Part shown: positions 1 through 64,000 of the stretch, in pieces
How positions within the stretch are numbered: the first letter of the stretch is position 1
How the letters are laid out: each line of letters opens with the position of its first letter
Source of the DNA: a bacterium
Lineage (GTDB): Bacteria; Bdellovibrionota; Bdellovibrionia; Bdellovibrionales; Bdellovibrionaceae
Direction: 5' to 3'
NCBI GenBank assembly: GCA_019752925.1
Contig: JAIELP010000008.1
Location: forward strand, 1-64,000
Length of the DNA stretch: 64,000 nt
Made by a program: the position numbers and the translations under genes
Notes under the pieces: model-generated
What the model was told of the DNA's origin: nothing
Seen by the model: the letters and a program-made list of their open reading frames with translations, nothing else
Databases searched by the model: none

Positions 1-32
1 TGCGAACCACCACAAAAACTATCAAAAGCAAT

Positions 33-1832
33 TCAACAACTTAAATTAAAAATGAGGGTTCTATTCGCAGATTCAGGGAAAATATCATCACTGCTACCTC
101 CTACCTCAATACCAGTGATACCAGGGGCCGTCCATGTATTAGCTGTACCTGTTTGCGAGCTTCGCATCCAACACGAAAAAGTAGAACTGTTACCTATAAT
201 CGGCTGCAGATTAGTATTGATTGTGATGTAGTCGGCACCATTACTTAAGTTGGCACTATCACCTATTACCCCAACAATACGTGTTGGCGCTGTTGGGCTG
301 GCTGTTCCATTACGTGCACTCGCTGTTGAATCTAAATACTGAGGCGCTACTCCCGATGGGTTTTCATTTAAATGCCAAACTGCCCAATAGCTTGTCCACA
401 CACCGGTTTTATTTTGTGCATCGGAGGCTGCGGGATTATTGTAGTACATGTAAATATAGTCTTTTTCAGATGATGCCGTTATTGACGGTATTCTCACCCA
501 CACTTGTGATGTATCAGCATTAGTGGCATCCCATCTTTCAATTTCATAATCAAGAGTTGTTAAATCATCCGATGCTACAAAGCGCACATCTGCACCATTT
601 GTTTTAAAGTGAGCATAATTGATAATACTTGAATCTAAAGTTACTAGTACTGGTTGATTTGTAAAAGCCGCCGCTTGGTCTAAATTATTAATATCAATTC
701 GAATGCGTCTTTGCCAACTAACATTCCACCAAGTCACAGACGCACCAAAGGTAATAGTTTCATTGGACGATGAGTACGACGGAGCTGTGGCTGTGGCTGT
801 AACTGTTTCAGCCACAGTATCCATTGTATAAATAGTGGTGATGGCATTTCCAGTTGTAACTGTTGTTTGATTTGATGCTAAAGGGGTTGTACATCCCGCA
901 TTTGAATAAAAAACATTGGAGCCCGTGGTGGCCAAAGTTACTGTTAAGTTTGAAGACACTGCAGCAGTACGACCTATGGCGTCTGCCGTGTATATTTTAA
1001 TTTCATAGCAAAAATTTACTTTTGCTTGCGGTATTGCATACATCAGTAAACGTGTTGGATTATCGGTGAAGTAAATGTTTTGTGTGGCTCCTACCAAACC
1101 CGTAGCTGACGCAACTATAATACCGGATTCATTGGCAACAGCAGTTCGTATCCATACATTTTGAGAATTAGTACCTATAGCAATTGTTATTGAAGTGGTA
1201 GAAGTAGCGCATGTATTACTCGTATAGTACACGGGGTTAGCCGTATTATTAACCGCCAAGTTTACTGTTACTGCGGGATTCACATTAATCGGCGTACCTG
1301 AGTTGTCCTGCGCCTGTACTGTTAACTGAGTACACGTATTAAATTTAATATACGCCGGTGGGCTCACCCATACTAAACGCGTGGGCGTGGTTGTAAATGT
1401 AGCACTTAATGGACGTGTTGCTGTTTGTGACGAAACCCCATCATGGTAAGTAATATTAGCAGTGGCTGTATGCGTAGCTGCTGTAGCATTGTTAGCACTC
1501 ACTACAAATGTACAAGCACCAAAACCAACTAAAGTAGTTCCGCAATCTCCGCCAGTTCCTGGAAATGTTCCGCCTTTAAAAGTAAAACTCGCTGGATTTG
1601 TTCCGGTAAATGCGGCGCCGGCAATTGCATTAACTGCCGCATATGAAGTATTCGTGAGAGTGAAAACTTTGTCAGCAGGTGTTCCCGCCGCAATGGTTCC
1701 ATAATCATAAGTTGCACCATCAGAAATCACTAATGCGCCACGCTTGGGTTGCCAATATGAAACTGGTATAAATAACTGTGCACTTGCGCTCAGTGCTATA
1801 AATATCAAAATGAGACAAACAACGAACCGCAT
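33..1832 (-). CDS. Secreted surface protein, Ig-like modules plus DUF2341 and a truncated LamG domain
   Basis: A signal peptide covers residues 1-19. Residues about 38-150 look like a choice-of-anchor/Ig-like module (GTIAAGTPADKVFTLTN). Two further Ig-like repeats follow, at about 150-258 and 258-365, each introduced by an NPTRL or TPTRL-type phrase and each with paired Cys. A DUF2341 domain (about 370-470, WQRRIRIDINN and YIYMYYNNP) leads into a concanavalin-like LamG domain (about 483 on, YWAVWHLNE, FSCWMRSSQ). The frame stops at residue 599, well inside the LamG fold, so the protein looks truncated. Such mosaics are usual for adhesins or surface proteins of Bdellovibrio-like bacteria. No ligand can be inferred. 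The tail after DDIF does not look like LamG sequence. Confidence 0.75.
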   Translation of the reverse strand: MRFVVCLILIFIALSASAQLFIPVSYWQPKRGALVISDGATYDYGTIAAGTPADKVFTLTNTSYAAVNAIAGAAFTGTNPASFTFKGGTFPGTGGDCGTTLVGFGACTFVVSANNATAATHTATANITYHDGVSSQTATRPLSATFTTTPTRLVWVSPPAYIKFNTCTQLTVQAQDNSGTPINVNPAVTVNLAVNNTANPVYYTSNTCATSTTSITIAIGTNSQNVWIRTAVANESGIIVASATGLVGATQNIYFTDNPTRLLMYAIPQAKVNFCYEIKIYTADAIGRTAAVSSNLTVTLATTGSNVFYSNAGCTTPLASNQTTVTTGNAITTIYTMDTVAETVTATATAPSYSSSNETITFGASVTWWNVSWQRRIRIDINNLDQAAAFTNQPVLVTLDSSIINYAHFKTNGADVRFVASDDLTTLDYEIERWDATNADTSQVWVRIPSITASSEKDYIYMYYNNPAASDAQNKTGVWTSYWAVWHLNENPSGVAPQYLDSTASARNGTASPTAPTRIVGVIGDSANLSNGADYITINTNLQPIIGNSSTFSCWMRSSQTGTANTWTAPGITGIEVGGSSDDIFPESANRTLIFNLSC

Positions 1833-1999
1833 ATCTCAATTATATAACAAGATGTCAAAAAGCGCAAAAAAGCTTTCTCTAAATATCTGTAATTAATCAG
1901 ACTTTCAGAAAACTTAAACTCGTTTGCTCGTATTTTATCTTCAAAAGTAAATTGTCTTTCAATGTTGCCAGCGTGAAACAACTTCGTTATTTTATCTGC

Positions 2000-2377
2000 A
2001 TGCAAGTTTCCAAAAACCGTATCATCCGTGCGCTTTACTTTCTTAGTGGTACCCTATGTGTAATATTAGGTTTTATTGGAGCCTTTCTTCCGCTGTTACC
2101 CACTACACCCTTTATACTGCTTGCTGCATTTTTCTTTATGCGAAGCTCAGAAAAAGCCCACCAATGGCTTTATCGCCAACCTTTAATCGGAACCGCACTT
2201 ATTAATTGGGAAAAAAATAAAGCCATTGCACCAAGGGCAAAAATAACTGCCATCGCACTAATAGGTGTTTCACTCTATTTTGTATGGATCAGAGTGCCTT
2301 TAATGCCGATAAAAATAGGCATTACTATCATGTTACTTTGCTCATCAACTTATATCGTAACTCGCAACAACCGCTAA
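2000..2377 (+). CDS. DUF454 (YbaN-like) inner-membrane protein
   Basis: A small hydrophobic protein of about 125 residues with the DUF454 signature: a first membrane segment, the phrase FLPLLPTTPFILLAAFFF, a short polar stretch with W residues, then two more membrane helices (TAIALIGVSLYFVW and IGITIMLLCS). The family has no firm biochemical function. The frame is open back to an ATG at 1952, but those 16 residues are not membrane-like and family members start near the MQVSK Met, so I use 2000. It is divergent from the surface-protein gene and ends 19 bp before a convergent lipoprotein gene. Confidence 0.8.
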   Translation: MQVSKNRIIRALYFLSGTLCVILGFIGAFLPLLPTTPFILLAAFFFMRSSEKAHQWLYRQPLIGTALINWEKNKAIAPRAKITAIALIGVSLYFVWIRVPLMPIKIGITIMLLCSSTYIVTRNNR

Positions 2378-2396
2378 TTTCTGATTGTTAATTTAT

Positions 2397-2585
2397 TTAT
2401 TCACTTGCAGGGGGCACCAACCTTCCCACGCTCAACGGATACTTCGGTGCCGGTAATGCGGCTTCATCATCTGGCTCCATAATAACAACTTGCTCAGACA
2501 CTGCGCCCCCTCCTGAAGAGGGAGAACAGCCTGCAGCCACTAATAACAAGCTTATCGTCAACATTATTTTAAAATATTTTTTCAT
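2397..2585 (-). CDS. Small lipoprotein, function unknown
   Basis: A 62-residue protein with a clear lipoprotein signal: a basic start (MKKYFKIM), a hydrophobic core and the lipobox LVAAGC with Cys at residue 20. The rest is short, Gly/Ser-rich and acidic, with no known domain. An AAGGAG ribosome-binding site lies seven bases upstream. It starts 24 bp after the stop of the upstream glycoside-hydrolase-like gene and is probably co-transcribed with it. Confidence 0.65.
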   Translation of the reverse strand: MKKYFKIMLTISLLLVAAGCSPSSGGGAVSEQVVIMEPDDEAALPAPKYPLSVGRLVPPASE

Positions 2586-2609
2586 ACAATCTCCTTAAAA
2601 AATTTTGAA

Positions 2610-4592
2610 CTATTGAATCGCTGTATTAAATATGCTCCACAGTGGTTTAGTCATCGGAACTAAATCCTGTGATCCGTACCACCAGAAATAACCACCCACG
2701 TAATTAGGCTGATTTATTGTCATATTGTAGTAACGATTGATGTAAGAAGCTTTACTTGCAGCTTTGTTAGTACCCACTTCACCAAAACCAATTTTAGAAT
2801 TAGGAAACATGGCTGCTAACTTCTGAAATACTGTGGACCAATTCGGTTGTAAATTATTACAGTCATCTTCGTAATAGCTGATCCATACATAATCCAGCCC
2901 TGATTTCATAGCTGCAGATACATTGGCCTGAGCCCAAGTAAACATCTCGTTGGACTTATTAGCCCAGCACTCCTCGTTGTAGTACAGAGTCAGAGCAGTT
3001 TTCTTGCCTGAGGACTTTACCTTATTGTATGACGCATTCATTTTCGCCACTACACTCGGAGTGTCTCCCAGCCATTCGCCGTTGATTTCATTTCCGATTT
3101 CCCAGATGTCGACGTTGTTTCCGAGAGCATTCATGTATTCGGAAGTTCTAGCTTCATAAGCTGCAGTCGTAATACTTTTCATGTAGAACGAGTCCAAAAT
3201 TTCTCCCATAACAAAACTCACATTATGAATCTGAGCAGCGGCATTAGTGTAGTAAGAAGCTGAGACACCCTCATCAAAAACAATACGTGTGGTTGGTTTT
3301 CGACTGAGACTACTTAAAGATTTCACAATTTCAGCCACGTTAGAAACAGAATCCAGAGTTATACCGTACACAGCCGTTGTTGGCGTGGGATTTGGTATGG
3401 TCGCGTAACCCCATGCAGCTAATTCGTTCCACGCGTTCATTTGCGAAATTTGATTAAAGTCATATACATCTATTCCGACATTTAAACTTTTAATCGAAAG
3501 CAAAGTGTCTCTTAACTCTTCTTTTGTTGGACTAATGTTGGTAAATGCACCGGCAAATGGAGATATCTCAACGTGTACTAAGGGTATACTTCTGCCTCCT
3601 ACGTAATTAATAAATGCCAACGACGCTTGTCGCGTCCACGACACTGGAAATAAAGCGGGACCGTATTCTGCCGCCCATTGTTGCCACATAAACTCGCCCA
3701 TCAAATAAGTCAGCTTACTTGTACCTGTAAAATTCAGGATGGCATCTAAATCCAAACCGAGATTGTCTTTAATAACTTTACTCGAAAATAAATTTCCGTT
3801 GGACTTTGCCGGCCAAGTTTGCACTAAATAAGACTTCTTATTTGCCACAGCCGCACTGGTCGTGAGTATTTTGATTAAATCCGTCATGCCTTGTGCTCTG
3901 AAATTTAACCAACTCTGATCACCTAATACTCCTGTGGGATATTGAGCTTTAAACTTTTGAGTAGCTACGGCATTGTAATCTGAATCTTTGTTCCAGAAAT
4001 AATCTACAGTGGGCTCAACTGCTTCGATGCCATCTATATCCGGATTTTTAGCTATGAGATCTTTATAAAAGCCCTGCAACCAAGCTCTAAAGTTAGGATG
4101 CCATGCTGAAAGTAAATAGGTGTCGGCAAAAGGTTTATAATCTATTCCATTTTTCGTTTTCGCACGCCAGGCCGGGTTTCGGTCCCACATAGTTTTAAAA
4201 CTATTCACCGGCACAACCGCTACAACTTTAAGACCATTGGCTTTAGCCGAGCTGGTTAATGCCTTTACAATATTAAGTTTACCGTAACCATTTTCTACAA
4301 GCGTTCCTGTATAGGTGGTTGGATAAAATGCACCGTAAACTGAACTATAGGCATACACAAATAAAGTATTAACTCCTGCGGCTTTTGCTTTAGCTACAAC
4401 TTGAGCGGAGGCTTGATCCACGCTTTGACCGGGATAGAGGCTGTAAAAGTAACTTGGGTCTACACGCAGCCCTCGTATGGCTACACCGCTGGTTTGCGCC
4501 AAGGTTTGTATACTGAACAGTATCAGCAGATTAAAGAAAACTGTAAACAGCAACACTTGCTTCATTTTATTTTTTATATATTTTATTTTCAT
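2610..4592 (-). CDS. Secreted glycoside-hydrolase-like protein with two TIM-barrel-like halves
   Basis: About 660 residues from the chosen start. A signal peptide follows it (KQVLLFTVFFNLLILFSIQTLAQ). The first half (GIRGLRVDPSYF-type opening, AAGVNTLFVYAYSS, GLKVVAVVPV, PDIDGIEAVEPTVDYFW) resembles the GHL10/PgaB-type hydrolase-like barrel. The second half (VDIWEIGNEINGEW, KKTALTLYYNEE, KIGFGEVGT, YVGGYFWWYG) resembles a clan-A glycosidase, with a candidate acid/base Glu in GNEINGEW and a candidate nucleophile Glu in GFGEVG. Substrate is unknown. The open frame extends to 4721, but the ATG at 4592 has an AAAGAGG site seven bases upstream and starts the signal peptide. A small lipoprotein gene follows. 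Confidence 0.65.
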   Translation of the reverse strand: MKIKYIKNKMKQVLLFTVFFNLLILFSIQTLAQTSGVAIRGLRVDPSYFYSLYPGQSVDQASAQVVAKAKAAGVNTLFVYAYSSVYGAFYPTTYTGTLVENGYGKLNIVKALTSSAKANGLKVVAVVPVNSFKTMWDRNPAWRAKTKNGIDYKPFADTYLLSAWHPNFRAWLQGFYKDLIAKNPDIDGIEAVEPTVDYFWNKDSDYNAVATQKFKAQYPTGVLGDQSWLNFRAQGMTDLIKILTTSAAVANKKSYLVQTWPAKSNGNLFSSKVIKDNLGLDLDAILNFTGTSKLTYLMGEFMWQQWAAEYGPALFPVSWTRQASLAFINYVGGRSIPLVHVEISPFAGAFTNISPTKEELRDTLLSIKSLNVGIDVYDFNQISQMNAWNELAAWGYATIPNPTPTTAVYGITLDSVSNVAEIVKSLSSLSRKPTTRIVFDEGVSASYYTNAAAQIHNVSFVMGEILDSFYMKSITTAAYEARTSEYMNALGNNVDIWEIGNEINGEWLGDTPSVVAKMNASYNKVKSSGKKTALTLYYNEECWANKSNEMFTWAQANVSAAMKSGLDYVWISYYEDDCNNLQPNWSTVFQKLAAMFPNSKIGFGEVGTNKAASKASYINRYYNMTINQPNYVGGYFWWYGSQDLVPMTKPLWSIFNTAIQ

Positions 4593-4826
4593 TGGACCTC
4601 TTTCGTTGGTTGTATTCAATTCAGTTAGGTTTAATGATCTGGTTTTTACGTGCATATACCGCCTTTCTTTTAAGGAAAAAAATTGAATATTTGTTCTTTT
4701 GAAAAAAGCGCGCAGAAACATCTTTGCGACGCTGGTAAAAATTAAATTATTCTGTAGAGCTGAACTGACTTAACTAAAATTTTCTATTTTGCTTTAATTC
4801 ACTTTTTTGTGACTAAAGAACTCAGG

Positions 4827-5021
4827 AGTGTGTCGGGCCAAGTTATTAGGTTGCATGTTTTATGTTAAGAACTTGTGATCAGTGTTTCACAACATTTGCG
4901 ATATCCCGTCATAAAAAATATATTTTTGGCCCAAGGGCTCGACGTACTGCAATGAATTTTTAAAACAAAAAATTATTAAAATTCGATTGTATGCGAACAC
5001 AAACCAGTTCGCAGATTTTTT
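4827..5021 (+). ncRNA. Candidate structured RNA with an intrinsic terminator
   Basis: This lies in the roughly 500-bp gap between two minus-strand genes. Bases 4827-4839 can pair with 4936-4948 over 13 bp including three G-U pairs; the G-U pairs favour the plus strand as the RNA. Inside, GGGCCAA (4835-4841) can instead pair perfectly with TTGGCCC (4926-4932), and TTGTGA (4873-4878) with TCACAA (4887-4892). A terminator hairpin with a T-run follows at 4992-5021. No plus-strand gene precedes it to explain that terminator. I recognise no known RNA family (not tmRNA, SRP RNA or RNase P). The 5' end and promoter are unknown. Confidence 0.4.
4992..5021 (+). terminator. Rho-independent terminator on the plus strand
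   Basis: Perfect 7-bp stem TGCGAAC (4992-4998) and GTTCGCA (5007-5013) with an 8-nt loop, followed by GATTTTTT. On the minus strand no T-run follows, so it acts on plus-strand transcription, although both neighbouring genes are on the minus strand. Confidence 0.65.
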
Positions 5022-5093
5022 AAACTTGTATGGATTTTTTTTGAACTCGATATTTTAGACACAATTTGGATTAGTAAAAATTTAAAAACCGGA

Positions 5094-5732
5094 CTAGTTC
5101 TTTTTCAAAGGCTTCTTAATTTTATTATCAATTAGAATTAATAAATTTCCCATAAATAAGAAAAATAATAAAATTCCTAATGCGTACATTGCCACCATGC
5201 CATAACCGTATTTTCCGGCATTCACAAAAAAATATGGGTACGCATCAATTATTGCTCCACGGACTAGAACATAAATAAAATAAAGCAACGGGAATATGAG
5301 CCACTTTAAACTACTCTTATGCTTAAGATCATTCTGGCGGAAATCAATAAACCACATCAATGTGTAAGCTAAAGGAACATAACCGTGTAGTACATGCGTG
5401 GCTATTTGATCCAAACCGAAAGGTTTTGTCCGGTCAAACAAAAGTGCATAAAAAATTATTCCCACAATTAAAATATAAAGTGTAAGTGCTGCGCTGCTTG
5501 TGGTTTTTTTAAACCACTGCGAAAGTTTACTCTCAGGAAATAAAACCGAACTAGCTAAAATAATAACCAACAAGCTGTTAACGATTACCGTGAAATATGT
5601 AAAATAATAATTCAAACCATAAACAAAAGAGTGGCCCTCTTCTAAACGGCGAGTAATCGTATAGTAACCTTGAATCACTATTCCTAAAAATCCCAACATA
5701 GCTGTTTTTAAACGAAATATTCTTGTCGTCAT
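5094..5732 (-). CDS. Pr6Pr family integral membrane protein
   Basis: A 212-residue protein with about six membrane helices. Family-like features are the early YYTITRRLEEG segment, the NYYFTYFTVIVN helix, HVLHGYVPLAYTLMWFID and RGAIIDAYPYFFVN. Family members are membrane proteins with no proven activity. Its ATG overlaps the TCA/TGA stop of the upstream antiporter gene (ATGA overlap at 5729-5732), so the two are translationally coupled. No hairpin terminator was seen after its stop. Confidence 0.75.
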   Translation of the reverse strand: MTTRIFRLKTAMLGFLGIVIQGYYTITRRLEEGHSFVYGLNYYFTYFTVIVNSLLVIILASSVLFPESKLSQWFKKTTSSAALTLYILIVGIIFYALLFDRTKPFGLDQIATHVLHGYVPLAYTLMWFIDFRQNDLKHKSSLKWLIFPLLYFIYVLVRGAIIDAYPYFFVNAGKYGYGMVAMYALGILLFFLFMGNLLILIDNKIKKPLKKN

Positions 5733-7969
5733 TCTTTTTCCTGCACTATAGCTTTAATTTTTTCGATATCTCCAACTACCCACAACAGATCGTCACTTTG
5801 CAATACAACTGAAGAGTCAGGGCTGAGTATACGCTTACCTTCTCGCTCAATGCCCACGATCACGCCGGAAATTGCATCGCGTATACCGCTGGTCTGAATG
5901 GCTTTTCCAGTTAAACCTGAATCTACCGTAAGCCTTAATGATCTTAGACCAAAAAATTCATGGCTGGTCGAATTTTCAAAATCTTCTGACTTCTGCTCGA
6001 GATGATTTCTTACTTTTTCAAGCTGTTCATCTGTGCCAATTACAAATAACTGATCAAAAGGCATAATGACCCAGTCACGATTAGGTGCAATAAAGTTAGC
6101 TTCTCCACGGTGAGCTAATGCCACCGTTACTCCAAACTGCTCGCGCAGCTTCGCCTGCATCAAAGACAAACCGGCAAGTTTTGAATTTGGATGCACTACA
6201 AATTCAACCATCCCCACATCCCAAGGAGCCAATTGTGGAACTTTAATGACTTCGGCAGGTTTAACTTTATATTTTCCCTTTAAGTTTTCAATAAAGCGGG
6301 CTTCAAACTGACTGTAAACTTTGTCTGACATTTGAGTCGCGGCCACCAATAAAATTGCCAGCACTAAAAATACAATAATTCCGGCTGATGAGTTTATAGA
6401 TAAAAACCCGTTAATAAAAATAGCGGCCAAGCTCAGCGCAAAAAAACCACGTGCCAGCTGAATACCAAAAGCTAATTTATTAATGCGATTTTGCTCGTCT
6501 TCAGATAATTTGATGCTAGATTCGCCAAAAGATATGGCCCACAAAAAAGGGCCCGCAAGGGCTAAAGCACCCACAGTTAAAATTAATGAACTCACAAAAC
6601 CATGTCCGCTAACGTCAACAACCCATTCCAACGCAATTTTTTCAGCAAATAAAAATATCGCTGTTACGATAATAGCGTTAACAAGAACTCGCCAACCCAC
6701 CGCTCGCCATATTACTGAAGCTATACCCGATCTTACGCCCTCCGCCTGAACTGCCGCTTGGTATCTTTCAATAAAGGCTTGAAATCCCATCGGTAGTTTT
6801 TTTTCGAGCCAAGCACATAAGGGATCAGCGGATTTAATTAAATAGGGAGTTGTAAACGTAGTAATGGCGGAAACCGCCACTGCTATCGGATATAAAAAAG
6901 AGCTGGTTACGTTTAAAGTTAAACCCAAGGTGGCAATAATAAACGAGAACTCCCCGATTTGCGCCAAACTCATGCCCACTTGTACAGAATGTCTAAGGCT
7001 CGACCCTGAAATTAAAGCGCCGAGAGCGCTGCTTAAGAATTTTCCCGATATAGTAATAAAAGTAATAAATATGATTTGATAGCGGTACTCAAAGATTAAA
7101 TTAGGATTAATCAACATTCCTACCGAAACGAAAAAAACGGCGGCAAACAAATCACGCACCGGATGAATCAGTTTTTCTATACGTTCACCTTCTTTTGTTT
7201 CAGAAAGCAGCGAACCCATAATGAAGGCGCCCAGCGCCGGCGAAAACCCAACATGAGTTGCAATGATCACCATTAATAAACAAAGTCCCAAAGCCACAAC
7301 TAGTACGGTTTCATTACTTAACAAATGACGAATACGGTTCATAAACGGCGGAAGCAGGTAAATACCTAAAACAAACCAAAGAATTAAAAAGAAGCCCAGC
7401 CTTGCACTCGAAACAATTAACTCCGCACTGGATAAAGTCTGCGAAATGGCAACTGTTGACAATAAAACCAGCAATAAAATGGCCACGATGTCTTCAACAA
7501 TTAAAACACCGAATACCAAAGATACAAAACGACGGGATTTTAAACCCAGCTCATCAAATGCGCGAACAATAATTGTGGTAGAAGAAATACAAATAATCCC
7601 ACCTAAAAACAAACTATCCATCGAGTTCCAGTTCAATAAACGCCCCGATACGTAACCGATAGATAGCATAAATATAATTTCGAAGATGGCTGTTATTGAA
7701 GCCGGTCTGCCGACCTTGGCTAATTTTTTAAAACTGAATTCCAAACCTAAGCCGAATAATAAAATGATCACACCGATTTCGGCCCATATCTGTACCGCGC
7801 TGGTGTCTTTTACTGTAGGCATAAAGGTTACATTGGGACCCAAAAGAAACCCGGCTATCAAATATCCTAGAACCAACGGCTGCTTTAATTTTTTAAATAA
7901 AATTGTAACAACAGCTGCCGTTACTAAGATAATACCGAGATCCTGTATAAGTTGAGGCAAATGCACCAT
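5729..7969 (-). CDS. CPA2-family cation/proton antiporter with two TrkA-C domains
   Basis: A 746-residue protein. Residues 1 to about 385 form the KefB-type exchanger (VLGYLIAGFLLGP, FGLGLEFSFKKL, SSTTIIVRAFDELG, PALGAFIMGSLLSE, QIGEFSFIIATLG). A further set of membrane helices lies at about 430-560. Two cytosolic RCK-C/TrkA-C domains follow (PNSKLAGLSLMQAKLREQFGV, and GLTGKAIQTSGIRDAISGVIVGIERE). There is no TrkA-N Rossmann domain, so nucleotide sensing differs from KefC; the RCK-C domains may bind another small ligand. Role: K+ or Na+ efflux against H+ at the inner membrane. A 10-bp hairpin lies just upstream of the start. Confidence 0.85.
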   Translation of the reverse strand: MVHLPQLIQDLGIILVTAAVVTILFKKLKQPLVLGYLIAGFLLGPNVTFMPTVKDTSAVQIWAEIGVIILLFGLGLEFSFKKLAKVGRPASITAIFEIIFMLSIGYVSGRLLNWNSMDSLFLGGIICISSTTIIVRAFDELGLKSRRFVSLVFGVLIVEDIVAILLLVLLSTVAISQTLSSAELIVSSARLGFFLILWFVLGIYLLPPFMNRIRHLLSNETVLVVALGLCLLMVIIATHVGFSPALGAFIMGSLLSETKEGERIEKLIHPVRDLFAAVFFVSVGMLINPNLIFEYRYQIIFITFITISGKFLSSALGALISGSSLRHSVQVGMSLAQIGEFSFIIATLGLTLNVTSSFLYPIAVAVSAITTFTTPYLIKSADPLCAWLEKKLPMGFQAFIERYQAAVQAEGVRSGIASVIWRAVGWRVLVNAIIVTAIFLFAEKIALEWVVDVSGHGFVSSLILTVGALALAGPFLWAISFGESSIKLSEDEQNRINKLAFGIQLARGFFALSLAAIFINGFLSINSSAGIIVFLVLAILLVAATQMSDKVYSQFEARFIENLKGKYKVKPAEVIKVPQLAPWDVGMVEFVVHPNSKLAGLSLMQAKLREQFGVTVALAHRGEANFIAPNRDWVIMPFDQLFVIGTDEQLEKVRNHLEQKSEDFENSTSHEFFGLRSLRLTVDSGLTGKAIQTSGIRDAISGVIVGIEREGKRILSPDSSVVLQSDDLLWVVGDIEKIKAIVQEKE

Positions 7970-7981
7970 GACTTAACAGTA

Positions 7982-8008
7982 AGGGTTGAATAGCTAAAAT
8001 TCAACCCT
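7982..8008 (-). promoter_or_regulatory. Perfect hairpin in the leader of the antiporter gene
   Basis: A 10-bp perfect stem, AGGGTTGAAT (7982-7991) and ATTCAACCCT (7999-8008), with a 7-nt loop, lying 12 bases upstream of the antiporter ATG. No T-run follows on the minus strand, so it is a weak terminator candidate for the upstream hydrolase gene. It could equally be a leader hairpin or an operator. Confidence 0.4.
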
Positions 8009-8057
8009 CAAAGAGTGTTTGTCTATATTTTAGCGCAAGTAATCGTTTCATATTTAA

Positions 8058-9083
8058 TTAGTGAGTTTCAAAATAATGAATGTAAGCGCGGATAGCAGAC
8101 AAGGCCTTATCTCGGATTTCATCTACTTCCATTAAAATTTCGTGCTGGGATTTTTCAAAACCTACATTTATAATTCTACACTTAGCCGGACTTTTGCCGC
8201 AGATTTTGTTTTGCCCGCGCAGCCATACAAACTGATCACGGCCTGCCTGTAAAATGACGGTTGGAATCTGGTAAACATCTTTGGTTTCTCTTAATTTAGT
8301 TGTGTATTCAATCGATTCCTTCAACCAATTCACAGTGGTTCCGCCTATGCGTAGCTCCGTGTGTTGATTATATAAATCCTTGCGAATTTGGTAGCGTTCA
8401 GGGCTGGAGGTTACAGTGTTGTCCTTAAAACTCGATTGTGGATCATAGGGTTTTTGAGTTGGGGCATACTCTGTCGAAAGACCCACTTTTCCCAAGGCAC
8501 CAGCAAAAAATCCAGCTCCCCAGTTATTAATATAGCCCGTGTTAATTTCGATCATCGGAGACGAAAGAATAGCCGCCGTCATAGTTTTTGGATGACGAGC
8601 TAAATAACCTGAAGCTATCGCTCCACCCATTGAGTGAGCCATTAAAAAAGATCTGCGGTACCCCTGTGGCTTTACGATTTCGTTAATTAAATAACTTAAA
8701 TCATCTACGTAATGAGAAAACTTATCGACGTGAGATTTAATAGGATCCGGAAGTAAACGGCCCGATTCACCCTGACCACGATGATCAATAATATAAACAT
8801 CGTAATTTAAATCGCGTAAGTCATATAAAAGCTCAGCATATTTTAAAGAAGATTCCGATTGGCCCGGCGAAAATACAATCACGCCATCCGGATTAGCCTG
8901 TTTGTGAAAATAATAATTAATAGGAACTTGATTTACACCGCTAAAAAAGTTTTTTTGGTAGCGGCTCTGCATATAAGGTACGAGCTCAGTCATAAACCTT
9001 TGCGGCAGCTCGATCTGAGGAATGGCAAATACTGAAAAACTCAAAGATGTGGCCAATGCAAATAAAACCGATTTAAAGCCCAT
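8058..9083 (-). CDS. Exported alpha/beta hydrolase (lysophospholipase/monoglyceride lipase type)
   Basis: A 341-residue protein with a signal peptide (VLFALATSLSFSVFA). The fold signatures are in order: GVIVFSPGQSESS (oxyanion strand region), IIDHRGQGESG, and the nucleophile elbow AHSMGGA with Ser in GHSMG-like context; then a late Asp in QAGRDQFV and a His near EKSQHEILME completing the triad. This is the serine aminopeptidase S33/Hydrolase_4 group, which includes PldB lysophospholipase. Substrate is inferred to be a lipid ester outside the cytoplasm. AAGAGGT six bases before the ATG fixes the start. Confidence 0.8.
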   Translation of the reverse strand: MGFKSVLFALATSLSFSVFAIPQIELPQRFMTELVPYMQSRYQKNFFSGVNQVPINYYFHKQANPDGVIVFSPGQSESSLKYAELLYDLRDLNYDVYIIDHRGQGESGRLLPDPIKSHVDKFSHYVDDLSYLINEIVKPQGYRRSFLMAHSMGGAIASGYLARHPKTMTAAILSSPMIEINTGYINNWGAGFFAGALGKVGLSTEYAPTQKPYDPQSSFKDNTVTSSPERYQIRKDLYNQHTELRIGGTTVNWLKESIEYTTKLRETKDVYQIPTVILQAGRDQFVWLRGQNKICGKSPAKCRIINVGFEKSQHEILMEVDEIRDKALSAIRAYIHYFETH

Positions 9084-9180
9084 AAGTTACCTCTTGGGTT
9101 TTAAATAGCACAAAGTATTCCACACCTTTTCAAAATTAAAGGATTTACAGACAGGGTTTTACAGGAGATTACATAATTTG

Positions 9181-9207
9181 TTAGACGGCTCACATTGAGA
9201 CGTCTAA
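9181..9207 (-). terminator. Hairpin downstream of the HEAT-repeat gene
   Basis: TTAGACG (9181-9187) pairs with CGTCTAA (9201-9207), with an inner CTCA/TGAG stem and one mismatch. It begins four bases after the stop codon of the HEAT gene. No T-run follows, so termination is only probable. Confidence 0.4.
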
Positions 9208-9210
9208 TTG

Positions 9211-11886
9211 TTATGGATTTTTAAGTAATTTATTCAGGCTGTTCAGGATATCAATAACCTCTGCACGCGCCTGCTCGACGGCTTTAAAATCACTGAGTGT
9301 TTGCCGGTGCGCTACTGGATTACGCAAATCCTGCAGCCACATCAGCTTTTTACTTAAAGTAATAATTAAATTATCATCATCCGCTACCTGAATTAAAGGT
9401 TTCTGTACCAAATTATTCTTACGGCCGAATAAAAGTAAAATAACCGCCCAGGCTCTTAATCCATCCAGTATTTTAAAATGCTCATTAATAATTTTAGAGT
9501 TTAAAATACCCTGTCCGACTAAGCTCATTTTGTGCAGTGGCAAGCTCTGCTGATTAAAATGTTTTTCTAAAGATAAATTTTTAATTACACGCTCAAATGA
9601 CGGGTTTGAATCATTCAGCTCATACAAATGAATAATGTTTTGAAATTCATGCAAGCGGCTTTCAAGTTTAGGAAACAAAAGCTTACGTCCGATCTGTTTT
9701 TCCAGAATAATATCGAGCGCCTTACTATAACCCAGAATACTGGCTGATTTGTCTACATAGGTACTGTACATCTCAGGATGTACAAAAGGAAGTTCCGCCG
9801 AACGAAGCGCCGACTTAGCCGTTTCATCACATTGACTGTAAAGCGCAATTTTTTTAGATAAATCCAGATCAATAGCTAAAACTTCAGAGTCTTTTTCATT
9901 TTTGCTGAGCTTTTCGGTTTCCAGATTTACAAAGAGTTTTTCTTTAAACTCAGTCAACACCTCAATCTGGGGATGATTAGGATGTTTATTAACGACGTCG
10001 TTAATATGTTTATAAAAATAGTCCGTAGAATTTTCAGGTGATTCAAAGCGGCGGCAGATTTGCTCCACAACAGTTGGTTTTTCGATTTGTTCAATTAAAT
10101 AGTCAAATACCAAACGCTTAGCGCGCAACCCTGGCAGCGACAACAAAGTATCCAGCGCCCGCCCGCTGATGGATTCAATTTTTGAATGTAAGAGCGTCTG
10201 CACGTCATCTGCCAGTTTTTCATCTTGATAAGATTTAAGCGCAATAACCGAATTGAGCTGAACTTCTGGATCTTCGTGCTTTAAAGAGGAGACCACAAAG
10301 TTTTTTAAACCGGCAAAAGGATGCTTAATTAAAAACTGCACCAGAGTTTTATGAACTTCAGGGTTTTTATTATTTTTAGCAGTCAATTCGATAAAAGTTT
10401 CGATTTTTTTGTTTTTGATTATCTGCGAACCCTGCGCCGTAAAAGCTTTTAAAATTTGTACAGCAAAATGGGAATTCACCAGCTCGTTATCCAAATAAGC
10501 TTCAAGCAAATCAACCGAGTCCGACTTCTGAGAATGTTCGAGATAAAATAAACAACTTGAAATCAGCTCTTTTTTAAATGAGTTTTGCTTAATAAATGCA
10601 TTTACTTTTGGACTATTTAGTGACATCTGACCTAATGCGCGAATCAAGCGTGTTTGCACATGAATATCTTTTTCATCAAATAATAAAGCTTCTATCTGTT
10701 TCTCAAAATATTTAATTTTTCGATCTTCCAGCCGATAAACCATGGCCCAATTTAAAAATTGGTTAATAACATTAATCTTTAATTCCGGTTCTCCAAGGTG
10801 ATATTGTTCACTTTTAAAGATATCGGCAAACACTTTATCCGCTGAAGGTAAACTGCTAATCACCAAATGAAACCAGTTTTCATTTTGAATATCTTTCTTA
10901 GAGTTCACTAAGTCCAAATAGCTGTCTGAATGCTGATACGACAGGCTATGACAAAGCAAATCAAAATTTAAGCAAGCAAAAGAACTTGCAAACTCTTTAT
11001 ACCAATTAGATGTATTACTAAAACTCAATTTAGACAGCACATCGAATAATTGTTTTTGCTTATCCGGCTGAACAAATAAATCCAAACCCGCTCTCACATC
11101 CTGTTCTGAGAATGTATTCAGTTCAAGCGGCATAGCCGGGTGATATGATTTTTCTTCAAATATTTTTTGCAAGTAATCTTCGGCTTTCCAGTTAGATCTC
11201 AAAACCACCTGATTTTTTACGTTCTGATAAATCTGATACTCAAATGTATCTGTGGAAAACTTCTTTTCAAAAGCAGATATATCACCTAAATCACGGGTGA
11301 TCTTACCTAATGCAATTAAGGCTGAAAGAGCCAGGTCTTTAAAACCACTACTCTCCACAATGTAAGTTAAAGTTTTAACTGCTTCGCGACATTTCAACTC
11401 ACCCAGAGCATAAATTAAGTTTTTGGCCAAATACTGACGCTGATTTGTGTAGGCTTCGTCTAAATCCGTTACAAATTGTAAAACCAAACTGCGGTCACGG
11501 GCTTCAGCCAAGGCCAAAATTACCGCGGGTTTTAAGTGCTCGCTACCATGGCGGTAATACTGCACCAAAAATTTACGGGAAAAATCGTTACCCAATAACC
11601 CGAGAGATTTTATGGCCTGCTCAGCTAGAGGAATATCTTGATGACAAGAGGTCAGACCTATCAAAAATTCGAAGCTCCTCTGATTAGAACATTTAACAAT
11701 ATTTTTTATAATAAACAATTTGGTTTCACGCCACTGACTGTTATGAAATATATGAACCAATTCACGCGTAGCATCTGGAGTGTTTTCATTTGCCAAGTTT
11801 TCAAGGGCTCTATGACGGTCGGATTCATTCAACGAATAGTAGTTGGATTTAAACTCTTCAGATTTTTTTTTAAATGCATTTGTCAT
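9211..11886 (-). CDS. Large HEAT-repeat protein with a HEPN-like C-terminus
   Basis: An 891-residue soluble protein without a signal peptide. Helical HEAT/PBS-type repeats fill the N-terminal two thirds (for example NENTPDATRELVHIFHNS, LAEQAIKSLGLLGND, AVILALAEARDRSLV, LSALIALGKITRDLG, LNSVIALKSYQDEKL). The last 60 residues hold LRNPVAH, an R-x4-H pattern (R855, H860) followed by an amphipathic helix, as in HEPN domains, some of which are RNases. AAAGG seven bases upstream supports the ATG. No partner gene is adjacent and the target is unknown. Confidence 0.65.
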   Translation of the reverse strand: MTNAFKKKSEEFKSNYYSLNESDRHRALENLANENTPDATRELVHIFHNSQWRETKLFIIKNIVKCSNQRSFEFLIGLTSCHQDIPLAEQAIKSLGLLGNDFSRKFLVQYYRHGSEHLKPAVILALAEARDRSLVLQFVTDLDEAYTNQRQYLAKNLIYALGELKCREAVKTLTYIVESSGFKDLALSALIALGKITRDLGDISAFEKKFSTDTFEYQIYQNVKNQVVLRSNWKAEDYLQKIFEEKSYHPAMPLELNTFSEQDVRAGLDLFVQPDKQKQLFDVLSKLSFSNTSNWYKEFASSFACLNFDLLCHSLSYQHSDSYLDLVNSKKDIQNENWFHLVISSLPSADKVFADIFKSEQYHLGEPELKINVINQFLNWAMVYRLEDRKIKYFEKQIEALLFDEKDIHVQTRLIRALGQMSLNSPKVNAFIKQNSFKKELISSCLFYLEHSQKSDSVDLLEAYLDNELVNSHFAVQILKAFTAQGSQIIKNKKIETFIELTAKNNKNPEVHKTLVQFLIKHPFAGLKNFVVSSLKHEDPEVQLNSVIALKSYQDEKLADDVQTLLHSKIESISGRALDTLLSLPGLRAKRLVFDYLIEQIEKPTVVEQICRRFESPENSTDYFYKHINDVVNKHPNHPQIEVLTEFKEKLFVNLETEKLSKNEKDSEVLAIDLDLSKKIALYSQCDETAKSALRSAELPFVHPEMYSTYVDKSASILGYSKALDIILEKQIGRKLLFPKLESRLHEFQNIIHLYELNDSNPSFERVIKNLSLEKHFNQQSLPLHKMSLVGQGILNSKIINEHFKILDGLRAWAVILLLFGRKNNLVQKPLIQVADDDNLIITLSKKLMWLQDLRNPVAHRQTLSDFKAVEQARAEVIDILNSLNKLLKNP

Positions 11887-11907
11887 ATATGTGCCTTTCG
11901 GCCAGAC

Positions 11908-11938
11908 CTAGACAAAAATCAAATTGATTTTGGTCTAG
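11908..11938. promoter_or_regulatory. 31-bp near-perfect palindrome in a divergent promoter region
   Basis: Arms of 14 bp (11908-11921 and 11925-11938) with a single mismatch and a 3-bp centre; the outer ends read CTAGAC and GGTCTAG. It lies 22 bp upstream of the HEAT gene start and about 100 bp upstream of the aminopeptidase gene. Candidate operator, or a hairpin in the HEAT-gene leader. Confidence 0.45.
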
Positions 11939-12036
11939 AGATCAGTTCTTTGGTCCATATTTTTAAAATGAAACAGGACCTAAATGTATATTTCTCAATT
12001 TGATATATTCTTATTTACAACCACGAGGAAAATCAC

Positions 12037-13263
12037 ATGAAACAATCATTTATTTTTATAGGTTTATTAGCATCTCAACAGGTTTTTTCTCACATCCCAG
12101 ATTTTTCAGCTCATCAAACCCAGGCCGTATACGCCGATTTAAATCTATTAAAACAAGCGCGCATTCCCGTTTTGTATGCCGATAATCAAACTAATATCGG
12201 TTACAGCGTGCTCACTCCGACTATGTTACAAAAATTATCCGAACTGTCACACCAACATGGTCGCTGTGGAAACTTTGAAGCTTTAAGCCAAATTCCAAAT
12301 GACATTAATATTGTAAAAAAAGATCTGGATGCTGTAAACAAACAACACAAAAAAGATTTAAGTTATATGAGTGTTGCGCGAAATTTAACTGTAGCTCAAA
12401 ATCCTAAAATTGCCGAGGCTCTACAGGAATTAAAAGCTGATAACATCAAGCAAACAGTAACTTGGCTTTCAAGCTACCACTCACGTTACAACAAAGGCGC
12501 TAACGCTAATGTTCACGTCAATGATTTCTATGAAAAAATGAAGCTGATGACGGCTAATTCTTCCTTCCCGGTTACTGTCGATTTAATCTCACACAGAAGT
12601 ACTCCACAAAAATCAGTTCGCGTATCGATTAAAGGCAGCACTAAACCTGATGAATATGTCATTTTCGGAGCCCACTACGACTCAATAAGCGGATGGGGCG
12701 GCACTGGTCGCGCACCGGGCGCTGACGACAATGCTTCAGGATCAGCCAGCTTATTAGAAGCTATGCGCGTAGCCCTAACTAAAGAACAACCGCAAAGAAC
12801 ATTAGAGTTTATGTGGTATGCCGGTGAAGAATCAGGTCTGCTAGGTTCTGCAGAAATAGCTGAAGCTTATAAAGTTGAAAAAAGAAACGTCATTGCCGTT
12901 TTGCAGTTAGATATGACTATGTTTCCGGGCGATGGCGAATTTAAAATCACTAGTATTACAGATTTCACAAGTCCTTGGTTACGCGATTATATGAAAGCTT
13001 TAAATACAACTTATTTAAATATCGAAATTCTGGATGATAAATGCGGTTATGGTTGCAGTGATCACGCTTCATGGAACCGTCGTGGCTTCCCGGCCGTTTT
13101 CCCGACAGAAGCAAAATTCAATTCAATGTTTCAATACATTCATACCGACAAAGACGTCATTTCTTCGGTTATGAGTTTTGAGCATTCATTAGTATTTTCA
13201 AAAATTGCTTTAGCTATGGCTCTTGACCTTGGTAATTCAACACAAAGAGAAGCGCTACACTAG
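12037..13263 (+). CDS. Secreted M28-family zinc aminopeptidase
   Basis: A 408-residue protein with a signal peptide ([16 protein letters not shown]). The M28 domain starts around residue 185: FGAHYDS (first zinc His), GADDNASG (bridging Asp), EESGLLGS (catalytic Glu and zinc Glu), LQLDMTM (zinc Asp), and CSDHASW (last zinc His, next to a disulfide CGYGCSDH). This matches the Vibrio/Aeromonas leucyl aminopeptidase group, which removes N-terminal residues outside the cell. GAGGAAAA precedes the ATG. It is convergent with an M48 protease gene and the stop codons overlap. Confidence 0.9.
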
Positions 13264-13270
13264 CGCTTCT
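13248..13270. terminator. Hairpin spanning the shared stop codons of two convergent genes
   Basis: Perfect 9-bp arms AGAAGCGCT (13248-13256) and AGCGCTTCT (13262-13270) with a 5-nt loop. The CTAG at 13260-13263 holds the TAG stops of both genes. No long T-run follows on either side, but the symmetric position suggests a bidirectional 3'-end structure. Confidence 0.55.
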
Positions 13271-14066
13271 GAGTTGCTTGATAAAATGGCTTTACTTTGG
13301 GAATCATCGCCGTAATTTCTTTTATACGCGTTTCATCCGAAGGATGAGTTGACAAAAATTCTGGACCAGATTTTCCGCCCGATATTGCAGCCATTTTTTT
13401 CCATAAACTTACAGCTTCTTCAGGATTATAACCTGCACGTGCCATTAATTCTAAACCAATAGTATCGGATTCAGACTCTTGACCTCGTCCATATTTAAGA
13501 GTCAGCACTGTTCCTAAAATAGCTCCACCCTGAACATACCTTTGATCTACTCCATAAATTGTAGCCAAAATTGCAGCCCCGGTCACAACACCTTGCTGAA
13601 CAATAGCCTGACTGTATCTTTCACGTCCATGTTCGCGCAGAGCATGGGCAATTTCGTGCCCCATAACCGCTGCGATCTCGCCGTCTGTCATATTTAATTG
13701 TTCGATAATTCCTGTGTAAAACATAATTTTACCGCCAGGCATACAGTACGCATTTAATTCTTTAGAAGTTATAACATTAATTTCCCAATTCCATTTTAAA
13801 GCATCTGCTCTGAAAATAGCTGTATGAGGAATTAATTTTTTTCCGATATTTTGCACGCGTGCAACTTGGGCCGCATTCGTGTTTAAAAAATTTTTCTTTT
13901 GAGATTCAGCTTTAACTTGCTCATAAGATTGAGCGGACTGAGCTTCGATTTCAGCGCTCGATACAAGCATCAATTGTTTACGATTAACACCAACTGCGCC
14001 CTCATCTGTTGAAGTGGCGCAGGCAGTAAGAATTAATAGGACGGAAAGTATAAGTATTTTATTCAT
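13260..14066 (-). CDS. M48-family metalloprotease lipoprotein
   Basis: A 268-residue protein with lipobox ILTAC (Cys near residue 15). The zinc protease motif is [15 protein letters not shown] (HExxH), and the third ligand region is [22 protein letters not shown], typical of the M48 BepA/LoiP/YcaL type. Acts in the periplasm, anchored to a membrane; such enzymes degrade misassembled outer-membrane or periplasmic proteins. The [16 protein letters not shown] segment before HExxH is also conserved in the family. Ribosome-binding site is weak. Confidence 0.9.
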
Positions 14067-14135
14067 ATCAGAACTTTACAAAAATCATTTCATTCGGCAA
14101 AGCTCTGACTTGTTGAGCTAATTTAATCGCTGCAA

Positions 14136-14693
14136 TTAGTAGCGGCGGCAGTCACGACGTGAAACAACGTCTTGACGATTGCTGCAACCATTTACGTAGC
14201 AATTAGTAGCATAATTGTATCTACAAGCATTCAATGCTTCGTCTTGCGCTCTCCATTGATCGTAACCGCGACCTAAGAAGCTTACTAAACGACCATAACG
14301 ATCGTAACCATCCACACGGCACTCATACATATTAGAGCTGCAAGTTTCGATACACTCACCATGGTGCTGTAAACATTCACCACAGCTGTAGTGTCCGCCG
14401 CCATGTTCTTCATAACCACGGTCATCAGCACGACAAGTGACATTGCCGTAACCAGGATTGCCTGGATAAGGTTGGCTTGGTGGATAAGAAGGATTACCCG
14501 GATATGGGTTACCTGGGTATGGATTGCCCGGATAAGGAGCTGGTTGACCTGGCGCATGACCCGGGCCACCTGGATATGGAGCCGGACGTGGTGGTTTTCC
14601 GCCACCAATGATAATTGGCAAGATATCGCCGAGATTAACGGCTTGAGCGCCGAGTGCGAATACAGTCAATAAAGACATAATAACTAGTTTCAT
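14136..14693 (-). CDS. Secreted PYPGN-repeat, Cys-rich protein
   Basis: A 185-residue exported protein (signal peptide about 1-18). Residues about 33-83 are a Pro/Gly-rich linker with three perfect YPGNP repeats (residues 54-68). Residues 85-185 hold ten Cys (87, 104, 107, 114, 118, 125, 157, 165, 170, 182), an even number that suggests a disulfide-locked fold. No family recognised. Likely a small extracellular or surface protein. Confidence 0.7.
   Translation of the reverse strand: MKLVIMSLLTVFALGAQAVNLGDILPIIIGGGKPPRPAPYPGGPGHAPGQPAPYPGNPYPGNPYPGNPSYPPSQPYPGNPGYGNVTCRADDRGYEEHGGGHYSCGECLQHHGECIETCSSNMYECRVDGYDRYGRLVSFLGRGYDQWRAQDEALNACRYNYATNCYVNGCSNRQDVVSRRDCRRY
14490..14534 (-). repeat. 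Three 15-bp tandem repeats coding YPGNP
   Basis: Three in-frame copies of a 15-bp unit inside the Pro/Gly linker of the Cys-rich secreted protein; the units differ by a few synonymous bases. Confidence 0.7.
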
Positions 14694-14765
14694 TTTTACC
14701 CCATTTTTTGGTTTGTTTGGTTTCAGGGCGTTACATTACAAAAGCAGTGCCATCTTCAAAAAACA

Positions 14766-14792
14766 AAAAAGGAGTGTTTGACACTCCTTTTT
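14766..14792 (-). terminator. Strong intrinsic terminator
   Basis: A 12-bp perfect stem (14766-14777 with 14781-14792) and a 3-nt loop. Read on the minus strand it is followed by TTTTTTG then TTTTTT. It lies after the stop of the 160-residue secreted protein gene. Confidence 0.85.
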
Positions 14793-14838
14793 CTAAAAAA
14801 ATAAATTTTGGAACACTTTGTTTTGGAACAGTTCGAAA

Positions 14839-15321
14839 TTAATTTCCACCTAATCCTGGAATACCTGGAATTTTGATCTGATTAAGAATTGGGTAACATT
14901 TAGTTAAGATTAATTTAGATTGAAAAATAGAAAGTGTAAATTTACCTACTAAGTATTCAGCATTATCCGGTACTGGCTCAGAGTAGTATTCGTTACAGCG
15001 AGCCAATATATCAGATTGTAATTTGATTACAGTCGTAATAGGAGCGCAAAAGTTTTGGTTAACTTTGTAGCTTGATAATAATTTGTTAAACGCCAAGATG
15101 CTTGGGTTTAAAGTTTTAGTCACATCACAAGCCATATCCCATTGTTCTTTGATATCTAAAGTTTCCTGTTGTTTAAGACGTACTTTTTCTAAATTTTCAT
15201 TTAAGCCATCAGCAAATGTTATGGCCGCTTCAAAAAATTTAGTAAAATCAAAAAAGTTTAATAAATCAGCTTTGGCGCCAACAGATGCTACTAACATAAC
15301 CGCAATAATTAATTTTTTCAT
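14839..15321 (-). CDS. Small secreted protein, function unknown
   Basis: A 160-residue protein with a clear signal peptide (KLIIAVMLVASVGAKA). The mature part is mostly helical, with four Cys (in MACDVT, NFCAP, ARCNE, TKCYP) and a short Pro/Gly tail (IPGIPGLGGN). No domain recognised. AAAGGAT upstream of the ATG supports the start. It has its own strong terminator, so it is probably a single-gene unit. It is divergent from the deiminase gene. Confidence 0.65.
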   Translation of the reverse strand: MKKLIIAVMLVASVGAKADLLNFFDFTKFFEAAITFADGLNENLEKVRLKQQETLDIKEQWDMACDVTKTLNPSILAFNKLLSSYKVNQNFCAPITTVIKLQSDILARCNEYYSEPVPDNAEYLVGKFTLSIFQSKLILTKCYPILNQIKIPGIPGLGGN

Positions 15322-15578
15322 AAAAATATCCTTTTGTTTTTAAATTCGAATGCTTAGGTATATTGTTTTTGCAGTCTAAGCCAGCACTAATTGGCCCACA
15401 GCATGAGATACGTTATATTCGTTTCTGTTTGGTATTTTTTTCAAAGAATGCCGAGCCAAAGGCCTTAATATTTAGTCTTAAACGCGGGATTTTCTCAATT
15501 TGGCGCAACCTAGACTAATGTATAGTGTTAAATTTTGGGGGCTGCTCAAATCAATGATTTCAAGTTTAATAAGAGTAT

Positions 15579-17318
15579 ATGAGTTTTCAAAAAATCTGCA
15601 CATTGGTTTCGGTACTTACTTTATTGTCTTCATTTCAATCTGTGGCCTTTGAATGTCCCGCAGAATTTTCAAAGCGAACGGGCCTTCCCGCCTGCCCAAC
15701 AAAAAACGGAAGTGTACTTGCCGACACCTATCCTGTAGGAGCACTCGTCGTTTCAAAACCACAAATTAATCGGGTTTCACCTCAGATGGGTGCACGAGTA
15801 GGATCAATCGATCCTTTACAACAAACTTACTCTTTTATTTTATCTGTTGCCACAACACAGGATAATATTCCTTTAATCGTATTACCATTGAGTCAGTCTG
15901 ACTTTGATTCACTCACAGCTAAATTAATGAGTTCAAGTGAAATTTCAGCAGAAAAAAAACAACAGTTACGAAAACGTTTAGCACACGCTAATGTATCGGG
16001 AGCTTACAACTGGCAGCAGGATTATTTTCAGGCAACAGTCAGCGGCAACGGAACACCACAATTACGCCCTAATACGGCCTACACCTCACATCCTGATCGC
16101 AGTCCTTCTGGCGAACACTTTTCTGCTATATCTAGTATCTTATCAAAATGTGGCGTACAAACAGGTGCACCACTCAATCCACCAGACTTAAAAGGTTTAT
16201 CCGATGGTATGTCTGGAGGAAATATCGAGTCTTTACCGAATGGAACATGCCTTATCGGCGATGATCACTTTGGAAAAATGAGCGACAGTAAAGCCTACGA
16301 TAAATTCGTTAAAAGTGTTTGCGGGAGCAACAAAAATATTTCAATACCTACCCATTGGTTAGGCGTAGGACACACCGATGAAATTTTAAAAGTACTTCCT
16401 AAAAAAGGTTTCAAACCTGAAAAGTGCGCCTTTAGCATTTCTATTGCGAGCCCAAAGCTAGCACTTGAGCTACTGGAGAAAGACCCTGAGGCACCATTTT
16501 TTAGTCCTGAGAAAATCCCAGATGAGCTCAAACAATCCGACGTTACCGACTTCAGAAGAGAAGTCAATCCATCCATGAATATGCTTTGTACAGCACTAGA
16601 TAACGCCAAAATAAAGCACGATGAAAGTGATCCTGATACACCTAGCGAAGAAGGAACAGGTAAAGGCCAATCTTATTTTAAGTTTTTACAAAAGCTTCTG
16701 CCGTCACTTATCCAACAAGCACAGGCCGCAGGCGCCGACGATAATGAATTTTTTGAAAATCAAAATGAAGATTTCTTTCAGAGCAAAAGTATTTCAGACG
16801 CAGAAAAAGCACATAAAGATAAACAAGAAAATGAGCTTTCAGGTAGTATTGCGGCACCTAAGAAAGAAAAAGCGGAAAAATTTGTAACCTGTAACGACGC
16901 CAGTAACAAACACATGGCTAAGCTATTCAAAACAGACCCTGCTCTGGTTCGAAGCAACAACTATGTACAAGCTCAAATGGATATTCTCGAACAGGATTTA
17001 AAGCGACAACTTGCAAAAATGTATCCGGGCTGCAATATTGAAATCAAAAAGGTACCTCAACTCTTTGATGGTGGTAATATTGGTCCCGATGGAAAATTAA
17101 ATGGGGTCAGCTCTATCAACCCTAACCCCACCAATGGCGTTTTAATAGGCGACCAATATTATATTCCCGACCAAGCCAATAAAACATTTCAAAAATATAT
17201 GAGAGATCACTTAAAAGAAAATGGCTTAAAAGCCAACTTTATTAACACTTATGACTTTGCACACTCGTTACAAGGTAACTTGCACTGTTCATCACAAACA
17301 ATCCCTCTTTGTAGATAG
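15579..17318 (+). CDS. Exported protein-arginine deiminase (PAD_C)-like enzyme
   Basis: A 579-residue protein with signal peptide 1-23. It matches the catalytic domain of vertebrate peptidylarginine deiminases motif by motif. QQDYFQA (Asp148) is equivalent to the QDEMEIG Asp350 region of PAD4, and GGNIESLP to its GNLEVSPP. WLGVGHTDE (His265, Asp267) is equivalent to WLSVGHVDE, VPQLFDGG to IPQLF, and FINTYDF plus GNLHCSS (Cys570) to FINDFF plus GEVHCGT. All four catalytic positions (D, H, D, C) are present. The Asp-His spacing (117) is close to PAD4; the His-Cys spacing is longer because of a low-complexity insert at about 340-435. The expected reaction is conversion of protein arginine to citrulline outside the cytoplasm. 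The Ig-like N-terminal domains of animal PADs are absent. Confidence 0.8.
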   Translation: MSFQKICTLVSVLTLLSSFQSVAFECPAEFSKRTGLPACPTKNGSVLADTYPVGALVVSKPQINRVSPQMGARVGSIDPLQQTYSFILSVATTQDNIPLIVLPLSQSDFDSLTAKLMSSSEISAEKKQQLRKRLAHANVSGAYNWQQDYFQATVSGNGTPQLRPNTAYTSHPDRSPSGEHFSAISSILSKCGVQTGAPLNPPDLKGLSDGMSGGNIESLPNGTCLIGDDHFGKMSDSKAYDKFVKSVCGSNKNISIPTHWLGVGHTDEILKVLPKKGFKPEKCAFSISIASPKLALELLEKDPEAPFFSPEKIPDELKQSDVTDFRREVNPSMNMLCTALDNAKIKHDESDPDTPSEEGTGKGQSYFKFLQKLLPSLIQQAQAAGADDNEFFENQNEDFFQSKSISDAEKAHKDKQENELSGSIAAPKKEKAEKFVTCNDASNKHMAKLFKTDPALVRSNNYVQAQMDILEQDLKRQLAKMYPGCNIEIKKVPQLFDGGNIGPDGKLNGVSSINPNPTNGVLIGDQYYIPDQANKTFQKYMRDHLKENGLKANFINTYDFAHSLQGNLHCSSQTIPLCR

Positions 17319-17327
17319 GAAAACACA

Positions 17328-17825
17328 ATGTTTTTAACAACACTATTAACATCACTTTTATTAGCTCAAGCCAACCCTAATAGCAATTTAACTTGCAAGG
17401 GAACTAGCGATGCTCACAACATGAGTTTTGAAATTGCCGTAACTAAAGTTAGTGGTAACCAAGTTAAGTTTACTAATACTAAAACTAAAAAAATCTGCTC
17501 ATGTACTTATCGTCTAGGTGTTTATAATGATCTTTCGCTGGGCGCTGCGCCGAAACAAATAACACGTCTACTATTTGAATCATGCAACCAAGAATGCCCC
17601 GAAGACATGAAAAAGAAAATCAACGCCAGCATTGACGTTGTTTATGAACAAATGGCTGCAAACTCATTTGCAAAACCCTTCAGTGGCAACAGAGCTATCA
17701 ACTGCTCTAATTTCAATATCGATACAAAAGGTTTACGTGGTTTAGAAAAAGAGAGAATTTCAAAATTAGATATGCCGACCGACGTAAAAGAAAAACTAAT
17801 CGACATCAAAGGTGTTAACAATTAG
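17328..17825 (+). CDS. Small secreted Cys-rich protein, probable partner of the deiminase-like enzyme
   Basis: A 165-residue protein with a short signal peptide (FLTTLLTSLLLAQA). Cys occur in LTCKG, KICSCTY, ESCNQECPED and INCSN, suggesting disulfides. No known domain. It starts 9 bp after the deiminase-like gene, with AGGAAAA upstream of the ATG, so the two form an operon. It could be a chaperone, inhibitor or second secreted factor; none of these is shown by the sequence. Confidence 0.6.
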   Translation: MFLTTLLTSLLLAQANPNSNLTCKGTSDAHNMSFEIAVTKVSGNQVKFTNTKTKKICSCTYRLGVYNDLSLGAAPKQITRLLFESCNQECPEDMKKKINASIDVVYEQMAANSFAKPFSGNRAINCSNFNIDTKGLRGLEKERISKLDMPTDVKEKLIDIKGVNN

Positions 17826-18585
17826 TCCTATTGTATCCAAAAAATCCAGGACTGCTTTTGTTATCACTTTAGCTTTCACATTTATTTTAGTTTTTTGCGC
17901 CTGGAATAAACTTCCAATAGTTGATCCTGTTCATTATTTTAATTTTGCCGATCAACGGCTTTTTCTCGGAATTCCGAATGGCTTTGATGTTCTGACCAAT
18001 ATACTTTTTGTATTGGTTGGATTTTTTGGACTGTGGTTTGTGCTCAATAATAAAAACTTGCACAAAAGTTTTTATTATTATGTCGGTATCTGGCTGAGTC
18101 TTTCAATTGTTTTTACCGGCATAGGTTCGGCGTATTTTCATTGGTCACCTGTTCCCGAAACCTTAACTTGGGACCGTTTACCAATGACATTGGCATTCAC
18201 AGGCCTGCGCTCCCTAGTCGGCGGCGACCGATTTGGTGCACGTATTGGCTGGGCTGTTTTTGCAATCTTGCTTCCGCTGGGACCATTAAGTGTTTTTGCT
18301 TACAAAATGAATTACTGGACGTTGAGACCTTACGCGGCCCTTCAATTAGCCACGGTTTTTTTTGTTTTAATCAGTGTAATTATTAAGCCCCAAGGGAAAA
18401 TACCCAATGCACTTTTTTACTGGGCATTAATACTGTATGTATTAGCTAAAATTTTTGAAACATATGATCACCAAGTGTTTGATTTTTTATCTCATTCATT
18501 AAGTGGTCACAGTCTTAAACATATGCTGGCAGCGCTGGCACTGTACAAAATTCTCAGCTTTTTTAAGAAAAAGATCGAAAATTAA
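17812..18585 (+). CDS. Ceramidase-like (CREST superfamily) membrane protein
   Basis: A 257-residue protein with seven hydrophobic segments. Signatures are GSAYFHWSP (Ser, His), WDRLPMTLAF (Asp), and the C-terminal SHSLSGHSLKH (two His) followed by a helix. These give the Ser/Asp/His metal-site pattern of alkaline ceramidase-type hydrolases. The frame opens at GTG 17812, overlapping the preceding gene by 14 bp, which suggests coupling. Bacterial members have unknown substrates, often thought to be amide-linked lipids. Confidence 0.75.
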   Translation: MLTISPIVSKKSRTAFVITLAFTFILVFCAWNKLPIVDPVHYFNFADQRLFLGIPNGFDVLTNILFVLVGFFGLWFVLNNKNLHKSFYYYVGIWLSLSIVFTGIGSAYFHWSPVPETLTWDRLPMTLAFTGLRSLVGGDRFGARIGWAVFAILLPLGPLSVFAYKMNYWTLRPYAALQLATVFFVLISVIIKPQGKIPNALFYWALILYVLAKIFETYDHQVFDFLSHSLSGHSLKHMLAALALYKILSFFKKKIEN

Positions 18586-18588
18586 TAA

Positions 18589-18608
18589 AATATACCTTAG
18601 CGTATATT
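18589..18608. promoter_or_regulatory. Inverted repeat at the start of the kefF-kefC operon
   Basis: AATATAC (18589-18595) and GTATATT (18602-18608) form perfect 7-bp arms ending one base before the ATG at 18610. No Shine-Dalgarno sequence is visible in that space. Candidate operator for an HxlR or MarR-like repressor, and possibly a leaderless transcript. Confidence 0.35.
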
Positions 18609-18609
18609 T

Positions 18610-19149
18610 ATGACTAAAAAGGTTCTTGTAATTCTCGCCCACCCTCATCTGAATCAATCTGTAGCTAATCGTCAAATTGCTGAAGTACTTAAAAATACGC
18701 CTGATGTTACGATTCATAATTTATACGACAACTACCCTTACTTTCATATCGACATCAAAAAGGAGCAAACACTTCTTAAACAACATGATATTATTATATT
18801 TCAACACCCTTTTTTTTGGTACAATATGCCGCCTTTGTTAAAGCTTTGGATGGATGAGGTATTAACGATGGGGTTTGCTTACGGCTCCAAAGGTGAACAT
18901 CTTAAAAATAAAAAATTTATGCTAGCTATCACAACTGGCAGCGAACAAATGGCCTATAGCGAAAATGGCTATCATGGCTTTGATATCCATAATTTTTTGT
19001 TCGCCTATAAACAAACCTGTCAGCTGTGCCAGATGCAGTGGCAAGAGCCACATATTCTTTTTGGATCACGCAAAACTACTGAAGAAGAAATCCGAAATCA
19101 TGCAGAAAAAATAAAAAAACATATTATCACATTAACTGAGGCCAGATAA
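18610..19149 (+). CDS. kefF: KefF/KefG-type NAD(P)H flavin oxidoreductase
   Basis: A 179-residue flavodoxin-fold quinone reductase. The opening VLVILAHPHLNQS is the FMN phosphate loop. IIFQHPFFWYNMPPLLKLWMDE and TTGSEQMAY are the standard motifs of KefF/KefG/MdaB proteins. In E. coli KefF activates the KefC K+ efflux channel during electrophile stress. Here the stop codon overlaps the ATG of the kefC-like gene (TAATG), which supports this role directly. Whether it is nearer KefF or KefG cannot be settled by eye. Confidence 0.85.
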   Translation: MTKKVLVILAHPHLNQSVANRQIAEVLKNTPDVTIHNLYDNYPYFHIDIKKEQTLLKQHDIIIFQHPFFWYNMPPLLKLWMDEVLTMGFAYGSKGEHLKNKKFMLAITTGSEQMAYSENGYHGFDIHNFLFAYKQTCQLCQMQWQEPHILFGSRKTTEEEIRNHAEKIKKHIITLTEAR

Positions 19150-20951
19150 TGACTGAACATTCAAATTTTTTAAACATGATTATTTTTCTAACTTCAGCTC
19201 TTATATGTGTGCCCATTTCTAAAAAATTAGGAATGGGGTCACTACTTGGCTACCTAATTGCCGGCTTGGCCATTGGTCCTTTCGGCTTTAAGTTCATTGG
19301 CAATGTTGAAGAAGTTATGCATTTTTCAGAGTTCGGTGTAGTTCTTTTAATGTTTATTATCGGCCTTGAACTCAACCCTAAAAAACTTTGGGATCTTAAA
19401 ATCCCAATTTTCGGCATGGGTGGATTACAGATTTTACTCAATACATTACTGATTACAACCTGCAGTTATTGGCTTGGTTGCACATTTTCAGTTTCTTTAT
19501 TGATTGGGATGGGATTTTCACTTTCTTCTACAGCTATGGCGTTACAGATTTTAAATGAAAAAAAACTTCTTAATACCACAGGTGGAAATTCTAATTTTTC
19601 TATTTTACTTTTCCAAGATATAGCGGTTATCCCAATGCTAGCTCTATTGCCATTATTAGTTGAAAAACAAACAGATGCACAAAATGGAACTAATTATTTG
19701 GTTCTACTTAAAACCCTTTCAATTATTTTAGTAACTATTGTGGGTGGCCGTTATTTACTTCGTCCGCTTTTAAGATTTGTCGCTAGTCTGCACCTACGAG
19801 AAATTTTTACGGCCACAGCTCTACTACTAGTTATGGGTATGGCCTTTTTAATGCAAAGCCTTGATGTGTCCATGGCGCTGGGTGCTTTTTTGGCTGGCGT
19901 GCTCTTAGCCGAAAGCGAATACCGCCATGCTCTTGAAACTGATATTGAACCCTTTAAAGGATTATTACTTGGACTCTTCTTTATTTCAGTTGGCATGTCG
20001 GTCAACCTACAAACTATTTTAAGCGAGCCACTCGTTATTTTAGGATTAGTGGTCGGAATTTTTGTACTTAAAAGTACAGCTCACTATTTGATCGGAAAGA
20101 TTTTCAAATTGCCAAAATCGCAGCTCATATTTTTTTCCATCATCATTGCTCAGGTTGGAGAATTTGCCTTTGTTCTTTTCGGAACGGCTTTAAATCTTGG
20201 AGTCATTGAAAAAACTCTCAATGAAAAACTTTTAGCTGTAGTGGCACTGTCTATGCTGATAACACCGCTTGTAGTGTTGATTTACGATCGATTTATTAGT
20301 TTTTTCTGTGACACAACCGACAAAGCTCCTGACGTTATTGAAAACCAGTCCAACGATGTCATCATTGCGGGCTTCGGCCGATTCGGTCAAATTGTGGGTC
20401 GCCTTCTTCACGCTAATAAAATCAATGCTACTGTTCTTGATTACGAACCCGATCAAATCGAACTGCTCAGACGTTTCGGCTTTAAAATTTATTACGGCGA
20501 TGCTACACGTTTGGATTTGTTAGAAGCCGCAGGCGCGCACCAGGCCAAAGTTCTTGTCGTAGCCATAGATGAGGTTGAATCCAATCTTAAATTGGTCAAG
20601 ATGGCACGCGAGCATTTTCCGCATCTTAAAATTTTTGCTAGAGCTCGTAATGTTCAGCACACCTATGATCTGATGGACTTAAATGTTGAATCTATCGAAC
20701 GTGAAACTTTCGAGTCTTCATTAAAAATGGGAAGCTCCGTTCTGCAATCACTGGGCTGGGCTCCTTACGACAGTGTCAAAGCCGCCCATATATTCCGTAG
20801 GCACAATATGGAAGTAATTGAAATGCTTCACCCACGCAGGAAAGACACTGAAGACATGGTTGCCCGAGCTAAACAGTCACGCGAAGATTTAGCAAAAATG
20901 TTTGAAGAAGAACACGAAATACGTCTCAATAAAGATTTAGGTTGGGACTAA
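19149..20951 (+). CDS. kefC: Glutathione-gated potassium efflux antiporter, KefB/KefC type
   Basis: A 600-residue protein. The membrane exchanger occupies about 1-385 (LGYLIAGLAIGPFG, FIIGLELNPKKLW, GFSLSSTAMALQ, MALGAFLAGVLLAESEYRH, QVGEFAFVLFG). A TrkA-N Rossmann domain follows (VIIAGFGRFGQIVGRLL, then the ribose-binding acidic YEPDQIELLR), which binds NAD(H) and glutathione adducts in Kef systems. It exports K+ in exchange for H+ and acidifies the cytoplasm to protect against electrophiles. It is coupled to the kefF-like gene. Confidence 0.9.
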   Translation: MTEHSNFLNMIIFLTSALICVPISKKLGMGSLLGYLIAGLAIGPFGFKFIGNVEEVMHFSEFGVVLLMFIIGLELNPKKLWDLKIPIFGMGGLQILLNTLLITTCSYWLGCTFSVSLLIGMGFSLSSTAMALQILNEKKLLNTTGGNSNFSILLFQDIAVIPMLALLPLLVEKQTDAQNGTNYLVLLKTLSIILVTIVGGRYLLRPLLRFVASLHLREIFTATALLLVMGMAFLMQSLDVSMALGAFLAGVLLAESEYRHALETDIEPFKGLLLGLFFISVGMSVNLQTILSEPLVILGLVVGIFVLKSTAHYLIGKIFKLPKSQLIFFSIIIAQVGEFAFVLFGTALNLGVIEKTLNEKLLAVVALSMLITPLVVLIYDRFISFFCDTTDKAPDVIENQSNDVIIAGFGRFGQIVGRLLHANKINATVLDYEPDQIELLRRFGFKIYYGDATRLDLLEAAGAHQAKVLVVAIDEVESNLKLVKMAREHFPHLKIFARARNVQHTYDLMDLNVESIERETFESSLKMGSSVLQSLGWAPYDSVKAAHIFRRHNMEVIEMLHPRRKDTEDMVARAKQSREDLAKMFEEEHEIRLNKDLGWD

Positions 20952-21149
20952 TTGTCATTATTTTCAAATTTCATTTTTGACCCACAGTAGTTGGAAATTA
21001 GCCTCATTACAGACAAATTTTGATTGCAAACAGCTCACATCTCTTAAAAAACTGGTTAGACTATTGCAGTTTAGTTTTAAATGAAAATCGAAAACAACGT
21101 AGATCGTTACAAACATTCAGGCCTAGCAATTTCAAACATGTAAAATTCA

Positions 21150-22046
21150 TCACAATATAAGTTCTCGAACACTTTTCGTGATTTCGTCTGCAACTAATTT
21201 TACGCGTGGAAGGATTTTCGAAGTATTCGGAAAAACAAGATGAAGAGCATACTTTGAGGTCGTCCATTCCGGAAGGACTCTGACCAAAGAGCCTGATTTA
21301 AGCTGCTCCTTACAAATAAATTCAGGAACGAATGCCACACCCGCGTTGCTCATCGCTAAAATGACGAGAGAGGGCATATGATTAGCAACGGAATGTGGTT
21401 TTATTGAGATTGTTTTTTTCCCTTTTTTTGATTGGAAAACATATCGTGTTGTCTCTGGTCCTGGTCCATAAACAAGTGTCGCATGGTCGACTAGATCACT
21501 AGGCTCTATAATCGGATTGCGTCCATTCAAATAAAGTTTCGAAGCGACAGCAATAATCGAAATTTCTCCTAAGGATTTTGCTTTGAAACGACTTGCATTT
21601 AAACGACCCACTCTTAATGCAAGATCATAGCCCCCCTTAACTAGATCAAGAGCCTGACTTGTGTAATGAAGTTCAAAACTAATTTGCGGATGAGTCTCAA
21701 TTATTTTTGAAATAATTGGCGTGATAACAAGCGCACCCTGATCTTCATTAGCCGTGATTTTAATACGACCGCTCAAAATACCATCTTTTCCGGCTAATGA
21801 CTTTCTAGCGCCTTCCAACTCTGTTATAGGCCCCACTGATCGCTCGAAATATTCTTTACCAGTAGGCGTTAGAGTTAAACTCCGAGTAGTTCTTAAGAGA
21901 AGCTTTGTACCTAGCTCGCTCTCCAATCGACTGATTGATCGACTTGCGGTTGATAATGGAATTCTAAGAAGTTCAGCAGCTCTTGAGAAGCTTCCTTGCT
22001 GAACAACTTTTACAAAAATAAGTGTCGATTCGAGTTCAAAATTCAT
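21150..22046 (-). CDS. LysR-family transcriptional regulator
   Basis: A 298-residue protein. The winged HTH is at residues 1-60 (FVKVVQQGSFSRAAELLRIPLSTASRSISRLESELG, LLLRTTRSLTLTPTGKEYF), followed by the effector domain (GRIKITANEDQG, GYDLALRVGR, GVAFVPEFICKEQL). It belongs to the CrgA-like group of short-arm LysR proteins. It is divergent from the SnoaL-like gene, and a 21-bp LysR-type palindrome lies between them, so it probably regulates itself and that gene. It starts an accessory-looking block. Confidence 0.9.
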   Translation of the reverse strand: MNFELESTLIFVKVVQQGSFSRAAELLRIPLSTASRSISRLESELGTKLLLRTTRSLTLTPTGKEYFERSVGPITELEGARKSLAGKDGILSGRIKITANEDQGALVITPIISKIIETHPQISFELHYTSQALDLVKGGYDLALRVGRLNASRFKAKSLGEISIIAVASKLYLNGRNPIIEPSDLVDHATLVYGPGPETTRYVFQSKKGKKTISIKPHSVANHMPSLVILAMSNAGVAFVPEFICKEQLKSGSLVRVLPEWTTSKYALHLVFPNTSKILPRVKLVADEITKSVRELIL

Positions 22047-22055
22047 TATTGCTCC

Positions 22056-22076
22056 ATTGCAATACTATATTGCAAT
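22056..22076. promoter_or_regulatory. LysR-type operator palindrome
   Basis: ATTGCAATA (22056-22064), CTA, TATTGCAAT (22068-22076): perfect 9-bp arms, also containing two ATTGCAAT boxes. It is centred about 20 bp upstream of the lysR start and about 80 bp upstream of the divergent gene, where a LysR recognition site is expected. Confidence 0.65.
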
Positions 22077-22146
22077 TATCCTATCTAATCAAATATCAAA
22101 ATTGAGTCGATAATTTTTTTATTAATAATTAAAAAAAGGAACGACC

Positions 22147-23016
22147 ATGAAAATACTTAATTTCAAATCCACAAAGATCGTCATAGTAACAACTCTGTTG
22201 GTACCGATCTTAGGACTTGCGAAGGCATCAACAAAGGAGAATCGAATGGAAAAGCAAAAAACAGAAGTGAAAGAACTTTTAAAGAGTATTGAAACTGGAG
22301 ATTCAAAACCTGTCAGTTATATCAATCCTAAAAAGTACATTCAGCACAATCTTAGCGCAGAAGATGGCCTAGAGGGTTTTGGTAAACTGATGAGTCAACT
22401 TCCGAAGGGCTCAGCTAAGGCCAATACAGTTCGTGTCTTCGCTGACGGTGACTATGTATTCACACACTCAGAATATAATTTTTTTGGACCAAAAGTAGGG
22501 TTTGATATTTTGCGTTTTGAAAACGGAAAGATTGTCGAGCATTGGGATAATTTAGCAGAAAAAACCCCACCCAATCCAAGTGGACGCACTCAGCTTGATG
22601 GTGAAACTGAAGTTAAAGACAAACACAAAACTGCAGATAATAAAAAGCTTGTCTCTGAGTTCGTTGCCACAGTTCTAGTAAAGCAGCAGTATGATAAAAC
22701 ATCCAATTATATCGAAGCCAATAATTACCAACAGCACAACTCACAGATCGGTGACAATCTTTCTGGACTACAAGCGGCACTTGGAGCTTTGGCAAAACAA
22801 GGCATCAAAATGGAATACGATAAAGTTCACAAAGTGCTTGGTGAAGGCAATTTTGTACTTGTTGTCAGTGAAGGTAAATTTGCAAGCAAACCGACCGCAT
22901 ACTACGATTTATTCAGGGTCGAAAATGGAAAAATTGTTGAGCACTGGGATATTCTTGAAACTATTCCACCCAAAGACCAGTGGAAAAACCAAAATGGAAA
23001 ATTTGGGTTTCGTTAA
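22147..23016 (+). CDS. Exported protein with two tandem SnoaL-like (NTF2-fold) domains
   Basis: A 289-residue protein with a signal peptide (about 1-27). Two homologous halves are visible. The first holds KYIQHNLSAEDGLEG, GDYVFTHSEY and FDILRFENGKIVEHWD. The second holds NNYQQHNSQIGDNLSG, GNFVLVVSEGKF and YDLFRVENGKIVEHWD. Each is a SnoaL-like polyketide-cyclase-type fold with QHN and EHWD hallmarks. Role unknown; such proteins are often predicted to bind or isomerise small molecules. AAAGGA precedes the ATG. Divergent from a lysR gene. Confidence 0.8.
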   Translation: MKILNFKSTKIVIVTTLLVPILGLAKASTKENRMEKQKTEVKELLKSIETGDSKPVSYINPKKYIQHNLSAEDGLEGFGKLMSQLPKGSAKANTVRVFADGDYVFTHSEYNFFGPKVGFDILRFENGKIVEHWDNLAEKTPPNPSGRTQLDGETEVKDKHKTADNKKLVSEFVATVLVKQQYDKTSNYIEANNYQQHNSQIGDNLSGLQAALGALAKQGIKMEYDKVHKVLGEGNFVLVVSEGKFASKPTAYYDLFRVENGKIVEHWDILETIPPKDQWKNQNGKFGFR

Positions 23017-23068
23017 ACAATAGACATTCTTTGAAAACAAAAAATAAACTCAATTCTAATCATATTCA

Positions 23069-23090
23069 ACGGCGGATTCTTTTCCGCCGT
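23069..23090. terminator. GC-rich hairpin between SnoaL and Rieske genes
   Basis: ACGGCGGA (23069-23076) and TCCGCCGT (23083-23090), perfect 8-bp stem and 6-nt loop. No T-run follows, so it may only attenuate or stabilise the upstream message. Confidence 0.45.
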
Positions 23091-23124
23091 CATTGCATTT
23101 GGTCAATCCGAAGGGATAAAAAAT

Positions 23125-24216
23125 ATGGAATACAAACCTGAATGGCAAATAATTGGTGAAATCAAAGAACTTGCACAAAAACCATTGCAAGAAATTTCAA
23201 TCAGTAAAACAAAAATCGCTCTTACTTATTTGGATGGAAATTTTTCAGCTGTCTCGGGTTTTTGCAATCACTCCGGAGGTCCACTTGGTCGTGGAAAACT
23301 TTCAGACGGATACATAACCTGTCCATGGCACAATTGGAAATTCCACCACAAAACTGGTAAAGGTGAACCCGGATTTGAATCTGACTGCATACCAACGTAT
23401 TTATTAAAAATCGAAGGTGATAAACTTTTAATTGATTTAGCATCCGCGAGTCCAAGACATAAATCTCCTCATGCCGCTCATCCACTTGCACGTGAGGTCA
23501 AGCGAAGTCCTGGACCGATTCGCGTTTTAGGTATTTCTACGACAAACATGGATGAATCAAATCCCCGCACCTCAACTTCAGATCTTTTACTTGAAGTTGC
23601 TATTAAGCACGCGTCGGCCACACTAAAAGCTGAAGTGCAAACGATTCGCTTAAGTCAATTGCAGTTTAGAGCATGCGAAGGCTATTATTCAAAAGCCGCG
23701 CGCGCTTGCACATGGCCGTGTTCGATTACGCAAATGGATCCTGAAGACCAAATGGAAAAGGTTTACGAGGCTTTTGTTCACTGGGCAGATGTTGTCGTCA
23801 TTGCAACGCCAATTCGTTGGGGAAATGCAAGCTCGTTGTATTATAAAATGGTTGAAAGAATGAACTGTGTGCAAAACCAAATCACGATTGCAAACCGGCA
23901 ACTGATTACAAACAAAGTAGTTAGTATGATCATCACAGGTGGCCAAGACAACATTCAATCAGTGGCGGGTCAGCTTCTTGGATTCTTTTCCGAGATCGGT
24001 TGTACGTTTCCACCCTTTCCCTACATTGCTCATTCACGTGGATGGACAGCAGAAGATATGGAGAAAAACGTCATCCAAGTTTCAGAGAGTAAAGATCTTC
24101 GGTCGGGTGCTCAAGCACTTGTCGAACGTTCAATAGAAACTGTTAAAATGATGATTGAAACTGAGCAAGAAAAGAAGTTGGAGCGCGGTGGCCGCAAGGA
24201 TCACGATTTGGCTTAG
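23125..24216 (+). CDS. Rieske [2Fe-2S] - flavodoxin-type oxidoreductase fusion
   Basis: A 363-residue protein without a signal peptide. Residues about 5-100 are a Rieske ferredoxin (CNHSGGPLGRG and CPWHNWKF, giving two Cys and two His cluster ligands). Residues about 130-340 are an NADPH-dependent FMN reductase/iron-sulfur-flavoprotein domain (IRVLGISTTNMDES phosphate loop, VVVIATPIRWGNASS, MIITGGQDN). A Cys-rich loop (CEGYYSKAARACTWPC) resembles the cluster loop of Isf-type flavoproteins. The fusion implies an internal electron path between FMN and the iron-sulfur centre. Substrate unknown. AAGGGAT precedes the ATG. Confidence 0.8.
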   Translation: MEYKPEWQIIGEIKELAQKPLQEISISKTKIALTYLDGNFSAVSGFCNHSGGPLGRGKLSDGYITCPWHNWKFHHKTGKGEPGFESDCIPTYLLKIEGDKLLIDLASASPRHKSPHAAHPLAREVKRSPGPIRVLGISTTNMDESNPRTSTSDLLLEVAIKHASATLKAEVQTIRLSQLQFRACEGYYSKAARACTWPCSITQMDPEDQMEKVYEAFVHWADVVVIATPIRWGNASSLYYKMVERMNCVQNQITIANRQLITNKVVSMIITGGQDNIQSVAGQLLGFFSEIGCTFPPFPYIAHSRGWTAEDMEKNVIQVSESKDLRSGAQALVERSIETVKMMIETEQEKKLERGGRKDHDLA

Positions 24217-24279
24217 AATGAATATTATCCTTCCATAGACGTTGTTGAATTCATTCAGCCGTGCTACTTGTTATTGAGA

Positions 24280-25188
24280 TTAGCTAAGTAAAGGCATTAG
24301 CCCTTGTTGCAAATGCTCGATAAATTTTCTAGTACGAAGCGGGACATCTTTCTGATGTGGAATCAAAACATGCATTGGTAAAGTATCGATCTCCCAATCT
24401 CGTAAGATTCGCACAAGGTCTCCGCTTTGGACAAATCTCTCAGCCATAAACGAAGGCAAAACCGCCATACCGCCTTGTTTGATTGCAAGGTCACGTAAAC
24501 AGAAAAAACTGTTACTTGTAAAAACTGTTCTAAGCTTTACCGATTTTACTTGTGACGATTGATGAAAGTTTATCCTTAATCCACAAAGCTTTGGATTGGG
24601 TGAAAATGCGAGGTATGGTATGTCTGAAATATCAGAAGGCTTTTTAATTACACCAGTCTTCATCTTTAAGGATGGACTCAAATATAAACCTAGACTGACC
24701 ATCCCGATTTTCTTTTGAATGAGTGTGCTATCATTCATTCTCCCGATTCGAAGAGCCATGTCGAAAGACTCTTTTATTAGGTCCACCCAGCGATTACCAA
24801 CATGAGTTTCTAAAACGATTTGCGGATACATCGATTGAAAACTTTTCGTAATTCCGCCCATCAGCTCAATACCTATATCTTCGGGGACTGTTATTCGGAT
24901 TCTTCCCGCAACCTCATCAGTTCCTTCTTTGATTTTATCAAGCGCGCCTTCAATCTCGTTTAAATACGGCAAGACAGTTTCGTTCAACTCTTTACCTGCA
25001 GAAGTTAAACTCAAGTGGCGGGTCGTGCGTAAGACAAGTGGCATTCCAAGTTCTTCTTCAAGTGTCGACAATTGGCGACTCACGTTTGACTTAGGCTGCT
25101 TCAACAATTGGGCGGCTTTAGTGATACTACCAGCTCGGACGACCGCTCTAAATACATAAATCTTATTGAGATCAATTTGGTTTGCCAT
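24280..25188 (-). CDS. LysR-family transcriptional regulator
   Basis: A 302-residue protein with an N-terminal winged HTH (FRAVVRAGSITKAAQLLKQPKSNVSRQLSTLEEELG) and the effector-binding domain (GRIRITVPEDIG, FDMALRIGRMND, GGMAVLPSFMAE). It resembles the nearby LysR at 21-22 kb in domain plan, and both belong to the short-arm CrgA-like type. It is divergent from the DsbA region. A 7-bp-arm inverted repeat lies just upstream. Targets are probably the flanking genes. Confidence 0.9.
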   Translation of the reverse strand: MANQIDLNKIYVFRAVVRAGSITKAAQLLKQPKSNVSRQLSTLEEELGMPLVLRTTRHLSLTSAGKELNETVLPYLNEIEGALDKIKEGTDEVAGRIRITVPEDIGIELMGGITKSFQSMYPQIVLETHVGNRWVDLIKESFDMALRIGRMNDSTLIQKKIGMVSLGLYLSPSLKMKTGVIKKPSDISDIPYLAFSPNPKLCGLRINFHQSSQVKSVKLRTVFTSNSFFCLRDLAIKQGGMAVLPSFMAERFVQSGDLVRILRDWEIDTLPMHVLIPHQKDVPLRTRKFIEHLQQGLMPLLS

Positions 25189-25193
25189 ATATA

Positions 25194-25231
25194 AATCTTA
25201 ATTCATTGTTCCACATTTAGCAACTAAGATT
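25194..25231. promoter_or_regulatory. Wide inverted repeat upstream of lysR
   Basis: AATCTTA (25194-25200) and TAAGATT (25225-25231), perfect 7-bp arms 24 bp apart, in the intergenic region of the second lysR gene. Weak candidate for its operator. Confidence 0.25.
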
Positions 25232-25298
25232 CTCACAAATCCCATCTACTAGAACTTTGAATTTAGGACGACAATAGAGACTCAATATCAGGAGGCTT

Positions 25299-25403
25299 AT
25301 GCTAAATTGGCATATTTTAAACACTGACTTACTTCAGCAAACGGTTTTGCGTCCTACTTTAGGAATCAATAAGGTTCGTCAGCCAAAAAGGCGAAGTATT
25401 TGA
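25299..25403 (+). CDS. Possible 34-residue peptide or gene remnant
   Basis: An ATG eight bases after CAGGAGG opens a 34-codon frame (starts MLNWHILNTDLLQ). Past the TGA the same frame continues in a protein-like way (SHLLAAGLTILNVIANG) into the next gene's upstream region. This may be a small peptide or a decayed gene with a stop. No family recognised. Apart from this and the inverted repeat I see nothing else in the 25189-25509 gap. Confidence 0.25.
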   Translation: MLNWHILNTDLLQQTVLRPTLGINKVRQPKRRSI

Positions 25404-25509
25404 AGTCATCTATTAGCAGCAGGCTTGACCATCCTTAATGTAATTGCAAATGGCGGACGGCCTTCTTTGATGATGCTTTTCAATTCTCACAACAGAAACG
25501 GAGATAAAT

Positions 25510-26298
25510 ATGAGAACCAGATATTTTATTCTAACAATAGTTACACTAGCACTCGTAGCTTGCACACCTCACAACACTGATCTTCAAGCGCAGCTAGAGG
25601 CGCATCCAGAAATATTGACGAATGCCATCGAAAAGCACCCCGAACTCATAATGGATGCAATCCAGAAAGCTGCACGAGTTGCACAAGAACAATCGCGCAA
25701 AAAACAACAAGCAGACGAAGAAGCTGAAACCGAAAAGTATTTTAAAAACCCACTTCAGGCTGATCTTGAGACTAAACGGGTTTCGATTGGTCCTTTGGAT
25801 GCACCTATAACGATAATTGAGTATACAGATTTTCAATGTCCCTTTTGCGTGAAAAGTTACAGGACAATGAATGAAGTCAAAACAAAATACGGAGATAAGG
25901 TTCGCATCGTCATTAAGAATTTTCCACTTCCTTTTCACCCAATGGCCCTGCCTGCGGCATTACGATTTGAAGCACTTAGACAACAAGATAAAGAAAAAGC
26001 ACGCAAATTTTATCACGAGATTTTTAGTCATGCTGAGGAACTAGCGAATCAGGGCGAGAAATTTCTGGATGCGCAAGTTAAAAAAACAGGAGCCGACATG
26101 AATAAAATGAAGATTGCGATTTCGTCACCAGAAACCAAAGCCGCCATCGAGGCCGATACGCTAGAAGCACAAAAATTCGGATTCAGTGGCACGCCTGGAT
26201 TTTTAGTTGCTGGCGTCCCTGTGAAAGGCGCTTATCCACTTGAAACATTTCAAGCCATCATTGATCGAAAATTGGCGACCCTTGATGAGGCAAAGTGA
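25510..26298 (+). CDS. DsbA-family thiol oxidoreductase lipoprotein
   Basis: A 262-residue protein. Lipobox LALVACT (Cys near residue 18). A helical linker (about 25-75) precedes the thioredoxin-like domain, with active site YTDFQCPFC (CPFC) at about 115, the cis-Pro region FGFSGTPGFLVAG, and an inserted helical domain between. This is the DsbA/BdbD-type family, acting in the periplasm on disulfides. The GGAG six bases before the ATG fixes the start. Neighbouring exported proteins with Cys pairs could be substrates; this is inference. Confidence 0.85.
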   Translation: MRTRYFILTIVTLALVACTPHNTDLQAQLEAHPEILTNAIEKHPELIMDAIQKAARVAQEQSRKKQQADEEAETEKYFKNPLQADLETKRVSIGPLDAPITIIEYTDFQCPFCVKSYRTMNEVKTKYGDKVRIVIKNFPLPFHPMALPAALRFEALRQQDKEKARKFYHEIFSHAEELANQGEKFLDAQVKKTGADMNKMKIAISSPETKAAIEADTLEAQKFGFSGTPGFLVAGVPVKGAYPLETFQAIIDRKLATLDEAK

Positions 26299-26440
26299 TT
26301 AAGCCATGAACCGCCGTGTGCTTGAAGCCCCGAGATCAATGAGAACGTTTGGCTTTTGAGTAGTAGAAAAAGAGAAAAAAAGGAATTTAAAAAACAAATC
26401 TGCATTACGCAGGTCAACCAATCAATGAAGGAGAATGATT

Positions 26441-27121
26441 ATGAAGAAAAATAAAATGGCAGCGCTTTTGTTTCTGCTAACGCTAACTGCTGGTCAAGCC
26501 TGGGCAAAAAAGAGTGCTGACGGAAATTCCTGTAAGAGTTTTGAATCTTGGGTGGGAAACGGGAAAATCAATATCGTGGACTTCCGTGGAAATGACGAAA
26601 CCTCTCCGTTTCGCTTTCGATTGAAATTCCATAATTTTGAACAGGTTAAGTCGGATGGCTTCATGGGACCGATCACTCGGGGCTCGATGACATTCTCGTA
26701 CCCGCGACAGGCCAAGCCAGAAGTTGCATATGTTAAAAGTGCCGCGTACCCAGCCCCGTTTACCCTAGGCCCAGCCTTTGGGGAAAAGATTGAATATCAA
26801 GCACGCGAAGTAAGTTGCAATGTTTTTGAAGTGCATTGGAAAGAGCCCAAAAAAGGAGACACTGTCACCCATGTACAGGACTACAACAAACAACATGTTT
26901 GCACCAACATTACGAACATAAACCGTGAACCAATACCTGCCGGTTTCGACCCCTTCGATCTGAGTGCACAAATGAACAATAAATCACTCTTCCCGAAAGG
27001 CAGCCCACTGCTGAAAGACGGATTCGGATGGTATAACTTATGTGGAAAAATGGCACAAAGTCTTGAGCGCGATCGAGTTTGGGAGAACAAGTTTGGCTTC
27101 TTAGTTTATGAAGCGCCATAG
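26441..27121 (+). CDS. Secreted MoaF-like (lipocalin-fold) protein
   Basis: About 226 residues with a signal peptide (AALLFLLTLTAGQAWA). The middle (FEVHWKEPKKGDTVTHVQDY followed by CTNITN) resembles the MoaF/adenylate-cyclase-associated lipocalin-like domains, which share a V-QD-x-x-T-NI pattern. That assignment rests on one motif. The ATG at 26435 leaves only one base after GGAG, so I use the in-frame ATG at 26441, which has normal spacing. A terminator follows the stop. Confidence 0.5.
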   Translation: MKKNKMAALLFLLTLTAGQAWAKKSADGNSCKSFESWVGNGKINIVDFRGNDETSPFRFRLKFHNFEQVKSDGFMGPITRGSMTFSYPRQAKPEVAYVKSAAYPAPFTLGPAFGEKIEYQAREVSCNVFEVHWKEPKKGDTVTHVQDYNKQHVCTNITNINREPIPAGFDPFDLSAQMNNKSLFPKGSPLLKDGFGWYNLCGKMAQSLERDRVWENKFGFLVYEAP

Positions 27122-27139
27122 TTAGTTTTTTTTGAAACA

Positions 27140-27182
27140 CACATCGTTGGCCGAGTGTACGCTCAACGATGTGCCGTTTTTT
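27140..27182 (+). terminator. Intrinsic terminator after the MoaF-like gene
   Basis: CACATCGTTG (27140-27149) and CAACGATGTG (27164-27173) form a perfect 10-bp stem with a 14-nt loop, followed by CCG and TTTTTT. Confidence 0.75.
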
Positions 27183-27279
27183 CAAATGGTAAAATCAGAT
27201 TTTAAAAAAGAACAGCCCAATCAGTGGTTACCAAAAACCCATCAACACTCTAATCCATAAGCCTCACGCATCCAGAGCG

Positions 27280-27309
27280 TGTTATCAACTTGTTATCAAA
27301 ATGTTATCT
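27280..27309. repeat. Three TGTTATC boxes at 11-bp spacing
   Basis: TGTTATCA at 27280 and 27291 and TGTTATCT at 27302, each 11 bp apart (one DNA turn), about 125 bp from the 3' end of the tRNA-Gly gene. The layout is that of arm-type recombinase or other cooperative protein sites. The rest of the 27183-27434 stretch shows nothing else I can name. Confidence 0.4.
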
Positions 27310-27434
27310 GACATTGAAATCTGTTTGAAATATCAACGACATTTCAACATTTTTTGAGATTTATTTTTGTGTATTTTCAAGTACTTAGATTTTCTTGACT
27401 TTGCGGTGACAGCTCAAAATTCCAGAACGAAATT

Positions 27435-27510
27435 TGGAGCGGGAGACGGGACTCAAACCCGCGACCTATGCCTTGGCAAGGCATCGCTCTATCAACTGAG
27501 CTACTCCCGC
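27435..27510 (-). tRNA. tRNA-Gly (anticodon GCC)
   Basis: Read on the minus strand the gene begins GCGGGAGTAGCTC, has a D-arm, anticodon loop TTGCCAA with GCC, T-loop GTTTGAGTCC-type arm and acceptor CTCCCGC, discriminator T and encoded CCA. The total is 76 nt with all four stems formed. Confidence 0.97.
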
Positions 27511-27659
27511 AATGTAAATTGCGAAATACGAATCTAATTAAAAGCTCCCTGACTGTCAACTCAAGGCCTAATTTATCGAGCATGTGCCTATTATTTGAGC
27601 TATTGATATATTTCAAAGATTACTTCTTTTGCAGGTTTATTTGATTTAATATCAATTGA

Positions 27660-29462
27660 GTGAACATACTGCATTTACTATCACAAAACCATCTGACTGG
27701 CGCTGAAGTTTACGCCGTTACATTGGCTAACGAACACCGTAAAAACGGACATTTGATATATCAGATGTCCAACGGCTTTTACTACCCTTCTGAAAATATA
27801 AAACTACAGTTAGAAGTCGAAACCCGTTCTAAAATTAAGTTTATTAAAAACGTTTTGTGGTTACGCAATTTTATCCGTAAGCAGAACATTCATGTTATCC
27901 ATACCCATTCGCGCGCAGCGGCCAAATTGGCTTACTGGTCTACCTTGTTTTCTGATACCGGAGTTGTTTCTACCGTACACGGAGTGCAACACTCTTCGTT
28001 TTCAAAAAAGCTTCACAATCAGTATGGCCAATTCATAGTTGCGGTTTGCGAAAATATTAAAAAGCATCTTATTAAAGATTTTTCTTATAATCCAAACCGT
28101 ATACATACTGTACCCAACCCGATCAACGCAGAAGCTTACTACTTTAAAGCCCCTGCAGCCTCTAGCACATTAAATATTGCAATTGTTGGACGCACAACAG
28201 GCCCTAAGGGAGCGCGCACACAGCAAGCCGTTGAAGCCCTTTTCTCAGCTCCACTAAAAGATACTAGCTTTAATCTTACTTTAATCGGTGGCCGACTGTC
28301 TGACCTAAGCTTACCCGATTCTATAAAATCAATGATCCAGCAAGAATCCCCTGCTTCACTTAATAGTGAGATTTACTCAAAATATAATTTGGTTATCGGC
28401 TCAGGCCGTGTTTGCATGGAATCTTTAATTACCGGTATAAATACCATTGCCTTCGGCGAAGCTTCTTATGTTGGCCTTATCACTCCCGCTAATTACAGAA
28501 ATGCAACAGAGTCTAATTTCGGCGACATTCACCCTTCATCTAAAAATCCGCAAATTAATACAGAAGACTTTGTTGCCAGCATTAAGGCGTTGAGCTCCGG
28601 AGCCGCTTCAGATGCAGCTCAACTATCTCAAATGGCTCAGCAGTCGTTTTCACTTAAAGATATTGCGGCCAAAGTACAAAGAACTTATGAGTCGGCCTAT
28701 TTTTTAAAAAACTACAGCCGCTGGATTCCGGTTTTAATGTACCACAAAATACCGGATCAAGAAATTCAGTCCCAACATAAAATATACGTTACTAAATCCA
28801 ACTTCGAAAAACATCTTAAGTTCTTTAAATCGCGTAATTTTACAACTCTGACTTTTTCAGATTTAAAAAAATTCCGCACCGGAGAAGTCAGCTTTAGCGA
28901 GTTTCCCAAAAAGCCTTTAATCCTCACTTTTGACGATGGCTATAGGGATAACTTAAAAAACGCCTCACCACTTTTAAAACAGTATGGCTTCAGGGCTCAA
29001 TTGTTTTTATTAGCCGATCAAAACATTGACCAAAACAGCTGGGATGTAAACTCAACCGAACCGGCGCACGAAATTGTTTCGGGAAAAGACCGGCAGCAAT
29101 GGTTAAAATCACAGTTTGAAGTAGGATCACACGGCTTTGAGCATAAAAAGATTACTGAGTTTAATGAAGACGAAGCACTTAAAGAGTTAATCGACTCTAA
29201 AAAATCTTTAGAGCAGGAATTTAGCAAGCCTATTAATGTATACGCGTTTACGTATGGCGTAACTGGAAGTAACTCGGATGATCTTGCTCAAGCTGCCGGC
29301 TATGACTATGCCGTCAACACCGATACCGGCGGATTAATTCTGGAAGAAAATCCTTATTCAATATTCAGAGTTAATATTTTTCCTGACGAAAGCAGTTGGT
29401 CTTTATTTAAAAAGACCTCTGCTTGGTACCGCAAATACTATTACTGGAAACGAAAAAAATAA
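27660..29462 (+). CDS. Glycosyltransferase family 4 - polysaccharide deacetylase fusion
   Basis: A 600-residue protein. Residues 1 to about 345 are a GT4 glycosyltransferase (opening NILHLLSQNHLTGAEVYA, VIHTHSRAAAKLAYW, VVSTVHGVQHS, IHTVPNPIN, and the acceptor-end GSGRVCMESLITG). Residues about 355-600 are a NodB-type polysaccharide deacetylase: VLMYHKIPD, ILTFDDGYRDN (catalytic and metal Asp), GSHGFEHKKI (two metal His). The fusion could add a sugar and remove an N-acetyl group in cell-surface polysaccharide synthesis. The start is GTG at 27660; no signal peptide. Confidence 0.85.
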   Translation: MNILHLLSQNHLTGAEVYAVTLANEHRKNGHLIYQMSNGFYYPSENIKLQLEVETRSKIKFIKNVLWLRNFIRKQNIHVIHTHSRAAAKLAYWSTLFSDTGVVSTVHGVQHSSFSKKLHNQYGQFIVAVCENIKKHLIKDFSYNPNRIHTVPNPINAEAYYFKAPAASSTLNIAIVGRTTGPKGARTQQAVEALFSAPLKDTSFNLTLIGGRLSDLSLPDSIKSMIQQESPASLNSEIYSKYNLVIGSGRVCMESLITGINTIAFGEASYVGLITPANYRNATESNFGDIHPSSKNPQINTEDFVASIKALSSGAASDAAQLSQMAQQSFSLKDIAAKVQRTYESAYFLKNYSRWIPVLMYHKIPDQEIQSQHKIYVTKSNFEKHLKFFKSRNFTTLTFSDLKKFRTGEVSFSEFPKKPLILTFDDGYRDNLKNASPLLKQYGFRAQLFLLADQNIDQNSWDVNSTEPAHEIVSGKDRQQWLKSQFEVGSHGFEHKKITEFNEDEALKELIDSKKSLEQEFSKPINVYAFTYGVTGSNSDDLAQAAGYDYAVNTDTGGLILEENPYSIFRVNIFPDESSWSLFKKTSAWYRKYYYWKRKK

Positions 29463-31358
29463 TTACAGGCCAAAGCTTTTAAGAACAAACACAACTGTAA
29501 CTGCTAAGCAATACGCCACTAAGTTACTGAAGAATAATTGCATCAAAGCCGGCTTCCATGAACCCATTTCACGCTTTAAAATACCCACTGTAGAAGTACA
29601 CTGTAGCGCAATCATGAAGAAAATAAATATCCCCGCAACGGAAGCCACAGTAAAAATCGGCTCGCCATTTTCAAAGGTAGCTTTTTTCATAGCCGCTAAC
29701 AGACCCTGTTGAGCTGCATCTTCATCTTCGTCGGTGATGTTAAACATCAAGGCTAATGACGACACAAATACTTCACGTGCAGCAAAGGCCGAAATCAACC
29801 CGAAGCCAACCCGCCAGTCTACACCCATAGGACGGAAGATGGGCTCAACCGCTTGCCCTACTTCTGAAGCATAACTGTCTTTAGCAATTTCCACGGCTGA
29901 CAGAGGTTCTTGTCCCTCAACAACCTCCGGGCGCGGAAAATTAGTTGCAAACCATAAAATAAGCGCCAGACCGAAAATAATCGGACCCGCTTTCACTACA
30001 AAGCTTTTAGCTTTACTTAGCGATTGCATGAAGATGTAACCAAAACGCGGACGACGGTACAACGGAAGCTCCATGATCAAACGCGACTTAGTTGTATCAT
30101 TAACAAATACCGAAATAATATTGGCAGCAATAGCACCTACAACAATTGCCCCAAAGTACATTAATGCCATTACGAGGCCAGCTAACAGCGGATTTTCATC
30201 ACCAAAAAGAAATGCAATCAGCAAAGCATATACCGGCAAACGTGCCGAACACGTCATAAACGGAATAATACTCTGAGCAATTAATCTTTCTTTTTTAGAT
30301 GTAATATTTCTCGTAGCCATGATAGCCGGAATTGAACAGGCAAAACCTGAAAGCAACGGAACAAATGAGCGTCCACCCAAGCCTACCATTGACAGAGGCT
30401 TATCAATCAGTGCCGCTACACGGGCCAAGTAACCCGTAGATTCTAAAATTCCGATACCAAGGAATAAGATAAAAATCTGCGGAACGAAAATAACAACACC
30501 GCCGATAGCTGCAATAAATCCATTACCAACAAACTCACCGAATAAACCCGGAATATTTTCAGTTGCCACAGCTACTGCTGACGAGAAAAGTCCGTCAATT
30601 AAATCCATAAGTGGAGTTGCAGCCCAGTAAATTGAAGCAAACAATAAAGTCATAATACTGAAAAATATAACTAAACCCAAAATAGGATGAGTTAACACTT
30701 TATCAGCTTGATTTGTAAAATGCGCCGCCGACTTCTGCTCGTTACGGTTAACTATAGTTTTTGCGGCTAAATTTTCCGCCCATTGGATGACTTGCGTATG
30801 TTTTTCAATATCCCAATTTTCATGATGGAAGATTTCGTCATTAGCCGGCGTAACAGGAAGCAGATCTACGATTTCGTTTAGGCCTCTACCCAAGATTCCG
30901 TCAAATAAAACAATATTAGGTCCAAGCTCATTCTTAAGTTCTTCTAACTGAATTTGCGAACCTTCTTTTTCAATCAGATCCAGCATAGTAACAACAAAAA
31001 TAGTTTGGTAATTACTATCCACGATCTGTTTTGCAATCATCAAGTGGCGGCTTAACTGTGTTGCATCCAACACAACTATTACACCGTTTAAACTATCAAC
31101 GTTGTGTTGGGTATAAAGCACATCGTGAGTAACCTGCTCATCTTCAGATTGCGGAGTTAAAGAATAAACTCCCGGAGTATCGACAATAGTAATTTCCTGG
31201 TCGTTAATTCTTTCAGCCAAGTGAGCTCTCAATTTACCTACGTTATATTCAACCGTAGAACCCGGATAGTTTACCGTTTTAGATTTTGAACCTGTGAGCC
31301 AATTATAGAGAGTCGTTTTTCCCGAGTTCGGCGAACCGACTAGCGCCCATGTAGACAT
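29463..31358 (-). CDS. feoB: Ferrous iron transporter B
   Basis: A 631-residue protein. The N-terminal G domain has G1 GSPNSGKT, a G2 Thr in PGSTVEYN and G3 DTPGVYSL. The membrane part has the two Gate motifs of FeoB: GGRSFVPLLSGFACSIPAIMATR, and further on FGLISAFAAREVFVSS, with Cys residues in each region (FACSIP, ALQCTSTVG). It imports Fe2+ across the inner membrane. It overlaps feoA by 19 bp. Length is a little short because the cytosolic C-terminus is compact. Confidence 0.95.
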   Translation of the reverse strand: MSTWALVGSPNSGKTTLYNWLTGSKSKTVNYPGSTVEYNVGKLRAHLAERINDQEITIVDTPGVYSLTPQSEDEQVTHDVLYTQHNVDSLNGVIVVLDATQLSRHLMIAKQIVDSNYQTIFVVTMLDLIEKEGSQIQLEELKNELGPNIVLFDGILGRGLNEIVDLLPVTPANDEIFHHENWDIEKHTQVIQWAENLAAKTIVNRNEQKSAAHFTNQADKVLTHPILGLVIFFSIMTLLFASIYWAATPLMDLIDGLFSSAVAVATENIPGLFGEFVGNGFIAAIGGVVIFVPQIFILFLGIGILESTGYLARVAALIDKPLSMVGLGGRSFVPLLSGFACSIPAIMATRNITSKKERLIAQSIIPFMTCSARLPVYALLIAFLFGDENPLLAGLVMALMYFGAIVVGAIAANIISVFVNDTTKSRLIMELPLYRRPRFGYIFMQSLSKAKSFVVKAGPIIFGLALILWFATNFPRPEVVEGQEPLSAVEIAKDSYASEVGQAVEPIFRPMGVDWRVGFGLISAFAAREVFVSSLALMFNITDEDEDAAQQGLLAAMKKATFENGEPIFTVASVAGIFIFFMIALQCTSTVGILKREMGSWKPALMQLFFSNLVAYCLAVTVVFVLKSFGL

Positions 31359-31549
31359 GCAAATTCCTCTTCATTCAATGCTAAACGCGTTGATCCATAT
31401 TGAATAACAGTGACTGAATTAAATGAAATTTTAGACACAATTTCCACTTCAAGTCCGGGATGCAATCCTAAATCGTACAAACGTTTTATTAAATCCGCAT
31501 TGGCGGCGCCTTTTGGTACTTCTATTTTTTCAAGAATAAATTTTTTCAT
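31340..31549 (-). CDS. feoA: Ferrous iron transport accessory protein A
   Basis: About 69 residues, an SH3-like FeoA domain (DLIKRLYDLGLHPGLEVEIVSKISFN, STRLALNEEEFACL). It helps FeoB function. The open frame reaches 31573, but the ATG at 31549 (MKKFILEKIEV) is the usual FeoA start. First gene of the feoAB operon; a Fur-box-like palindrome lies 44 bp upstream. Confidence 0.9.
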   Translation of the reverse strand: MKKFILEKIEVPKGAANADLIKRLYDLGLHPGLEVEIVSKISFNSVTVIQYGSTRLALNEEEFACLHGR

Positions 31550-31592
31550 ATTGATACAGACTATTAATTTCATTCGTAATAAATAGTCAAAG

Positions 31593-31613
31593 AATTGAGA
31601 TCTATTCTCAATT
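31593..31613. promoter_or_regulatory. Fur-box-like palindrome between feoA and bacterioferritin
   Basis: Perfect 8-bp arms AATTGAGA (31593-31600) and TCTCAATT (31606-31613) with a 5-bp centre, 44 bp upstream of feoA and about 113 bp upstream of the bacterioferritin gene. Length and the TGAGA/TCTCA core match the Fur operator pattern. It could control both iron uptake and storage. Confidence 0.65.
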
Positions 31614-31726
31614 GCCTATCAATCCATTTTCATTTGACTTTCATTTAGAAAAAAACATAGAATTAAAACACTAATATAAACTATTTAATGCTTAATTGCC
31701 GCGACGCACGATGGATGGAGACCAAC

Positions 31727-32152
31727 ATGGACAACAAAAAAGTAATCGCCTGTTTAAATGAACTTCTTGAAAACGAATTAGCCGGAGTAGTTCGCTACTC
31801 ACATTATGCTTTTATGGTTTTCGGCCACAACCGTATTCCTATTTGCTCTTGGTTACGTAGCCAAGCCACTGAGTCTTTAACTCACGCCAATCAAATCGGC
31901 GAACACATCACAGCTTTAAATGGCCACCCTTCTTTAAAAATCGGTAAGCTTCTTGAATCCAACAGCCACAAAATCAACGACATCTTAACGGAATCTCTTC
32001 AGCACGAAAAACATCAAGTAGGTGTTTACAGAAAACTTTTAAAACTTGTTGAGGGCGACTCAATTTTATTAGAAGAATTCGCACGCGATATGATCGTTGA
32101 AGAAGAAATGCATATTGCTGAAGTTGAAAAAATGATTAAACAACCTAAGTAA
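31727..32152 (+). CDS. bfr: Bacterioferritin-type ferritin
   Basis: About 141 residues, four-helix ferritin-like. Iron ligand residues are visible in order: LLENELAGVVRYSHYA (Glu and neighbouring residues), ESLTHANQIGEH (Glu, His), LQHEKHQVG (Glu), and VEEEMHIAEVE (Glu, His). It stores iron in the cytoplasm. The ATG at 31727 (MDNKKVIAC) has GGAG eight bases upstream, better than the frame's first ATG at 31688. Divergent from feoAB, so storage and uptake share a control region. Confidence 0.88.
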   Translation: MDNKKVIACLNELLENELAGVVRYSHYAFMVFGHNRIPICSWLRSQATESLTHANQIGEHITALNGHPSLKIGKLLESNSHKINDILTESLQHEKHQVGVYRKLLKLVEGDSILLEEFARDMIVEEEMHIAEVEKMIKQPK

Positions 32153-32179
32153 TTTTAAAATTTAAAATTAAAATTAGAA

Positions 32180-32980
32180 TTAGAAGAGTAAACCCAGTTT
32201 GACCCCAAAAGACTGGGTTTCGCTTTTTGGCTCGGTGAAAGTATTTGAACCTACCACGACTTGATCGGAATCACCAAGATTCCATCCTTCATAAAACCCG
32301 TAAACATTTAACGACTCATTCAAACGGTAACCTAAAGTTAAAATGTATCCGCTACCGTTAGTTTGTTTGCTATCAATATCAGGCAAAGTACTGACAGCCT
32401 CTGAAATATTAGATTTCATGTTACCTGCTAAATACAAATCATACTCAACATCAATTATAAATTTGTCAGCGTGAACAACAAATCCTATCGGCAAATAAAT
32501 CCACTGGCCCGTGCGAGTATAAAAACTTCCGCCTTCACCACGGTCATACAAATAGCGATAACCTGCACCCGCAGCTAGTTCGAAATTTTTGTTAAGCGCC
32601 CACTCAAAACGTGAAGCAATACGTCCAATTAAATCCGTTGTTGGCGCACTCAACGATCTACAATTTGTGCCATCTACATTACATGAATAACCATCGTAAT
32701 TAATCGAACCGTACAAAAGGCTTCCGTATAATTTGCCATTTCCTAAAAGACTACTCCAGTACCATTCGCCAAATAAACCGTACAATAAACCGGAATGAGT
32801 CACTCGGTTTTCTGAGTAACGATAACTTCTGACTTCAGCACCGATTACAAAACTTTTTGGGGCTTCTTTTTTCTTAAATGAGGTCGTTACAGCAACAGGC
32901 TGTACGGGCTTTTCCTGCGCGTTGGAAATTGCCGTAAAAACTAGACAAAAAGTAAGTAAAATGAATACAGAAATCTTCAT
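32180..32980 (-). CDS. Outer-membrane beta-barrel protein
   Basis: A 266-residue protein with a signal peptide (about 1-21) and repeated amphipathic strands rich in Tyr and Gly (AAGAGYRYLYDRG, FIIDVEYDLYLAG, YILTLGYRL). It ends in Phe (VKLGLLF), as outer-membrane barrels do, which BamA recognises. Probably 8-10 strands. No specific family recognised. Convergent with the bacterioferritin gene. Confidence 0.7.
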   Translation of the reverse strand: MKISVFILLTFCLVFTAISNAQEKPVQPVAVTTSFKKKEAPKSFVIGAEVRSYRYSENRVTHSGLLYGLFGEWYWSSLLGNGKLYGSLLYGSINYDGYSCNVDGTNCRSLSAPTTDLIGRIASRFEWALNKNFELAAGAGYRYLYDRGEGGSFYTRTGQWIYLPIGFVVHADKFIIDVEYDLYLAGNMKSNISEAVSTLPDIDSKQTNGSGYILTLGYRLNESLNVYGFYEGWNLGDSDQVVVGSNTFTEPKSETQSFGVKLGLLF

Positions 32981-33069
32981 ACAGCTTCATGCTACTTTTC
33001 TTGCCATCTTAAGTCTAGATTTCTTTCCCTCAGTTAAAGTAATACGACCTTAATCCCGAACCAATATAT

Positions 33070-34086
33070 GTGAGAATAAAAACCCACCCTTTATTCACTC
33101 TGATTCTGATACTTTTTACATACCAACATGTAAACGCCGAAGTATTGCACTGGCCTCAACTGTGCGAAGGCGGAGAACTCATCATCAAAAATAAAACTGA
33201 AAAATCTTTTTCAGTTTGGGTGCAGAAATTCGGTACAAATTTAATACGCGAAACAGAAGTTGAATTAACTGAAAATGAAACTGTAAACTACCCTCTTGAT
33301 AACATCACAAAAGACGAACATTACTCTTTACTGAACAATGCCGACAGGCTCGCTGTAGACGTGCAGTATAAATGTAATGCTAAATACTATGCCTCAAACC
33401 CTTTTGAAGGTGGCGTTATCACTTATCAAAAAACTCAATCCTCTGAACATATGATTGTAGTTGAAAATTTATACTCTGGCGTCAATAAAATTCAGATCGA
33501 CTTAAAAGATAAATACTACAATGTAGTTCACAGTGAAAAAGTAGATTTAGCTGCATTTAAAAAACATTTTTTTCAAGTACCCTCTTCTTTAAAAAGCTGG
33601 GAAACTGCACAGATCAGCGCTGAAAATAAATATTCAGGTTTTTATATCAATGATAATGGCAATCCGAAGCCGATCTCAGTAAAACCTCAACCTACTGATA
33701 TTGATACATCTGCAACCTACTTTGTGATTGGTCCTCGCACAGGTGAAGGCGACAACTTCGTCGTGAAAATTACAAATGCCGATATTATTGCGAAAGCCCG
33801 CGATTTAATTAAAAATCCACAAAAAGAAAAAATGGTTTTTGCCCGCATTCAAAAGGGTCATTCAGGCTACGGCCGCAACTGGTCTAAACCGGAAAAAAGT
33901 TTCTGGTCATGGTCGGCTTCAGAAGTTACAAGTTTTGATGATTTAGGAAGTACTTCATGCAATGGCACCCCACAACAGGTGGAGGACCGTGCAGATTTCT
34001 GGATCAGCGATCCGGGACAAATCTGCTTCTGGAATTATCGTGTAAAAAAAGAATTAAAAGCTTCGCAAGTAGCTAACGGACTTTAG
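33070..34086 (+). CDS. Secreted protein, function unknown
   Basis: A 338-residue protein from GTG 33070 with a signal peptide (LFTLILILFTYQHVNA). The mature part is beta-rich with Cys in LCEGGEL, YKCNA, TSCNGTP and QICFWN. No domain recognised. Its TAG overlaps the TAA stop of the convergent pterin-synthase gene (TTAG at 34083-34086). Confidence 0.6.
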   Translation: MRIKTHPLFTLILILFTYQHVNAEVLHWPQLCEGGELIIKNKTEKSFSVWVQKFGTNLIRETEVELTENETVNYPLDNITKDEHYSLLNNADRLAVDVQYKCNAKYYASNPFEGGVITYQKTQSSEHMIVVENLYSGVNKIQIDLKDKYYNVVHSEKVDLAAFKKHFFQVPSSLKSWETAQISAENKYSGFYINDNGNPKPISVKPQPTDIDTSATYFVIGPRTGEGDNFVVKITNADIIAKARDLIKNPQKEKMVFARIQKGHSGYGRNWSKPEKSFWSWSASEVTSFDDLGSTSCNGTPQQVEDRADFWISDPGQICFWNYRVKKELKASQVANGL

Positions 34087-34580
34087 CTTCCTACAACCGA
34101 GCTGGCACTCTGCCCGCGCGTTTCTTCAACACTCACTCGTACTTTATCAACGCCTAAGTCTTTCATTTTTTTGAAAATACTTTTTGCAAATAAAAGAGAT
34201 AAGTTTTCAACACTTGTATTTGTAATCGGCAACCAGATGGTTTCGATTATAGGAAAAGAATAAAAACGGTCTCTGAAATTGATATCATAGTTTTTACCGC
34301 TTTGGCTGATTTGGTATTTCATATCTGGGTGCTTTTCCGGCAGTAAAACATGCTCATCCCATACGTCACATTGATCTTTGATGATTTTTTTTAAAACATT
34401 AAAATCTACAAAGTAACCCTTAGCTTCGTCATGCGCACTGACAGCTGCAAAGATATCAACCTTAACCTGATAGTTATGGCCATGAAGCATTTCTGCTGAA
34501 TTTTCGTCAAAAATTAAAAAATGTGCAGAAGAAAATTTGAAATTTTGCTTGGCTAAATGTAAGGTAGTTGAATGATGCAT
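34083..34580 (-). CDS. 6-pyruvoyltetrahydropterin-synthase-like protein, Cys-less (PTPS-III-like)
   Basis: A 165-residue T-fold enzyme. Zinc His are intact: SSAHF (His20) and MLHGHNYQ (His33, His35). The catalytic Cys of QueD (C-x3-HGH) is Ala here, while Glu30 gives E-x2-HGH, the pattern described for PTPS-III proteins that replace FolB in folate synthesis. C-terminal VSVEETRG supplies the substrate Glu. It is 17 bp from a divergent QueD paralogue. Function in folate rather than queuosine synthesis is inference. Confidence 0.75.
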   Translation of the reverse strand: MHHSTTLHLAKQNFKFSSAHFLIFDENSAEMLHGHNYQVKVDIFAAVSAHDEAKGYFVDFNVLKKIIKDQCDVWDEHVLLPEKHPDMKYQISQSGKNYDINFRDRFYSFPIIETIWLPITNTSVENLSLLFAKSIFKKMKDLGVDKVRVSVEETRGQSASSVVGS

Positions 34581-34597
34581 ATACGGGGTAAATTATC

Positions 34598-34957
34598 ATG
34601 AAATACAAATTGAAACAGCATTTTCACATTGAATCAGCGCGTTTTTTACCAAATTTACCCAAAAATCACCCCTGCTCTAATATGCATGGACACAGTTTTA
34701 AGATTGTTTTAACGTTAAAGGGCGATTTAGACCCCAAAATCGGCTGGGTTATGGATTACCACGAGATTACTACGGTGATGCAACCCCTGCTTAAGCAACT
34801 GGATCATAAAGTACTAAATGAAGTACCGGGGCTTGAAAACCCAACTTCTGAGCTCTTAGCTAAATGGATTTATGAAAAGGCTTTAGTGCAAATTCCACTT
34901 TTGCAAAAAGTCAGTATCATGGAAACTACTAGTACCGAGTGCACTTACCCGGCTTAG
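34598..34957 (+). CDS. queD: 6-carboxytetrahydropterin synthase (QueD)
   Basis: A 119-residue protein close to E. coli QueD in order and length: HPCSNMHGHSF (catalytic Cys26, zinc His30 and His32), DPKIGWVMDYHE, GLENPTSELLAKWI and METTSTEC. It makes 6-carboxy-tetrahydropterin from dihydroneopterin triphosphate for queuosine. Odd point: the first zinc His, in the usual AAHRLP stretch, is replaced by Arg15 (IESARFLP). Divergent from the PTPS-III-like paralogue. Confidence 0.85.
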   Translation: MKYKLKQHFHIESARFLPNLPKNHPCSNMHGHSFKIVLTLKGDLDPKIGWVMDYHEITTVMQPLLKQLDHKVLNEVPGLENPTSELLAKWIYEKALVQIPLLQKVSIMETTSTECTYPA

Positions 34958-34967
34958 TTTTTTATAA

Positions 34968-35789
34968 TTAATTTGTAAAATCTGAATTTACTTTAACAGC
35001 CTGGCCTAAAAGTTTTGCAGCTGTTTCGCTTGAAATACTTCCCGGCGGGTATAACATTACAATCGTACTTCCCATACGGAAGGCACCCAACTCGTCGCCC
35101 TTTTTTACCTGCAAAGAGTAAGACTTTTCGTTAATAGCGCTTGAAAGTAATTGATTACCTATGATTTCAGAATCAAAAGAAAGAATAATTTGTCCTACAT
35201 TTGTGGCCCCCACAAACATAACACCCACTAAGCCTTTATCCGTTTCAATTTCCACCAAAACTCTTTCATTAATAGAAAAAAGCTCGTGAATATTATCCGT
35301 AGACCAAGCATTTACAGGCCATAAAGCGCCGGGAATGTGGCGAACTGTTTTAATTGTACCACTTACAGGTGAATGCACGCGATGGTAATCAGTTGGACAT
35401 AAATAATAAGTTAAGAAGGTACCGTTAGCATATTTATCCATGGCATGCTTATCTTTAGTAAAAGACTCTAAAGAATAAGTCTTATTTTTTGCCTGAATCA
35501 ATTTACCTTCGTTTATTTTAGCAGCCTGAGTGATAACGGAATCAGCAGGATGCAAAGCCCATGTTGAACCCAAAGGACGGCGATCAGCTTTGAGTTTACG
35601 AATAAAGAACTCACCGAGACTTGGGTACTTTTCAATGGGAAACTCAGCTTCTTCCAGATTAATTCGGTAAGCTTTTGCAAAATTTGCAATGATCAGTTTA
35701 TTCAGAAAGCTTGGAAGCTTAATATGAACGAGTTGACCGATAATATAACTTAAATGGTTCTTTGGTAAAAATCTGGTGATTGCTGACAT
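34968..35789 (-). CDS. psd: Phosphatidylserine decarboxylase
   Basis: A 273-residue protein with family motifs FFIRKLKADRRPL, YLCPTDYHRVHSPVSG (catalytic Asp/His region), VGATNVGQI and the self-cleavage site FRMGSTIVMLYP, where GST becomes the pyruvoyl group. It makes phosphatidylethanolamine at the inner membrane. Full length and complete. Divergent from the FAD-dehydrogenase gene by 28 bp, convergent with queD. Confidence 0.93.
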   Translation of the reverse strand: MSAITRFLPKNHLSYIIGQLVHIKLPSFLNKLIIANFAKAYRINLEEAEFPIEKYPSLGEFFIRKLKADRRPLGSTWALHPADSVITQAAKINEGKLIQAKNKTYSLESFTKDKHAMDKYANGTFLTYYLCPTDYHRVHSPVSGTIKTVRHIPGALWPVNAWSTDNIHELFSINERVLVEIETDKGLVGVMFVGATNVGQIILSFDSEIIGNQLLSSAINEKSYSLQVKKGDELGAFRMGSTIVMLYPPGSISSETAAKLLGQAVKVNSDFTN

Positions 35790-35817
35790 AGGCTGATATT
35801 GCTATATTCTTTTATAA

Positions 35818-37362
35818 ATGTCGAAGATTTTTAAAGACCTTAAACTACCTATTGATCAGGAGCTCAAAGAGCATTTGGCTTGGCTCATGCCCAATCACGG
35901 CGAATACCGCATTTTAAGGCAATCCGTCGACGCCCGTAAAAAACACTCACCCCATTTCGTATACACAGTTGAAGTGGCCGAAAAAGATGAAATCCTTAAG
36001 CTTGAAAAATTTGAATTACCTAAAGTTAACAAACTACCCGCCAACTTCCAAAAACCCATTATCGTGGGTAGCGGCCCTGCCGGTCTATTTGCTGCGCTTC
36101 GTTTAGTTGAGCGCGGAATTCCCTGCAAACTATTTGAACGCGGCAGCCAGTCAGCAGAACGCATTAAAGGCATCAACAGATTCTGGCGTTATGGTGAACT
36201 CGATACACGCAATAATGTATGTTACGGCGAAGGTGGCGCAGGTTTATATTCTGACGGAAAACTGATTACACGTATTAAGTCAGAGCATATTCCTTACGTG
36301 TTAAACCGCCTAGTACAGTTTGGAGCTCCTGCTGAAATTCAATGGCTTTCTAATCCCCACGTCGGCAGTGATAAAATCCGCCGTGTAATTCCTAAAATGC
36401 GTGAGTTTTTAATTTCTCACGGCTGCGAAATATTTTATGATTCGCAAGTAACAAAATTAATTTACGGCGATAAGTGCATTAAGGGTGTTATTACTGAGCA
36501 AGGCAACACTCACTCATCTGATCATGTTATTCTGGCAACAGGTCACTCTGCTGAAGATATGCTGAACCATTTGATAGAGTCTGATGTTTTTGTAGAAGGA
36601 AAATCCTTCGCCATGGGATTACGTATCGAGCACCCGCAAAAACAAATTAATCATATTCAATACAGGCAATTTGCCGATCACCCCAAGCTTGGTTCTGCCA
36701 ATTACAAGCTGGCTCATCATGATGATAAAACCGGAATTGGCGTTTACAGCTTCTGTATGTGCCCAGGCGGATATGTACTTTCAAGCGGCACCGAAAAAGA
36801 CGCCTTAGTTTGCAATGGTATGAGTAATTTTAACCGCAACTCTCCCTTTGCAAATGCGGCCATTGTCGTAAGTATTCAACACGACAAACTCTTCGGTCAT
36901 GATAATATGGGCGGAATGAAAATGCGCCGAGAACTCGAAGTGCGCGCATTTCAATCCGTAAAAAATGCTGGCGGTACCAAAGAACTTCCTGTACAGAGTT
37001 TAAATTCGTTTTTAAAAAAATCAGATCGAAATATTGTAAATACCACTTCATCACCTTCCGGAATTAAGACTGTCCGCCTCGATCAGATCTTACCGGACTT
37101 TATGCACAGTAAAATCAAAGAAGGCCTCGAAAATTTTAATCTCAGCATGAAGGACTTTATTTCTGAAGAAGCAAAACTGTACGGCGTTGAATCACGCACA
37201 TCCTGCCCACTACGCGTAACAAGAGACGAAGACAGCTTACAGAGCGTTTCGCACTCCGGCCTCTTCCCCTGCGGTGAAGGCGCAGGCTACGCCGGCGGCA
37301 TAACCTCAGCCGCCTGTGACGGAATAAAATGCGCCGACAAAATAGTGGACGCTCTTAGTTAA
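35818..37362 (+). CDS. FAD-dependent dehydrogenase (COG2509 type)
   Basis: A 514-residue protein. A small N-terminal domain (about 1-85) precedes the FAD Rossmann motif GSGPAGLFAALRLVERG (about 92). RWRYGEL-type NNVCYGEGGAGLYSDGKL, LATGHSAEDM and the C-terminal LFPCGEGAGYAGGITSAACDG (FAD-contacting) are family hallmarks. Members are uncharacterised oxidoreductases, sometimes linked to aromatic or geranylgeranyl reduction. Its TAA overlaps the stop of the next gene (TTAA). Confidence 0.85.
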   Translation: MSKIFKDLKLPIDQELKEHLAWLMPNHGEYRILRQSVDARKKHSPHFVYTVEVAEKDEILKLEKFELPKVNKLPANFQKPIIVGSGPAGLFAALRLVERGIPCKLFERGSQSAERIKGINRFWRYGELDTRNNVCYGEGGAGLYSDGKLITRIKSEHIPYVLNRLVQFGAPAEIQWLSNPHVGSDKIRRVIPKMREFLISHGCEIFYDSQVTKLIYGDKCIKGVITEQGNTHSSDHVILATGHSAEDMLNHLIESDVFVEGKSFAMGLRIEHPQKQINHIQYRQFADHPKLGSANYKLAHHDDKTGIGVYSFCMCPGGYVLSSGTEKDALVCNGMSNFNRNSPFANAAIVVSIQHDKLFGHDNMGGMKMRRELEVRAFQSVKNAGGTKELPVQSLNSFLKKSDRNIVNTTSSPSGIKTVRLDQILPDFMHSKIKEGLENFNLSMKDFISEEAKLYGVESRTSCPLRVTRDEDSLQSVSHSGLFPCGEGAGYAGGITSAACDGIKCADKIVDALS

Positions 37363-37883
37363 CGGAGGCTACTCCAAAATTTGCGAACTTCGCTGATTTT
37401 TTCGTCGTTGATACCTTTGGGGTGGTAGACAAGCACATTGGCTTTTGCGTTTACAAAACCTATTGAGGCAAATCTGTAGTAAGCATCTGAATCTTTTTTT
37501 GGTTTTTTCTGATCAGCTATATAGACTTCGCACACTTTGCCTTTATTTGAATCTTCGATTTTGAAGGTTTTAAGTTCAAATAGCTTTGAAGAACTCAATG
37601 CAAATATTTTTTCTACAAAATCCATACAAAGTTCCTTATTAACTTTAACGGCATCTGTTTTAAACTGGTAAAGATCTACCATTTTAAGATCGTGGGATTT
37701 GAAATAAATACGGTCAATAACACCACGGAACTCAGAGATCTTGCCCACATCCGAAAACTTAAACATATCCGGAGTATGAAATACAATGTCTTCTTTAGAT
37801 TTAATGTACTCTTCACCTGTTTTCGATTGTGCCATTAAATTTAATGCGTGAAGTAAAATTGCGATAATAATAAAATTTTTCAT
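37359..37883 (-). CDS. Small secreted protein, function unknown
   Basis: A 174-residue protein with a signal peptide (FIIIAILLHALNLMAQ). Two Cys (ELCMDF, KVCEVY). No domain recognised. Its ATG overlaps the stop of the upstream secreted protein gene by one base, so the two are co-translated and probably act together. Confidence 0.65.
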   Translation of the reverse strand: MKNFIIIAILLHALNLMAQSKTGEEYIKSKEDIVFHTPDMFKFSDVGKISEFRGVIDRIYFKSHDLKMVDLYQFKTDAVKVNKELCMDFVEKIFALSSSKLFELKTFKIEDSNKGKVCEVYIADQKKPKKDSDAYYRFASIGFVNAKANVLVYHPKGINDEKISEVRKFWSSLR

Positions 37884-38368
37884 TACTGACCTGCCGGTTG
37901 AGCTGCTGGATTATTTGTTGGCTTAGCCTCTATCTTGCCTTTAATAGTTTTTTGTTCAGACAAAGATAACTTTTTAAGAACAACACCACGAGTAGCTACT
38001 CCATTATTGTCATAAACCGCATCAAAAGCTTTACCATTGTTCTTAAACTGTATCCTGAAAGCCTTACTGTCGGTATCGTAACAAACATTTTTAACTTCAA
38101 CTTTATCTTTGGTGCGTCCGCTTGTAGAAACATAGACATCACTATCAAATACGATAGCTTTCTCACGAGGAACTATTTTTAATATGACAAACACATCCAA
38201 TACCATTCCCGGAGAATCTACACCCAAAATAACAGGTAACTCTTTGAATAAATTCGGAAGTTTATCTTTAATAGCTTCATGCTCTTCCATAGTGGCAAAA
38301 CAGACCTGCTCAGCATTTACAGAAACGGCAAATAGCAAAGAAATAAAAAAAGCGCTAAACTTTGTCAT
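37883..38368 (-). CDS. Small secreted protein, function unknown
   Basis: A 161-residue protein with a signal peptide (about 1-19) and two Cys (VCFATM, VCYDTD). The tail (about 148-161) is Pro/Ala/Gln-rich. No domain recognised. First gene of a two-gene unit, directly downstream of the DEAD-box helicase gene by 62 bp on the same strand, oppositely ordered. Confidence 0.6.
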   Translation of the reverse strand: MTKFSAFFISLLFAVSVNAEQVCFATMEEHEAIKDKLPNLFKELPVILGVDSPGMVLDVFVILKIVPREKAIVFDSDVYVSTSGRTKDKVEVKNVCYDTDSKAFRIQFKNNGKAFDAVYDNNGVATRGVVLKKLSLSEQKTIKGKIEAKPTNNPAAQPAGQ

Positions 38369-38430
38369 ATAAAGATAAGTTTAGCGCTATATATCAAATT
38401 ATGTAACTAGCTCAAAGGCTAGCTATTTAA

Positions 38431-40350
38431 CTATGAACGCGATCGACGCGAATCAGAAGAAGGTTTTCTGTCTGAACGCTCAGAGCGTTGACGAGGTCTT
38501 TCAGAACCACTGTCGTCTGCATTCCATGATTTAAAACCTGGTTTTGCTACAGCATCTGTTCTGCGTGGGCGATCGCCATCAAATCTTCTTTGCGGACGAT
38601 CACTGCTGCGATCAGATGAAGGACCACGATCATCGTCACGACGAGGTGGACGATCATTGTCGAATCTACGTTGTGGCCTGTCGCCACCACGATCTGAATT
38701 AAATGAAGGACGGTCACCACCACGGTCGTCACGACGTCTGTCGCCACCGCCACCGAAACCGAATGATCTACCGCCGCCACCGCGTCCGCCGCGATCATAA
38801 CGATCACGTGGGCCAGAACTATCCCGGCCCGGAGCTCCACGCTCGCGAGAACCGTAATCCTGCATTTCGCGAGGAACAATACCATCACCTACGAAATCCA
38901 TAGATGTGTCACGATTTTCAAAAATATCCGGATGTTCAGAAACCAATAAACGAGTTAAGAATTCTTCCGGAGTAAAATCAAATTCAAACACTTCTTTAAG
39001 TTCAGCCATTTTACGGGTTAAGAACTTAGTCGCGCGGTTGTAGATTTCATCATTTTCAACTTGATTCATGCTGCTGATAACATCTTTAACACGATAAACA
39101 TTTAACTCATCGTTAGATGGAGCTGTACCTTTTGTTAAAGTTGCTTTTGTTACCTGTTGAATACGCTTTAAAAGTCTTACTTCATGAGGCGCAACGATTG
39201 ATAACGCTAAACCTTTTTTACCGGCGCGGCCTGTACGACCGATACGGTGAACGTAACTTTCAACTTCACGCGGTAACGAGAAGTTAATAACGTGAGTTAA
39301 ATCGTTAATATCCAAACCACGGGCTGCAACGTCAGTAGCCACTAGGATTTTTACGCGACCTGTACGGAAATCTTTTAAGATGAAATCGCGCTCACGCTGA
39401 GGACGGTCACCGTGGATGCAATCCACTTTAAATGATTTACGTTTTAACCATTCAGTAATTTCAGTTACTTCACGTTTAGTTTGACAGAAAATCAAACCGT
39501 AGAATTCAGGGTTCATGTAAAGTACTGAAGAAAGCATTTGTAATTTACGATCTGGATAAATCGTGTAATACACTTGCTCAATATTAGGTTTTTGAGAATC
39601 TTCTTTGTGGATTTCAACTTTATCGTAGTCCGGTAAGTATCTAGAAACTACGCGACGGATTTCAGGAGACATCGTTGCTGAAAACAACCATTTACGTTTA
39701 TTTTCATCATCACCAATAGCTTCTAAGATTTTTTCTAAGTCATCTTGAAAGCCCATAGAAATCATTTCGTCAGCTTCATCTAAGATCAATGTTTGTACGT
39801 CATTTAATTTTAAAACCTTACGGTCCACTAAATCACATAAACGGCCAGGCGTTCCAACCACAATGTGCACACCACGTTTTAAAGCTGTGATCTGACGGTC
39901 ATATGAAGATCCACCGTATACTGTTAAGGTTGTTAAACCTTTCCATTTAGCCATTTTTTGAATTTGCGCCTCTACCTGAGTAGCTAATTCGCGTGTCGGG
40001 CACATTACTAACGCTTGTACTGATTTTTTAGATGCATCGATAGTTTCTACTAGTGGAATACCGAATGCGCCCGTTTTACCAGTTCCTGTAGCAGCTAAAC
40101 CTACGAAATCTTTTTTACGAGATAACAATAAAGGGATGGCTTGTTTCTGGATTGGCGTAGGGTTTGTGAATTTTAATTCAACTAAAGACTTCAATACTTC
40201 CTTAGAAAGACCCCATTGTTCAAAAATATTTTCCTGAACTACTGTTTCTTCTTCGTCTTGTTCGATCTCTTCTACTTGTTCTGTTGGTTTTCTACCTGCA
40301 TCGATGATAGCAGTTTCTTCGATAGACGTTACGTCCATATCGTTTTCCAT
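38431..40350 (-). CDS. DEAD-box RNA helicase with RGG-rich tail (DeaD/CsdA-like)
   Basis: About 639 residues. Motifs in order: Q-motif region (PTPIQKQAIPLL), AATGTGKTGAF (I), PTRELA (Ia), TPGRL, DEADEM (II), FSATMS (III), then domain 2 with ATDVAARGLDI and HRIGRTGRAGKKG (VI). A DeaD-like segment (FEFDFTPEEFLTRLL) follows, then about 140 residues of Gly/Arg/Asp-rich tail for RNA binding. It unwinds structured RNA, for example in ribosome assembly at low temperature. The start is the ATG at 40350 with AAGGA five bases upstream. The leader can form competing hairpins. Confidence 0.92.
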   Translation of the reverse strand: MENDMDVTSIEETAIIDAGRKPTEQVEEIEQDEEETVVQENIFEQWGLSKEVLKSLVELKFTNPTPIQKQAIPLLLSRKKDFVGLAATGTGKTGAFGIPLVETIDASKKSVQALVMCPTRELATQVEAQIQKMAKWKGLTTLTVYGGSSYDRQITALKRGVHIVVGTPGRLCDLVDRKVLKLNDVQTLILDEADEMISMGFQDDLEKILEAIGDDENKRKWLFSATMSPEIRRVVSRYLPDYDKVEIHKEDSQKPNIEQVYYTIYPDRKLQMLSSVLYMNPEFYGLIFCQTKREVTEITEWLKRKSFKVDCIHGDRPQRERDFILKDFRTGRVKILVATDVAARGLDINDLTHVINFSLPREVESYVHRIGRTGRAGKKGLALSIVAPHEVRLLKRIQQVTKATLTKGTAPSNDELNVYRVKDVISSMNQVENDEIYNRATKFLTRKMAELKEVFEFDFTPEEFLTRLLVSEHPDIFENRDTSMDFVGDGIVPREMQDYGSRERGAPGRDSSGPRDRYDRGGRGGGGRSFGFGGGGDRRRDDRGGDRPSFNSDRGGDRPQRRFDNDRPPRRDDDRGPSSDRSSDRPQRRFDGDRPRRTDAVAKPGFKSWNADDSGSERPRQRSERSDRKPSSDSRRSRS

Positions 40351-40360
40351 GGCATTCCTT

Positions 40361-40440
40361 AATTGCACTTTGAGTGCATCTATATGTTTGGCACCCTAGC
40401 CAATACATACGTTAAGGCCATGAGTGCAATTTACCCAAAC
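40361..40440 (-). promoter_or_regulatory. Helicase leader with mutually exclusive hairpins
   Basis: On the minus strand the leader holds two copies of TGCACTCA (at 40421-40428 and 40371-40378). AGTGCAATT (40361-40369), next to the AAGGA site, can pair with the near copy (6 bp, 3-nt loop) or the far one (9 bp). GTTTGG (40435-40440) and CCAAAC (40386-40391) can enclose the far copy. Looks like a switch controlling ribosome access. Confidence 0.45.
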
Positions 40441-40456
40441 AGTCCACACGACTGTT
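40438..40456. promoter_or_regulatory. Perfect 7-bp inverted repeat upstream of the helicase leader
   Basis: AACAGTC (40438-40444) and GACTGTT (40450-40456) with a 5-bp centre. Could be an operator or the first hairpin of the helicase leader. Nothing else is recognised in 40457-40653. Confidence 0.35.
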
Positions 40457-40653
40457 AAAAATTAATTGAAACATGTAAGTATCTGATAAAACGCAGAAAT
40501 GGAAGCTCTAAGCTTAAAAGCCTAGAGCCTAGCCTAAAATAGTGAACAAAATACCATTTTTCAGAGATAAAATCGGTTCCAATTTGGGTTTTGACCGCTA
40601 AAACTTATTTAAAACCAGTGATTTTACCGTGATTTGGCTTTAGAACTAAGCCT

Positions 40654-41679
40654 ATGCAAAACGATTTTTTTTATCAAAATCACCTTAATCAGGTTAGTCG
40701 AAGCTTTGCTTTTTGTATCGCAAAACTACCGCGACCTCTTAAACAGTACGTGGGCTTATCTTATTTGCTTTGCCGTGTACTTGATACGATTGAAGACTCT
40801 CACTGGTCTAACCAAGCCGTAAAACAACAGGCTTTTTCAAGTTTTCAGAGTTTCCTGATGGAGCTCCCCGATCGTTCTGTTGTTGAGCGCCTGCAATTAC
40901 AAGTAGCTCTGTGTAATCCAAAACCCACTGAGTTAGCATTATTTAAAGACTGTTACTTACTCTTACAAGACTTCCATTCTCTTCCGGACTCTATCAAAAA
41001 AAAACTGGCTAAATCTATTATTTGTATGTGTGCCGGAATGAATTATTTTTCGGCTAAATACAATTCTGAACTCAAACTGAAAAACTTAGCTGAAGTTAAT
41101 CAGTACTGTTTTTTTGTAGCCGGCATTGTTGGCGAATTGCTCACCGATACTATTTCAGAATTTGTAAATCCTGAAAAGCTTCCGAAAGATATTTATGTCA
41201 AATCTCACCACTTCGGATTATTTTTGCAAAAAATTAATATCCTAAAAGATCAAAAAAGCGATGAATCCGAAAATAAATTTTTTATTCACAATAAAGAAGA
41301 ATTTATTTTGAGCATTAAAAACAATGCACAAAATGCGTTACAATATATTTTAGCCATGCCCGTACAGCAAAAAGAGTTCAGACTTTTCTGTTGCTGGTCT
41401 TTATTTATTGGTTTGTCTTCTTTAAGTTGGGTGCAAAATTCTTTTATGAGCCAGTTTGTTACAAAAATTCCGCGCTGGATGACAGAGCAACTTATTTCTA
41501 AAACCGAATTTATTATTAACGACAACGCCGCTATTCAAAAATTATTTAATGAATTACTCCCGATCGCGAGCCCAAAGCCTATTTTAGTCACTCCTCCTGA
41601 GGGAGCAATGGAAGTGTTTCAGAATTTTTATCAGGGCCGCTTGAATTATGGCGAGCTTAATGAATTACTCAGCGCTTAG
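40654..41679 (+). CDS. Squalene/phytoene synthase family protein
   Basis: A 341-residue head-to-head terpene synthase. First Asp-rich motif: YLLCRVLDTIEDS; second: FGLFLQKINILKDQKSDE. SRSFAFCIAKLP near residue 16 is the usual opening and GLSYL precedes the first motif. It condenses two farnesyl diphosphates (or geranylgeranyl diphosphates); the QxxNIxxD form favours squalene or a dehydrosqualene product. No other terpenoid gene is in the window. Confidence 0.85.
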   Translation: MQNDFFYQNHLNQVSRSFAFCIAKLPRPLKQYVGLSYLLCRVLDTIEDSHWSNQAVKQQAFSSFQSFLMELPDRSVVERLQLQVALCNPKPTELALFKDCYLLLQDFHSLPDSIKKKLAKSIICMCAGMNYFSAKYNSELKLKNLAEVNQYCFFVAGIVGELLTDTISEFVNPEKLPKDIYVKSHHFGLFLQKINILKDQKSDESENKFFIHNKEEFILSIKNNAQNALQYILAMPVQQKEFRLFCCWSLFIGLSSLSWVQNSFMSQFVTKIPRWMTEQLISKTEFIINDNAAIQKLFNELLPIASPKPILVTPPEGAMEVFQNFYQGRLNYGELNELLSA

Positions 41680-41751
41680 ATATTAAGCGTCATTGCTCGC
41701 AACGGGATAACTTTACAAAAGCTTATTTATGGGCTCTAGTTAAAAGCACAT

Positions 41752-42519
41752 ATGAAAAAATTAATTATTGCCCTTATTATATCCGCTTACTCCCTTAACA
41801 CTTTTGCATTATCAAACTCAGTTGCTGCCGAAGACAAAGGCTGGGAATCCGTAGTACTTTTAGCTATCCCCTCTTTTGATACCGACGGCAGTCAAGTTAC
41901 AGGTTATTGCAACGGCACCTTAATTGATGCTTACACATTTATTTCAGCAGCTCACTGCTTCCAGCGCAGCGAAATACCTTCGGGCAAAAAAATGCGTGTT
42001 GAAATCGGCGAATACCGCTACATCATCAAAGACGGCGTAAAAATTAAAATCGGCTACAGAGCTATCATTCGCCATGACAGTTCAGTTAAGCTGCGCACTC
42101 TGCCAGGAGTTGATCTTAACTCCACACGCACTATTCCACCTGAACTGGATATTGTAGTTGTAAAATTGGATGCACCCGTTGCTGTACCACCTGAGTTTAT
42201 CTATGCACCTCTCTGGAATCAGGCTTTACCAGCTTTAAATACTTCGAATAAAGTTTCGATTGTTTCTATTAATATAATGGAAACAATTAGCCACAGTGAT
42301 ACAAAACAAATAGCTATGTTAAATAAATTCACTCAAGGCAGCATCAATATTGAATCCACCTCTACTTCAAGAGTAGCTCCGGGCGATAGTGGTGCCCCGG
42401 TATTTGCTACTATTAACGGTAAAACTTATTTAATCGGCGTCGTTAAAGGTACAGTAAGCACTTTTGGATCCACTCGCGATATCTTTGTTACTTTGCAAGG
42501 GCGCTTAAGCACACAGTAA
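41752..42519 (+). CDS. Secreted trypsin-like serine protease
   Basis: A 255-residue S1 protease. Signal peptide about 1-19. Catalytic His in SAAHCF, Asp in ELDIVVVKL, Ser in APGDSGAPVF. Few Cys (CNGT and AHC), so a simple disulfide pattern. Likely degrades extracellular or prey protein. Stop codon lies one base from that of the convergent icmF gene. Confidence 0.88.
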   Translation: MKKLIIALIISAYSLNTFALSNSVAAEDKGWESVVLLAIPSFDTDGSQVTGYCNGTLIDAYTFISAAHCFQRSEIPSGKKMRVEIGEYRYIIKDGVKIKIGYRAIIRHDSSVKLRTLPGVDLNSTRTIPPELDIVVVKLDAPVAVPPEFIYAPLWNQALPALNTSNKVSIVSINIMETISHSDTKQIAMLNKFTQGSINIESTSTSRVAPGDSGAPVFATINGKTYLIGVVKGTVSTFGSTRDIFVTLQGRLSTQ

Positions 42520-42520
42520 C

Positions 42521-45500
42521 TTATAAATTCCTTCTATACTGCCCGCCCACTTCATAAAGTGCTTGCGACATCTGATACAGCGAACAATGTCGGGCTGCTG
42601 ACAGTAAAGCTTCAAATATGTTTTCACCGCTTAAAGCCGCGCGCTTTAAGTTTTTAATTTCAAGATCAGCCTGAGTCTGGTGCGTTTTCTGGAAGTTGGT
42701 TACTTGAGTTAACTGGTAATTCTTTTCTTCCTGAGAAGCGCGGGCTAATTCGATTTTTGGCGGAACATAGTCGCTAGCTAAAGTTTTAGGATTAATAAAT
42801 GTATTTACACCGATAATAGGGAAAGTTCCTTCGTGCTTTAAGTGTTCGTAGTACAGCGACTCTTCCTGGATTTTTGATCTTTGGTACTGGGTTTCCATTG
42901 CACCTAATACGCCGCCACGTTCGTTGATACGCTTGAATTCTTCTAAAACCGCTTCTTCAACTAGTTCCGTTAACTCTTCAATGAAGTAACTGCCTTGAGT
43001 TGGGTTTTCATTTTTGGTCATACCGAATTCACGGTTAATAATCATTTGAATGGCCATTGCACGACGTACAGATTCTTCAGTTGGAGTGGTAATAGCCTCA
43101 TCATAAGCGTTCGTGTGTAATGAATTACAGTTATCGTAAATTGCTAATAATGCCTGCAGCGTTGTGCGGATATCGTTGAAATCGATTTCCTGCGCATGTA
43201 ATGAACGACCTGAAGTTTGAATATGGTATTTCAGTTTTTGTGATCTATCGTTGGCTTTATAAAGATCGCGCATAGCAATGGCCCAGATTCTTCTGGCAAC
43301 TCTTCCCAATACTGCATATTCAGGATCTAAACCATTACTAAAGAAGAATGAAAGATTCGGCGCAAAGTCGTCGACATTTAAACCACGTGATAAATAATAT
43401 TCTACAAAAGTAAAACCATTAGAAAGCGTAAAGGCCAACTGACTGATCGGGTTAGCACCGGCTTCCGCAATATGGTAACCAGAAATACTTACAGAGTAGA
43501 AATTTTTAACATTATTCTTGGTAAAGTACTCTTGAATATCGCCCATCATCTTAAGAGCAAAGTTGATTGAGAAAATACACGTGTTCTGGCCTTGGTCTTC
43601 TTTTAAGATATCAGCTTGAACCGTACCACGTACTTGTTGAATGGTTTTATTTTTAGTTTCAGTCCATTCAGCTTCTGTAAGCTTGCGGCCTAATTCTTTT
43701 TCACGTTTTTCAACTTGTTGGTCGATAGCCGTATTAAAGTAGAAAGCTAAAATCATCGGAGCAGGGCCATTGATTGTCATACTCACCGAAGTGTTTGGAT
43801 CCACAAGGTCAAAACCCGAGTAAAGCTTTTTCATGTCGTCCAACGTACAAATACTTACACCCGACTCTCCAACTTTACCGAAAATATCCGGACGTGGGTT
43901 CGGATCTTGTCCGTACAGAGTCACCGAATCAAATGCGGTTGAAAGCCTATGGGCTTTTTCGCCTTTACATAAATAGTGGAATCTTTTGTTAGTGCGTTCC
44001 GGAGTGCCTTCACCGGCAAACATACGCTTAGGGTCTTCATCCGCACGCTTTAACTGGAATACTCCGGCCGTGTACGGAAATTCGCCGGCAATGTTTTCAA
44101 GTTTAATAAATTGAAACCTGTCGCCCCAGTCTTTAAATTTAGGTAAAACTACTTTACGTATTTTGGTACCGCTTAAAGATGTTGAAGTTAATTTCTGTCT
44201 GATTTCTTTATCGCGCACTTTAAATACTAATTCGTCTTGAGCGTAGGCTTTTTGTTGTTCATCCCACTTTTCCAGAGCCGCTAATTCTTGCGCTTCGAAA
44301 TCTTTTTTATATTCTAGTGACTGCTGTTCGACTGTTTTAGCATCTAACTTTAAATCTTTAGAAATATTATGTAACGCCCCTAATTTAGAAGCTTTTTCAG
44401 ATAAATCTTTTACGCGCGCTTTGTATTTTCTGTTTGTTGATACAATTTCAGCTAAGTAATTTTGGCGCTCAGCTGGAATGATCACATGCTCTTCTGCTGA
44501 TAAAACACTGTTTCGGAATTCAGCATTAACCGCTGGCAACGCACCTTTTTCAGTTAATACGTCAGACACTGCAAAGAATAACTGATTTACGCCACCGTCA
44601 TTAAACTGACTGGCTTGAGTTAAATAAACCGGAACCTTAGCTTCGTTATCAAATATTTTACGTGAGCGTTTGTACTGTTTAGTTACATCACGTAAAGCAT
44701 CCTGCGCTCCGCGACGATCGGCTTTATTAACCGCAACAAAGTTGGCAAAATCGATCATATCAATTTTTTCAAGCTGTGATTGCGCACCGAAGTCTGAAGT
44801 CATCACGTACATTGATAAATCACTCACATCGGTAATAGCCATATTGCCCTGACCGATACCTGAGGTTTCAGCGATGATAAAATCGAAATCTAACTGTTTA
44901 ACAAATTTTAAAATATCCGGAAGTGTGCTGGCAATTTCTTTACCGGAACCACGCGAAGCCACGGAGCGCATATAAATATGCGGACGCGATAATGAATTCA
45001 TACGGATACGATCACCTAATAACGAACCACCAGTTTTACGTTTAGATGGGTCCACACAAACGATGGCTAATTTTTTACCCGGATAAGCATTTAAAAATCT
45101 TTGTGATAGCTCATCAATTAACGACGACTTACCGGCTCCGCCTGTTCCGGTAATACCAAGAACCAATGGAGTTTTATCTTTACGGGCAAAACCAGCTAAA
45201 CCGAATTGATCCAGTTTTACATCTTTATGTCCATTTTCGATGGCTGTTAAGGCTACGCCTAATTCAACTGAAGGAATATTGTCGTTTTCAAAAATTTGTT
45301 TCTTAGCAAATTTCTTCTGAGCTTCGATTAAATCAAAATCGCAGCCGTCAATAATCATGCGTATCATTCCCTCAAGGCCCAGCTTGCGGCCGTCGTCTGG
45401 ATGGAATATCTGCGCAATACCGTAAGCTTCAAGTTCACGCTTTTCATCGTGAACAATAACTCCGCCACCACCGCCGTAAATTTTTACGTAACCGGCACCG

Positions 45501-45757
45501 GCTTGCTGTAATAAATCTTTTAAATATTTAAAGTACTCCATGTGTCCGCCTTGATACGACGATATACACACACCTTGCGCGCCTTCCTGAAGCACCGCTT
45601 TTACAACATCGTGAACAGAACGATTATGGCCTAAGTGAATAACCTCAGCGCCCATGTCCTGCAAAATACGACGAATGATATTGATGCTGGCATCATGACC
45701 ATCAAATAAAGAAGCTGCAGTTACAACGCGGATCGGATGTTTCGTTTGAGTACTCAT
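42521..45757 (-). CDS. icmF: Fused isobutyryl-CoA mutase (IcmF)
   Basis: A 1078-residue fusion. The B12-binding domain (1-140) has FDGHDASIN (cobalamin-ligand His21) and YGGGGGVI. The MeaB-type GTPase chaperone (about 195-420) has GITGTGGAGKSS (Walker A, 201-212), ETSGIGQ and NKADRRG. The CoA-mutase barrel (about 560-1078) has YHIAEAGANPISQ and other AdoCbl-mutase phrases. It interconverts isobutyryl-CoA and n-butyryl-CoA (some members isovaleryl/pivalyl-CoA), with adenosylcobalamin. First gene of icmF-ech in operon order after hbd, six bases after the crotonase gene. Confidence 0.95.
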   Translation of the reverse strand: MSTQTKHPIRVVTAASLFDGHDASINIIRRILQDMGAEVIHLGHNRSVHDVVKAVLQEGAQGVCISSYQGGHMEYFKYLKDLLQQAGAGYVKIYGGGGGVIVHDEKRELEAYGIAQIFHPDDGRKLGLEGMIRMIIDGCDFDLIEAQKKFAKKQIFENDNIPSVELGVALTAIENGHKDVKLDQFGLAGFARKDKTPLVLGITGTGGAGKSSLIDELSQRFLNAYPGKKLAIVCVDPSKRKTGGSLLGDRIRMNSLSRPHIYMRSVASRGSGKEIASTLPDILKFVKQLDFDFIIAETSGIGQGNMAITDVSDLSMYVMTSDFGAQSQLEKIDMIDFANFVAVNKADRRGAQDALRDVTKQYKRSRKIFDNEAKVPVYLTQASQFNDGGVNQLFFAVSDVLTEKGALPAVNAEFRNSVLSAEEHVIIPAERQNYLAEIVSTNRKYKARVKDLSEKASKLGALHNISKDLKLDAKTVEQQSLEYKKDFEAQELAALEKWDEQQKAYAQDELVFKVRDKEIRQKLTSTSLSGTKIRKVVLPKFKDWGDRFQFIKLENIAGEFPYTAGVFQLKRADEDPKRMFAGEGTPERTNKRFHYLCKGEKAHRLSTAFDSVTLYGQDPNPRPDIFGKVGESGVSICTLDDMKKLYSGFDLVDPNTSVSMTINGPAPMILAFYFNTAIDQQVEKREKELGRKLTEAEWTETKNKTIQQVRGTVQADILKEDQGQNTCIFSINFALKMMGDIQEYFTKNNVKNFYSVSISGYHIAEAGANPISQLAFTLSNGFTFVEYYLSRGLNVDDFAPNLSFFFSNGLDPEYAVLGRVARRIWAIAMRDLYKANDRSQKLKYHIQTSGRSLHAQEIDFNDIRTTLQALLAIYDNCNSLHTNAYDEAITTPTEESVRRAMAIQMIINREFGMTKNENPTQGSYFIEELTELVEEAVLEEFKRINERGGVLGAMETQYQRSKIQEESLYYEHLKHEGTFPIIGVNTFINPKTLASDYVPPKIELARASQEEKNYQLTQVTNFQKTHQTQADLEIKNLKRAALSGENIFEALLSAARHCSLYQMSQALYEVGGQYRRNL

Positions 45758-45763
45758 TAAAAA

Positions 45764-46561
45764 CTATTCCCCTTTAAATACAGGTTTTCTTTTTTCGATA
45801 AAGGCCGTTGTTCCCTCTTTAGTATCAGCTGAATTAAAAAGAGTTCCAAAAATCTGAGCTTCATTTTCTAAAGCTGCTTCGGTTTCTAAATCGAAAGCCT
45901 GATTAATGGATTTTTTAGCTTCAGCTACCGCTAAAGGCGAACGCGATAAAATCATTTCTACTTTTTTCAATACTGTAGGCATGAGTTCAGCTAATGGAAC
46001 CACATGATTTACCAAGCCCATTTGCAATGCCTGAGCAGCATTAATCATTTCGCCCGAGAACGTGAGTTCACGAGCTTTACGAATTCCCACTGCTCGGGTC
46101 AGTCTAACCGTTCCACCGAAGCCGGGAATTAATCCTAAGCTCACTTCAGGTAAACCGAATTTTGCATTTTCACTGGCGATGATAAAATCACACGCTAAGG
46201 CTAATTCTAAGCCGCCACCTAGTGCAAAACCGTTAACAGCTGCAATCACCGGGATTTTTAATAAATTCAGTTCATGAAAAATACTTTGGCCGCGTTTTGC
46301 AAATTGCATGGCTTGGTCTTCATTCATTGAAGTCATTTCTTTAATATCAGCTCCGGCTACAAAAGATTTTTCGCCGGCACCGGTAATAATTAAAGCTTTT
46401 ACATCTTCAAAGCTCATTTCAGAAAGCTGACGACAGGCATCGGCCATTTCATTCAAGAGCGCTGTATTGAGTGCATTTAAAGATTCGGGACGATTCATGG
46501 TTAATATCCACAAACCATTTTCTCTGTTTTCTAATTTAATACTGTTATATTCAAAACCCAT
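45764..46561 (-). CDS. Enoyl-CoA hydratase (crotonase)
   Basis: A 265-residue crotonase with AGAGEKSFVAGADIKEM, ALGGGLELALACD (first catalytic Glu region), FGLPEVSLGLIPGFGGTVRL (second Glu) and the NHVVP stretch. It hydrates short-chain trans-2-enoyl-CoA. It lies between hbd and icmF, consistent with butyryl/isobutyryl-CoA metabolism. Confidence 0.93.
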   Translation of the reverse strand: MGFEYNSIKLENRENGLWILTMNRPESLNALNTALLNEMADACRQLSEMSFEDVKALIITGAGEKSFVAGADIKEMTSMNEDQAMQFAKRGQSIFHELNLLKIPVIAAVNGFALGGGLELALACDFIIASENAKFGLPEVSLGLIPGFGGTVRLTRAVGIRKARELTFSGEMINAAQALQMGLVNHVVPLAELMPTVLKKVEMILSRSPLAVAEAKKSINQAFDLETEAALENEAQIFGTLFNSADTKEGTTAFIEKRKPVFKGE

Positions 46562-46572
46562 ATTGCTCTTTC

Positions 46573-47439
46573 TTATTTAGCGTAATTGTAAAATCCGCGG
46601 CCTGATTTGCGGCCTAACCATCCAGCCTCAACATACTTAACCAGTAACGGGCATGGGCGGTACTTAGAATCACCTAGACCATCATGAAGTACATTCATAA
46701 TCGCTAAGCACGTATCTAAACCGATAAAGTCTGCTAAAGTTAATGGACCCATTGGTTGATTAGTTCCAAGCTTCATGGCTTGGTCGATACTTTCAACTGA
46801 CGCAATACCTTCATGTAATGTGTAAACAGCTTCGTTGATCATCGGCATTAATACGCGGTTAACGATAAAGCCCGGCATATCTTTAACGGATTCAACAAAC
46901 ACCTTACCCAGTTTTTCAGAAAGCTCTTTTGTTGTTTTGAAAGTCTGTTCAGAAGTTTGTAAGCCTTTGATGCCTTCAACTAACTGCATAAGTGGAACCG
47001 GATTCATAAAGTGCATACCAGCAACTTGCTCAGGACGCTTAGTTACGGCCGCAATTTTAGTAATTGAAATTGAAGATGTGTTTGAAGTCAGGATCGCATC
47101 TTTCTTAACGATTTCATCTAGTTCGCGGAATATTTTAAGTTTTAACTCTACGTTTTCAGTAGCCGCCTCAACAACAAAATCACAGTCGGCCATATCTTTC
47201 ATGTTCGTGGTGGCTTTGATTTTTGAAAGTAAAGTTTTCTTTTGATCTTCAGTCATCGTTCCTTTTTTAATTAAACGATCGCAACTTCCTGAAATGGTTC
47301 CAAGACCTTTGTCTAAAGAAGCTGGAGCAATATCAAACATCACAACTTCAAAACCTTGAGCTGCGGCAACTTGTGTTATGCCATTTCCCATTTGTCCTGC
47401 GCCTATAACGCCGATTTTTTTAATTAATGAAATATCCAC
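46573..47439 (-). CDS. hbd: 3-hydroxybutyryl-CoA dehydrogenase
   Basis: About 288 residues. NAD motif GVIGAGQMGNGITQVAA; catalytic region AGMHFMNPVPLMQLVE (His), FIVNRVLMPMINEAV; C-terminal PLTLADFIGLDT and GWLGRKSGRGFYNY. It oxidises (S)-3-hydroxybutyryl-CoA. The frame opens at 47454, but GGAGG then five bases to GTG at 47439 marks the likely start. First gene of the hbd-ech-icmF unit, with an inverted repeat just upstream. Confidence 0.92.
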   Translation of the reverse strand: MDISLIKKIGVIGAGQMGNGITQVAAAQGFEVVMFDIAPASLDKGLGTISGSCDRLIKKGTMTEDQKKTLLSKIKATTNMKDMADCDFVVEAATENVELKLKIFRELDEIVKKDAILTSNTSSISITKIAAVTKRPEQVAGMHFMNPVPLMQLVEGIKGLQTSEQTFKTTKELSEKLGKVFVESVKDMPGFIVNRVLMPMINEAVYTLHEGIASVESIDQAMKLGTNQPMGPLTLADFIGLDTCLAIMNVLHDGLGDSKYRPCPLLVKYVEAGWLGRKSGRGFYNYAK

Positions 47440-47452
47440 GCGATCCTCCATC

Positions 47453-47471
47453 AAAGCTTACAACAAGCTTT
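47453..47471. promoter_or_regulatory. Inverted repeat upstream of hbd
   Basis: AAAGCTT (47453-47459), ACAAC, AAGCTTT (47465-47471): perfect 7-bp arms, 14 bp upstream of the hbd GTG. Candidate operator for control by an acyl-CoA-sensing repressor. No matching copy was found at the fadB-fadA promoter. Confidence 0.3.
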
Positions 47472-47562
47472 TGTGTGTTAAATTTGAGCATTTTAAAAAC
47501 ATCACAATATAGCAAAGAACTAGCCTTGTTTGCAGAGAATTTCCCTCTGAGAATAGTATTAG

Positions 47563-48852
47563 ATGCTATTCGTCATACTCAGCTCCATTTTATTAAATCT
47601 CAATCCGGCTTTTGCTGCTATTTCGCCCGATTCTGAGACTAAATCAGCACTTGAAGTGCCTTTCTATAAGTCAACTTCGAGCCTTTTCCCTTCCGGGTCT
47701 ACAACAATTGAAAATCTTAAAAAACAGGTGGTCGGTAGCGCACAGGCCTCAGCACAATACTATAAGTGGAATAAAATCTATTTCGGGCGCGATGAAATTA
47801 AACCCTTATTCGCTACTCACCTATCACGCCATGTGATCGACGCCAAAACAACAGTTCGGTACAAAGTAATCGATACTAACATCAATACACTTCAACTTTT
47901 TAACGTTGAAAAAAAATTAATCCTGAAAAAAAGCATTAGCGAAGTAATCGCAGATGCCTACGATACAGGTTTTGTGATGGCGCTTAAAGACATATACCTC
48001 AAAACTTCTTTCCGCGACGGCGCCAGTGTTCTAACTACTATTCCGCAAGGAACCCGCCTTGTTGTGGACCAATACGTTAAAGATTATGCACGTGTTAAGT
48101 ATCAGAACTATGATGGCTACGTAAATCTTTCGGAACTTATAACAAAATTCGATTTTGCTACTTTTGTATTTGCCAAAAACACTTGGCATCAGGTGCGCGC
48201 ACGCAATTTTGATAAAATTATTACAAGTAAAAATGAATCTATCTCTTTAAACGACGTTAAAGGTTTATTAACGCCTGATTCAAAAGGAATCATCGCATCT
48301 AATTCTCAAAAAATTCCTTTGTGGAGTCAGGTTGAAACAACTAAAAACAGAATTACTCTTTGGAATCAAAGTAAGCTCAAAGACTACGGTAATGTCTGGT
48401 GGAAAGCCGTAAAAGACGTTGAACAGGTTTATTACCACATTGATGAGTTGTTAAAAAAAGATGTGTCTTCAGTTTCTTTTCACCCACAGAATCCTTTAAA
48501 AGGAATTCTTTCTTCAGATGGAGTTTACATTACTGAAGATGGTGAAAACTGGAGAAAGCTGCAACAGTTTGAAAACTTTAATGGCCCGGTTCACTACTTC
48601 AATGATTTACTTTTATTCGTAGGCAATTTCCGTAGCACTGATGGCGGAAAAAGCTTCGATAACTACATTCAAATCGACAAACTGGCCTCAGCAATTGAAT
48701 ACCAATTCGGATTTGTACCTAAAAAGCTTCAGGTGCGAAAAATTGAAACTAAGGTGCCTTTCCGCATCAAAATTGAAATCGAAACCGGCACCCGCAAAAT
48801 CAAAATGGAAAGCCCTTTATTTGCTCAAGACTGGAAAGCCGTTAAGAGCTAG
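47563..48852 (+). CDS. Secreted protein with an SH3-like domain, function unknown
   Basis: A 429-residue protein with a signal peptide (about 1-18). Residues about 135-195 look SH3-like (SFRDGASVLTTIPQGTRLVVDQYVKDYARVKYQ, NYDGYVNLSELI). The C-terminal third has BNR-like phrases (GVYITEDGENWRKL, FRSTDGGKSFDN). No catalytic motif recognised. Divergent from hbd. Confidence 0.6.
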   Translation: MLFVILSSILLNLNPAFAAISPDSETKSALEVPFYKSTSSLFPSGSTTIENLKKQVVGSAQASAQYYKWNKIYFGRDEIKPLFATHLSRHVIDAKTTVRYKVIDTNINTLQLFNVEKKLILKKSISEVIADAYDTGFVMALKDIYLKTSFRDGASVLTTIPQGTRLVVDQYVKDYARVKYQNYDGYVNLSELITKFDFATFVFAKNTWHQVRARNFDKIITSKNESISLNDVKGLLTPDSKGIIASNSQKIPLWSQVETTKNRITLWNQSKLKDYGNVWWKAVKDVEQVYYHIDELLKKDVSSVSFHPQNPLKGILSSDGVYITEDGENWRKLQQFENFNGPVHYFNDLLLFVGNFRSTDGGKSFDNYIQIDKLASAIEYQFGFVPKKLQVRKIETKVPFRIKIEIETGTRKIKMESPLFAQDWKAVKS

Positions 48853-48969
48853 CACCTGTTCACTGTTAAACAATAATAGTCGCTCTGTAACATTTTTTCA
48901 CATAGTTGACTCACCAGTGTCCTATAAATAGGAATGAGAAGGCCCCTTCTTTGCACAACCTTTTTTGCC

Positions 48970-49740
48970 ATGAATACCAAATACCTCATTTTTATTGCAG
49001 GACTCCTACTAAATCTCAAAGCTTACTCGTTTATTGGAGGCCAAATAGCCCAAACTAAGGAGTTCCCCTCTGTTCTTTATATCGAAGATAATTGTACAGT
49101 TAGCTTGGTAGGCCCTAATAAAATTCTAACCGCCGCCCACTGTGTTTCAAACTTTAAAGACAGCTTCTTAATGCAGCCCGGAAGCAAGATCCGCGTCTAC
49201 AGCTCTCCCATCGTCATAGGCTCTGTTGCTACAGAGGTTACAATTCATAAGTTTGATGTCCACTCTGAGTGGGTAAAGAAATTGAACTCTGGCCAATACA
49301 TGGAAGACTTTATCCAATTACCCGATACAACAGATATAGCCGTTATTACTTTAAAAGAGGACCTCAGTAAGCTGGCATCAGTGCCGGTAGCAACAATTAG
49401 CTTTGCACCACTCAAGGTTAATCAAAAAGTCTATGTCGGTGGGTATGGTTGCGAAGAGGTCGGCGTTCCAAGTCGTGATCCAAAGTATAAATATGCAATT
49501 AAAAATATCAAATCTATAACTGGCAATATATTTCAAGTTACAGATAAAAATTCAAATAATAAATTAACATCAATGGGCTGCGAAGGAGATTCCGGCGGAC
49601 CTGTTCATGTATTACAAAAAAATAAAAAAGTGATCATTGCTATTAACAGCAGCCTGGTTGAGAGCGAAAAAGGAACCGAGATGAATCTACTTATCCTGTC
49701 AAAATTTCAGGTCTGGCTAAAGGAAGCTCTTAAAAACTAA
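48970..49740 (+). CDS. Secreted trypsin-like serine protease
   Basis: About 256 residues. Signal peptide (YLIFIAGLLLNLKAYS), then the S1 activation-type start IGGQIAQTKEFPS. Catalytic His in TAAHCV, Asp in DTTDIAVITL, Ser in MGCEGDSGGPVH; Cys pairs CTVS/AHC and YGC/MGC. The frame also has an ATG at 48934, with a signal-like extension. Neither start has a clear ribosome-binding site, and I prefer 48970. Probably extracellular. Confidence 0.88.
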   Translation: MNTKYLIFIAGLLLNLKAYSFIGGQIAQTKEFPSVLYIEDNCTVSLVGPNKILTAAHCVSNFKDSFLMQPGSKIRVYSSPIVIGSVATEVTIHKFDVHSEWVKKLNSGQYMEDFIQLPDTTDIAVITLKEDLSKLASVPVATISFAPLKVNQKVYVGGYGCEEVGVPSRDPKYKYAIKNIKSITGNIFQVTDKNSNNKLTSMGCEGDSGGPVHVLQKNKKVIIAINSSLVESEKGTEMNLLILSKFQVWLKEALKN

Positions 49741-49743
49741 TGC

Positions 49744-50484
49744 CTAACTCAGTTCGCGATTACCTTGAACCCATATCGGATTCATTTTGTCATACACGAT
49801 TTTCTGTAAATCCTTACGTGTTTCAGTCGTGTAACCTTTAGTTTCTACTGGGGTGAGTATAGTCATATGAATCGTATGCGACCAGCGCCAAGGATTAAAT
49901 AAAATAGCGCCCTTAGGTAAGGCTTCATACGCACCCACAATCACCACTGGCACAACTGGCGCTTCTGCAGACATTGCAAATAAGAATGGTCCCGCTTTAA
50001 ATGGCGAAAGCTCTTTTCCATAAAACCTTCCGCCTTCCGGTGAAAGCGCAAACTGTTCTCCATTATCGAATCTTACTTTAGCTTCTTCATAAATTTTATA
50101 AACTTCTTCGCGGTTGTTACGCGCAATTGGCAAAGTGTCCATTGCACGCATTGTGTGAGAAAAAATCGGAATTTTAAATAACTCAGCCTTCGCACCAAAT
50201 CTTACACCGGGAATATATCCAGCTAAGGCAAATACATCAAAAAAACTGGAGTGATTAAATAAAAATAAACAACCGCCCGCTGGTCGGTTTTCCATTCCAT
50301 TAACGACAACTTTTACCCCACACATACGACAGCATATGCGTCCCCAGAAAGAAACAAACCAGTCATCTAATTTACGCTTATTAAATAAAAAATGCCCCAA
50401 AATAGCCAGTGGGCCCAAAATAATAACCGTGAAAGGAAAAACCAAAGTTGCCAGCACTGATCGTATAAAAGCTAAAAACTTCAT
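49744..50484 (-). CDS. plsC: 1-acyl-sn-glycerol-3-phosphate acyltransferase
   Basis: A 246-residue protein with an N-terminal membrane segment. Acyltransferase motif I is FNHSSFFD (HX4D), motif II RFGAKAEL, motif III SPEGGRF (EGxR) and motif IV-like APVVPVVIVG. It makes phosphatidic acid. The gene overlaps the downstream end of the RelA/SpoT-like gene by 4 bp, so they are co-translated. Confidence 0.9.
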   Translation of the reverse strand: MKFLAFIRSVLATLVFPFTVIILGPLAILGHFLFNKRKLDDWFVSFWGRICCRMCGVKVVVNGMENRPAGGCLFLFNHSSFFDVFALAGYIPGVRFGAKAELFKIPIFSHTMRAMDTLPIARNNREEVYKIYEEAKVRFDNGEQFALSPEGGRFYGKELSPFKAGPFLFAMSAEAPVVPVVIVGAYEALPKGAILFNPWRWSHTIHMTILTPVETKGYTTETRKDLQKIVYDKMNPIWVQGNRELS

Positions 50485-51584
50485 TCAGGAAACAACCTTT
50501 TTACCGCAGCTTTTACCTGGCGATTTTTATAGGCTGAATGCTCAGACTCGCCCGACTGAATTTTTTTGTAAGCGCTGTCATTCATGATCTGAACTTCGAA
50601 AGGATAAAAAAAGCTGAAAGGCTTTCCGCCCGTTTTAGATTCAATTTTGATTAACTGGCGGCAGATAAATTTAATGTACTTAAAGTCCTGTGAAGAGTAT
50701 GGGTTGTCTTTGCGAAATAATCCTAGAAATGCTCCTTGATTGTCATGAATCTTTTTCATTAATAGCCGATCAATCTTATCTGATGAATGTTTGTGATCTT
50801 CTTTATGCTTAGATCTTAACTTCTCGCAAACAGCTAAAAACTCTTCCACTGGGTACATATTGTTTGAAGACTGGTCCGGCATGATCTGAGGATAACTGAT
50901 TAGGTTTTCCTCTACTAAAAAACGTATAACCTGAAAAGAATCAAAAATAGATTTTGTTACAAAACGAATGCCGACTTTATCGAATACTTTTACCGCAAGC
51001 GCATCAGGCTTAGCTAATAATTTAATGACTGTACTGCTCGAATGTTTAAAAGGCTTTGTTTGAAAATCTACCAGATCTATCCCCGGATGACCTTCTTTTT
51101 GGAATGAACGCAGTTGCAGTCTGTCTTCCTGCTTAACTGAATGCTCAAAGGGCGTTAGGATCTGTTTTTGAATTTCTTCTGAAAAAGAGCTGAATAAATC
51201 AGTTTCAGCGTGAACAAACACATGCATACATCGTAAAATTGCACAGGCCCAACGCTGCAAATTTGAATTTTCACTTTGAGAAGCATAGATCAAAACATTG
51301 CGTATATCGCCCAACGCCGCCTTGGTTTTGAGCTCGTTAGGCATTTTATCAAGATTAATTAAAAGCTTCTCGCTCATAAGAACCAAAGCTCTGCGGTGAA
51401 AATACCAAAGGCGTTCTAAATCCTGTGGATTATTAATATTGTAACCATAACTTCTTAAAAAAGATTCAGCCTCATCAAGGCCATGAATATTAAGGGCTTT
51501 GCGATCTAATGCCGAAGCTCCGCCAGCCACAACAGATAACGAAGACTCGTCAAAAAAATAAAAAGAGGAATGTTTTCTTTGCAT
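50481..51584 (-). CDS. Diverged RelA/SpoT-like nucleotidyltransferase-fold protein (TIGR04552-like)
   Basis: A 367-residue cytosolic protein. The C-terminal half reads like an RSH synthetase domain: TKPFKHSSSTVIKLL (K177, K180, S182-184) in place of the RxKxxxS loop, DKVGIRFVT (Asp202, metal-binding in RSH), NPYSSQDFKYI at the NGYxSLH position, FEVQI (Glu330, catalytic in RSH) and SEHSAYKNRQ at the AEHxxxYK position. The N-terminal half is helical. It lies in the operon with plsC. It may make or sense a nucleotide, or be inactive. My match to TIGR04552 is from memory. Confidence 0.55.
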   Translation of the reverse strand: MQRKHSSFYFFDESSLSVVAGGASALDRKALNIHGLDEAESFLRSYGYNINNPQDLERLWYFHRRALVLMSEKLLINLDKMPNELKTKAALGDIRNVLIYASQSENSNLQRWACAILRCMHVFVHAETDLFSSFSEEIQKQILTPFEHSVKQEDRLQLRSFQKEGHPGIDLVDFQTKPFKHSSSTVIKLLAKPDALAVKVFDKVGIRFVTKSIFDSFQVIRFLVEENLISYPQIMPDQSSNNMYPVEEFLAVCEKLRSKHKEDHKHSSDKIDRLLMKKIHDNQGAFLGLFRKDNPYSSQDFKYIKFICRQLIKIESKTGGKPFSFFYPFEVQIMNDSAYKKIQSGESEHSAYKNRQVKAAVKRLFPE

Positions 51585-51636
51585 TCCTCTTGATTGAATA
51601 AGCTTTAATGTGTTTTATCAACCTCTATTCGGCGTT

Positions 51637-52269
51637 TTATTGCAGAATAGCACAGCGTTGGATAAAGAATTGACCTAATGTACCGCTAGCTGGTGCACCA
51701 CCTAGTACGTTTGTAGTATTTTGGTATGCGATCGTACCGCTAAAGTTTTGAGCATCAATTTTACCTTGGAATTTGATTTCACCATATTGATCTTTTAAGC
51801 TTAAAACACCATCACCTGAAGTCGGATTGAACTGACCGGTTATTGTTGCCCCTTTAGTAGATGAAAATCCGATTTCAATTAAGTTTGCTTGTGTTTGATT
51901 AGCCAGCCAAATGCTATCATATATAGTGATTTTCAAGTTAGTATTCGCAGCTACAACATTTCCGGCCGCATCAAGCTTGATTGCACCTGTGAATCGCACA
52001 CCTGTTTGAGCATTTCCTTGCGAGCTGATCGAACCGATTTCATAAGGTGATATCGTTGCTGATAATAAACCTTTAACTTGGTTTTCAAAGTTGTATGAGT
52101 TTGCATTATCGTAGATAGTTCCAACACTCGTTGTAACTCCCGTACATGCACCAGTTGATACGCCTGATATAGTAGCTGTACCGTTGATGGCATTAGCTTT
52201 AACCGAACTTTTTTTCGGACTACAAGCAGCCAATAGTGATAATGCGATTAATATAGTAAGCTTTTTCAT
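51637..52269 (-). CDS. Lipoprotein, function unknown
   Basis: A 210-residue protein with lipobox LLAACS (Cys16). The mature part is beta-rich, with Gly, Thr and Ser repeats, and no domain I recognise. AGGAGG (52275-52280) is a very strong ribosome-binding site but partly buried in a hairpin. Position between the RelA-like and cyclase genes; single-gene unit. Confidence 0.65.
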   Translation of the reverse strand: MKKLTILIALSLLAACSPKKSSVKANAINGTATISGVSTGACTGVTTSVGTIYDNANSYNFENQVKGLLSATISPYEIGSISSQGNAQTGVRFTGAIKLDAAGNVVAANTNLKITIYDSIWLANQTQANLIEIGFSSTKGATITGQFNPTSGDGVLSLKDQYGEIKFQGKIDAQNFSGTIAYQNTTNVLGGAPASGTLGQFFIQRCAILQ

Positions 52270-52277
52270 ATAAGCCT

Positions 52278-52294
52278 CCTATACAACATATAGG
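52278..52294 (-). promoter_or_regulatory. Hairpin overlapping a Shine-Dalgarno sequence
   Basis: Perfect 6-bp arms CCTATA (52278-52283) and TATAGG (52289-52294) with a 5-nt loop; the minus-strand SD AGGAGG (52275-52280) shares three bases with the stem. Could set or regulate translation of the lipoprotein. Confidence 0.35.
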
Positions 52295-52390
52295 CAAGCC
52301 TGATGCCAGCTTTTTGTATCGGCTTGGTACACTCAAATCAAATATACGTATTTTTTCATTTTTAGACACGGGAATGTAATCGGATGTCAA

Positions 52391-52438
52391 AAGCTTAGAC
52401 AATATGATTGCAAGCTTAAATACTCTTATCTAAGCTTA
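52391..52438. repeat. Three AAGCTTA boxes before the cyclase gene
   Basis: AAGCTTA at 52391, 52412 and 52432, spaced 21 and 20 bp (two helical turns), the last ending 5 bp before the ATG. The second and third also form an inverted pair with 7-bp arms. Candidate cooperative operator. Confidence 0.35.
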
Positions 52439-52443
52439 TTTAT

Positions 52444-54846
52444 ATGTTTAAAAAGTACTTCGAATACATCTTGGCTTTAGCCCTTTCAATCATACTTACA
52501 GGTACATTATATTTATTTTTATCTAATATCAGCCAGATCGAAACTGAAAAGTCTAAGTTACAAATAGCTCTAGAAAATGTCTCCCACCGCTGGAATGACT
52601 TGTTTTACACAGCCACAGTGGACAAAAAACCTAACCAAGATGTTATTTTATTAGCTATCGATGAAGAGTCTATTATTGAAGTCGGTCGATGGCCATGGAG
52701 CCGTACTATTATCAATAAAATCACCGAAGAGCTGGTTAAATACGATATTAAAACTCTAGCATACGATATCATCTTTTCAGAAAATGAATCAGATATTGTG
52801 GATCAGAAATTTGCTAAAACCATAGCTAAATCACCAGAAAAGCTCACTTTGGGTACTTTCAGCGACTTCCCGATTACACCTGCCCCCTATCAGGATTACT
52901 GCATGACCCAGGCGTTTTTATACACTGGAGGCGGAAATCTGGCCAAAATTAATCCTTTCTTTTCAGTCGATGACGAAAATAATAAATATGAGGACATTGA
53001 GTTTAATCAACTATTTCAGCCAATTTTCAAAGAAATTGATAGAGGGTCTTTAGACCGTTACCTCAGCTCTCTTGAAAAAAAACAATTACAGGATCTAACT
53101 CAATACCAGCTGAATACATTGAATTTTTATAAAGCCCAGCGTATTTATGACTATTGCCACAGCTGGCTCACAAATGACGACTCATTCAGCTATAAAATGA
53201 ATCCAGAGCTTAAAGCTGTTTACCTGCAATTATTTAAAGCGACGGGAGATGAAGATCTTGCTGCCAAAATCAGCTTATTTAAAAAAGAAACTCTGCACAA
53301 CCCAATTCCACAATACGCAATGTGGAAACAAAATATTCCTGAACTGCAAAATGTAGCTCTTTACACGGCAAGCTTTGTAGCTTCGCCCGATACAGATGGT
53401 ATTATTCGCAACTACCCCATGATTTCGCGCACCGGAAATCAATTGGGTACAAGTTATATCCCCTCGATTGCACTTCAATCCTATCTGGCCGCCACCGGCT
53501 ATCAGGCCTTATTTAAGTTCAATGAAAATAAAAATGCCAAGATTGTTTCTCGTATTGAGGTTAAAGATGTATCCGGCGAAACTGAAAAAACAGTAACCAA
53601 TATTCCTATCAATAATGAAGGCAAATTACTGATCAACTACTACGGAAAAAGAAATTCAATTATCTACGTTCCGGCCAAGGAGATCCTGAATGACTCTGAT
53701 AAAATTGAATATACCGTAAGACCTGCCGGCGATAATACTTCGAGCGCAAATTACCGAGCCGAAAAGTTTAGCGTCAACAAAGCAGAATTTTTAAAAGGAA
53801 AAAATATTATTTTCGGAGCTACCGCTATCGGTATTTATGATATCCGCACAACTCCTAATGACATCAACTATCCCGGACCTGAAATTCATGCCAGCGTACT
53901 TTCTAATTTATTTAATGCGCAGTTTTTATCTTACGATCGCAATGAGCTCAGCAACTCACCAATTATATTTTTTGTTTTTATTCTTATAACATTACTTATT
54001 TTTGTTAAATCCGGCATCCGAGCCACCTCAATTCTGTTTGTGACAATATCGGTTATTTTATTTTACATTGAAAATTTAAATTACCGCCAAGGTGTTCTGT
54101 TTCAATCCTCATTCCTTTATTTCGTTCTACTATTTATTGCTTTTTTTGTGACTTTTATTTACAAGTACTTCTTCCAATCCAGAAAATCTAAAGAAATCAA
54201 AATGGCTTTCTCTAAATACGTATCTAAAGATGTCGTAGAAGAAATTCTTCGCAACGAAAGCTCGCTTGAGCTACGCGGACAAAAACTATTTATGAGTGTT
54301 TACTTTTCTGATATTCGTGGTTTCACCAGTTTTTCTGAAAAAATGGATCCAGTAGATTTATCAAACATGTTAAATAAGTATTTTACTCCGATGTCGGCCA
54401 TAATTACCCGCCACCAAGGAACGATTGATAAGTACATCGGAGACGCAATTATGGCTATGTTTGGTGCACCAATCAATTATCAGGATCACGCTTTCAAGGC
54501 CTGCCACGCAGCCTTAGATTGCATCAAAGCTCTTGAAAAAATCAATGAAGAGTTCGCAGCTAAAAGCTGGCCACGTATTGATATCGGCATAGGCATTAAC
54601 ACGGGCTACATGAATGCCGGAAATATCGGTTCCGAAACTATTCAGAACTACACCGTTATTGGCGATAGCGTAAACTTAGGTTCACGCCTTGAAAGCTTAA
54701 CAAAAGAGTATGGCGTTAAAATCATTATCAGCGAATTCACTTATGATATCGTTAAGGAAAGTTTTAACTGCCGCGAGCTCGACAAAGTGAATGTAAAAGG
54801 TAAAAAAGAGCCCGTGACTATTTACGAGCTCATCAGCACAAAGTAA
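52444..54846 (+). CDS. Membrane adenylate/guanylate cyclase with a CHASE2 sensor
   Basis: An 800-residue protein. N-terminal TM (about 9-28), a large extracytoplasmic CHASE2 domain (about 50-500; ILLAIDEESIIEVGRWPW and PGPEIHASVLSN are typical), then three TM helices (about 505-580) and a class III cyclase domain (about 615-800). Cyclase residues: metal Asp in FSDIRGFTSF and KYIGDAIMAMFG, substrate Lys in DKYIGD, GDSVNLGSRLE. Makes cAMP (or cGMP) in response to an envelope signal. Three AAGCTTA boxes precede it. Confidence 0.92.
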   Translation: MFKKYFEYILALALSIILTGTLYLFLSNISQIETEKSKLQIALENVSHRWNDLFYTATVDKKPNQDVILLAIDEESIIEVGRWPWSRTIINKITEELVKYDIKTLAYDIIFSENESDIVDQKFAKTIAKSPEKLTLGTFSDFPITPAPYQDYCMTQAFLYTGGGNLAKINPFFSVDDENNKYEDIEFNQLFQPIFKEIDRGSLDRYLSSLEKKQLQDLTQYQLNTLNFYKAQRIYDYCHSWLTNDDSFSYKMNPELKAVYLQLFKATGDEDLAAKISLFKKETLHNPIPQYAMWKQNIPELQNVALYTASFVASPDTDGIIRNYPMISRTGNQLGTSYIPSIALQSYLAATGYQALFKFNENKNAKIVSRIEVKDVSGETEKTVTNIPINNEGKLLINYYGKRNSIIYVPAKEILNDSDKIEYTVRPAGDNTSSANYRAEKFSVNKAEFLKGKNIIFGATAIGIYDIRTTPNDINYPGPEIHASVLSNLFNAQFLSYDRNELSNSPIIFFVFILITLLIFVKSGIRATSILFVTISVILFYIENLNYRQGVLFQSSFLYFVLLFIAFFVTFIYKYFFQSRKSKEIKMAFSKYVSKDVVEEILRNESSLELRGQKLFMSVYFSDIRGFTSFSEKMDPVDLSNMLNKYFTPMSAIITRHQGTIDKYIGDAIMAMFGAPINYQDHAFKACHAALDCIKALEKINEEFAAKSWPRIDIGIGINTGYMNAGNIGSETIQNYTVIGDSVNLGSRLESLTKEYGVKIIISEFTYDIVKESFNCRELDKVNVKGKKEPVTIYELISTK

Positions 54847-55236
54847 TTAAGGCGATTCAAAAACACTATTATCGTAATAGTATTTAGGTTCGATCATGAC
54901 CTCCAGATAGCAATTTTCGAGCCTTTGCACACCTATAGATTTATCTTCAGATTGATTATCAGGTTCTGGATTAAATAACATCAATTCAGAAGTCATTTGA
55001 TTATTTGTGCACAAAAGATCTTTAAATGCAAAATGCATCACAGGTGCGTAACCTGAAAAAACATCTTCTAATAAGAAGGCGCCATCTTTGACTAACGAAT
55101 CTGCTCCATCTAAAGGGATTTCGGTATTTAATATATACTTGCTTCCCAATTCCAAGTCTCTCCAGATTAAAACTTCTGACTGAGCTGTATGAGTCAAAAC
55201 TGTGCTGCTGACCAAAGCCAATATTAACGATTTCAT
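54847..55236 (-). CDS. Small secreted protein, function unknown
   Basis: A 129-residue protein with a signal peptide (ILALVSSTVLTHTAQS). Two Cys (LLCTNN, ENCYLE). No domain recognised. Its stop codon abuts that of the cyclase gene, and it is divergent from the PilZ gene by 18 bp. Confidence 0.6.
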   Translation of the reverse strand: MKSLILALVSSTVLTHTAQSEVLIWRDLELGSKYILNTEIPLDGADSLVKDGAFLLEDVFSGYAPVMHFAFKDLLCTNNQMTSELMLFNPEPDNQSEDKSIGVQRLENCYLEVMIEPKYYYDNSVFESP

Positions 55237-55254
55237 AAATACCTCTGTATCAAA

Positions 55255-56115
55255 ATGATACAGCTTTTAAAAACTTACGTCACTGCTGACAAAGTGTTTC
55301 ATTTCGCTCATTTTTATGCCGATGATTTATCTATGAGCAATGATTTTTGGATTTTATATGACCCTCGAAATAAAACGCAAACGGAACAACTTTCTACCGA
55401 ACAGGCACAGTTTTCTTTAATGAAAATGAAAACCAAGGAAATCAATAACTTCCTAATTTTCAAAAGTAACTGGGACAAATGGCAGAAATTACGTGATTTC
55501 TTAACTTCGGATAACAGTCCATTTATGAGTACTTTTTTCGGTAAATCAAGTAGCTCAGAAGAAGTTGATACACCAAGCTCACTCGCAATGAAACCTGTTG
55601 ATAAAGAAACTGAAAAAAAGATTCAGGCTTCATTTTCTAATGTAACACTAGAAGAGGTCGATATTAGCAAGATGTCTTCCGGTGGCCAGCAACAATTTGA
55701 CGGAGATCAACTTAATACTGAATCTGATGTTAAATCTACAGTTAGTTTTAAAGGTCTTGATAGTAAAACCGCTTTCAGCAAATCCAACTCTCCGGAAGAT
55801 AAATTTAAAATCGAACTTTTACTGATCCACCCTAAGGGCGCAATGTTCAGAACAATTGCGCGCGATATTTCACTCAGCGGAACATTTGCTGATAAAATTG
55901 TGCCGGACGAATTCCACCACACAGTTTTTGATCTTGTTATCATCAACAACTTCATTCCCGATGCTCAATATAAAAGACTTAACTTAAAAGCGAAAGTGCA
56001 GATCACTGACTCTGCGGTGTATCTTCAATATAGCGGAATGACTGAACCTCAGAAGCAAAACTTACGCTCTATTCTTGAGTACTACGTTAGATCTCTTAAA
56101 AAACTCAGTGCTTAA
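55255..56115 (+). CDS. PilZ-domain protein with an N-terminal GYF-like domain
   Basis: A 286-residue protein. The N-terminus (about 20-85, FWILYDPRNKTQTEQLS, FLIFKSNWDKWQKL) resembles GYF_2-type domains. A Ser-rich, acidic linker follows (about 85-180). The PilZ domain (about 183-286) has RTIAR (RxxxR) and DISLSG (D/NxSxxG), the c-di-GMP ligands. Probably a c-di-GMP receptor. No clear ribosome-binding site. It sits between cyclase and FecR genes, suggesting joint signalling. Confidence 0.8.
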   Translation: MIQLLKTYVTADKVFHFAHFYADDLSMSNDFWILYDPRNKTQTEQLSTEQAQFSLMKMKTKEINNFLIFKSNWDKWQKLRDFLTSDNSPFMSTFFGKSSSSEEVDTPSSLAMKPVDKETEKKIQASFSNVTLEEVDISKMSSGGQQQFDGDQLNTESDVKSTVSFKGLDSKTAFSKSNSPEDKFKIELLLIHPKGAMFRTIARDISLSGTFADKIVPDEFHHTVFDLVIINNFIPDAQYKRLNLKAKVQITDSAVYLQYSGMTEPQKQNLRSILEYYVRSLKKLSA

Positions 56116-57462
56116 TTAAAATCCGAAAGATTTTGTATACTGGATTCCGGCCGTAAAGTCGGAATATTTATTTAAATCTGTATTTGAGCTGTTATTTGTA
56201 TAACCAGCTACAAAACCTAAAGTGGAACGATCAGCCACTTCTTTACTGATATTGTAAGACAAAGTAGCCTGATTATCTGTACGTGGCGATGCTTTATCTG
56301 CATAATTCATATATTGATACGCCAATCTTACTGAAGAAAAAGTACTCATCCAACTCGGCCAAGAATAACCAATTGCAGTTGTATATCTTTTGTAGCGGGT
56401 GTTAATCCCTTTCGTACTGCTGTAATCAGCACCCAAATCGTAAAAAATATTACGACTATCAGCTTGAGACGTATATTTTACAAAAGTTCCTAGAAAATCA
56501 AATCTAAGACCAGAAGCATCGTCACTATCGCTGGTGTAACCAAAGGATTTATCAACTGATAAGGTTACATTGTATTTAACAGCATAATCGTTGGAAATCG
56601 GCGAAAACACCTGCCCTTTAACATAAAAAGACGTCAGCGAAAGCTCACGCGTTGTGCTGTTAATGGGTAAATAAACCGAGTACGCATTTAATGAAAAATC
56701 GAACTTATTTGATAAAGCTTCCTCTTCAAAATAAAAACGAATAGGTGCTGAAAGTAAAAACTGTAATGCATCTGTAGACTGAAGCACACTATTTGATTTA
56801 AATTTACTATCCAATGTGTAGTTATCTAAAATAGCAAAACTCGGCTCAAAAATAAAATTATATCGGTCTACGACTTTGTGAGAAATCGATGCTCCATAAC
56901 CTAACACATGACCGTTTAAATTATCTGTAAATGAATCTGGCGAAAGATTCACAACATTCGTATCAAATGTATATCCAAGTAAAAAACTTAAATTGGTTTT
57001 TTTATTATTTTCAAAGTAATTTTGATAACGTATAACTCTATCAATCAGCGCTTCAGTCAACATATCTTGCTTGCTGTCTGTTGATACGTCCATAGACAGC
57101 TCCAAACTTGTAAGAGCTTTTCCGTATTCTCTTTGGTAAAACTGAATCAAACCCAGATTGTAGTAGGCCTTTGCTGTATCGGTAGCATTAGAACCTTTAA
57201 TGTAAGTTTGCAGACTTTCAATAGCTTCATCATACCTATTAAGTCGCGCCTGATTTAAACCATAGTAATAGTACCAGTTAATATACTGATTACGGCTACT
57301 CTTAATGCTTTCTAGCAATAAAAGTGATTCGTCATACTTTTGATTATTATAATGCTCGATACTTTCGTTGGTAACTTTTTCAAGACTTTGCTTATCCACA
57401 CCCGCCAGCGCAGAAAAGCCTAATGCTTGAAAAATAAAAGCTACAACAAGTATGTTTCTCAT
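56116..57462 (-). CDS. TPR-beta-barrel envelope protein
   Basis: About 448 residues with a signal peptide. Residues about 20-155 hold TPR helices (KYDESLLLLESIK, RYDEAIESLQTYI, REYGKALTSLELSM). The remainder is a long beta-barrel with aromatic-rich amphipathic strands, ending in Phe (QYTKSFGF). Such FecR-linked TPR/porin proteins may carry an envelope signal. The frame can start at TTG 57474; I use the ATG 57462. AGGAG is 13 bases upstream, partly inside the FecR stop region. Confidence 0.75.
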   Translation of the reverse strand: MRNILVVAFIFQALGFSALAGVDKQSLEKVTNESIEHYNNQKYDESLLLLESIKSSRNQYINWYYYYGLNQARLNRYDEAIESLQTYIKGSNATDTAKAYYNLGLIQFYQREYGKALTSLELSMDVSTDSKQDMLTEALIDRVIRYQNYFENNKKTNLSFLLGYTFDTNVVNLSPDSFTDNLNGHVLGYGASISHKVVDRYNFIFEPSFAILDNYTLDSKFKSNSVLQSTDALQFLLSAPIRFYFEEEALSNKFDFSLNAYSVYLPINSTTRELSLTSFYVKGQVFSPISNDYAVKYNVTLSVDKSFGYTSDSDDASGLRFDFLGTFVKYTSQADSRNIFYDLGADYSSTKGINTRYKRYTTAIGYSWPSWMSTFSSVRLAYQYMNYADKASPRTDNQATLSYNISKEVADRSTLGFVAGYTNNSSNTDLNKYSDFTAGIQYTKSFGF

Positions 57463-57478
57463 CAAATAAACCAAGCTC

Positions 57479-58273
57479 CTAATTAGGCTGAGTTATAATC
57501 TTAACTTTAGATTTTTCAAATTTTCTTGAAGCAGCATCATCTTTAATTTGATTGTTTTTATTTAGATCAACCAAGGGTTGAGTTCCAGGTGGCGGCTGTT
57601 TATCTGCTGGTCGTCCGGCTTGTGTTGGTGGAGCGCCTTCTTTCGAATCCGTCTGTTTTCCTTTAATGGCAGTATCAGTTTCAATTTGCTGAACTTCTTT
57701 TTCAGGTAATTTAACCGGAGGGGCTGCTGTGCTACCTTCTTGTGCCTGAGATTTTTCACCTTTATTAACCACTACTGGATCAGAAGCCGGTTTATCACCC
57801 GCAGCAATACTTTGAAATGAAACCTGACCTCTTAACGTAATAACTTCGGTGACCTTAGTTGCTTTATTAAATGATGTAATAAACTGAGTCCCACGAACTC
57901 CGGCAACAGCTGTTGCAGTTCTTACTTCAAACTTACTATTTTTATTGTCGTATTTTTCTTCAACGTTATTACGGATTTTCCCTTCAATTAAGTTTAATTG
58001 AACGTTCTTATCAGTTTTTGTATTAGAATATTTTGTGATTTTAAAAGTTGTATCCGGCGATACATTAATAATATTACGGTCTTCCATTGCTATTTTAGCA
58101 CGAGACTCTTTTTCAGTAATAACAGTGTCACCTTCTTGAACTTTGGTGCCGACTTTAGCTATTACAGAGCCTTTTGGGTTTTCAACTCTAACTTTGCCTT
58201 TAACAACCATGAATGTTCCGTCAATAGCAAACACACACTGAGCAAATAACATAATAACTAAAATTGTTTTCAT
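57479..58273 (-). CDS. FecR-domain periplasmic protein
   Basis: A 264-residue protein with a signal peptide (about 1-16). The FecR domain occupies about 20-145: GKVRVENPKGSVIAKVGTKVQEGDTVIT, SRAKIAMEDRNIINVSPDTTFKI and FEVRTATAVAGVRGTQFI. A Pro/Gln/Gly-rich tail follows (about 175-250). Probably an envelope sensor or scaffold with the TPR-barrel protein, five bases downstream. FecR proteins next to CHASE2 cyclases are common in some spirochaetes and Bdellovibrio-like bacteria. Confidence 0.85.
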   Translation of the reverse strand: MKTILVIMLFAQCVFAIDGTFMVVKGKVRVENPKGSVIAKVGTKVQEGDTVITEKESRAKIAMEDRNIINVSPDTTFKITKYSNTKTDKNVQLNLIEGKIRNNVEEKYDNKNSKFEVRTATAVAGVRGTQFITSFNKATKVTEVITLRGQVSFQSIAAGDKPASDPVVVNKGEKSQAQEGSTAAPPVKLPEKEVQQIETDTAIKGKQTDSKEGAPPTQAGRPADKQPPPGTQPLVDLNKNNQIKDDAASRKFEKSKVKIITQPN

Positions 58274-58348
58274 TTTACACCCTTACGAATAATACTTATA
58301 TCCTCTGATTTTCGAAAAAAATTAGCAAGGAATAAACACTGTTATCTG

Positions 58349-58861
58349 TCAGGGCTTAGGTCTAGAGCTTTCTGATCTTTTAACTAAATACTCTCCATAA
58401 AGCGCCAGCAGCACCCCGCCAACTATGAACATATCGGCTACGTTAAAAACACCGGTTCTTAAGGGGCCCCAAATTTCCATTAGCATGAAATCTATAACGT
58501 GACCGTCTTCATGAAAAACCCGATCCCAGAGGTTGCCAAATCCACCTGCTAAAATAAAAGTATATGCATATAAATTAATTTTATAGTTTTCTTTTTTAAG
58601 TAAATACCACAACATACCACCCAAACCTAAAAATACGATTAAGGCAAAGATAACAAATCGAACTTCACGAGTCCATGCCCCGCCTAAACCTAAAAAAGCA
58701 CCAGGATTTTCAGCATAAACTAGCTGAAACAATCCATTAAGATAAACTGTGGGGTTCTGTCCCATTAAATTTTTAACTGCCCAAAATTTAGTTGCTTGAT
58801 CAAGGCCAAAGATTAAAAATAAAAATGTGAAAATAACCCATAATTTATATTTTAAACTCAT
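58349..58861 (-). CDS. lspA: Lipoprotein signal peptidase (signal peptidase II)
   Basis: About 170 residues with four TM helices. Motifs: DQATKFWAVKNL, AENPGAFLGLG, GGFGNLWDRVFH, catalytic Asp in GHVIDFM and in FNVADMF, spaced 19 residues as in known LspA. It cuts prolipoproteins, consistent with several lipoproteins in the window. The ATG at 58861 is preferred over 58876. Its 5' end overlaps the divergent barrel gene. Confidence 0.93.
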   Translation of the reverse strand: MSLKYKLWVIFTFLFLIFGLDQATKFWAVKNLMGQNPTVYLNGLFQLVYAENPGAFLGLGGAWTREVRFVIFALIVFLGLGGMLWYLLKKENYKINLYAYTFILAGGFGNLWDRVFHEDGHVIDFMLMEIWGPLRTGVFNVADMFIVGGVLLALYGEYLVKRSESSRPKP

Positions 58862-59765
58862 CTCAGCGTTTTGCATTTCATTAGTCTTACGGATTAGTCA
58901 CGGTCAAGCAACTGAAATATCTCCAATAATAGGCGTAGGACAAGAAAGTTTTAATTTTGAAATCAGCGAATTCGATCCCAGCAATAAAAGTAGCATCATC
59001 AAGTTTGAGCCTAATATCGCGGGTGTAACACGCTTAGGTGTAAATGCATATGGCTTCGGTATAGGTTACTCATTTCGTGGCACTGAAAAATCTAAAGACA
59101 TTCGTAAAGGCAATACAAACTTTTCAGACTTACAACTGGGTTACCATAATAAAACCTGGGGCGTTGAGGGGTTCTACCAAATATACACCGGCTTTTATAC
59201 TTCAAACACAGTTGATATCCAGAGTTTTCCTAACTTAACATTTAAGCACTATGCACTGACCGGCCGATATTCTCTGCAAGATAGTGATTTTTCGGTAGGT
59301 GCTATCGTGGATCAGGCTGATGATATTAAGGGTGATGCTGGAAAACTCTACTTAGTAGGCGGTATTCGAGAGCACTTGATGGAAACAGATGATTCGCTCC
59401 TGAAACAGGAAAACGCCGGATTAAATACCGAACTCGAAAACCTACGAAAACTCAAAGCATTATCTTTAAATTTAGGACTCGGGTATGGACATTATTGGCG
59501 TTATTCAAATAATTTCTTTACAGGACTGCTTATCGACCTGTTAACAACTTACGCAAACTATGACTTTGAAAGCACCACAGGCAAAAGATCAGACAGTGAT
59601 TACACTCTTAGCTATAATTTTAAATTAGCAGGAGGTTATATCGAAAGCCACTACCGCTTCGGCTTGAGCCTCAACGGAGACGTCACCACTCTAAAAACAA
59701 CAGGCCGTGGTTTTTTAAAACCCACAGCCTCGCGTGTTATTATTTATCTCAGATACGTATTTTAA
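58827..59765 (+). CDS. Outer-membrane beta-barrel protein (DUF4421-like)
   Basis: A 312-residue protein with a signal peptide (KLISAFCISLVLRISHGQA). Gly/Tyr-rich amphipathic strands alternate (GVNAYGFGIGYSF, LQLGYHNKTWGVEGFYQIYTG, LNLGLGYGHYW) and the protein ends YLRYVF, a barrel terminal Phe. The pattern resembles DUF4421. The only usable ATG lies 34 bp inside the divergent lspA gene. Convergent with fadB, sharing a TTAA stop overlap. Confidence 0.7.
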   Translation: MKITHNLYFKLISAFCISLVLRISHGQATEISPIIGVGQESFNFEISEFDPSNKSSIIKFEPNIAGVTRLGVNAYGFGIGYSFRGTEKSKDIRKGNTNFSDLQLGYHNKTWGVEGFYQIYTGFYTSNTVDIQSFPNLTFKHYALTGRYSLQDSDFSVGAIVDQADDIKGDAGKLYLVGGIREHLMETDDSLLKQENAGLNTELENLRKLKALSLNLGLGYGHYWRYSNNFFTGLLIDLLTTYANYDFESTTGKRSDSDYTLSYNFKLAGGYIESHYRFGLSLNGDVTTLKTTGRGFLKPTASRVIIYLRYVF

Positions 59766-61915
59766 TTATAGAACTTGATGCTTTTATCAGCTCGTTCAAT
59801 CAACTTAACAGAAGGCTTCAAGCGATTGGCTTTTCTTTCCTTCGAGTAATGGTCCAGCTGCTTTCTAACATAGTCAGCACCAACACTATCTGCGTATTTC
59901 GTTAAGCCACCGCGGAATGGCGGGAAACCAGTACCCATAATCATCGCTAGATCCACTTCATTCGGAGTATCTACAATTTTGTCAGCATCTAAAGCCAGAG
60001 TACATTCATTGATCATGGCAAAAACACCACGCTCAATACACTCTTGATCGGTATAAGGATTCGTCGGCGAACTAATTCCTAACTCAGCATAAATAGACTG
60101 ATCAAACTCACCTTTTCGACCACTTGAATCATACTTATAGAATCCTAGATTAGTTTTTTGACCTAAACGGGATTTATTTTTTTCAAGTTTTTCCATTAAA
60201 GGCGGAATTTCAACACGGTCAGGAAAGGCTTTTTTGAAAATATTTAAAACCTTCACGCAAACATCCAAACCAACGCTATCCATTAATTCAAACGGACCCA
60301 TCGGCATACCGAATTGTTTTACGTAAGCTTTATCCACTTGCTCAACACTCATGCCTTCAGCTAATAAAAATGCAGCTTCAGCCATATACGGAAGTAACAA
60401 ACGGTTTACTAAAAAGCCCGCACCGTCTTTTACAACAACTGGCATTTTACCCATTTTCTTAGCTAACTCAAACACAGTCGCAATAGTTTCATCCGATGAT
60501 TTTTCACCGCGGATAACTTCGACTAAAGGCATTTTGTGAACCGGACTGAAGAAATGCATTCCCGCAAAGTACTCCGGACGCGGATGCCCTTTAGACATTT
60601 CAGTTACGCTTAATGAAGAAGTATTAGTTACGATGATCGCATCGTCACGCATTTGCGCTGCGGTTTGACCAATTACTTTTTGCTTAATACCCATATCTTC
60701 AACGATAGCTTCAACCGTCACATCGATATTTTTAAAACCTGAAAAATCTAAAGTGGTTGAAACCAAAGACATTTTCTGAGTGAACTGATAACTATCGATC
60801 ACTTTTTTCTTAGCCAATTTAGCCCAAAGATCACGCGCATGCTTTAAAGCTTTAGCATTGGCATCGTAAGAAATATCTTTCACACGTACATCAATACCTT
60901 TATCAGCAGCAACATACGCAATACCTCCACCCATAGTTCCCGCACCCAGTACCCCAATGTGTTTAACCGGCTTAGCTTTAACACCCGAGCTTACACCCGT
61001 TTGCTTTTTAACCATTTCAGTTAAATAGAATACGTGAATTAAATTTTTAGAAATATCAGTAACTGCACACTCGCAGAAATGATCGAGCTCTATTTGAAGA
61101 GCCTTAGTGCGATCGCTCATGCCGTAGGTCTTACGAATCACTTCGAGTGCCGCAATTGGAGCCGGATAATGACCTTTAGTCGCTTTCAAAACGCCTTCTT
61201 TAGCTTTACTGAAAACAACGCCTTTAAGAGGACCTTCTAATAATTTATTAACAGCGCCGCGAGCCTGGAAAGTTTTACGACGTTTTTTTGCACCGTCAGC
61301 AATGATTTTTTCCATTTGAGTGGCAGCAAAAGATTCTAACAAATTAGGATGAACAACAAAATCGACTAAACCGATTTTAGCCGCCTTTTTAGAGTTTAAT
61401 AATTTACCTGCTAAAATAACATCTAAAGCGGCTTGTAAACCAACTACTCTTGGCAAACGAATACAGCCGCCGAAACCAGGTAAAATTCCCAATTGAGTTT
61501 CAGGCAAACCAATTCGAGTAGAAGAATCTTCTGTAGCAATACGGTAATCACAAGCTAAAATCAGCTCACAACCTCCGCCTGCACAGGCACCATTTACTAA
61601 CGCCATAGTCGGCATAGGTAGATCTTCAATTAAATTAAAGATACCTTGTCCTGAACTCACCGCATGAGAAACTTGTTCTTTAGTTTTTAATTCTTTAATC
61701 TCTTCGATGTCTGCACCCGCAATAAATATCTTTGGCTTAGCCGATTTGAAAACTACCATCTTATAAGAAGAAGATTTCAGTTTTTCAATATGAGCCTTCA
61801 ACTCCGTCATAACTGGAGTCGAAAGTTTGTTAACTTTTTCATTTGGTAAATCAAAAGTTAAAACTGCGATTTCATTTGATCCGATTTTTTGTGTTGATAA
61901 ATTAATGGCTGACAT
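59762..61915 (-). CDS. fadB: Fatty-acid oxidation complex alpha subunit
   Basis: A 717-residue bifunctional protein. Residues 1-200: enoyl-CoA hydratase ([43 protein letters not shown]). Residues about 315-500 and on: 3-hydroxyacyl-CoA dehydrogenase ([54 protein letters not shown]-type end). It carries two steps of beta-oxidation. The thiolase gene ends 5 bp upstream, so fadB and fadA form an operon. Gene order and length favour FadB/FadJ type. Confidence 0.95.
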
Positions 61916-61920
61916 CTGAA

Positions 61921-63273
61921 CTACCCTTCGTTCTCAATAATAATAGATCCACCTTGGCCGCCACCGATACAAAGAGTAGCTAAACCAAACTCCGTATTTC
62001 TGCGCTTCATTTCTTTCATCAAAGTTAATACTAAACGTGTTCCTGTTGCGCCAACCGGATGGCCTAATGCAATCGCACCACCGTTAACATTTAAAATATC
62101 TGAGCGCAGCTCACCGATTTTGCCAGGTAAGCCGATTTTTTTACCGAACTCATCTGAATCAAATGCTTTTTGGTTGGCCATTACTTGAGCCGCGAAAGCT
62201 TCATTTAACTCAACTAAACCGATATCTTTCATAGATAAACCAGCACGTTTAAGAGCAATTGGAGTAGAATAGGCCGGACCCATTCCCATTCTTTCAGGCT
62301 CTAATCCTGCGAATGCATAGCCGCGAATACGCATTAATGGTTTGTAACCAAGTGATTCTGCTTTTTCACGGGACATCATCAACAACACAGCAGCGCCATC
62401 TGTAATCGGGCATGAGTTACCTGCAGTGATCGATCCAGTATTTTTATCAAAGAAAGGCTTTAATTTTGTCAAAGCTTCAATCGTTTGATTATCACGGGGA
62501 CCGATATCTTCGGTTAAAGTTTCTTTATAATCCGGCGGCAAATAAAATGGAGTCATCTCTTCAGCTAATTTTGCTTTAGCCGCTACTGCCTTTTGATGTG
62601 AACGCAATGCAAATTCATCTTGCTCTTTACGGCCAATACCAAATTCTTTTGCAATTACTTCAGCGGTCATTCCCATATTAATACCGACAAAAGGATCTGT
62701 TAAACCTTCCGCTAAAGTAATTACAGGTTTGTATTTTGTTTTTACTAAAGGCGGAGTGGTCACCATTTCTTTAATTTGCGAAAGATCGGCTTTGAACCAA
62801 TCCCATAAAGCCGAAATTCTTGCGCCCGCAGTTTTTGCAGAACCAAGTCTTTCAATAATACTGGTAATTGACTGCGGCATTAACAAAGGCATTTGCGACA
62901 TATTTTCAGTACCGCCGGCCACAACCATTTCCATTGTTCCGGATTTAATTCTTTCATAACCCGTCGTAATACTTTCAAGTGCGGATGCGCAATTACGGTG
63001 AACCGTTACTGCAGAAGTTTTAATTGGAAAACCTGCGTTTAAAGCCACAACACGTGAGATATTTACAGCGTCTGAAGGCGAGCCGGTATTACCCATGATC
63101 ACTTCATCAACCAGATCTACATTTAAATTGGTGCGCGCAATTAATTCTTTAAGCGCAGCTTGTCCTAATTGAGCAGCATGAACTGTTTTAAGTTTTGTCC
63201 CCGATTTTGCAAATGGAGTACGCACTCCTTCAACAATAACAACATCGCGCGGACTTTTAGGCATCGAACTCAT
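61921..63273 (-). CDS. fadA: Acetyl-CoA acyltransferase (thiolase) of the fatty-acid oxidation complex
   Basis: About 450 residues. Thiolase motifs: [14 protein letters not shown] (nucleophile Cys), [17 protein letters not shown] (His), [14 protein letters not shown] (second Cys). The length of about 450 is nearer to FadI than FadA. It cleaves 3-ketoacyl-CoA. The ATG at 63273 has AGAGGAG five bases upstream, better than the frame's upstream ATG at 63309. First gene of the operon with fadB. Confidence 0.93.
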
Positions 63274-63423
63274 AAGAACTCCTCTGATTTTGGTACTTGA
63301 GCTATCCATTTAACCCCGAAAAGAGTCTACTGGCAATTGACGCCTACTAGCAAGTTAGGCCCTATGTCTAATATTTGAAATTGTGCTTTTTTGAACTCAG
63401 ACTTAGAATAAACGCTCTACAAA

Positions 63424-64000
63424 ATGAGGTTAAGTTTGGGAACTATTACTGACAAATCCACTGAAAAGACCACTGCTGAAAACATTGCTTTCGAAAAAGA
63501 AGCACTCGAGTTTCACCAGAAAGGCCGCCCTGGTAAAATCGAAGTTATTTCTACTAAAGACTGTAATACTGAAAAAGCACTTTCACTGGCCTATTCTCCG
63601 GGCGTGGCAGCTCCCTGCAAAGCCATTGCAAAGAATCCTGAAAAAGTTTTTGATTATACAAGTAAAGGTAATCTTGTTGCCGTTATTTCTGATGGCACTG
63701 CAGTACTAGGCTTAGGCAATATAGGACCTTTGGCCTCTAAACCCGTCATGGAAGGTAAAGGAATTTTGTTTAAGAACTTTGCCGGTATAGATGTATTCGA
63801 TATTGAAATCAAATCTTCATCACCTCAGGAGTTCATCAATGCGGTTCGCACTCTTGAACCAACATTTGGCGGAATTAATTTAGAAGATATTAAGGCCCCT
63901 GAATGTTTTGAAATCGAAGAAACTTTAAAAAAAGAAATGAACATTCCGGTATTCCATGATGACCAGCACGGAACGGCTATCGTAAGTGGCGCAGCACTTT
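63424..64000 (+). CDS. Malic enzyme, N-terminal part (continues beyond the window)
   Basis: About 192 codons. Malic-enzyme hallmarks: [33 protein letters not shown], the metal site FEIEE and [10 protein letters not shown]. This is the MaeB-type (malate to pyruvate with NAD(P)). The frame's ATG is at 63424; the in-frame TTG at 63436 has GAGG six bases upstream and could be the real start. Divergent from the thiolase gene. Confidence 0.9.

What the first reader, a model, noticed from the sequence alone, without database searches (positions are those of the whole stretch)
15579..17318. Exported bacterial peptidylarginine-deiminase-like enzyme with intact catalytic residues
The protein has a signal peptide and the vertebrate PAD catalytic-domain motifs in the right order: QQDYF (Asp148), GGNIESLP, WLGVGHTDE (His265, Asp267), VPQLFDGG, FINTYDF and GNLHCSS (Cys570). 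Asp-to-His spacing (117) is almost that of PAD4 (121). It lacks the animal Ig-like domains and has a low-complexity insert before the last third. It is unlike the Porphyromonas enzyme, which is closer to agmatine deiminase. In a predator-like bacterium, an exported arginine-citrulline enzyme could modify prey or host proteins.
Basis: partly seen in the sequence, partly recalled or inferred. Interest (0 to 1): 0.8.

Follow-up and report, generated by a model that had tools for sequence, protein, structure and literature searches.

The report
Secreted deiminase with a conserved partner
Relatives of the predatory bacterium Bdellovibrio, including its standard laboratory strain HD100, carry an exported version of the animal enzyme that turns protein arginine into citrulline, nearly always encoded together with a small, undescribed exported protein that probably controls it.

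Summary
Window 15579-17318 encodes a 579-aa exported protein matching Pfam PF03068 at 65 bits. Its AlphaFold model superposes on the catalytic domain of human PAD4 (residues 294-654; Z 33.8, 330 residues, 2.7 A). Trp145, Asp148, His265, Asp267 and Cys570 are kept in 48 or 49 of 49 Bdellovibrionota relatives. [quoted passage not shown]

The enzyme is one of a phylum-wide family: 76 of 369 Bdellovibrionota genomes have it at E < 1e-9, including B. bacteriovorus HD100. In 36 of 49 sampled loci it sits beside a small exported protein, usually downstream and often overlapping by 4 nt. That protein typically has four cysteines and a predicted beta-barrel. It has no Pfam, PDB or literature record that I found. 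In the window it is 17328-17825.

No other neighbour is conserved, and the pair recurs in unrelated surroundings, with the order swapped in two genomes. Bacterial PF03068 enzymes are already known, so the enzyme is a variant of a known kind. The partner is the new part. I favour a dedicated inhibitor or chaperone of a released citrullinating enzyme. That role is inferred, not shown, and nothing here was tested biochemically.

The parts
15579..17318 (+). exported PAD_C-only peptidylarginine deiminase, 579 aa
   Evidence: PF03068 65.4 bits; PAD4 by profile E 4.5e-26; VIA Z 33.8 to PAD4 294-654
15579..15647 (+). predicted signal peptide of the PAD (residues 1-23, likely cut after SVA)
   Evidence: sequence; hydrophobic N-terminus as in all partnered relatives; no dedicated signal-peptide program was available
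16011..16022 (+). W145-Q-Q-D148: substrate-stacking Trp (PAD4 W347) and catalytic Asp (D350)
   Evidence: W 49/49, D 49/49 in Bdellovibrionota PADs
16215..16229 (+). G213-G-N-I-E217, matches PAD4 407-411 (calcium site 1, Glu411)
   Evidence: N215 49/49, E217 43/49 Glu and 3/49 Asp
16371..16382 (+). H265-T-D267-E268: catalytic His471 and Asp473 of PAD4
   Evidence: 48/49 each for H and D, E268 49/49
16611..16880 (+). low-complexity, predicted disordered insert (about residues 345-434)
   Evidence: pLDDT below 50 in 355-365, 377-404 and 423-427; length varies between relatives
17286..17288 (+). catalytic nucleophile Cys570 (PAD4 Cys645)
   Evidence: 48/49 in Bdellovibrionota PADs
17328..17825 (+). 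PAD-linked small exported partner, 165 aa, 9 nt after the PAD stop; predicted beta-barrel plus two C-terminal helices; family cysteines C23, C59, C86, C126
   Evidence: family found beside 36 of 49 PADs; a profile built without the window protein finds it as the only hit in the genome, E 2.5e-9; model pLDDT 88.7
17328..17372 (+). predicted signal peptide of the partner (residues 1-15, likely cut after AQA)
   Evidence: sequence; hydrophobic N-termini throughout the partner family

Best explanation
A two-gene operon. The first gene makes a PAD reduced to its catalytic domain. It is exported through Sec, probably stabilised by disulfides, and predicted to convert peptidyl-arginine to citrulline by the PAD mechanism (Cys570 nucleophile, His265 acid/base, Asp148 and Asp267 holding the guanidinium, Trp145 stacking). 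It acts outside the cytoplasm, on prey, host or environmental proteins or peptides. The second gene, translationally coupled in most relatives, makes a small exported beta-barrel that binds the enzyme and keeps it folded or inactive until release, protecting the producer's own envelope proteins. Shown by computation: family, fold, intact catalytic residues, linkage of the two genes, signal-like N-termini on both. Inferred: catalytic activity, secretion beyond the periplasm, physical binding, inhibition or chaperoning, and targets.
For: Enzyme: PF03068 above the cut-off; PDB profile hits are PADs only; fold match restricted to PAD4 294-654, Z 33.8; active-site columns kept in 48-49 of 49; purifying selection, dN/dS 0.04-0.11 among Bdellovibrio copies. 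Partner: same-strand neighbour of 36 of 49 Bdellovibrionota PADs, most often ATGA-overlapping by 4 nt; whole-genome search of 369 genomes gives 37 strong hits, 36 of them abutting a PAD; order swapped but linkage kept in G122 and G311; each PAD of the tandem pair in G089 has its own partner; no other neighbour family is shared by more than 3 genera; partner dN/dS 0.07-0.14. Control role: all 36 partnered PADs have short N-termini that look cleavable, whereas about 9 of 13 partnerless ones look membrane-tethered (4 lipoboxes, about 5 N-terminal anchors). HD100 is known to need a neighbouring self-protection protein against its own exported endopeptidases (Bd3460, PMC4686830).
Against: No biochemical evidence for either protein. 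No complex could be predicted (single-chain prediction only). The partner's nearest folds are weak, generic barrels (best Z 6.5). 13 Bdellovibrionota PADs do without a partner, including soluble-looking ones (L143, L146-L148). The tethering correlation rests mostly on one PAD clade and on N-termini judged by eye. One strong partner homologue (G078) has no PAD beside it. The partner of one PAD clade (L046, L049, L061, L174, L175) has only two of the cysteines and is not recovered when that clade is left out of the profile.
Confidence: 0.6

Rival explanations
1. The partner is a folding or secretion chaperone, or an activating subunit, rather than an inhibitor: it helps a disulfide-rich catalytic domain fold in the periplasm without PAD_M.
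For: Tight translational coupling and strict linkage fit a chaperone equally well. The enzyme lacks the PAD_M domain that supports PAD_C in other PADs.
Against: Tethered and some soluble relatives fold without it. The predicted fold is a barrel, and no PAD chain appeared among the fold matches listed for the partner, although absence from that list is not proof.
Confidence: 0.3
2. The partner is the enzyme's dedicated substrate, a protein that is citrullinated.
For: Adjacency; a bacterial PAD with a dedicated peptide substrate exists (citrulassin lasso peptides, PMC12971885), although there the PAD gene is not clustered with its substrate.
Against: No conserved arginine: the best column is 43% Arg and the window protein has Leu there.
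Confidence: 0.08
3. The enzyme is a housekeeping deiminase of free arginine or small guanidines used for nutrition; the protein-modifying role is illusory.
For: The pentein fold also serves arginine and agmatine deiminases (established knowledge); Bdellovibrio feeds on prey protein; residue 374 of PAD4, which contacts substrate backbone in some PADs, is not conserved here (nor in human PAD3).
Against: Sequence and profile matches are to PADs only; Trp347, which stacks on the peptidyl-arginine side chain, is invariant; the protein is exported and has a dedicated partner.
Confidence: 0.15
4. A catalytically dead relic or pseudo-enzyme.
For: One relative (L020/L164, G106) has lost His, Asp and Cys, and G042 carries a broken copy.
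Against: The window protein keeps every catalytic residue; Bdellovibrio copies are under purifying selection.
Confidence: 0.05

Closest known systems
Vertebrate PAD1-4 (PADI; PAD_N + PAD_M + PAD_C)
   Same: PAD_C fold, all catalytic residues, Trp347, calcium-1 Gln349 and Glu411
   Different: no PAD_N or PAD_M, exported, rich in conserved cysteines, calcium site 2 Glu351 replaced by Tyr, about 20% identity, linked partner gene
Actinobacterial/fungal two-domain PADs (Streptomyces; citrulassin PAD)
   Same: bacterial PF03068 enzymes; the citrulassin PAD is reported to citrullinate a lasso peptide (PMC12971885)
   Different: longer (about 600-700 aa) with an extra N-terminal domain; separate branch of the tree; no partner family found beside them
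Cyanobacterial PADs (Cummings et al. 2021, PMC8826395)
   Same: bacterial PADs, shown to be active on eukaryotic proteins
   Different: three-domain architecture with PAD_M calcium sites, unlike the window enzyme; no cyanobacterial sequence was compared directly here
Porphyromonas PPAD
   Same: exported bacterial citrullinating enzyme
   Different: PPAD is related to agmatine deiminase; no sequence match to it here
Bdellovibrio Bd3459/Bd0816 endopeptidases with self-protection protein Bd3460 (PMC4686830)
   Same: exported enzyme of a predator controlled by a dedicated protein encoded beside one of its targets; a model for how this pair might work
   Different: unrelated enzyme and an ankyrin-fold inhibitor; analogy only

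Membership tests
PAD (PF03068) family | match to the PF03068 profile above its curated cut-off | tested here: met
   65.4 vs 25 bits
PAD (PF03068) family | PAD_C pentein fold | tested here: met
   predicted model vs PAD4 294-654, Z 33.8, 330 residues, rmsd 2.7; prediction only
PAD (PF03068) family | catalytic Asp350, His471, Asp473, Cys645 (PAD4 numbering) | tested here: met
   D148, H265, D267, C570 aligned with human PAD3
PAD (PF03068) family | protein-arginine deiminase activity | not testable with these tools
   no assay
PAD (PF03068) family | calcium site 1 ligands (Gln349, Glu353, Glu411) | tested here: inconclusive
   Q147 and E217 kept; Glu353 is Gln151 in the window (Glu in 33/49, Gln in 13/49 relatives)
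[quoted passage not shown]
   no Pfam match; the PAD_C match begins at about residue 41, just after the signal peptide
Animal-type three-domain PADI | calcium site 2 ligand Glu351 | tested here: not met
   Tyr149; Tyr, Phe or other residues in relatives
Actinobacterial/fungal two-domain PAD | divergent PAD_M before PAD_C | tested here: not met
   only about 18 residues lie between the signal peptide and the start of the PAD_C match; about 250 aa before the His motif vs about 400 in Streptomyces
Porphyromonas PPAD type | sequence kinship to PPAD/agmatine deiminase | tested here: not met
   no such chain among PDB matches at E up to 1 (single sequence) or 0.01 (profile)
Known Pfam or PDB family for the partner | significant match of the partner to any Pfam-A model or PDB sequence | tested here: not met
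Calycin/GID4-like barrels (partner) | fold similarity well above background | tested here: inconclusive
   best Z 6.5, Foldseek best E 0.037

The most novel reading that the evidence does not exclude
The partner is a naturally evolved, dedicated protein inhibitor (self-protection protein) of a peptidylarginine deiminase, so that predatory bacteria deploy protein citrullination as an exported weapon or processing tool and need immunity to it.
Probability: 0.35. Interest if true: 0.8.

Novelty: new variant of a known kind. Interest (0 to 1): 0.62.

Why it matters
Protein citrullination outside animals is little explored, and almost nothing is known of why bacteria would do it. A phylum of predatory bacteria that carries PADs in about a fifth of sampled genomes, with an undescribed partner, gives a tractable system because the pair is in the genetically workable strain HD100. 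If the partner restrains the enzyme, it would be a natural protein regulator of PADs, a class for which small-molecule control is sought in human disease. The enzyme would also be a calcium-simplified, single-domain PAD useful for dissecting how PAD_C works without PAD_M.

Tried and rejected
IMG/VR scan with the family profile: no relative. Plasmid collection by tblastn: no match, so no sign of spread by known plasmids or phages. The first genome-contig query failed because the alignment was too diverse; a narrower one worked. NCBIfam: no model. The partner as arginine substrate: rejected for lack of any conserved Arg. The partner as a PAD_M replacement: no PAD or Ig-like domain stood out among its fold matches, which is weak evidence only. 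The downstream gene 17812-18585 (ceramidase/CREST-like) as a third operon member: not conserved beside other PADs, one weak relative in the genus. Promoter and terminator scans: no more promoters than in shuffles. Leave-one-out detection of the window partner by local HMM depended on the alignment mode; I rely. The partner of L035 was missed by the profile and recognised only by its position, signal peptide and four cysteines. Literature searches for Bdellovibrio with deiminase, peptidylarginine deiminase or citrulline gave nothing relevant, within open-licence PMC only.

Full report
OBSERVATION. The ORF is at the stated coordinates and every quoted motif and residue number is right. Pfam gives PF03068 at 65.4 bits. 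A single-sequence PDB search reaches PAD1 at E 3.6e-4, and a profile of 22 relatives reaches PAD4 at E 4.5e-26 with PADs only in the list. AlphaFold2 on 39 natural relatives gives pLDDT 83 and pTM 0.82. The best structural matches are PAD4, PAD3 and PAD1, aligned only over the catalytic domain (PAD4 294-654, Z 33.8, 330 residues, rmsd 2.7).

ACTIVE SITE. I aligned 49 Bdellovibrionota PADs with human PAD3, whose catalytic-domain sequence was taken from the printed alignment. PAD4-numbered Trp347 and Asp350 are 49/49, Gln349 48/49, Asn409 49/49, His471, Asp473 and Cys645 48/49, and Glu474 49/49 (numbers in that output after the first gap are PAD3-based and differ by one from PAD4). The one exception, L164/G106, has lost His, Asp and Cys together and is a pseudo-enzyme. 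Calcium site 1 is largely kept: Gln349 and Glu411 present, Glu353 is Glu in 33/49 and Gln in 13/49 including the window. Glu351 of calcium site 2 is not kept, and the PAD_M sites are absent. Calcium dependence is therefore open. I could not measure distances in the model.

DISTRIBUTION. With the family profile, 83 of 369 phylum genomes match at E <= 1e-3 and 76 at E < 1e-9. In the window's own genus (14 genomes) no other genome has a convincing copy; one weak hit has E 1e-3. In the same family, genome G004 has a single contig of 3,782,950 bp, which is the published length of B. bacteriovorus HD100 (PMC8289219), so HD100 carries the PAD at 1847296-1848975 (-) and the partner at 1846802-1847299 (-) of that assembly. 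In the window, the genes on the left flank (M28, M48, two small exported proteins) keep their order in G045, whose 2,657,893 bp I recall as B. exovorus JSS, and in part in G052 and G055, while the PAD, its partner and the genes to their right are missing there. The pair therefore lies at a break in synteny, gained here or lost elsewhere.

THE PARTNER. The first sign was that the 165-aa protein downstream of the PAD has one weak relative in the class, and that one lies beside another genome's PAD. Listing neighbours then showed a small exported protein, typically with four cysteines, directly beside most PADs, usually with the ATG overlapping the PAD stop by 4 nt. A profile of 21 of these found further members, all abutting a PAD. 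These were searched only within PAD loci, so position there is evidence but not independent of the sampling. Over 369 whole genomes a 35-member profile gave 37 strong hits (E < 1e-16) in 36 genomes; 36 abut a PAD, and one (G078, a 3.2 kb contig) does not. Most of those 37 are in or close to the training set, so the count mainly shows that the family does not occur elsewhere in these genomes. The fairest test for the window is a profile made without it and without its closest relative: the single hit in the 2.74 Mb genome is the protein beside the PAD, E 2.5e-9. Leaving whole groups out still recovers most (E 4e-18 to 1e-6) but not the two-cysteine partners of the L046/L049/L061/L174/L175 clade, whose homology is therefore not established. 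Counting L035, recognised only by eye, 36 of 49 Bdellovibrionota PADs have a partner. No other neighbour family is shared by more than 3 genera. Both genes are under purifying selection in Bdellovibrio.

PARTNER FOLD. AlphaFold2 gives pLDDT 88.7: a barrel-like all-beta domain with two C-terminal helices. No Pfam or PDB sequence match. Structural matches are weak and generic (a designed barrel and GID4, Z about 6), so its fold class is suggestive only.

WHAT IT PROBABLY DOES. The enzyme most likely citrullinates proteins or peptides outside the cytoplasm. The partner most likely binds it. Between inhibitor and chaperone the evidence is thin. In favour of control of a released enzyme: every partnered PAD has a short N-terminus that looks cleavable, while about 9 of 13 partnerless ones look tethered (4 lipoboxes and about 5 N-terminal anchors, judged by a crude hydrophobicity script and by eye). 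Seven of those tethered ones are one clade, so this is few independent events. Bdellovibrio needs such protection against other exported enzymes (Bd3460; PMC4686830). A dedicated-substrate role is unlikely because no arginine is conserved.

KNOWN OR NEW. PF03068 PADs in bacteria are known: about 0.8% of bacterial species in the 2021 survey, 69 of them proteobacterial, a group that then included Bdellovibrio (PMC8826395; which species were meant was not checked). A cyanobacterial PAD is active on eukaryotic proteins, and a Streptomyces PAD is reported to modify lasso peptides (PMC12971885). That survey described other bacterial PADs as having a divergent PAD_M; the window enzyme and its relatives have no room for one. 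An Armatimonadota relative (L051, 355 aa) also looks short, so the catalytic-domain-only form may not be unique to this phylum. I found no description of the partner family or of PAD in Bdellovibrio in open-licence PMC papers, which is not the whole literature.

Noticed in passing
L164:6751-8274:- (= L020; genome G106): A PAD relative with His to Met, Asp to Asn and His-Cys to Gln-Ser at the active site: a natural pseudo-enzyme that keeps the rest of the fold.
   Followed up: partly
L152 and L030 (genome G089): Two PAD-partner pairs in tandem, each PAD with its own partner; the two PADs are quite divergent.
   Followed up: partly
L184 (genome G042, C85): A PAD gene broken into pieces by stop codons, apparently decaying.
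   Followed up: no
L177:1083-1589:+ (genome G078): The only strong partner homologue without a PAD beside it, on a 3.2 kb contig of an incomplete assembly.
   Followed up: partly
L055, L079, L062, L050: Much longer open frames ending in a PAD domain (about 890-1450 aa) in Holophagales, Sulfidibacter, Planctomycetota and Paractinoplanes; possible multi-domain PADs.
   Followed up: no
window 17812-18585: Ceramidase/CREST-like membrane protein gene (GTG start) overlapping the end of the partner gene; only one weak relative in the genus.
   Followed up: partly
window 14136-14693: Small exported protein with a Pro-Gly-Asn-Tyr repeat (YPGNP) and 10 cysteines, conserved beside the M48 peptidase in genus members.
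   Followed up: no
window 25510-26298: Exported DsbA-like thiol-disulfide protein (CPFC motif), of possible relevance to disulfides in the PAD and its partner.
   Followed up: no
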